Positions 1-24,929 of a stretch of DNA of 24,929 nt are shown piece by piece. Origin of the DNA: a virus; IMG/VR virus record IMGVR_UViG_3300042868_008268, positions 1 through 24,929 of that record. One strand, 5' to 3'. Every line of letters begins with the position of its first letter. Within the stretch, counting starts at the first letter, position 1. Both the position numbers and the translations under genes were made by a program. A model generated the notes under the pieces. That model was not told the DNA's origin and searched no databases. It was given only the letters and a program-made list of their open reading frames with translations.

Positions 1-95
1 CCAGATAGCGCGATGGCGCCCCACCACCAGCCGATCCCGCCTACCAGCGAACCAATAACCGCCGCGCCCTTGATCAGCTTCTTTAAGAATCCCAT
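1..95 (-). CDS. Tail protein, N-terminal fragment (runs off the window)
   Basis: Only the first 31 codons are present; the reading frame is open at the left edge. The peptide starts MGFLKKLIKGAAVIGSLVGG and continues with a Gly/Trp-rich hydrophobic stretch. A short Lys-containing amphipathic start followed by an Ala/Gly/Val-rich segment is common at the N-terminus of phage tail-tip or central-hub proteins. The ATG overlaps the TAA stop of the upstream gene (TAATG), so it is translationally coupled to the tail operon. The tail assignment rests on position directly after the other tail-tip genes; the fragment is too short to prove a family. Confidence 0.55.
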   Translation of the reverse strand, partial: MGFLKKLIKGAAVIGSLVGGIGWWWGAIALS

Positions 96-640
96 TACTT
101 GCCGCCCCAGCGCAGATCGTCGCCTGCAGATTTAGAGTTGATGAAACTTGTGCTGCTTGGATAGAAACGCTGATAGCTTGCCAGCGTGGTGCGAATGCCG
201 CGCACCGCGTCGTATTGCGCCATATAGTTGGACAGCTGAATGCCGATCCCCGCGCTCGCGTCGTCATCGTCGACCGCGTAGGTATCGATCCGCATTGTAG
301 TCGTCAGGAGCGCGCCGATCACCTGGTCGTTATCGTCACATAGCACTTGGCGCAATATCACCTTGCGCCCGATCGGGTTGTTCGCCTGGAATAGCGCAAG
401 GACTGACTGATCGACCAGCGATATCTGAAAAGCGCACGTATTGACGCGCAGCTCCTGCTCCTGCTTGACGCCGCCGACCTCGACGAAATTACCGCCAGAC
501 AAGTACGTGTTGCCGCCGAATGTTATGTCGTGGTTCGCTGTGGTGAAACGCACCGTGCCGGCAGCCAGCTGCATCTCGACCAGCTCAGTGCGGGCGCCTT
601 CGCGGATCGCCGCGAGTATCTCGGGGCTGAAACTTTTCAC
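95..640 (-). CDS. Tail-tip/baseplate-type protein (DUF2163-like N-terminus)
   Basis: A 181-residue protein with no signal peptide or membrane segment. The N-terminal pattern (MKSFSPEILAAIREGA, then NHDITFGGNTY around residues 36-46) resembles phage tail proteins of the DUF2163/BR0599 group and other distal-tail components; this is recall of pattern, not a search result. The start is a GTG overlapping the previous stop as GTGA and is preceded by GGAGGTGAT, a near-perfect Shine-Dalgarno, which fixes the start. It follows the tape measure and another tail-tip gene, as expected for a component connecting the tail tube to the tip. The exact role (hub, distal tail or assembly) cannot be read from sequence. 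Confidence 0.65.
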   Translation of the reverse strand: MKSFSPEILAAIREGARTELVEMQLAAGTVRFTTANHDITFGGNTYLSGGNFVEVGGVKQEQELRVNTCAFQISLVDQSVLALFQANNPIGRKVILRQVLCDDNDQVIGALLTTTMRIDTYAVDDDDASAGIGIQLSNYMAQYDAVRGIRTTLASYQRFYPSSTSFINSKSAGDDLRWGGK

Positions 641-1200
641 CCGATCACCTCCACAAAGTCCAGATTGCGCGTGATGGGCATGCGGTGGTGAACGCTGCTA
701 AACGATTGCGCGGCGCCGCGTAGCTTGCAGTGAATTTGTACGCCGTTGAACTTCACGCTGGTGCCTACGCCGGCCGCGCGGATCAAGTTGGGTTCAAAGT
801 TGACCACGTTGCCGACCACACTGGTGACGCTGTAGACCTTTGTGTGGCTGCCGAACTGCATATACAAGCCGGGCACCACGCCCGTGACGGATGCGAGCGT
901 GACAGCACGCGCACCAAGCGTCGGAGCTGCGGCCACACTGGTATCGGGTGCGGTTGTGTCGCCGTAGAACGGCAGCGTGATCTGCGTGACCGTTGCGCCG
1001 CCGCGTAGGCTCGTTACATACGCATTGGCCGCTTGGAAGTTCCAAGGCAACACGCGGCACGACATGCTGACCTCGAACCGTTGGCCGAGCGTGCGGCGCG
1101 TCAGGTACTGTTTGCTGCGTGTATCTGAACTTATCAGGCTAACCGAGTCCGTGACGGCCAGATCGTCGACTAAGATAATGTCATACGGAAATAGAGCCAT
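637..1200 (-). CDS. Minor tail protein, distal tail-like
   Basis: A 187-residue soluble protein rich in beta-branched residues (many V/T/S), containing segments such as LPWNFQAANAYVTSLRGG near residues 50-70 and RGAAQSFSSVHHRMPITRNL close to the C-terminus. It lies directly after the tape measure gene, which in siphophages is where the distal tail protein and other minor tail proteins are encoded. Its ATG overlaps the tape measure stop as TAATG, so the two are coupled. The family was not recognised with certainty; the assignment comes mainly from synteny and beta-rich composition. Confidence 0.6.
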   Translation of the reverse strand: MALFPYDIILVDDLAVTDSVSLISSDTRSKQYLTRRTLGQRFEVSMSCRVLPWNFQAANAYVTSLRGGATVTQITLPFYGDTTAPDTSVAAAPTLGARAVTLASVTGVVPGLYMQFGSHTKVYSVTSVVGNVVNFEPNLIRAAGVGTSVKFNGVQIHCKLRGAAQSFSSVHHRMPITRNLDFVEVIG

Positions 1201-3044
1201 TAAAGTGTTCTCCCTTCGGACGCTAAGCCTATCCGCACGGCGTTAAGTACCGCTTCGGGCTGGCCGGCCATGATGGCCTCAAAGTCTGCGTCCTGTGCGT
1301 ATATCGTCGGGTTGTAGTTAATGGTAATACTACCGCCCCCGCCGCCCGCTTGCATATCTTTATTGCTGATCACCTCGCCGCCGGTACCGGGTAGCAAGTA
1401 TTGCCGGCTACCTTGCTTAAGTATCTCGGGCCGTCCGTCCTCCGTGATCGGATACATGCCGCCCGCTTGCACAGGGCCGCCATATAGGCGCCCGCTGTAC
1501 TGCTGGCTCTGAATTTTGGCTATCTGTACCGCGCCGAGTGCTGCCACACTGCCCGCCAGCGCTAAGTTCAGCGGGTAAGGGATCAGCGGGTTGGCTAGTG
1601 TGTTGGTGAATGCCAGCGCGGTGCTGATCGCAGCCTGCGCGCTCGCTAAGTTCTTCCACTGCTGGAACGTATCGCGCCCGCCCTCTTTGGCGGCGTCGGC
1701 CAGATTACCGAACAAGTCGCCGAACGCGCCCAGCGTGGTCTGCGTGGCCTGTATGGTGAACTGGTTGCGCTTCTCTGCCGCTTCGGCCGCAATGCGTGTC
1801 AGCTCGTCTTGCTTCTGCTGCTCGACCAGTATGATTGCCTCGGCGGCGGCCTCTGCTTGCGACGTGTCGCGCGCTGCGATGTCCTGCAGCATCTTGATCC
1901 GCGCTTCGGCGTCTGCTGCCACGCGGGCGGCTTGGCTGCCGTCACCGCTTGCCATGATGTCGCCGATATACTTGCGGTCTTTGTCCTTCGCGGCCATTGC
2001 GGCCAGCTCGGCTTGCAATTCTTTATCCAGCTCGCCGCGGATCTCGCGTTGCAGCTCGCGCTCTGCGCGCTTTTGGTCGTTGACGCGCTTCTGCGCTTCC
2101 TCGAGTTGGTACAACCGGGTGATCGATTCATCCAGCGAGGTGGGTAACTGCTCGGCATTGGTGAGACCCAGGTACTGCGCGGCTGCCATTTTCCGCGCGG
2201 CCAGCTCGCCCTCCGTCAGCTTAACGATTGCGATCTGGATCTGCGTGGCCAACTGCGAGGCGCGGTCGGTTGACGTGGTCAGCCCTTCTGTCACCTTCTC
2301 GGTCGCCAACCCTGTGGCGGTTACTTCTGACAGCTTGTTTAATATCTGCGTGAGGTCAGCGGCGCGGGCCTTGGATTTTTCCAGCTCTTGCCGAGTGAGT
2401 TTTATTTGCTCGGGCAGTGACGTTCCGAGGCTGATGTCCTCGCCGATCAAGCCGGTTGTCTTTAATTTCTCGAGCCGCTTGGTCAGCCGGTCGACTTCTT
2501 CGGCGGATTTCTGGTACGCGGTGGCCACTTTGCCGATCTCTGCCTGCGCGAACTCGGCGCGGCTTACTTCGTCCAGCTGCGCATATTGCGCTTCAATAGC
2601 TTTGAGGTACTTCTGCAGCTCCTCGGGCAGTGAACTCATAGCCCCGGTTGCTTTATTGATACTGTTATACAGCGTGCCACCAATGGCGGCGGCGAGCGCT
2701 ACGACCACACCAAGGAGCGGGGCACCCATAACGATACCAATGTCCGCTGCTTGCTGTGACAGCGCGGTCATGGCGCTGGTGCCGCCTTGTACTTGCCCGA
2801 CGAATTGCTGGATCTGGATACCGGCTTGACCCGCGCGGGCGCCGACTTGGTCAAACGAGGACTTTACGCCCTCGGCGGTGGCGCTTAGCTTGCGCATAGA
2901 CGCGCCAGATTCATCGGCTGCGCCGTCTATGCGTTTAAGGTTGCGAACTGCGGAATCTGAGGTCTTTTGTACTTCGTTCTTGAGTGTTATTAGGCCAGCC
3001 GTATTCGCGTCGACCGTGTAACTGATGCCTTCGATCTCGGTCAT
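1200..3044 (-). CDS. Tail tape measure protein
   Basis: A 614-residue protein, the longest in the tail block, positioned between the assembly chaperone and the minor tail genes. The N-terminal 80 residues (TAGLITLKNEVQKTSDSAVR...) and residues about 110-450 are Ala/Glu/Lys/Gln-rich with predicted coiled coil. Hydrophobic segments occur near residues 100-130 (GVVVALAAAIGGTLY) and again near residues 470-510, followed by a Gly-rich stretch (GGEVISNKDMQAGGGGG). This is the classic tape measure arrangement. Using the usual rule of roughly 1.5 angstrom per residue, the tail would be around 90 nm, an inference only. It initiates at an ATG preceded by GGAG. Very long plus-strand open frames across the gene are shadows of its biased codon use. 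Confidence 0.9.
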   Translation of the reverse strand: MTEIEGISYTVDANTAGLITLKNEVQKTSDSAVRNLKRIDGAADESGASMRKLSATAEGVKSSFDQVGARAGQAGIQIQQFVGQVQGGTSAMTALSQQAADIGIVMGAPLLGVVVALAAAIGGTLYNSINKATGAMSSLPEELQKYLKAIEAQYAQLDEVSRAEFAQAEIGKVATAYQKSAEEVDRLTKRLEKLKTTGLIGEDISLGTSLPEQIKLTRQELEKSKARAADLTQILNKLSEVTATGLATEKVTEGLTTSTDRASQLATQIQIAIVKLTEGELAARKMAAAQYLGLTNAEQLPTSLDESITRLYQLEEAQKRVNDQKRAERELQREIRGELDKELQAELAAMAAKDKDRKYIGDIMASGDGSQAARVAADAEARIKMLQDIAARDTSQAEAAAEAIILVEQQKQDELTRIAAEAAEKRNQFTIQATQTTLGAFGDLFGNLADAAKEGGRDTFQQWKNLASAQAAISTALAFTNTLANPLIPYPLNLALAGSVAALGAVQIAKIQSQQYSGRLYGGPVQAGGMYPITEDGRPEILKQGSRQYLLPGTGGEVISNKDMQAGGGGGSITINYNPTIYAQDADFEAIMAGQPEAVLNAVRIGLASEGRTL

Positions 3045-3065
3045 GTGATGCGCTCCGGCGTGGGT

Positions 3066-3692
3066 TTAATGTGGCTTAGATTGTAGCGGTATTTTGAGCG
3101 CGCGGAAAGTGTCGCGCACCTCGTCCTCGGTCGGCAGCTCTTTGGCCGGATCGGGCGGGAATTTTATATCCATTGCGGCCTGAAACTCTGCCATTGTTAG
3201 CTGCCACGCTTCGGACGGTTGAATGCCGAGTGCTGCGACTGCGGCGCCGTGAAACTCTCTGATGTCAAACTGGCGCGCCGGTCCCTTGCTGCGGGCGCGT
3301 CGCTTCGCGGTCTTGGCGTCTCCGACGATACCCCATTTGATCATGTGATTGGCGAGTACGATCAGGTCGTGCTGCTGCATCTTGCCGCGTCCCCAGAGGA
3401 CGTGCCGGTGCTTCCACCACTGTGCCGGGTTGCTCTTGCGTGGCTGTAGGTCGCCCAGAACGCTGGCGGGCAGATCCGTCGTGCAGCAAACGCGCAGCAC
3501 CTCGGCGCACGTAGCGCACAGCTCGGGCGCTACTGCCACACCGGTCTCGAGTAGGGCCAGCGCGGTCGTGACGTCTTTCTGGTATTTGTCGATCGGGTCG
3601 AGTGCGGCGAGCGCAGCGAAAGAAGGGCGCAGCAGATAGTCCTGCGCGCCCACGTGGATCACAACCTCGCCGATCGTGACATTTGCCCGCAT
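3066..3692 (-). CDS. Tail assembly chaperone-like protein
   Basis: A 208-residue protein between the tail tube and tape measure genes, the canonical position of the tail assembly chaperone (lambda gpG/gpT). The N-terminus (VTIGEVVIHVGAQDYLLRPS) resembles the DUF6246-type phage proteins, and the C-terminal part (AWQLTMAEFQAAMDIKF, about residues 161-177) resembles the GpT-like segment in which a short helix precedes a variable tail. It contains paired cysteines (CATC at 58-61, VCC near 68-70). I saw no clear X-XXY-YYZ slippery heptamer, so the usual -1 frameshift may be absent and the two parts fused in one frame. The ATG overlaps the tube gene stop as TAATG. Confidence 0.65.
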   Translation of the reverse strand: MRANVTIGEVVIHVGAQDYLLRPSFAALAALDPIDKYQKDVTTALALLETGVAVAPELCATCAEVLRVCCTTDLPASVLGDLQPRKSNPAQWWKHRHVLWGRGKMQQHDLIVLANHMIKWGIVGDAKTAKRRARSKGPARQFDIREFHGAAVAALGIQPSEAWQLTMAEFQAAMDIKFPPDPAKELPTEDEVRDTFRALKIPLQSKPH

Positions 3693-4180
3693 TAAGGTGC
3701 AGGGACCAGCGTTTTAATAACTGGCTGCAGGCCATTAAAGCCCATATCGAACGTTTTCAAGTCGTCATGCGGTGCCGACGAGCTGAACGACGTGAACATG
3801 CCATAATACACGCGGGTGATCGTGCTGCCGGCTGTTGGGCCTGGCTCGGTCAGTTTCAGCCAACCATAAGGCTGCCCGGTGGTCGGGTTGTTCACGTAGT
3901 CGTTCATATCTTCGATATTCTCGGCGGTTTCTGTCAGCCACACGCCGTTGAGCGTCGCGCCGACTGTCAGATACGTGGCGATCGACTCGCGCACGTTGCC
4001 CGCCGAGCTGCGGCTCGTACCGTCTACGGTGTCCCACTCCGTTGTGGTGTCCAAGCCGCGAGTGCCGCCCAGCCCTTCCCATCCGGTGCTCGGCGCCTCA
4101 TACGCGCCGTTAACCTTGCTTGTGCTGGCCGCCGCCATAATGACGTGGACCAGGATACTGCGTCCGCTAATTTGTGGCAT
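3692..4180 (-). CDS. Major tail tube protein
   Basis: A 162-residue beta-rich, soluble protein, preceded by a strong ribosome site (AGGAGGG) as expected for an abundantly made structural protein. The sequence has alternating T/S/G/V segments, including VGATLNGVWLTETAENIEDM near residues 83-102 and TRVYYGMFTSFSSSAPHDDL near 121-141, consistent with the tail tube fold. It lies between the tail terminator-like gene and the chaperone/tape measure pair, the normal siphophage order. The identification is from position, size, composition and strong initiation; I did not match it to a specific named phage protein. Confidence 0.75.
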   Translation of the reverse strand: MPQISGRSILVHVIMAAASTSKVNGAYEAPSTGWEGLGGTRGLDTTTEWDTVDGTSRSSAGNVRESIATYLTVGATLNGVWLTETAENIEDMNDYVNNPTTGQPYGWLKLTEPGPTAGSTITRVYYGMFTSFSSSAPHDDLKTFDMGFNGLQPVIKTLVPAP

Positions 4181-4191
4181 GCTGCGCCCTC

Positions 4192-4566
4192 CTATTGATT
4201 AGCGTAATAAATGGATAACTCGAAATAATAGTATGGGCGCGCGGTCGCGGTTTGATAAGGTCCAACCGTGTCCAGTACCATACGCGCCAATATTACACCA
4301 CCGCGCGCAAAGTTGTCTAAAATGTAGCGCGCCGCCTGCTCTGCGTGGCCTGATACTGTGGCAGCGTCCGCATTGGCCGCGCCGTAGAATGCTATCCGGT
4401 ACACCCAGCGGCGCGTGTCCTCGGTGCTCGCTAAGCCCTGCACGCGGCGGATCAGGCAAACGGGACCGGCGATCGCGTCGCTTTCTTCCTGCCACAGTTC
4501 GCGGAACGTGTAGCCCGTGACGCCTGAGGCGCTGACCATGCCTTTTAAATCGTCATATGCTGCCAT
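4192..4566 (-). CDS. Tail terminator-like protein
   Basis: A 124-residue protein containing TRRWVYRIAFYGAANADAAT in the middle and YYYFELSIYYANQ at the C-terminus. Alternating aromatic/hydrophobic strands around a helix with VSGHAEQAARYILDNFARG fit the small alpha/beta tail terminator fold (lambda gpU-like group), the hexamer that stops tube growth and joins the tail to the head. It sits directly upstream of the tail tube gene, which is the usual location. Its start overlaps the preceding gene by 14 bp. The fold call is inferred from size, order and secondary-structure pattern, not from a diagnostic motif. Confidence 0.65.
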   Translation of the reverse strand: MAAYDDLKGMVSASGVTGYTFRELWQEESDAIAGPVCLIRRVQGLASTEDTRRWVYRIAFYGAANADAATVSGHAEQAARYILDNFARGGVILARMVLDTVGPYQTATARPYYYFELSIYYANQ

Positions 4567-4984
4567 AATTCGCCTTAATGATGCGCTGGATCCCGTCTCG
4601 GCTATCTTCGGCGGCGCGCTCCAGCCAGCGCGGGTGCGCGTTTGGGTTGTAGCCGCCCGATTTACCGGGCAGTACTGCGCCGGTCTCGGGGTCTCGCCGC
4701 TGCGAGCGATCCTTGGGTTTGCGCGGCTTCCACAGTGGCGTTGATACGTCGTCGCCGTGCAGATAAGCGGCGTATGCCACCGTGTAACCTATGCGGCCAC
4801 GCCATCCGTCGCCCATGCGCTCCACTACCCGAAACGCGCTATTTTGCAGCGCGCCGGTATCAAGGGGGGCGTGAAATTGTGCGTTTGCTTGTATTACGGC
4901 GAGTATCTGGATCATACAGCCCTCCCCGACGCGCTCGATCTTGGCGAGCACTTTGGCCGTGTTGCTCGTGCGCTTAACCGGCAT
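4553..4984 (-). CDS. Neck/tail completion protein, HK97 gp10-like
   Basis: A 143-residue basic protein with APLDTGALQNSAFRVVER (about residues 39-56) and GYTVAYAAYLHGDD (about 66-79). The pattern 'DTGxLxxS...V.Y..Y.H' is the signature of the HK97 gp10/minor tail Z-like neck proteins that prepare the head-tail interface. The C-terminal PRWLERAAEDSRDGIQRIIK also fits this family, where a W-L/F-x-x-A helix is typical. It lies between the head-closure and tail terminator candidates. Overlaps with both neighbours indicate translational coupling. Confidence 0.8.
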   Translation of the reverse strand: MPVKRTSNTAKVLAKIERVGEGCMIQILAVIQANAQFHAPLDTGALQNSAFRVVERMGDGWRGRIGYTVAYAAYLHGDDVSTPLWKPRKPKDRSQRRDPETGAVLPGKSGGYNPNAHPRWLERAAEDSRDGIQRIIKANYGSI

Positions 4985-5276
4985 AGACCAGCACCGATTG
5001 CGGGCCGCGTCGCTCCGTGGCGGTAACGATGCGCCGCACCTGGCCGTAGTTGCCTACGAGGTCGCCGTACTTCAGCGCGGTATCATACGACCATACTGCC
5101 ACAGTGGGCATGAACATAGCGCCGCTGCGTGCGTCGCGTTGCTGCTCGTTGTCCTGCTTGTAACAGCCTTTGATCGTGCGGGGCGTGCCATATGTCGGCG
5201 TGCCCTGCTCGCTCGTACCGGTCAGCGGCTTGATCACCACGTCGTCGGTTAGGAATCGCGCGAGTATGCGGCTCAT
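4974..5276 (-). CDS. Head-tail joining (head closure-like) protein
   Basis: A 100-residue protein whose sequence (FLTDDVVIKPLTGTSEQGTP, then TIKGCYKQDN, then VWSYDTALKYGDLVG) alternates strands and turns in a way typical of small beta-barrel head-closure or stopper proteins. Its position between a DUF4054-type adaptor and the gp10-like neck protein is the normal place for this function. The ATG follows directly after the adaptor TAA without overlap. The assignment is by synteny and size; the sequence alone has no unique motif. Confidence 0.6.
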   Translation of the reverse strand: MSRILARFLTDDVVIKPLTGTSEQGTPTYGTPRTIKGCYKQDNEQQRDARSGAMFMPTVAVWSYDTALKYGDLVGNYGQVRRIVTATERRGPQSVLVYAG

Positions 5277-5657
5277 TTAGCCCACCGCGTAAAAGATGCG
5301 CGGCGATGCGATAAGCGCCGACATACAACCGGTTGTGTCGAGCTGCAACAGCGTGCGGCCGTAAGCCGTACTGGCTAAGCCGGTGCCCCCCGTGGCGGGC
5401 GCTGCATACGTGACGGACTCGCCGGTCGGGCTGCGTTCGCTGGTGATCTCGCCAGACACGCCGGCCGAGCCGGTCAGCATGTGCGAGACGAAATTCAGCT
5501 TGATTAGTTTAGAGACCGCAGCGGGGCGTCCAGCTCCGAGCAGGCACGGATCGGCGGCGTCGGCCATCTCGATATAGAGCTGGATAACGCTATCTGGCAC
5601 GGAGGCCACACCGGGAATAAATTCGCGGACATCTTCAGGGGCAATAGGTACGCACAT
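5277..5657 (-). CDS. Head-tail connector/adaptor, DUF4054-like
   Basis: A 126-residue mainly helical protein: VREFIPGVASVPDSVIQLYIEMAD forms the N-terminal helices, VSKLIKLNFVSHMLTGSAG the central helix, and TAYGRTLLQLDTTGCMSALI the C-terminal part. The order (helix, Y/F.P...., aspartate-rich helix, an A..H.L helix, serine/glycine loop, T.YG..L..L) matches DUF4054-type phage adaptor proteins that dock below the portal. AGGAGG in the end of the upstream gene is its ribosome site. It is the first of the recognisable connector genes in the order adaptor, closure, neck, terminator. Confidence 0.75.
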   Translation of the reverse strand: MCVPIAPEDVREFIPGVASVPDSVIQLYIEMADAADPCLLGAGRPAAVSKLIKLNFVSHMLTGSAGVSGEITSERSPTGESVTYAAPATGGTGLASTAYGRTLLQLDTTGCMSALIASPRIFYAVG

Positions 5658-5662
5658 CGTCG

Positions 5663-6040
5663 CTATCCTCCTTGACCTTTCCCGAGAACCGCATAGCCCA
5701 GCACTGCCACAGTGGTGATGGATGCAAGCGCTGCGCTAATGGAGAACCAGATCACTTTTTGGGCCAGCGAGTTAATCGCGGCAATAACGGGCTTGTGGCC
5801 CTCGACGACCAGATCGAGCTTGTCGACCCGGCTGTCCAGTTGGTCGAGCTTGGATTCGAGCTTTATCTGCGCGGCGGCCACGTTGTCCAGCTTGTCCATG
5901 TGGCGGACGGTTTGGATCGTGTTGTCCCGCACTTCTTTGGCGAATAAATGTATTTCAGGGATCAAGCGGTTGATCTGCTCGGCTTGTTGGGCAAGTTGCG
6001 CAGCGTGGCGTTGCAGTGTTTGGTTGATCTCGTCGTTCAT
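5663..6040 (-). CDS. Coiled-coil protein with C-terminal membrane segment (XhlA-like architecture)
   Basis: A 125-residue protein. Residues about 1-90 form heptad-rich coiled coil with repeated L/I/V spacing (AAQIKLESKLDQLDSRVDKL), and residues about 98-118 (VIWFSISAALASITTVAVLG) are one membrane segment followed by a short GKGQGG tail. This soluble-coil plus terminal membrane helix layout is that of haemolysin XhlA/holin-accessory proteins and of some phage membrane anchors; homology cannot be shown here. The start overlaps the upstream gene stop as ATGA. Its position with other small membrane proteins suggests a lysis or superinfection-exclusion cluster, which is inference. Confidence 0.7.
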   Translation of the reverse strand: MNDEINQTLQRHAAQLAQQAEQINRLIPEIHLFAKEVRDNTIQTVRHMDKLDNVAAAQIKLESKLDQLDSRVDKLDLVVEGHKPVIAAINSLAQKVIWFSISAALASITTVAVLGYAVLGKGQGG

Positions 6041-6519
6041 GCGTCAGAGTCCGAGCGGTTGCGGCCAGTAGTAGTGCTGTGATTATAAGCAGCCCGAAAG
6101 CGATTAGCAAAATAATCTGAAACACTGTTAGCACTCCCTAGCACCCCGAACATTAGATCAATTGGAACCGCGACGGCTTGGCGCCATTCGTGCAGCGAGC
6201 GGAACGCGACTGGATCGACCAGCATTAGTACCTGAGTCGCCTGGCTTGTCCCTATGATAAAAGCATAGCCGAGAAAAAAGTACATGAATCTTTGATATTT
6301 AAGCGATAAATGGCAGCAGATGATCACAAATAGCAAATCGAGCGCGCACTGGCGCAGATAGAACGCGGCCCATCCGGCCTGCTCGGTCACGCCTTGCGGG
6401 TAGAACTCCATGAGCATATAGGCCGCATAATACGCGATAATAACAAGGGCCAGATTTACCCGGCCCCTGCTGTACTTATACACGACCAGCAGCGCTAAGA
6501 GCGCCACGTAGTTGATCAC
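6037..6519 (-). CDS. Polytopic membrane protein of unknown function
   Basis: A 160-residue protein with about four to five hydrophobic helices: residues 2-16 (INYVALLALLVVYKY), 22-38 (NLALVIIAYYAAYMLM), 58-73 (CALDLLFVIICCHLSL), 78-99, and a weaker one near 115-130. The C-terminal 25 residues are hydrophilic (RNRSDSDA end). The start is a GTG overlapping the upstream 27-codon gene as GTGA. I do not recognise the family. Presence next to other small membrane proteins and absence of enzymatic motifs make a holin, lysis-timing or exclusion role possible, but nothing in sequence proves it. Confidence 0.7.
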   Translation of the reverse strand: MINYVALLALLVVYKYSRGRVNLALVIIAYYAAYMLMEFYPQGVTEQAGWAAFYLRQCALDLLFVIICCHLSLKYQRFMYFFLGYAFIIGTSQATQVLMLVDPVAFRSLHEWRQAVAVPIDLMFGVLGSANSVSDYFANRFRAAYNHSTTTGRNRSDSDA

Positions 6520-6599
6520 TTGTTTTTCTTCGGTTGTGGCGGTGGCGTGCGGGTGTTCTGCTTGGTGCCTGGTGGCACTGGCGTCGATTTACTTGGCAT
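6516..6599 (-). CDS. 27-residue Pro/Lys-rich peptide gene
   Basis: A very short frame encodes MPSKSTPVPPGTKQNTRTPP and ends PQPKKNK. The peptide is about one quarter proline and strongly basic. The ATG lies inside the end of the upstream 56-codon gene, with GGAG about ten bases before it, and its TGA overlaps the next GTG start as GTGA. The tight coupling on both sides argues that it is translated, although such a small gene could be fortuitous. No function is recognised. Confidence 0.45.
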   Translation of the reverse strand: MPSKSTPVPPGTKQNTRTPPPQPKKNK

Positions 6600-6759
6600 T
6601 GCTGTCTTGCTCCATGTTGATAAACCAGCGGAAACCACGATAGCACAACCAACACGCAGCGGCCACAATGACCGCGCCCAGTTGCTGATCGGGCGTCGTG
6701 CGTTGTAGAAACACGCTGGCCGCCACGAATCCGAGGGCGGTAGTGATCACTTGTTGCAT
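6589..6759 (-). CDS. Small membrane protein (56 aa), holin-sized
   Basis: A 56-residue frame starting MQQVITTALGFVAASVFLQR with two hydrophobic stretches, residues about 4-18 and 28-42 (LGAVIVAAACWLCYRGF), separated by a short polar turn (RTTPDQQ), and ending in a charged tail (NMEQDSNAK). The two-helix hairpin size is compatible with a class II-like holin or a small anchor, but no family is recognised. It overlaps the upstream zinc-ribbon gene by 13 bp and the downstream 27-codon gene by 11 bp, so it belongs to a compact overlapping cluster. Confidence 0.55.
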   Translation of the reverse strand: MQQVITTALGFVAASVFLQRTTPDQQLGAVIVAAACWLCYRGFRWFINMEQDSNAK

Positions 6760-6968
6760 TTATCCGGCTCCGTCAATGTTGAGCACTGAGTATTAAGCGC
6801 CACCGGTGTGGCTGTCAAGCGCCTGTGCCGTCTTTGTCGGCAGCGCGCCCTGCAGTACAAGTGGGCGCGGTTGTGGCGGATAAACCACTCGCCGCACTCC
6901 GGGCACTGCGACAACTTCGCGCCGCAATACGTGCAATGTCCTTTCGCCGTGACGTGCTTCTGTGACAT
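6747..6968 (-). CDS. Small zinc-ribbon protein
   Basis: A 73-residue basic protein with GHCTYCGAKLSQCPECGEWF (residues 11-30) followed by YCRARC near residues 38-43. The CxxC...CxxC...CxxxC spacing is typical of small phage zinc-ribbon proteins, and the middle region is very Arg-rich (RARCRQRRHRR), which suggests nucleic-acid contact. It is the first gene of the minus-strand connector/tail transcript and lies directly beside the divergent intergenic region. The ribosome site is weak. Function is unknown; a regulatory or RNA/DNA-binding role is inferred only from metal-binding motifs and charge. Confidence 0.6.
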   Translation of the reverse strand: MSQKHVTAKGHCTYCGAKLSQCPECGEWFIRHNRAHLYCRARCRQRRHRRLTATPVALNTQCSTLTEPDKCNK

Positions 6969-7060
6969 TCCGCGACTACTCTGTTGGACCTGAATTGGAT
7001 CAACTATACCCCCTTTACGCCGCGCGCTCTGTGCGGTGCCTAAAATAGAGGCGTAAAGAT
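6969..7060. promoter_or_regulatory. Divergent intergenic region with 8-bp inverted repeat
   Basis: Ninety-two bases separate the minus-strand connector operon from a plus-strand gene. A perfect inverted repeat, CTTTACGC (7013-7020) and GCGTAAAG (7051-7058), encloses the leader of the plus-strand gene. TAAAAT at 7041-7046 is a plausible plus-strand -10 element and TATAGT (minus strand, 7008-7003) a plausible minus-strand -10 element; neither has a good -35. Promoters are needed here because the bidirectional terminator at 7987-8010 should stop the upstream capsid transcript. Activator-dependent promoters are a reasonable inference. Confidence 0.4.
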
Positions 7061-7795
7061 ATGGCTACATTAAGCGAAGATATTGTCGGCGGTCGTGGCA
7101 TGGGTGGCGGCGTGTTCAGCGGTGGTGACTCGGGCGGAGTGATCATGGGTCTGCTGCTCGGCCGGCTTGGTCTGTTCGGCAATCAGGATAACAACGGCAA
7201 CGGTCGCTGCGTGACGCAAGACGACCTTAACGCGCAGACGCTCGGCGATATTAAGGCGTCCATTCCGTTCAACGAGGCCCAGGTGCAGCTGGCCTTAGCG
7301 GGCGCAGTGTCCGGGTTGACCACTCAGGCAAACAATAACACGCAGTATATCACCGCGCAGACTCAGGCGCTGGCACTCGCTCAGGCCAATTTGGCCGCGT
7401 CGCTGTCACGTGATATTGCGGGCGTGGACACGAACGTCGACCGGCAAAGCGCGCAGGTCCAAGAAACCATCTTTCGAGACGGCGAGGCGACCCGCGCGCT
7501 GATCACCAGCAATCGCATCGCGGACCTTGAGCAGCAACTGACCGTGGCGCAGCTGCGTGAATCTGAGCAGCGCTCGATCAACCGGGAGCAGGTTAACAGC
7601 CACAACGTGACAGTGACGATGAACCAAGCCCAGGCGCAGCAACAGCAGCAAATGCAAGCGCTGCAATACCAGTTCGCTCAGCTGTGCAACGGTGTGTCGC
7701 AAGTAGCCCGCGCGACCAATAGCACCGTGCAGGTCGGCAACACTGGCGCAGTGGCGGGCGCGCAAACCGCGAACCCGACGAATGTGGTGGCCTAA
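7061..7795 (+). CDS. Gly-rich/Gln-rich coiled-coil phage protein, unknown
   Basis: A 244-residue protein in the opposite orientation to the structural operon. The first 45 residues are very glycine-rich (GGGVFSGGDSGG) with one hydrophobic segment (VIMGLLLGRLGLFG). Residues about 75-190 are Ala/Gln-rich and likely coiled coil, with a Gln run (AQQQQQMQALQYQ) near 195. A central segment, TNVDRQSAQVQETIFRDGEATRALI, resembles a widespread but uncharacterised type of phage protein with 'DGxxTRALI' repeats. The start follows AGAGG. It could be a virion accessory or membrane-associated protein; no enzyme motif is present. Confidence 0.7.
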   Translation: MATLSEDIVGGRGMGGGVFSGGDSGGVIMGLLLGRLGLFGNQDNNGNGRCVTQDDLNAQTLGDIKASIPFNEAQVQLALAGAVSGLTTQANNNTQYITAQTQALALAQANLAASLSRDIAGVDTNVDRQSAQVQETIFRDGEATRALITSNRIADLEQQLTVAQLRESEQRSINREQVNSHNVTVTMNQAQAQQQQQMQALQYQFAQLCNGVSQVARATNSTVQVGNTGAVAGAQTANPTNVVA

Positions 7796-7796
7796 T

Positions 7797-7961
7797 ATGC
7801 GTATTGAATTTGATAGCGACGATACGCTGATCATTATGCCCGAGAATAGCGTCGAGCTGATGGCGCTGAAATACTGGCGGAAGGAGTACGAGGAACATGG
7901 CGACAAAGTGCTTGAAGTGGGCACGGCGGTCGTGCATCGACTACCCGAAGCCACCGACTAA
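7797..7961 (+). CDS. Small acidic protein (54 aa), unknown
   Basis: A 54-residue frame begins one base after the stop of the Gly/Gln-rich gene and ends 25 bases before the bidirectional terminator, so the two genes form a compact bicistron. The peptide (MRIEFDSDDTLIIMPENSVE, then a Lys/Glu-rich helix and VGTAVVHRLPEATD) is acidic at its N-terminus and has no membrane segment. There is no strong ribosome site, so coupling to the upstream gene is likely. I do not recognise a family. Confidence 0.6.
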   Translation: MRIEFDSDDTLIIMPENSVELMALKYWRKEYEEHGDKVLEVGTAVVHRLPEATD

Positions 7962-7986
7962 CCCTCCGCCACGATAGCGGCAATAA

Positions 7987-8010
7987 AAAAAGCCCCTTCA
8001 CGGGGCTTTT
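7987..8010. terminator. Bidirectional rho-independent terminator
   Basis: AGCCCC (7991-7996) pairs with GGGGCT (8002-8007) around a five-base loop. The stem is extended by flanking A-run (7985-7990) and T-run (8007-8010), giving a U-tract in either direction. It lies between a plus-strand gene pair ending at 7961 and a minus-strand gene ending at 8024, exactly where convergent transcripts should stop. Confidence 0.9.
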
Positions 8011-8023
8011 CGTTGCTCGGTGA

Positions 8024-8218
8024 TCACAGCGCTTCGAGGTGCTGCAATTGTTCCGGCGTTACGCTCTCGAGTGCCACCTCGTCGCCCGGCTGGAAGCCGT
8101 GGAAGCGAGATGATTTTACTCGGTACTTCGCGCCGGTTGCTGCCACGGGGGCCGCATCGGCTGCCAGTTGCGCCGCTAATTCCTCAGCGGTTGGCTCGGT
8201 CTGTGCGTTCTTAGCCAT
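8024..8218 (-). CDS. Small protein after the capsid gene, unknown
   Basis: The frame can be read from an upstream ATG, but the best start is the ATG at 8218 because AAGGAG lies six bases before it; the capsid gene TAA is embedded in this ribosome site. The 64-residue product (MAKNAQTEPTAEELAAQLAA...) is Ala/Glu-rich at its N-terminus and ends with a short structured part (KYRVKSSRFHGFQPGDEVAL). Small genes like this immediately after the capsid gene are common in siphophages, sometimes head-completion factors. No family is recognised. Confidence 0.7.
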   Translation of the reverse strand: MAKNAQTEPTAEELAAQLAADAAPVAATGAKYRVKSSRFHGFQPGDEVALESVTPEQLQHLEAL

Positions 8219-8228
8219 TCCCAGCTCC

Positions 8229-9275
8229 TTAGCTTGCATACGCGACTGCAGCTTGGCCCGCAGAGTCCTTGCGGATCTCCAAGCCTACTGCGTTCGCGCC
8301 GTAGAAGCGGTGCGGGTCGTTGAACATAACGCGAGGCACTGCATAAGTACCGGTTGCCATGCCGACCAGCGGACGGATAAAGCGGCTTTCCAAGCACAGC
8401 GCGATCACCTGGTTGCCCGTCAGTGATGCGTCCTCTTTGATAGCTGCCACGCCTTCCAGCTTGCGTACCATTTCCAGCACGGTCACATTAGAGCTGTTCG
8501 AGCTGTTCCACGCCTGTTCCAAGTTGGACAGGATGGTGCGCGATACGTAGAACGTGATCTGACCGTCGACTGCGTTAGTGATGCGCAGCGCGTCCCGGAT
8601 ATACTGGAATGCTTTGCGGATCGCCACGCCGTCTGTTGACGTCGCCAGGTTGATGTTAGCCAGTGCGGCAGAGAACGAGATCTGCAGCGTGTTCGGGTGG
8701 TTTTTCACGCCGTAACCCTGCTTGCCGTTAAATACGACTGAGCTGTCGCCGTTGTAGACGTAGTTCGCCATCTTGTTGGACAAGTTGCGCAGCGAGTTGG
8801 CTTGGTCATCCATCAGGCCGTCGAAGCCCTCTGAGGTCATGCCAGCCACTTCGCGGAAGTCGCGCGACCAGCCCACAGTGTGGACCGGAACGACGTTACC
8901 ATCGTAAGTGTACGCGGTTTTATCGTTTAACATCTGCACTTCGCCCGATACTGAGCTGCGCACATTGCCCGCGTCCGACGCGATACGGTACTCGGCGTAT
9001 AACTTGCCGATGCTCAGCGGCTTAGCCAGGGGCATCAGGTCGTTCAGCAGCGTTAAGTTAGGCTGGCGCATCAGCACGGACGTTTGCGCGTCCATATCGC
9101 GCCATACGTCTGCCGGGATACGGCCCGAGTTGACGGTCGGCATGTCCGCTGCGATCACTTCGTTCGAGCGGTTGTAAGCAGCGCGCATACCTTTAAGGAC
9201 GGCAAACTGCTCGGCCATGTGCTTGCCCGCTTGCGCGTTGGCTGCCATGTATTGCTTAGAGAAAATCCAGCCCAT
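8229..9275 (-). CDS. Major capsid protein (HK97 fold)
   Basis: A 348-residue protein in the expected slot after the protease/scaffold and decoration genes. The order of segments is typical of the non-cleaved DUF6260/encapsulin-like capsid group: an N-terminal helix, an aspartate-rich region (RIPADVWRDMDAQTSVLMRQ, about residues 52-71), a spine-helix region (FDGLMDDQANSLRNLSNKMA), a loop with NGDSSVVFNGKQGYGVKNHP (about 174-193), and C-terminal P-domain strands (VPRVMFNDPHRFYGANAVGL). Length suits a capsid protein without a large delta domain, since scaffold is supplied separately. It starts by a TAATG overlap with the decoration gene stop. Confidence 0.88.
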   Translation of the reverse strand: MGWIFSKQYMAANAQAGKHMAEQFAVLKGMRAAYNRSNEVIAADMPTVNSGRIPADVWRDMDAQTSVLMRQPNLTLLNDLMPLAKPLSIGKLYAEYRIASDAGNVRSSVSGEVQMLNDKTAYTYDGNVVPVHTVGWSRDFREVAGMTSEGFDGLMDDQANSLRNLSNKMANYVYNGDSSVVFNGKQGYGVKNHPNTLQISFSAALANINLATSTDGVAIRKAFQYIRDALRITNAVDGQITFYVSRTILSNLEQAWNSSNSSNVTVLEMVRKLEGVAAIKEDASLTGNQVIALCLESRFIRPLVGMATGTYAVPRVMFNDPHRFYGANAVGLEIRKDSAGQAAVAYAS

Positions 9276-9730
9276 TATGAAGCTCTCCCGAAGTTAGCGA
9301 TCCGCACCAGTACCAGCGTGTCGGCCGCAGTAACGTTGACCACTTCCTGCGCGTAGGCCACGATCTCCTCGGTGCCGTCAGTCAGTGCAATGCGCAGCTG
9401 GCCGGCTGCGTTCACAGCGAGCGCAGTATCCAGTGCGGTAATGTTTTGTGTGGCTGCCACACGGGCGTTATACAGATCGCCGGCGCGTGGGTAAAAGCCT
9501 TTGACTGTGTCGCCGCTGGTCCATGTGTCCGCAACGCCGCCTTGCTTCATGGTGTTCAGGTCGGCGATATACAGCGCGCCGCCCTCGCCGTTCGTAGTAA
9601 CCGCCACGAACTGGCCGGAAGTGCGCAGCATGAAGCGACCCGGCAGCACCGCAGCGCTACAAGTTGCTTCTTCTACCAGCGGGCGATCGACGTTAGAGAT
9701 GCCCCCGGCGAAAATGGTATTTTTAGCCAT
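9275..9730 (-). CDS. Head decoration/stabilisation protein candidate
   Basis: A 151-residue beta-rich protein between the protease/scaffold and the capsid gene, the classic place of decoration (cement) proteins such as lambda gpD. It has a strong ribosome site (AAGGAG). The middle contains an extended T/V/A/D-rich stretch (VAATQNITALDTALAVNAAG) and the C-terminus reads VVNVTAADTLVLVRIANFGR, typical of a small beta-barrel. An alternative is a structural protein of the same barrel family used at vertices. No catalytic motif is seen. Confidence 0.7.
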   Translation of the reverse strand: MAKNTIFAGGISNVDRPLVEEATCSAAVLPGRFMLRTSGQFVAVTTNGEGGALYIADLNTMKQGGVADTWTSGDTVKGFYPRAGDLYNARVAATQNITALDTALAVNAAGQLRIALTDGTEEIVAYAQEVVNVTAADTLVLVRIANFGRAS

Positions 9731-9742
9731 GTTGTCGGCTCC

Positions 9743-10093
9743 TTATTCTGGCATGTCGTAGTCGTCGGCGTTGCCGGTGACTGCGCGTTGCGAGTTGATG
9801 CCGACCGTCGTGGTGTTATGCTTGGCGGCCAGCGCCTGCAGTTCTTCCAGCGGTAATGATTGCAGCGTGTTAACGCTCAGACCCGACTTGTCGCCAATAG
9901 CGGCGATCAGTGGTGCGCGCTGCGAGGCGGCCAGGTCTTGTTTAATGGTGTTGACTTCCTGCGTCAGCGCGGCCAGCTTGTCGTTTGCTGGTTGCGCCTG
10001 CAGGGTCGTGTATGCTTGCAGCAGCTGTGGATCGCTCAAGCCCTCGATCGGGACTCCTGCGGCATTCAGCGCGGCGACAATTTGATCGCGCAT
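9743..10093 (-). CDS. Internal in-frame scaffold product (nested in protease gene)
   Basis: Within the protease/scaffold gene, the ATG at 10093 (codon 261, MRDQIVAALNAAG) is preceded by GAGG eight bases upstream, a good ribosome site. The 116-residue C-terminal product would comprise the coiled-coil scaffold without the protease domain. This mirrors lambda, where Nu3 scaffold is made from an internal start inside gene C. The evidence is the site and the domain boundary; translation is inferred. Confidence 0.5.
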   Translation of the reverse strand: MRDQIVAALNAAGVPIEGLSDPQLLQAYTTLQAQPANDKLAALTQEVNTIKQDLAASQRAPLIAAIGDKSGLSVNTLQSLPLEELQALAAKHNTTTVGINSQRAVTGNADDYDMPE

Positions 10094-10873
10094 TGGATCA
10101 CCCTCTTTTGTGTTGACAGTATTGTCCGGCTTAGTGTAGCCGATGCCCGTTAAGTCGCGCAACTTGTTAACGATGCGCTGGAACATAGTGTCGAAGGCGT
10201 CGCCCTCGCATGTGTCCTCTGCTGCCGCGGCGGTTGAGTTGATAGCCACGACGCGCTGCACGTCCTCGCCAGCCAGCTGTGCGTTGACGCCGATGCCGAC
10301 GCCTTGGTCCGGTGTGGCAGCGCCTGGCTGGTCCAGCAGGATGGCGTCGTGGTCAAAGCGCATATTGCGCGCGATCCAGCTGTATTGCTTGCCCTCTGCG
10401 TTGACTTGTGGCGCTGGCAGTTCTTCGCGCTCGAGTAGCAGCCCGGTGCTCGTGTGGATTGGGTCGCCGCCCTTTGCTAGTGCGTTGAGCGCAGCGATCA
10501 GCCGCTTGCCGTTCGCGCTGGTCTGCGCGGTGGGGACGTTGATCCACTTCTCGACCGACACGATACCGTTTGCCCGGGTAGCGTTTCGATTCATTGCACC
10601 GACCAGGTAGCCTCCAGTGAGCGCCAGCGGGTCCGTGCATAAAATGTAATTGCCCGCGCTGTCCTGCGGGTGGCCGACCGGTGCGTGCGTGTTGTTCAGG
10701 GAATTGTATGCCGCTGCGATCTCGTCGGCCGGGTACAAGCCGCCGTTCATAACGACATCATCGGGTAGGGTGCGACTGGATACGACCAGCCACTCGTGGC
10801 CGCCTTCAATCTCGGTGCGGACGTCCGCAGCGTTGATCGCGGTGGCGACGTTAACATATAGGCGCTTGGCCAT
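9743..10873 (-). CDS. Prohead protease-scaffold fusion (DUF2213-like)
   Basis: A 376-residue protein. Residues about 1-200 look like the DUF2213-type prohead protease: YNSLNNTHAPVGHPQ includes the His68 site and DPIHTSTGLLLERE the Ser142 site expected in this serine-protease fold. Residues about 225-376 are Gln/Ala-rich coiled coil (QEVNTIKQDLAASQ) with a C-terminal hydrophilic tail, which is a scaffold. An internal ATG after GAGG at codon 261 would make the scaffold alone. The gene starts after AAGGAG and faces a plus-strand gene across a divergent promoter region. The enzyme would process the prohead before DNA packaging. Confidence 0.8.
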   Translation of the reverse strand: MAKRLYVNVATAINAADVRTEIEGGHEWLVVSSRTLPDDVVMNGGLYPADEIAAAYNSLNNTHAPVGHPQDSAGNYILCTDPLALTGGYLVGAMNRNATRANGIVSVEKWINVPTAQTSANGKRLIAALNALAKGGDPIHTSTGLLLEREELPAPQVNAEGKQYSWIARNMRFDHDAILLDQPGAATPDQGVGIGVNAQLAGEDVQRVVAINSTAAAAEDTCEGDAFDTMFQRIVNKLRDLTGIGYTKPDNTVNTKEGDPMRDQIVAALNAAGVPIEGLSDPQLLQAYTTLQAQPANDKLAALTQEVNTIKQDLAASQRAPLIAAIGDKSGLSVNTLQSLPLEELQALAAKHNTTTVGINSQRAVTGNADDYDMPE

Positions 10874-10978
10874 CGTGCGGCTCCTTGTTGGTTGCTGCGG
10901 TCAGTATAAAATAAATATTGACAACTGCGCAAATTGGCGGCTATTGTCTGACGAGTCAATAACAGGAGGGACGCACTG
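10874..10978. promoter_or_regulatory. Divergent promoter region (protease gene and plus-strand cassette)
   Basis: On the plus strand TTGACA (10918-10923) is followed after 18 bases by TATTGT (10942-10947), a good sigma70-type promoter for the cassette beginning at 10979. A short palindrome, TGAC-GA-GTCA (10949-10958), lies just downstream and could be an operator. On the minus strand TATACT (10908-10903), followed by GAC, is preceded by TTGCGC 18 bases upstream and would serve the protease/capsid genes. The terS promoter candidate shares the TTGCGCA and TATACTGAC elements. The ribosome sites of both flanking genes are strong. Confidence 0.6.
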
Positions 10979-11242
10979 ATGCAAGTAGCAACACATTTTA
11001 ATGCGCAAACCGGGCGCTTTTACCGCGCGGACGAAATGGGCCGCGTATACATGCTGGACAACCGTAACGAGTGGGTCAAGCAGCGCCATCTGGTGCCTGA
11101 CGACTTAGAGGGCGCCGGGTTCGAGCGCTGCGACCTTGATCCAGTCTACACGAAACACATGATCCGCGTCGCGCTGCTGTGGTGCGCTGGCGTTGGCCTG
11201 TTGCTGTGGGCGCTTGGTCATCTGCCTGGGTTGGTGCGCTAA
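10979..11242 (+). CDS. Small protein with C-terminal membrane segment, unknown
   Basis: An 87-residue protein, first in the plus-strand cassette, with a GGAGG ribosome site. Residues 1-55 are polar (FNAQTGRFYRADEMGRVYML) and residues about 62-80 (VALLWCAGVGLLLWALGHLP) form one membrane segment, so the product is likely a membrane-anchored small protein with its N-terminal domain on one side. Its stop overlaps the next start as TAATG. I do not recognise a family. Confidence 0.7.
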   Translation: MQVATHFNAQTGRFYRADEMGRVYMLDNRNEWVKQRHLVPDDLEGAGFERCDLDPVYTKHMIRVALLWCAGVGLLLWALGHLPGLVR

Positions 11243-11505
11243 TGGGCGCCCGGTGGGACAGCGGCAGCACTGCGCCGCGCTCTAACCATATAAGCGCCGC
11301 TTTTCTAAGCAAATACGAAGCAAAAATGGCGTATATCGATTTCTGTATTGAAGCGGACAAGCTGCAGGGCGACCGGCACGTGGCGGCTCGTGAGATCCTA
11401 ATAGAGCGCGCGGAGCGGCGAATGCTAGAGCGGCGAGTTCGTGTCTGCACGGTACCCGTTGGCCTGCTTGTGTGCCTGGGGGTGCTGTTATGCGCGTTAT
11501 TTTAA
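11242..11505 (+). CDS. Small tail-anchored basic protein, unknown
   Basis: The 87-residue product starts at the ATG overlapping the previous stop (TAATG); a longer reading from 11179 would overlap too far and lacks a ribosome site. The first 60 residues are polar and the middle is Arg/Glu-rich (AAREILIERAERRMLERRVR). The last 18 residues (VCTVPVGLLVCLGVLLCALF) form a C-terminal membrane anchor. It is the second consecutive gene of this type in the cassette. Role unknown. Confidence 0.65.
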   Translation: MGARWDSGSTAPRSNHISAAFLSKYEAKMAYIDFCIEADKLQGDRHVAAREILIERAERRMLERRVRVCTVPVGLLVCLGVLLCALF

Positions 11506-11810
11506 CCAGTGACAACACAATAACCGACGAGCACGGCGAGCTGCTGGTCGTTATCCCGGTGAATAGCCGGATCAAGCCGTGCGAAGTGGCCGAAGCGTTG
11601 CGCAGATACGTGGCAGCCACACCGGTAGCCGTGCGCCCCGAGGTGCCCGCCGAGCTGCTGCAATGGCTGCGCGAGCACTACGAGCAGGGCGGCACGCCGA
11701 GCTGGCGCGCACTGAACTATAAGAACCTGAGCGAGCGCGCAGCCCGTGCCGGCTACACGACCGAGCAGCTGGAAGCGTGCAAGCGCGCACTGGGGGCGAT
11801 CCGTGAGTAG
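11490..11810 (+). CDS. Small soluble protein (106 aa), unknown
   Basis: An upstream GTG at 11472 is possible, but the ATG at 11490 is preferred because GGGGGTG lies six bases before it. The product starts MRVILTSDNTITDEHGELLV, then IPVNSRIKPCEVAEALRRYV, and ends YKNLSERAARAGYTTEQLEA plus a short helix. It looks like a compact alpha/beta protein with no membrane segment. It overlaps the previous gene by 16 bp. No family is recognised. Confidence 0.65.
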   Translation: MRVILTSDNTITDEHGELLVVIPVNSRIKPCEVAEALRRYVAATPVAVRPEVPAELLQWLREHYEQGGTPSWRALNYKNLSERAARAGYTTEQLEACKRALGAIRE

Positions 11811-11961
11811 CGCCACGCTCCTGATTTACACCTTGGCGGGCGTGTTGAAGCTCGCCGTACCTATGAGCAGCCTGGAAGCGTGCGAACGCGCCGCGCTGCA
11901 TATGTCAAAGCAACAAACAGCGCACGTGATCGTGTGCGAAGGACAGAAAGATGGACAGTAA
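11803..11961 (+). CDS. Small protein (52 aa) with hydrophobic N-terminus
   Basis: A GTG start at 11803 overlaps the previous gene's TAG by eight bases. The 52-residue product begins SSATLLIYTLAGVLKLAVPM, a signal- or membrane-like segment, and ends in a polar part (HVIVCEGQKDGQ). Its stop lies within the next gene's start region. The chain of overlaps supports it as real despite its size and the lack of a strong ribosome site. Function unknown. Confidence 0.5.
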   Translation: MSSATLLIYTLAGVLKLAVPMSSLEACERAALHMSKQQTAHVIVCEGQKDGQ

Positions 11962-12256
11962 GATACAGCCACGCACCGCTCCCGAATATCTCAGCGAAGG
12001 TCTGCGCATTCTAGGCGAGCGCGGCAAGGAATACGACCCGCAAGGCACCAGCGAGCGCAGTTTCGACGCTGTGGCCGAGGCGTACAATGTGATCACCGGG
12101 CGCGACTTGCGCGGCAGCGACGTGTGCCTGATGCTCGATCTGGTCAAAAAGGTGCGGCAATACAGCAATCCGACGCGCCTGCACGCGGATAGCCTGGTGG
12201 ACTCTGTGAACTACTCGGCGCTGTGGGCCGAACAGCTGACTAAGGAGCTGGCATGA
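11951..12256 (+). CDS. DUF6378-like phage protein
   Basis: A 101-residue protein containing ERGKEYDPQGTSERSFDAVA (about residues 23-42), ITGRDLRGSDVCLMLDLVKKVR and a C-terminal HADSLVDSVNYSALWAEQL. This order (RGKxYD, S/F..A, DV.LM..L.K..R, D...D...Y.) matches the DUF6378 proteins often found in phages, which resemble the MazG/dUTPase-like all-helical fold in pattern. If so, it may act on nucleotides, but the family is uncharacterised. AAGGA precedes the ATG, and the gene overlaps its neighbours by 11 and 4 bases. Confidence 0.75.
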   Translation: MDSKIQPRTAPEYLSEGLRILGERGKEYDPQGTSERSFDAVAEAYNVITGRDLRGSDVCLMLDLVKKVRQYSNPTRLHADSLVDSVNYSALWAEQLTKELA

Positions 12257-12519
12257 TCAGCAATGGCAACACACCGGCCACCCCGCTTATAGCGGCGGAC
12301 GGCAGACCCTACAATTTTCGCAAGGACTTAGACGGCGGCTATTTTTCGCAGGAAGGCCAGTTCTTCAGCATCGGCTTCACCAAGCGCGAAGAACTGAGCG
12401 CCCGTTTTATGGCGGCGATTATTGCCAACCCGACCACACGCATGTCATTGACGGACGCGGAGCTGGCCCGTATCGCTTGCGAACAAGCCGACGCACTGCT
12501 GGCGGAGTGGGCGAAATGA
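12253..12519 (+). CDS. Phage conserved small protein, unknown
   Basis: An 88-residue protein, its start overlapping the previous stop by four bases. The C-terminal half (FTKREELSARFMAAIIANPT, then LTDAELARIACEQADALLAE) resembles a common phage protein type in which 'TKRExFAxxxMxxxLxNP' precedes 'xxADALLAxL'. Function is unknown in these relatives. The gene is soluble, with no membrane segment. Its stop overlaps the next start as ATGA. Confidence 0.7.
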   Translation: MISNGNTPATPLIAADGRPYNFRKDLDGGYFSQEGQFFSIGFTKREELSARFMAAIIANPTTRMSLTDAELARIACEQADALLAEWAK

Positions 12520-12734
12520 CAGGCGCATACGAATCGATCGCGGTGTGCTTAGCGCGCCGCATCGCCATGAAATACGGCGAGAACCAACAAGCGGCTATTA
12601 TTCAGGCGGCGGCGCGTATGCTCGAAGGGGCCGACGCGACCACTAAGCTGGCGCTGCTTGACCTTATCGCCGCCACGCCATCGGAGCGCCAGCGCATTGT
12701 AGGCTGCGCGGAGGCTATGATCCTGCTGTGCTGA
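12516..12734 (+). CDS. Small helical protein (72 aa), last cassette gene
   Basis: The ATG at 12516 overlaps the previous TGA (ATGA) and is preceded by GGAG; an in-frame upstream start exists but has no reason to be used. The product is helical: SIAVCLARRIAMKYGENQQA, then a leucine-rich helix (TTKLALLDLIAATPSERQRI) and AEAMILLC at the C-terminus. Its 3' end runs 20 bases into the convergent gpF-like gene and no terminator separates them. Function unknown. Confidence 0.6.
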   Translation: MTGAYESIAVCLARRIAMKYGENQQAAIIQAAARMLEGADATTKLALLDLIAATPSERQRIVGCAEAMILLC

Positions 12735-13608
12735 AATATGCCGCGCCACGTGCGCGGTACTTCTCGATCACTTTGCTGTTAACCGGCTCGCCGTCAATAA
12801 ATACCACCTCGATCGTGCTGCACAAGCAGTTAATCCGGTTAGTTCCTGAATTCCACCACTTCGTTTGCTCGGCGGGCGTGTAGATATGCGCGTGGCGGTC
12901 TGCGTGGCTGCGTCGTGTCGCATCGACCAGGGCGCTGACGTGCAGCAGCCTGATGTCCAATCCAAGCTGCTCGCGGGCGTCTTGCGTCTGTTCGTTCCGC
13001 GCGTCCGTGTATGCCTTGTTGATCTCCGTGCGAGCGATACGCAGCGCGCGGTACCCTTCCACCTCGTCGAACACTGAGCGCATACCGGATGCGATTGTGC
13101 GTGGTGATTGGCCTGCCGCCACACCGTCCGCTAGCACGCGCGCCAAGTCCTCAGCGGCCTGCCCGGCGAAGCCTTTCATATCGTTAAACGACCGGGCGAA
13201 TACAAGCTGGATGCGGCGTTGATATGCGGGGCTTAGCAGCTCGGCCTCGTAGGCCATGCCCTCGGGTAGCTGCCCGGCGATATTGGTCGCGCTGGCCTGT
13301 GCGCCGCTGTCGTATGCCGCGCCCGTGTAGGTGTCGAAGAACCACCGCGCCGGCTTGCCCGTGGCGGCCTCTAAGTCGAGCCAGCGGTCAATGATGCGGC
13401 TGATCTCGTCAGTGACTTGCAGATAACGCTGCGCGTCCAGCTCGTACAAGTAGGACGCATTGGTCGTGATGGCGCGCACCGGGATAGAGTCAAGCAGTGC
13501 CAGCACTTCGGGGCGCGCTTGGCGCACCCGCTGGGCTATAGCGGCCTTTGCGCGCTTGGTGTTGCCGCTCTGGCCTGTTGGGTCTTGTTCATTCCGGGTC
13601 GGTTTCAT
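12715..13608 (-). CDS. Head morphogenesis protein, Mu gpF-like
   Basis: A 297-residue protein directly after the portal, the normal position of the Mu gpF/SPP1 gp7 family minor head proteins. The diagnostic C-terminal part is present: TEINKAYTDARNEQ (about residues 193-206), DATRRSHADRHAHIYT (about 229-244), then WWNSGTNRINCLCSTIEVVF with the Cys residues of the family. The N-terminus is charged and helical. The start (ATG after GAGGG) lies inside the portal gene, a 20-bp overlap. The 3' end overlaps a convergent plus-strand gene by 20 bp, so antisense effects are possible. Confidence 0.85.
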   Translation of the reverse strand: MKPTRNEQDPTGQSGNTKRAKAAIAQRVRQARPEVLALLDSIPVRAITTNASYLYELDAQRYLQVTDEISRIIDRWLDLEAATGKPARWFFDTYTGAAYDSGAQASATNIAGQLPEGMAYEAELLSPAYQRRIQLVFARSFNDMKGFAGQAAEDLARVLADGVAAGQSPRTIASGMRSVFDEVEGYRALRIARTEINKAYTDARNEQTQDAREQLGLDIRLLHVSALVDATRRSHADRHAHIYTPAEQTKWWNSGTNRINCLCSTIEVVFIDGEPVNSKVIEKYRARGAAYFSTAGS

Positions 13609-14887
13609 CGTCGCCCTCTGGCAGTGGGTCGATCAGGTCGTCCGGCTCGTAATCCCAGCCGGCAGCCTCTGCGATCTGCTCGTTGGTGAACACGTCGCCG
13701 GAGCGTGGGCCGGTCAGTGAGTTGATCCGCGCCATCTTCTCGGCCAGTTCTAGCTTGTCTTTATCGCCTGGCGCTTGTAGGTCGTCAAACTCCACCACGA
13801 TGTCGGCGGCGGGCAGTACGCCGTGCTCAATCAGCCACGCTGCCACAGTCTCCACCATCTCGGCGCAGAAGCCTACGCGGCGGCTCTGCATGGTCTGCAA
13901 GAATGCCGCGTCGTCCTTATCGCCTGCCAGTACGCCCGTGACGCTGCCGATCAGCCGGTTGGCCGGGATGCGTACACTAGCGCTATACGACTGCAGCGCA
14001 ACGCGGAAATACGGGTCGGGGTCGGCCAGTGCGTAGTTGAGCACTTTGGCCTCCATACCGGCCGTCGCCAGCGCTTTGTCCATCTCGCTCGCAAAGTCTT
14101 GGATCTGCTCTTTCTGCTTGTCGCGCTCCTCCTGTGTCGGAGGGGCCGCAGCGGGGTCGCGGAAGTCAAAATGTAGCTTGCCGCTGGCGTTCTTCCAGAA
14201 GCCTTGCCCGCCCGCGCCGGCGATCAGCTCCATTGTCAGCAGGTCGTTAAAGCCGGCTTCGTTGGCCGGTACGCCGAAGATCGTGTCGTCGTCCGCTTCT
14301 TCCGCGAATACCAGCACGCGGCTGTAATGCACTGTAACCGGCTGTGAGACCTTGCCGTCGCGGTTATCCTGTCCGACTTGTGCCTCGTTGTAGTTATACG
14401 TGAGCGGGAAGCCATAGCGCTCGCTGGTGCGGTCCTCGTCGAACGTGGCGACCTTCATCTGGTCCTCGTAGAACGGGATGAACCGCACGATCTGCTTGTC
14501 CGTGATGTTAGCCAGTGGCCGCTCCCACGCGACTTGCTCCAGGCTCCCACGTACTTGCACGAGCACACCGCCGTATCGCCCGACGCGCTGGCGTAGGTCA
14601 GCGGCGCGTAGTTTCTTCCACAGCTTAGTGGCCTTAGCGATCTTGTTGAACGCAGCCTCCCATGGTGTCACGTCGTCGCTGTCGTCAGCTTTGACGCGGG
14701 GCGCAGACTTCCAGCACAGGTCGACCGGGATCGCGTTGCCCGCTTTGGCAATGCCGTTGCGGGTGTGCATCCGATAGAGCGAGTCGAACTCTACGCGATC
14801 CGGATAGCCGTAATCCGACCACGCATTGATCTGCTTGGTGTTGCCTAAAGCCGCCGCTGCGCCTCGGAAATTGAATTGATTGGTCAT
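13589..14887 (-). CDS. Portal protein (DUF1073/PF06381-type)
   Basis: A 432-residue protein between large terminase and gpF. The N-terminus (GNTKQINAWSDYGYPDRVEF, then DSLYRMHTRNGIAKAGNAIP) and the central GVLVQVRGS, PVTVHYSRVLVFAEEADDD and IPANRLIGSVTGVLAGDKDD segments are characteristic of the gp6-like DUF1073 portals. A long acidic C-terminal tail follows (DYEPDDLIDPLPEGDDETDPE). Length suits this portal family. The start follows a 25-base gap from terL with GGAGGG nearby. Portals form the dodecameric DNA-entry ring of the head. Confidence 0.88.
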   Translation of the reverse strand: MTNQFNFRGAAAALGNTKQINAWSDYGYPDRVEFDSLYRMHTRNGIAKAGNAIPVDLCWKSAPRVKADDSDDVTPWEAAFNKIAKATKLWKKLRAADLRQRVGRYGGVLVQVRGSLEQVAWERPLANITDKQIVRFIPFYEDQMKVATFDEDRTSERYGFPLTYNYNEAQVGQDNRDGKVSQPVTVHYSRVLVFAEEADDDTIFGVPANEAGFNDLLTMELIAGAGGQGFWKNASGKLHFDFRDPAAAPPTQEERDKQKEQIQDFASEMDKALATAGMEAKVLNYALADPDPYFRVALQSYSASVRIPANRLIGSVTGVLAGDKDDAAFLQTMQSRRVGFCAEMVETVAAWLIEHGVLPAADIVVEFDDLQAPGDKDKLELAEKMARINSLTGPRSGDVFTNEQIAEAAGWDYEPDDLIDPLPEGDDETDPE

Positions 14888-14912
14888 GCTGGCCCTCCAG
14901 TATTGTCGGCAA

Positions 14913-16454
14913 TCATAGCACCCCCGCCCGTGGTTTGGTAGCGGTGATAAATGCGCGGTCGATGGCGTCGATCATGGTGTCGGTCTGGTCGTCGTGCTTG
15001 TGCGTATCGTCCGCGTTGAAGCTACACACCTCGGCGATAAACTCGGGGTTGCTTGGGTCTCCTGCGCGCAATTTGACCCTGCCGCCACGGTGGTGTGGCT
15101 GCGCGTCCAGCGCCCGTGTGAGCTTGTCGCGGCTGCGTTGCACGGCGGTTATCTTGACCGGCAGTTGCTGGGAGGCTTCTTGTATCAACCCGGTGCCGCT
15201 GCTCTTGTCCTCGACGTCCACGGCGCGCAGGTTGCCGTGTATTGGCCCGTTGAGGTCGTAGCATTCACGGACAAATTGCACAAAGCGGGTGCGCAGCTCG
15301 TGCGCTTCCCATTTGCCCCTGATGCCGTTGATGCGGTGCAGATTGCCCTGGTACATGCCCCAATGGTTGATCACGCTAAAGTCGTGGCGCTCGCCGGTTT
15401 TCTGCGCGGTGTCGACGGTGATAAACCGGTACTCCCAATGCGGCACGTCGTCCGGCTCGTATAGCCCGAAGTCGTCGGGGCGGAATATGCCGCCGCTCAG
15501 CAGTTCAGGCTGCTGCATGTATTGGCTGGTGAACGTGTATGGGTCTGACTCCCACAGCTGCACCAGGTCTTTCACGTCCTCGTTAGCCGGCCAGAAGCTC
15601 CAGTATTCTACGCCGCCAACTGTCACGGATTCACTGCCGAGACAATCCGCCAGCGCATAGGGGCGTATATCCTCGGGTAGCGCCATAAGGTAATCAAGCG
15701 TTACAAGCGCCGGAATGCTGACGTGCTCGAATGTAAGGCCCATGCCACCCGATACCATAAACGCGCTGCTATCGTCGACGTGGAGCCGCTGCTGGATGGC
15801 TAGAATTGGCGTGGGGTGCTTGCGGGACTTATCGCCACGGCGCGAGCGCACGGTATTGACGAGCAGCTGATGCGTTCGCTTGCGGCGCACTTCGCTGAAT
15901 ACGTCGTCCGGCTTGTCCACGTCGTCCAGTAGCACCCAGCCCGAGAAGTTCGGGCCGATATAGCCGCCACGGCCGCCGGTGATCTGCCCGCCCGCCGAGC
16001 GGCTGACGACCTCTGCGACCGTCTTGCCCTGGCGTGTAACGAGTTGCCACTCGTCGGCCTGATTGGTGCCGAACGTCCGCGGCCACAGTTCCTGAAATTC
16101 TTCTGAGGCGATCAGGTCGCGTGTTCTGCGGCTGTTGCGCTTGGTAAGCGAGTCGCTGAACGATATATTCAGGTTGCGGAACTTCGGTACCTTAACGACC
16201 ATCCACGCCGGCGCGTGAATACTCAGCGTCTCGGTTTTACCTGCGCCCGGCGGTACGTTGATCACCACGTTGTGCGGTCGCTCGGTGATAATCTCCTGTG
16301 CCTTGCGCGCCAGCAGCCTGTGGTGCCAGTTTACTTGCCACTTCTCGCCCTGCGTGATCTGGAACCATATGCGCAAGAACGTCAGATAATCCGCCTCGCT
16401 CAGCAGGCGCAATGCCTGGCGCTTAGCGGGGCTGCAATCTTCCCACTCGATCAT
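14913..16454 (-). CDS. terL: Terminase large subunit
   Basis: A 513-residue two-domain motor. Walker A is VPPGAGKTE (residues 67-75) and Walker B is GWVLLDDVDKP (172-182), giving the ATPase. The nuclease part holds FITVDTAQKTGERHDFS (about 344-360, Asp348), VDVEDKSSGTGLIQE (412-426, Asp/Glu acid) and HDDQTDTMIDAI (487-498, acid near the end), consistent with an RNase H-like nuclease. It would cut concatemers and pump DNA into the prohead through the portal. The start overlaps the terS stop as ATGA. Length and motif order are typical of complete TerL proteins. Confidence 0.95.
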   Translation of the reverse strand: MIEWEDCSPAKRQALRLLSEADYLTFLRIWFQITQGEKWQVNWHHRLLARKAQEIITERPHNVVINVPPGAGKTETLSIHAPAWMVVKVPKFRNLNISFSDSLTKRNSRRTRDLIASEEFQELWPRTFGTNQADEWQLVTRQGKTVAEVVSRSAGGQITGGRGGYIGPNFSGWVLLDDVDKPDDVFSEVRRKRTHQLLVNTVRSRRGDKSRKHPTPILAIQQRLHVDDSSAFMVSGGMGLTFEHVSIPALVTLDYLMALPEDIRPYALADCLGSESVTVGGVEYWSFWPANEDVKDLVQLWESDPYTFTSQYMQQPELLSGGIFRPDDFGLYEPDDVPHWEYRFITVDTAQKTGERHDFSVINHWGMYQGNLHRINGIRGKWEAHELRTRFVQFVRECYDLNGPIHGNLRAVDVEDKSSGTGLIQEASQQLPVKITAVQRSRDKLTRALDAQPHHRGGRVKLRAGDPSNPEFIAEVCSFNADDTHKHDDQTDTMIDAIDRAFITATKPRAGVL

Positions 16455-16858
16455 AACTCAGCCAACACGCTGCGAAGCGCATCGGCCACGTCTGCGGCGG
16501 ATATAGGCGCAACGGGCGACATGCTGCCGTCGCTGCTCAGGTTGTCCACTTCGCGCCGCTCGATGTCGCCGTGCTTGGATAACATAATGCGCGTCACGAC
16601 CGGGTGAAACCTTCCGCCCAGCCCGCCCGACGTGAGCAGCTTGTGCTGCTTGGTCATCAGCGCGTCCATAACGGGAATCAATTCTGCGTAATCGGGGTGC
16701 TGCTGGTAGTTGTAGAGAATCTTCTTGCTGCAGTCCATATAGACCGCTAAGCCCGCCACGGTGGGCACAAGGTCGCCTTCCTGCTCGTAGTTCGCTAAGT
16801 ACCAGCGCGCCCGCTCGAGCGCTTCTTCTGGGGTGAATTTAAATGGTCTACCTGCCAC
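16451..16858 (-). CDS. terS: Terminase small subunit (gp3-like DNA-packaging protein)
   Basis: A 135-residue protein directly upstream of terL. An N-terminal helical DNA-binding part (TPEEALERARWYLANYE, then AGLAVYMDCSKKILYNYQQH, HTH-like at about residues 34-53) is followed by TSGGLGGRFHPVVTRIMLSK near residues 76-95, a segment typical of the gp3/PF16677 DNA-packaging proteins. The start is a GTG with GAGGG upstream. TerS normally recognises the packaging site and loads TerL. The symmetric array at 16940-17227, starting about 80 bases upstream, is a natural candidate target. Confidence 0.85.
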   Translation of the reverse strand: MAGRPFKFTPEEALERARWYLANYEQEGDLVPTVAGLAVYMDCSKKILYNYQQHPDYAELIPVMDALMTKQHKLLTSGGLGGRFHPVVTRIMLSKHGDIERREVDNLSSDGSMSPVAPISAADVADALRSVLAEL

Positions 16859-16888
16859 AGTTGGCGCCCTCTTATTGACCGTGTTGTC

Positions 16889-16919
16889 AGTATAGCACTA
16901 GCCGCCACACATTGCGCAA
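16889..16919 (-). promoter_or_regulatory. Candidate promoter for terS and packaging genes
   Basis: On the minus strand TATACT (16894-16889) is preceded by TGC, giving an extended -10, and TTGCGC (16919-16914) lies 19 bases upstream. The downstream bases GAC repeat the TATACTGAC context of the protease promoter candidate at 10874-10978. It is about 30 bases from the terS start and adjacent to the symmetric array, so it may be controlled by proteins bound there. Confidence 0.45.
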
Positions 16920-16938
16920 GCCGTGCAAGGATCGTGCC

Positions 16939-17027
16939 TATGACCCAATGACCGAACTATGACCAATATTGGGTCATGCGCAAGTTATTGATCTATATCT
17001 CTATTTACTACTTATGACCCAATGACC
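16939..17027. repeat. Left arm of symmetric array
   Basis: TATGACCCAATGACC occurs twice, at 16939-16953 and 17013-17027, start to start 74 bp. Between them, ATGACC and GGGTCAT bracket AATATT at 16959-16977, a near-perfect palindrome with one unpaired G. Five hexamers point one way and one the other. The intervening 36 bases (16978-17013) are AT-rich and less conserved than the sites when compared with the right arm. Confidence 0.9.
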
Positions 17028-17134
17028 TAAGAATTATATTGTAAACATACAGACGGATCATAAATATATAGTGTATCGCACACACATAATAATATATAAG
17101 AGGGTCTGGTCTGTTTGGGTCTTTTTCGTGATAG
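17028..17134. other. AT-rich core between array arms
   Basis: The first 70 or so bases are strongly A/T (runs such as AAATATATAG and AATAATATATAAG), followed by GGTCT-like repeats at 17103-17121 and a T-run. This is the least GC-rich stretch of the window. It could be an unwinding region or the place where packaging cuts. I found no convincing DnaA box or promoter pair and no coding frame. Confidence 0.6.
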
Positions 17135-17227
17135 GGTTCGGTCATTCGGTCATAACCCTAAAAAGTGTAGATGAATCAAGAGGTTACGTATGACCCATAT
17201 TGGGTCATGGTTCGGTCATTCGGTCAT
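17135..17227. repeat. Right arm of symmetric array
   Basis: GGTTCGGTCATTCGGTCAT occurs twice and identically, at 17135-17153 and 17209-17227, again 74 bp start to start. Between them lies a 19-bp palindrome, ATGACCCATATTGGGTCAT (17190-17208), with perfect 8-bp arms. The tandem pairs are the reverse complement of those in the left arm with one base changed. The 36-base spacer differs from the left spacer at about half of its positions, so the sites are conserved more than the DNA between them. Confidence 0.9.
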
Positions 17228-17230
17228 GGG

Positions 17231-17355
17231 GTAACGTGGCAGCAACAGCGGGTAACAATTAGATAACAAGCGCACCAAGCGGGGAACATATCAGCAACGC
17301 GCAGTAACAAGTGCCGGTTGTTGCTGATATGTTACTGCGTGTTACCCGATGTTAC
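17231..17355. repeat. GTAAC/GTTAC cluster with 14-bp inverted repeat
   Basis: A second repeat family adjoins the array. GTAAC occurs at 17231, 17252 and 17304, plus GATAAC near 17262. The reverse form GTTAC occurs at 17331, 17341 and 17351, exactly ten bases apart. Perfect 14-bp arms, AACATATCAGCAAC (17285-17298) and GTTGCTGATATGTT (17320-17333), flank a 21-base loop. There is no T-run, so a simple terminator is unlikely. The cluster runs into the end of the cytosine methyltransferase gene, whose TAA stop lies inside one repeat. Confidence 0.75.
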
Positions 17356-18622
17356 ACCCGATCCAGCGCATACAAGGAACCGCCATTGAGTTGCCGAGCG
17401 CTTTGTATCTTGGACCATCAGCGGGGCGACCTGGCAGCATTGTGTGGCCGTCGGGAAAGCCCTGCAGCCTCTCGCACTCGGTCGGAGTCAGTCGGCGCAC
17501 TTGCATATTAACGAGCGCAGCGCTGTACTGACTGCACGTCAGCGTCTCGGCTTTTTCTTCCGTGATACGCATCTGATCAACTTGCGCGTTTGAGTTGAAC
17601 CCATACATAGCCGGCACCACATAGCCCTCTCGGAGCTGTCCTGACATTTGGTTGTGGCTTGCTTCTGTGCTTCCGCCACTCACCATTGTGGGCATGAAGT
17701 CAACGTGGGCAACTGCATGCTGGCTACCTTGATCCAGCGTGTACATCGGTGCGTCCTGCGCAACACCCAGACCGTTCTGATCCTTTCCGCGAGTGGCGTT
17801 CTGGATGGCAAACACAGAAGGAACCAACCGCCCAGTATAGGCATCCTGTCCACTGTACGCGCCCGGGTGCGTGTCGGCGCACAATGTCCCAACTACTCGC
17901 TGCAATCCGTTTTTGTCGAATTCTGGACTACCGATCGCAGCGCCTGCTCCAGAAGTGGCGGCAACTTCTTCCCGCGCTTCTCTGCTCGGCGCAATATCCC
18001 GGCGCATGCCTTCGAACTCAAAAAGAACCGCGGCGGGATCGAAGTCTGCTCGAGCACTTGCGACAACGAACACACGGCGGCGGCGTTGGGCCACTCCGAA
18101 ATATTGGGCATCAAGGACGCGCCACGCGACTGCGCGCGATGGTCCAATAACAAGACCAGCGTTTGGCCACCGTCCGGCCGGGTTAACGATTGGCTCGTGG
18201 TGCCCGGACAGGCCAGCAATAAAGCAGCCGAAAGCATTGTCCTTGGAGGATAAGACGCCGGGGACGTTTTCCCAGACGATAATGGCGGGTTGTTCTCGTT
18301 GTTCGTCGATTGCATTGGCTAGTCTCACAAATTCAAGGGTTAATTGTCCGCGCTCGTCGCTCAGGCCGCCACGCAACCCGGCAACACTGAACGCCTGGCA
18401 CGGGGTGCCTCCCACCAGTACGTCGGGCGCCTCTACGACCCCGGCGTGGACCATGTGGCGGATCATCGTCATATCGCCGAGGTTTGGCACGTGCGGCCAA
18501 TGATGTGCCAGCACGGCAGATGGGAACGGCTCGATCTCTGCGAACCAGGCGGGCTGCCAGCCCAGTGGCTCCCACGCGACGCTTGCAGCCTCAATGCCGC
18601 TGCATACACTGCCGTATCTCAT
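17342..18622 (-). CDS. DNA (cytosine-5) methyltransferase
   Basis: A 426-residue protein with all main C5-methyltransferase motifs: motif I SVCSGIEAASVAW (residues 5-17, AdoMet binding), motif IV GGTPCQAFSVAG with the catalytic Cys75, motif VI ENV (118-120), motif VIII QRRRRVF (179-185), and the C-terminal RRLTPTECERLQGFPDG (376-392) and YKALGNSMAVP (motif X). The variable region between VIII and IX sets the target. No restriction endonuclease is next to it, so it is an orphan that could protect phage DNA from host restriction. The start overlaps the upstream gene as ATGA. Confidence 0.93.
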   Translation of the reverse strand: MRYGSVCSGIEAASVAWEPLGWQPAWFAEIEPFPSAVLAHHWPHVPNLGDMTMIRHMVHAGVVEAPDVLVGGTPCQAFSVAGLRGGLSDERGQLTLEFVRLANAIDEQREQPAIIVWENVPGVLSSKDNAFGCFIAGLSGHHEPIVNPAGRWPNAGLVIGPSRAVAWRVLDAQYFGVAQRRRRVFVVASARADFDPAAVLFEFEGMRRDIAPSREAREEVAATSGAGAAIGSPEFDKNGLQRVVGTLCADTHPGAYSGQDAYTGRLVPSVFAIQNATRGKDQNGLGVAQDAPMYTLDQGSQHAVAHVDFMPTMVSGGSTEASHNQMSGQLREGYVVPAMYGFNSNAQVDQMRITEEKAETLTCSQYSAALVNMQVRRLTPTECERLQGFPDGHTMLPGRPADGPRYKALGNSMAVPCMRWIGCNIG

Positions 18623-18813
18623 AATTCACCCACCACATAGCACTGCGGAACGCCCTGCCCCGGCTTGCGCTGCATGGACTTGTCGATCGCCTCAAGCGTG
18701 GTGCATTCGTGTTGGTTGCGTACTGCTAAGCCGCGCTTATACCCTACAAAAACGCGGCGACCCTGTGCGAGCAGGCGCTCGGCTTGGTGGCGCGGAAGTG
18801 GTATTAATTGCAT
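18619..18813 (-). CDS. Small basic protein (64 aa), unknown
   Basis: A 64-residue protein with GGAGGG seven bases upstream of its ATG. The sequence (MQLIPLPRHQAERLLAQGRR, then VFVGYKRGLAV) is basic and probably folds as a small alpha/beta unit. Its TGA overlaps the methyltransferase ATG (ATGA), so the two are co-translated, which might mean an accessory role for that enzyme; this is inference. No family is recognised. Confidence 0.65.
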   Translation of the reverse strand: MQLIPLPRHQAERLLAQGRRVFVGYKRGLAVRNQHECTTLEAIDKSMQRKPGQGVPQCYVVGEL

Positions 18814-19082
18814 ACGCTGCCCTCCACGAGTGCTAAGAGCGCGTCGATCTCCCGGCGTTGCTCCTCAATGCGACAAGACTTGTGGCCGCAGTTGCAAACA
18901 AATTGTCCCGCGAGGTCTTGCAGTAAGTCGCGCATATCCGGCGCGTACTGAATTAAGCGCGCGTTGGCTTCACGCTGCGAGCTGTTCCAAAGCGCTGCGA
19001 CTTGTTCGCCGTGCTGGCCGCTTACTAAATGGCGCCCGCTATTGCTGACGGTACGCCGCCACGGTGCTGGTGTTGCTTTCAT
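18804..19082 (-). CDS. Small phage protein with Cys cluster, unknown
   Basis: A 92-residue protein. The middle (QREANARLIQYAPDMRDLLQ, about residues 36-55) resembles common phage proteins with the pattern 'ANARLIxxAPxMxxLL'. Residues 63-70 read CNCGHKSC, which may bind a metal, and a Glu-rich helix follows. Its 3' end overlaps the next gene by ten bases. Function unknown. Confidence 0.65.
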   Translation of the reverse strand: MKATPAPWRRTVSNSGRHLVSGQHGEQVAALWNSSQREANARLIQYAPDMRDLLQDLAGQFVCNCGHKSCRIEEQRREIDALLALVEGSVCN

Positions 19083-19777
19083 GATAGTGATCCTTTTATT
19101 TTGCTGATTGTCGTTGTTGATACGCCCGTGCGCCGGCTGATCTCGGCGCCCTGTACTTCATCGCGTAGCCACTGCACGATCTGGGCGCGCACTCCAGGGT
19201 CGATACGTGTATAACTACCCCGTGGCGGCCGGTTCGCTACCGCGGCGGTTGCTTTGGCCACTTTGAACGCCTCGCGCCTGCTGACCTTGCTGCATGACGT
19301 GCATCGCGTGACCTTGCCGCTGCGTAATTTGTCGATCCGAACTGTGCGGATACCACCGCACGAGCAGCTGCAGTATACTGCGCGACCATCTCGCCCCGCG
19401 ACGGTCAGCTCGCCATATTGCTGACCTGGTACCGCTAAGAGACGGCGGCCACGCTTGCCGGGTTCACGCGGTACCCTGCGCGGCGCGGGTGACGATGTGA
19501 GGCCATGCGCTTGCGCGATATTGTAGACCGTTGCGCGACTGCAGCCACAATGCTCGGCGATGGCGTCTCTGGCCATACTGCGCGCCATGAGCAGGCGCAG
19601 CACCGTGGAGGTCTCTGGGTGTCGCTTTGCACCGCGTCGACCTCCGCGCCCCTTCTCGCGCCGGACACGATACACGGTATCGATTGAGCAAAAGCACTGC
19701 GCGGCGACCTCTGCGGGCGATAGGCCACGCGCGTCAGCTGCCGCTATGCGGTCGCGTTGTTCGCGTGAGTAGGTCAT
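19079..19777 (-). CDS. Multi-HTH zinc-ribbon DNA-binding protein
   Basis: A 232-residue basic protein. Three HTH-like segments are visible: residues about 18-40 (LSPAEVAAQCFCSIDTVYRV), about 70-88 (RDAIAEHCGCSRATVYNIAQ) and about 208-228 (EISRRTGVSTTTISKIKG). Between the second and third lies a zinc-ribbon-like unit (GQQYGELTV at 118, CSCSCGG at 136-142, LRSGKVTRCTSC at 151-162), similar to the 'CxCDCG...LxxGxxxSCGC' element of AP2/HNH-type phage proteins, but without a nuclease motif. It could be a site-specific regulator, initiator or packaging factor. ATGA overlap couples it to the HD gene. Confidence 0.8.
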   Translation of the reverse strand: MTYSREQRDRIAAADARGLSPAEVAAQCFCSIDTVYRVRREKGRGGRRGAKRHPETSTVLRLLMARSMARDAIAEHCGCSRATVYNIAQAHGLTSSPAPRRVPREPGKRGRRLLAVPGQQYGELTVAGRDGRAVYCSCSCGGIRTVRIDKLRSGKVTRCTSCSKVSRREAFKVAKATAAVANRPPRGSYTRIDPGVRAQIVQWLRDEVQGAEISRRTGVSTTTISKIKGSLS

Positions 19778-20283
19778 CCCACACGCTCCTGTACGTATTT
19801 AAGCCACAATTGCCCGACGTCACACGGCGACGCGGGGCCGACAACCGCTTCGAGTGGGTCGACGCCGCACCAGTCATAGGGTGAGCCGAGCAGGTCGCGG
19901 CATTCAGTCGCTAACATAACCCGGTCGGCGTGGCGCACTTCGGCGCTCAGTTCGCACAGCTCGACGCCCAGCACCGTACCGATCCAACGCAGATGATCGC
20001 GCTCGATGTCATCAAAGCCTGGCACCATTTTGCGCAGCGGTGTGGCCATATCGCCCACGAATACCTCGGCGACATCGTGCAGCAGCGCTTGTAATCGCAG
20101 CGGCTTTGGTACTAATTGCGACACGCGGATTGAGTGCTCCGCCACGCTATAAGGGCGGCGGGTGTGGCCGTTCCACCGGTTGATATTGCCGAGTGATGCG
20201 GCAATAGCGGGCAGATCGAGCGTGCCGGCCCACGGGTTAGCCAGGTCGTGCCAGAGGCCACCGGGTAGGATAATCATGCTCAT
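19774..20283 (-). CDS. HD-domain phosphohydrolase
   Basis: A 169-residue protein with HD-superfamily features: RPYSVAEHSIRVSQL (His50), LLHDVAEVFVGD (His69-Asp70, Asp78) and HADRVMLATECRD (Asp120). The arrangement resembles YfbR-like 5'-deoxynucleotidases and other phage metal-dependent phosphohydrolases, acting on nucleotides or nucleotide second messengers. The substrate cannot be read from sequence. The gene overlaps both neighbours by four bases (ATGA) and belongs to the right-hand minus-strand operon. Confidence 0.85.
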   Translation of the reverse strand: MSMIILPGGLWHDLANPWAGTLDLPAIAASLGNINRWNGHTRRPYSVAEHSIRVSQLVPKPLRLQALLHDVAEVFVGDMATPLRKMVPGFDDIERDHLRWIGTVLGVELCELSAEVRHADRVMLATECRDLLGSPYDWCGVDPLEAVVGPASPCDVGQLWLKYVQERVG

Positions 20284-21323
20284 TCCCCCACCCCCGTGGC
20301 GGCAAACGCTTCACATGAATCTTCGCAAGCTGACGCGCCCGCGTGCTTAGTCCGGCCTCGTAGAGTTTCCGTGTCTACGTCTCTGAACAGCGCAATAACT
20401 GACTCTATAGAATTCTTTCCTCGGTACATAGTGCCTTTCTCCGGTACGCTGCCTTTGTTCAATCGGTCGCTACCCTGCCATATGGCCATTTGCCACTCAG
20501 CTAAATATTCAGGCTCGTCTCTGCACGCGAGCGCTATTTTATTAATGGATTTTTTTACGCAAAAAACACAGTTACCAAGGTGCTTTGGCAGGTCCAGGTC
20601 ATAGTCCAAACCCGTGAACATATCGATCACGTCGTCCTCTGTGGCGTCGCTTACCTCCCCCAGGTAGATCAGCTTGTTATCAATAACCGCATTGACACGA
20701 CGCTGCAGAAGCTCGCGGGCGCGTTCCGGCGCGGATAAATTGGCGATCAGTTGCGGGTTGATAGTGACGCGGCGGAAAATATCGGTGATCTCTAAATCCG
20801 TATATCCATGTCCCGCCAGCAGATGGTAACAACTGTTTTCTCTGTCTACGGGGTTAGATCCTACAAGCCGCGCGGGTTCGTCGGCCCGAATGCCTAGGAA
20901 AGTGTAATAACCTCCACGCCCCCAGATTGGATCTAGATATTTTCGTTGTGTCTCCTCTTTCATCCGTGTTGTACACCACGCGCTCCGCTGGGTGAATAAA
21001 CCATATTTGCGCATGGCCTGGCCGATAGGCCCCTCCACGGGGTCGTATTTCAGGTCGTTCAGATTTACCACTTTTACCGTGTGACCTCGCCCCAGTGGCT
21101 GGTTGAACTCAGCCTCTAAACAAATAAGATCGAACCCGATGCGTTCCACAAGGGCGCGAAGAAACCGGTATGTTTTACGGTGCTCTGCGCCGGTGTTGGT
21201 AAAGATCTTTTTTGATTCGTTCGGCAGGCGCATAGAATCGTAGATAATCGCCCCCAGCGCGGACGATCTTCCACCACTCACATTGACCGCGATAGGCTCG
21301 TCGATCATTTCTAGCCGGGTCAT
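20280..21323 (-). CDS. PAPS reductase-like PP-loop protein
   Basis: An upstream GTG at 21338 is possible, but the ATG at 21323 is preceded by GGAGGTG and is chosen, giving 347 residues. The PP-loop SGGRSS is at residues 16-21. Further family elements are CTTRMK (Cys117), YYTFLGIRADEPARL (139-153) and GNCVFCVKKS (Cys252, Cys255), as in phage PAPS reductase-like proteins. Such enzymes adenylate or activate a substrate and may serve sulfur or nucleic-acid modification; canonical sulfate reduction is doubtful without partners. The gene is visibly less GC-rich than its neighbours, suggesting separate acquisition. Confidence 0.85.
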   Translation of the reverse strand: MTRLEMIDEPIAVNVSGGRSSALGAIIYDSMRLPNESKKIFTNTGAEHRKTYRFLRALVERIGFDLICLEAEFNQPLGRGHTVKVVNLNDLKYDPVEGPIGQAMRKYGLFTQRSAWCTTRMKEETQRKYLDPIWGRGGYYTFLGIRADEPARLVGSNPVDRENSCYHLLAGHGYTDLEITDIFRRVTINPQLIANLSAPERARELLQRRVNAVIDNKLIYLGEVSDATEDDVIDMFTGLDYDLDLPKHLGNCVFCVKKSINKIALACRDEPEYLAEWQMAIWQGSDRLNKGSVPEKGTMYRGKNSIESVIALFRDVDTETLRGRTKHAGASACEDSCEAFAATGVGE

Positions 21324-21520
21324 TCCGCACCTCCGCACGTTGGGCGCTTATCTGTGAGTGATAGCTCGTTGAATTGTTTCGCACCCAATAGTACGCACTG
21401 CCACAGTTCGGGCTTGGTGCGGTGCCAATTTGCCAGCGTCTGCCTGGATGTGGCGGTTATGCTGCTCAGCTGTGCGAGCGTGAGGCCGTGCAGGCGCGCA
21501 TCGTGCGCGGGGCTACTCAT
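21320..21520 (-). CDS. Small HTH protein
   Basis: The start at 21520 is chosen because GGAGGGTG lies upstream; the 66-residue product begins MSSPAHDARLHG. Residues about 12-33 (LTLAQLSSITATSRQTLANW) form a helix-turn-helix typical of small phage DNA-binding proteins, followed by HRTKPELWQCVLLGAKQFNE. It may regulate transcription in this operon or bind a repeat. Its TGA overlaps the next ATG (ATGA). Confidence 0.7.
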   Translation of the reverse strand: MSSPAHDARLHGLTLAQLSSITATSRQTLANWHRTKPELWQCVLLGAKQFNELSLTDKRPTCGGAE

Positions 21521-21675
21521 GCCGCACCCTCCACCGGCTCGGACCAATAGTCAGACAAGTTGCGCGCGTTGATGATCGCCATTGCCACGTTTCTTATATC
21601 TTCGATTGTTTCGCCTTCGACCAGCCACGTATCGGTCGTGCCGTCCTGAAAAGTGCCGTGTATTCTGAATTGCAT
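21517..21675 (-). CDS. Small protein (52 aa), unknown
   Basis: A longer frame to 21789 exists, but the ATG at 21675 has GGAG eight bases upstream and gives a coherent 52-residue protein: MQFRIHGTFQDGTTDTWLVE, then GETIEDIRNVAMAIINARNL. The short beta-beta-alpha pattern (TFQDGTTDTWLVEGETIEDI) is common among small phage proteins of unknown role. It overlaps the HTH gene by four bases. Confidence 0.65.
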   Translation of the reverse strand: MQFRIHGTFQDGTTDTWLVEGETIEDIRNVAMAIINARNLSDYWSEPVEGAA

Positions 21676-21694
21676 ATTATTCGCTCCATTAATT

Positions 21695-21711
21695 GCCAGT
21701 AACCGACTGGC
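21695..21711. other. Short inverted repeat in small intergenic gap
   Basis: GCCAGT (21695-21700) and ACTGGC (21706-21711) form perfect 6-bp arms with a five-base spacer in the 49-base gap between two small genes. It has no T-run. It may be a weak hairpin or an operator; chance is also possible. Confidence 0.35.
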
Positions 21712-21724
21712 GGCGGGTTGGTTG

Positions 21725-21877
21725 TTAGAACATGAACCGCTCGCCGGCTTTTGTGTTTTCAATGCCCACAGCCTCTCTGCCCTCCGCATTAAAAACTTTT
21801 GCGCCTTTCATCCATTCTTTCATTGCAACTTCTTCATCAGCTTTGAATTCTTGACCTTTTGCGATTACTTTAAACAT
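21725..21877 (-). CDS. Small charged protein (50 aa), unknown
   Basis: The ATG at 21877 with GAGG upstream gives a 50-residue acidic protein, MFKVIAKGQEFKADEEVAMK then EWMKGAKVFNAEGREAVGIE. A longer reading from 21916 has no ribosome site and is not preferred. The local base composition is AT-richer than the window average. It is the first gene after the primase-polymerase terminator, so a promoter is expected at 21878-21943, although I could not define one with confidence. Confidence 0.6.
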   Translation of the reverse strand: MFKVIAKGQEFKADEEVAMKEWMKGAKVFNAEGREAVGIENTKAGERFMF

Positions 21878-21943
21878 CTCGTCATCCTCACTCACCGGCA
21901 CCATGCCGCTGTTCATGTGAGATATAATGACAAACTATTTGAT

Positions 21944-21967
21944 AAAAAAAAAGCCCCCGAAGGGGCT
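21944..21967 (-). terminator. Rho-independent terminator with UUCG loop
   Basis: On the minus strand AGCCCC (21967-21962) is followed by the UUCG-type tetraloop, GGGGCT, and a nine-base T-run. The stop codon of the primase-polymerase (TAG, 21968-21966) is built into the stem. This ends the early transcript and separates it from the small-gene operon. Confidence 0.92.
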
Positions 21968-24212
21968 AGGCGCTGGCGGCGTTGAGCTGGGGGGCTATTT
22001 GCTGGGCGTTGATATACTGTTGGCACACGGCGCGCGGGTCGGTGAGCTGTGCGGCGAGGTGGTCTTTTTTCACGTAGAGGCGCGGGCGCGCTCCGTCAAT
22101 CTCGATAGTGGCGCGACCTTGCGGCAGCGCCGGGTGCAGGATGTAGCCGTTTTGTTCCATAAGCTCGCGGCGGCGGCTTTGTGGGATATGCTTGCGCATA
22201 TGGTCCAGCAGCTGACTGAGCGCCTGGCTCGATACGAACCCTCCACGGAATCCGTGCCGCCCTTCCTCGACGGCCTCCACGATCTCTTGTTCCACGCTGC
22301 CACGGCTGGCGCTGACTGCCTCTGCGTGGCTGCTGGTCTGCGGCGCACGTTGCGCACCGGTGGCCGGGTTGAGTTCGTAGGGGATCGGATAGGTCGCCAG
22401 GTAGTCCGTGACGATCGCATATCCGCCAGACTTCGCCCAGTCGTAGAGCGCTTTCATGTAGGCCGGGTCCATGCCGTCACGCTGCAGATCGGCGACATGC
22501 TGCTGTGCCGTATAGAACACGGCGAAGCGGCGGTCGTTCTCGGTCTTGCGCAGTGCGTCCTTATGGTTACTATTAAGCATAAAGTTTGCGCAGATGTCCC
22601 GGGTGACTTGCTTGGTGCCTTTACCCTGAATGCCGAGACCGTCGCCGCCGGTGATCATCGGCTTTAATATCTCGAGCACTTCCATTTTCTCTGCTGGGAC
22701 ATATATGTCCTCCACGCCGACGAATATAACGCCTTCCAGCCAGTCGTTAAATTTATTCGCGATGTCCTGGGCTTGCGGCATCATCGTATAGCGCCGGCCG
22801 ATCGCCATACGCACGCAGCGGGTAAAGAAGGTCTTGCCGTTACCCTCGACGCCTTGGATCAGCGGGCACCATTGGAACTTGACGCCCTTGTGTTGCACGA
22901 CGGCGGCCATATAGGCCAGTAGTATGTCGCGGTCGCGTTGGTTGGGTAGCAGCAGCGACAAGTGGCGCAGGAATGGCGCAGCGTCACCTTTAGCGCGCGG
23001 AACGTCGATCGGCTTGTACGTGTTGACCAGTCGCAGCCCGTCCTCCTGCACAATCTGCTGGAATGCAAGGTCGGGCCGGAATACGTCGCGATCTGCCATC
23101 GGGTAGCGCACGACCTGCGACTCCGTGAACGCCTGCCACGCATTGGTCGCCATTGTGCGGTTCGCTGCGTCCATGACGAACTGATAGCCGCCGTAACGCA
23201 CGCGGAACTGCTCGGGCTTCTCCATCTCCCCGTTCGGCGTGAGCACAGCGTGGCGGCTGGCGATATAGACGCACCCGGCGAAATAGTTTACCTGCTGACT
23301 CGGCACCATCATCTGCAGCCCTTCGCGGATCTCCGGTGCCGCCACTGGTGGCGGGGGCTGGTCGATCGTAACGCCCGCTCCCAGCACGCGCTGGCAACGC
23401 GCCACTGCGCCCAGTATGGTGCGCTCGCGGTAGTCGTCGCGCTCCCATTTGTCACGCATAAGGCCAGATTGGCGGAATAGCCGATCCATACGCTCGCAAT
23501 CTTTTCCGGTCCAAAAAGCTAAGTGCTGGCATAGCTTGGCGTCATCCCGTGAGGCGTCGCCGGTACCTTGGCCCGCCCATAGCGCGTGCAGTGACGCATC
23601 GCCCCCGAACGCATTGGCCGCGCTGTTGCTGCCGAGCATCCGGTCGATCAGCTCTTGATCGTCGGTTGGGCCGCTCCATTCTGCTACGGGTTCGTTAGTC
23701 CACTCGGCTGCATCTGCTGCGGCGTCCGGCGTAAAGTGCTGGGCGATCAAACCAAGCAGTGCGGCGCTGTGATCGGTGTCTGGGTTGCCGGTGCTGTCTT
23801 GCCAAGTGAGCGCGACAAAGCGGCGCGCGCTGTATAGCTCCAGCACCACAGAGGCCGAGACGGGACGAGTACGGTGTGGCGGCAGCGGGCAGCTATAGCG
23901 GCCAATGATATGCCAGCCGGTGCCGCTTGTGCTGCGCTCGACAAATGCACCAGGGAACCGCGCGAGCAGGTCGGCCAGCAAGTCCTCGTTGTCCAAGTCG
24001 ATAAAGAAATACGGATCTTGCTCTGTGAACACGAAGCCAATGCCGAAGCCCAGCGCGCCGGCCAGCGAGTGCGCGGTGGCATAGTCCAGCCAGTTTGCCG
24101 GGTCTTGCCCGTCGACCGGCTCGCCCAGCGCGTTACAAGTGATCTTCTTGAGCTTGCCGGGCTTGGTGTCCGGTGTGGTGAAATATAGGACGAATTGCTT
24201 GTTATTATACAT
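21966..24212 (-). CDS. Primase-polymerase/helicase (NrS-1-like)
   Basis: A 748-residue protein. Residues about 1-150 form a primase-polymerase domain with the acidic pair FIDLDN (Asp72, Asp74), STSGTGWHI (94-102) and VLELYSARRF near 123-132. The central region (about 245-275) has the primase-associated segment DKWERDDYRERTI. Residues about 440-570 are an SF3-type helicase: Walker A GVEGNGKTF (454-462), Walker B VIFVGVED (495-502) and a sensor NFMLNSNHKDA...ENDRRF (543-563). The layout resembles the phage NrS-1 PrimPol-helicase, able to prime and extend DNA. It is probably the main replication protein of this phage. Confidence 0.88.
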   Translation of the reverse strand: MYNNKQFVLYFTTPDTKPGKLKKITCNALGEPVDGQDPANWLDYATAHSLAGALGFGIGFVFTEQDPYFFIDLDNEDLLADLLARFPGAFVERSTSGTGWHIIGRYSCPLPPHRTRPVSASVVLELYSARRFVALTWQDSTGNPDTDHSAALLGLIAQHFTPDAAADAAEWTNEPVAEWSGPTDDQELIDRMLGSNSAANAFGGDASLHALWAGQGTGDASRDDAKLCQHLAFWTGKDCERMDRLFRQSGLMRDKWERDDYRERTILGAVARCQRVLGAGVTIDQPPPPVAAPEIREGLQMMVPSQQVNYFAGCVYIASRHAVLTPNGEMEKPEQFRVRYGGYQFVMDAANRTMATNAWQAFTESQVVRYPMADRDVFRPDLAFQQIVQEDGLRLVNTYKPIDVPRAKGDAAPFLRHLSLLLPNQRDRDILLAYMAAVVQHKGVKFQWCPLIQGVEGNGKTFFTRCVRMAIGRRYTMMPQAQDIANKFNDWLEGVIFVGVEDIYVPAEKMEVLEILKPMITGGDGLGIQGKGTKQVTRDICANFMLNSNHKDALRKTENDRRFAVFYTAQQHVADLQRDGMDPAYMKALYDWAKSGGYAIVTDYLATYPIPYELNPATGAQRAPQTSSHAEAVSASRGSVEQEIVEAVEEGRHGFRGGFVSSQALSQLLDHMRKHIPQSRRRELMEQNGYILHPALPQGRATIEIDGARPRLYVKKDHLAAQLTDPRAVCQQYINAQQIAPQLNAASA

Positions 24213-24507
24213 TTTGCTGCGCCATCCATTCAGTTGCGCGGGCTGCCACGTGTGGCGGCACCTCGGCGCGCATTGTTAGCCCTTGGGCGACCACGGGCAG
24301 CACGCCCCGCTTGATCGCCTCGGCCAGAATGGTGCGCCGCATCTCGTTGACCGATCCGAAGTAGTGGGACACGAGCGCCACCGAGCAGGGCACCAGCGCT
24401 GCAATATCGCGCCGGCGCACTGTCTGATAGCCCTTATCGGTCGCCGCGACGAGCGCGGCGGCGATAAGCTGGTCCTGTCGGTCGGCTGGTATAAGCCGTT
24501 GTCTCAT
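24205..24507 (-). CDS. TetR-like HTH protein (DNA-binding domain only)
   Basis: A 100-residue protein whose N-terminal two thirds (DQLIAAALVAATDKGYQTVR, RRDIAALVPCSVALVSHYFG) matches the TetR-type helix-turn-helix with the YHYF-like tail 'SHYFGS'. TetR regulators normally have about 200 residues with a ligand domain; here only the DNA-binding part plus a short helix exists. It could bind palindromic DNA as a dimer, as do relatives, and the ATGACC palindromes are conceivable targets. Its ends overlap both neighbours (ATGA upstream, eight bases downstream). Confidence 0.8.
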   Translation of the reverse strand: MRQRLIPADRQDQLIAAALVAATDKGYQTVRRRDIAALVPCSVALVSHYFGSVNEMRRTILAEAIKRGVLPVVAQGLTMRAEVPPHVAARATEWMAQQNV

Positions 24508-24929
24508 TTGTCGGTGCTCTGGTTGTTGACTGTCTGGTCAATAGTAGCCGCATCGATCAGCGCTTGCAAGACCCGAGCGTCGGCAATTTCAACACTGTGC
24601 GCGTCGCGCTCGATGCCGATAAAGTTAAAGCCCTCTAAAATCGCGCCGACCCCGGTCGTACCACTACCGGCGAACGGGTCCAACACGGTACCACCTGGCG
24701 GCGTGACGAGCCGGCACAGATAGCGCATCAGCGCGATCGGTTTTACAGTCGGGTGCGTATTGCGTGCGCCAGTTGTGCGACCAGCTCCGGCGCGTGGGCT
24801 GTTCATCCCCGCGCTGTCCTCTGTGCGGTCGACCATCTCGGCGGCTGACGTGGTTGGCAGGTTGCCGCAGCCATAATTGCGATCGGCTTTAGACGCCTTG
24901 GCGCAATAAAAGAACCGGGACGCGTGGCC
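24504..24929 (-). CDS. DNA N4-cytosine/N6-adenine methyltransferase, C-terminal part (cut by window edge)
   Basis: The reading frame is open to the right edge; 141 residues remain. They include FFYCAKASKADRN (typical of phage DNA methylases near the middle), THPTVKPIALMRYLCRLVTP and DPFAGSGTTG, the AdoMet-binding motif I in its C-terminal position, as in permuted N4/N6 methyltransferases. The catalytic DPPY-type motif should lie outside the window. The stop overlaps the TetR-like gene start as ATGA. Together with the C5 enzyme this gives the phage two DNA methyltransferases. Confidence 0.88.
   Translation of the reverse strand, partial: GHASRFFYCAKASKADRNYGCGNLPTTSAAEMVDRTEDSAGMNSPRAGAGRTTGARNTHPTVKPIALMRYLCRLVTPPGGTVLDPFAGSGTTGVGAILEGFNFIGIERDAHSVEIADARVLQALIDAATIDQTVNNQSTDK

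Follow-up and report, generated by a model that had tools for sequence, protein, structure and literature searches.

The array and its neighbourhood

The window, i.e., the whole stretch of 24,929 nucleotides that was analysed, carries beside terS a mirror-symmetric array of short repeats, which abuts a stem-loop, and further on the genes for a 232-aa protein, a PrimPol and a small TetR-fold protein. The features discussed below are the following:

16451-16858, minus strand: terS (GP3_package), which opens the late operon, beside the array but not its conserved partner
16873-17355, no strand: conserved 483-bp module holding the array, 96.7% identical in L009, where the genes on either side are not homologous
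16940-16956, plus strand: outer tandem iteron pair of the left arm (ATGACCCA ATGACCGA A)
16959-16977, no strand: palindromic iteron site of the left arm (ATGACCAATATTGGGTCAT)
16981-16993, minus strand: IHF-like element of the left arm (GATCAATAACTTG; one mismatch to WATCAANNNNTTR), mirror of the right-arm site
17014-17030, plus strand: inner tandem iteron pair of the left arm (ATGACCCA ATGACCTA A)
17028-17139, no strand: AT-rich centre (67% AT as against 41% in the window), presumed to be the unwinding region
17137-17153, minus strand: inner tandem iteron pair of the right arm
17174-17186, plus strand: perfect IHF consensus match of the right arm (AATCAAGAGGTTA), 16 bp before the inverted iteron
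17190-17208, no strand: palindromic iteron site of the right arm (ATGACCCATATTGGGTCAT)
17211-17227, minus strand: outer tandem iteron pair of the right arm
17228-17356, minus strand: stem-loop with GTTAC/GTAAC repeats, abutting the array (z = -4.25 for the single-stranded DNA fold)
19079-19777: protein of 232 aa that has three HTH matches and a segment with four cysteines
21966-24212, minus strand: NrS-1-like PrimPol with SF3-type helicase, presumed replicase at the array
24205-24507, minus strand: TetR-fold HTH protein of 100 aa, candidate iteron binder, its gene overlapping that of PrimPol

The hexamer ATGACC (GGTCAT) occurs in the array at twelve sites, six on the plus strand (16940, 16948, 16959, 17014, 17022 and 17190) and six on the minus strand (16972, 17140, 17148, 17203, 17214 and 17222). 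Each site has a partner on the opposite strand at equal distance from an axis at 17083.5. Twelve hexamers in exact mirror symmetry around an AT-rich centre of 112 bp had been reported in the initial annotation together with their spacing, and all of this was borne out on recount, the gaps being 2, 5, 7 and 36 bp. The tandem pairs have a period of 8 bp and the palindromes an 8+3+8 structure (ATGACCCA-TAT-TGGGTCAT), and, therefore, the repeat unit is better described as the 8-mer ATGACCNA. The clustering of ATGACC is not a matter of chance, as the 482-bp gap contains 12 copies against a mean of 0.35 (maximum 3) in dinucleotide shuffles, and the tandem-pair pattern was matched four times where 0.04 matches are expected. 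When the two arms are compared, all 36 site bases are identical as against 48 of the 108 spacer bases (44%). The exact array pattern had no match in the GTDB genome contigs, and a blastn search of the phage collection yielded no related array.

Between the inner pair and the palindrome of both arms lies an IHF-like element. The IHF consensus is WATCAANNNNTTR, and the right-arm element is its sole exact match in the whole window. A core element AATCAANGGGTTA that fits this consensus is present in many PrimPol-phage arrays, and its distance to the inverted site, 16 bp in the window, is 16-17 bp in L029, L036, L054, L058 and L065. When DNA was scanned for the pattern of the core element, most of the hits were contigs too short for the PrimPol test and some were unrelated phages; the element alone is, therefore, not diagnostic. 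In one unrelated phage group an IHF-like core element accompanied by GGGAG repeats occupies the interval from a TerS-like gene to terL (L105, around position 1483; the same placement was seen in L097, L099, L107, L108 and L109).

The PrimPol groups with the NrS-1 polymerase by both sequence and fold. It matches PF22763 (3.5e-22) and the structures PDB 6a9w (4e-20) and PDB 6k9c (1e-5), and it has the make-up of this family, i.e., an NrS-1-type Prim/Pol with HBD and a C-terminal helicase. In a Foldseek search its model matched both halves of the NrS-1 polymerase, with the SaPI5 Rep (7ola, 8e-9) lower in the list. The C-terminal segment of the model appears to have a winged-helix-like topology, judging from its secondary structure. 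The TetR-like protein is confidently assigned a TetR fold but has no ligand domain; its nearest folds are LuxR/SmcR/HapR, and the PHROG family to which it belongs is without an assigned function.

Conservation of the array in near and distant relatives

The initial annotation had put forward a comparison with related phages as a check, and in three near-relative IMG/VR contigs (L004, L005 and L008) all twelve sites and the same within-arm spacings are kept, the centre being 1 bp longer in L004. The flanking genes tell a different story. In L009, the contig of L008, the left gene differs and the right gene is a Terminase_2 (PF03592) instead of the GP3_package TerS of the window. L005 has another methyltransferase on the left side, and its TerS has diverged in the N-terminal half. 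The 483-bp block is near-identical in L009 despite these exchanged flanks, and it has, therefore, been inherited apart from its neighbours. The gene to the left of the module (17342-18622 in the window) is exchanged among the window, L004, L005 and L008, with a C5 methyltransferase, a 64-aa protein and another methyltransferase occurring at this position, a pattern that points to recombination at the module edges. The stem-loop, which consists of two interleaved inverted repeats and had not been mentioned in the initial annotation, is conserved in all four members of the clade (the window, L004, L005 and L008), whose sequences are too similar to show any covariation.

Two proteins do stay constant across the four phages of the window clade: the PrimPol (99% identity) and the TetR-like protein (99-100%). 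Furthermore, a small TetR-like gene is located directly upstream of the PrimPol gene in 61 of 64 loci, with a median gap of 46 bp. Besides TerS, two proteins had been considered as possible binders of the array. The TetR-like protein is still a candidate, and on the basis of gene linkage and fold we conjecture that it may bind the iterons; a comparison of its recognition helix with the repeat sequence revealed no visible co-variation across the phages compared. The 232-aa HTH/zinc protein did not hold up: it is 53% identical overall between phages with nearly identical arrays, and its N-terminal HTH part is strongly diverged in L005 and L008 with the C-terminus conserved, which makes it an unlikely binder.

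A protein search with the window PrimPol yielded 69 viral loci, mostly with 36-53% identity in the best segment, although many of the IMG/VR loci end before the late-operon junction. Many of these PrimPol relatives possess an array that is non-coding and AT-rich but made of a different repeat, in most cases GGGGTA/TACCCC, and the arrays follow a common plan, i.e., a tandem pair with a period of 8 or 9 bp, a distance of 41-47 bp, an inverted site or palindrome, and an AT-rich core. The distance from the pair to the inverted site is 42 bp in both arms of the window array, 42 bp in L029 and L032, 44 bp in both arms of L054, 44 bp in L057 and L058, 43 bp in L044 and JD001, 41 bp in LAPP1 and 47 bp in L056; for this comparison the arrays and motifs were chosen by eye, the arrays of individual relatives being called by inspecting k-mer clusters. 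The hosts of phages with this plan include Klebsiella (JD001) and Acinetobacter (LAPP1). In JD001 (L081) two near-identical arrays lie 13.5 kb apart (9455-9741 and 22989-23265), and LAPP1 (L083) also has two near-identical arrays (128-440 and 34878-35137). In HMSP1-Susan and Milano, PrimPol phages that are more distantly related, no array was detected, which indicates that the feature is either missing from part of the family or too diverged to be recognized. Two further observations concern the neighbourhood of the arrays: in L054 (10983-11243) a second TetR-like gene is close to the array, and in L018, L032, L034, L037 and L070 the divergent gene to the left of the array often starts with a motif of the FTGKPCKNGH type; the copy in L034 matches the endonuclease VII-like phrog_1035.

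Two less selective checks were also performed. The raw counts of k-mer clusters mostly reflected GC-rich repeats in coding sequence. In the rate-corrected test that took their place, GGGGTA was the top 6-mer for significant clustering (12 of 63 PrimPol loci, the next 6-mer reaching 7). A motif-blind search for a tandem 6-mer with an inverted copy at 40-45 bp gave 19 matches in 1.22 Mb against 2, 2 and 0 in shuffled sequences; about half of the matches are at PrimPol-phage arrays and the remainder are scattered. The neighbouring distance bin of 46-51 bp gave 18 matches, part of which are probably the same pairs read one repeat on, and on the motif-blind test alone the spacing is, therefore, not sharply 42 bp. 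The initial annotation had suggested that selection acts on protein-binding sites, and both the conservation of the sites next to diverged spacers and the recurrence of the plan with other repeats in distant phages lend support to this suggestion.

NrS-1 (L090, AB746912; 37 kb) is the one phage of the PrimPol family whose PrimPol has been tested. All eight copies of GGTTACAC in its genome fall within 17061-17259, i.e., less than 200 bp, between the primase gene and terS. The published recognition sequence of the NrS-1 PrimPol is TTTGGTTA, although sequence recognition by PrimPol is flexible (PMC8718748). Two copies of the recognition sequence have been described at the centre of the NrS-1 genome and an origin has been proposed there (PMC7102993), whereas we counted one exact copy of TTTGGTTA in the genome, which is inside the GGTTACAC array. 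The ORF NRS1_29 (L090 17055-17456) overlies this array and is probably not a gene. In the window TTTGGTTA was not found, and the core element has AGAGGTTACG instead. The GGGTTA end of the core element resembles the NrS-1 priming sequence, so that a priming site may be considered as a second reading of this element beside that of an IHF site.

A putative replication origin and its alternatives

The two iteron sets, arranged as in PICIs, the array of NrS-1 and the linkage of PrimPol with the TetR-like gene lead us to consider the array as a replication origin used by the PrimPol-helicase and built like the origins of PICIs/SaPIs, a reading to which we assign a probability of roughly 0.65. An origin for the PrimPol-helicase had been listed in the initial annotation as one of the alternatives, and, judged from sequence comparison, it now appears to be the best supported of them. 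That the array survives the exchange of genes on both sides counts in its favor; arrays at late-operon starts, which also suit transcription control, and the two arrays of JD001 and LAPP1 count against it. GC skew as an origin marker is confounded by gene orientation.

From these comparisons we infer how such an origin may work. Two mirror-image sets of 8-bp iterons flank the AT-rich centre, the presumed unwinding region. A dimeric phage DNA-binding protein would occupy the palindromes and the paired iterons; the most likely candidate is the TetR-fold protein whose gene adjoins that of PrimPol, possibly acting together with the C-terminal domain of PrimPol itself. The IHF-consensus bend site would fold each arm, the inner pair and the palindrome being separated by ca. 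42 bp, close to four helical turns. After this folding the AT-rich centre would open, and the PrimPol-helicase would load and start DNA synthesis without an RNA primer, with one fork per arm. No described origin for these phages was found in the openly readable literature searched. A more far-reaching proposal is that of an undescribed class of origins common to NrS-1-like PrimPol phages, in which a TetR-fold protein that lacks the ligand domain and has its gene immediately upstream of PrimPol acts as initiator on mirrored 8-bp iterons, IHF bends the arms and the PrimPol-helicase starts two forks free of RNA primers; this we put forward tentatively, as a possible but doubtful generalization.

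The strongest rival, in line with the switch operator named in the initial annotation, is a control region of the late operon, at which the TetR-like protein or another factor would, with IHF, turn the neighbouring late genes on or off. In nearly all cases the array immediately precedes the first late gene, and the intergenic region is often a divergent one; each of the two near-identical arrays in JD001 and LAPP1 opens a gene block; and TetR-fold proteins are usually transcription regulators, the nearest folds here being LuxR/SmcR/HapR. However, the genes on both sides of the window array are co-oriented, so that exact mirror symmetry is not called for, and a scan of 16800-17400 revealed no sigma-70-like promoter. 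Furthermore, the TetR-like gene is linked to PrimPol and not to the array or the late genes, and the NrS-1 array contains the recognition sequence of PrimPol itself. We consider this explanation unlikely, though it deserves serious attention.

The initial annotation had compared the array with P1 pac and TerS binding, i.e., a packaging site (pac/cos-like) where TerS occupies the hexamer clusters, IHF bends the DNA and packaging starts beside terS. The array does adjoin terS in the window and most relatives, and P1 pac is also defined by hexamer clusters, which flank its central region, and an IHF site, and it is near a small terminase gene (PMC10028697); in the window an IHF site between the clusters is indicated by the consensus match at 17174-17186 alone. 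However, the array is independent of TerS. The 483-bp block is ca. 97% identical beside the unrelated TerS families of L009 (Terminase_2) and the window (GP3_package), which argues against a TerS-bound pac site, since the array is not co-inherited with the adjacent TerS. Moreover, in SppYZU01, L063 and L020 a minor tail gene instead of terS follows the array, JD001 has its two distant copies, and no array is present upstream of terS in V039C, PSTNGR2lys, APSE-1 and phiEt88, phages with related TerS/TerL. The repeat itself differs as well, since P1-type pac hexamers are TGATCA/G with Dam sites whereas GATC is absent from the ATGACC repeat, and P1 pac does not show the exact symmetry. A packaging site seems, therefore, very improbable. 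Still less probable is a site for partition, recombination (e.g., resolution or segregation) or another nucleoprotein complex unrelated to the start of replication, since, even though mirror symmetry and an adjacent stem-loop fit many such complexes, an unsystematic look at the window ORFs brought up no recombinase or partition gene, and the observed association links the array to PrimPol and the TetR-like gene.

Comparison with known replication origins

The putative origin of the window resembles the NrS-1 replicon in that both have a PrimPol of the same family (PF22763, PDB 6a9w/6k9c) and the NrS-1 array is also found between the primase gene and terS. However, the NrS-1 repeat is GGTTACAC without an exact mirror, the array is adjacent to the primase gene in NrS-1 as against ca. 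5 kb away in the window, and the gene upstream of PrimPol is CII-like in NrS-1 and TetR-like in the window. The alpha protein of phage P4 has a primase domain of the bacterial type, and the P4 repeats differ from the window array in sequence and layout. The likeness to P4 ori/crr lies in repeats at a putative origin combined with a primase-helicase whose C-terminus, according to our model, may be winged-helix-like; in P4 the origin repeats are bound by alpha, a primase-helicase with a C-terminal winged helix (PMC4234260). In the pRN1/BPP-1-type systems with stem-loop origins a small repressor gene precedes the PrimPol-helicase, as the TetR-like gene does in the window, and the stem-loop at 17228-17356 recalls the essential stem-loop of ca. 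100 nt of plasmid pRN1, the origin of which is described as being without iterons (PMC4234260), whereas in the window the stem-loop comes in addition to an iteron array.

The identification of a concrete origin candidate is of relevance for a broad group of PrimPol phages, including Jedunavirus-type Klebsiella phages and NrS-1, the polymerase of which is well studied whereas its origin is not, and the conserved small TetR-fold protein is the first candidate binder to examine. The origins of PICIs consist of two iteron sets flanking an AT-rich region, an arrangement called unique to PICIs by the authors (PMC6092414). The window array likewise has two iteron sets flanking an AT-rich region, and its PrimPol-helicase may be the counterpart of the cognate Pri/Rep helicase encoded on the element, as the protein model suggests. 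It differs in that the PICI/SaPI origin is immediately 3' of rep and not ca. 5 kb from the PrimPol gene, and in belonging to an autonomous phage, with exact mirror symmetry of palindromes and tandem pairs, IHF-like sites and a TetR-fold partner gene. If the array is indeed an origin, the PICI-type plan of two iteron sets and an AT-rich core would extend to autonomous phages, and our best reading is that a plan already known from PICI origins occurs here in PrimPol phages as a variant with mirrored iterons.
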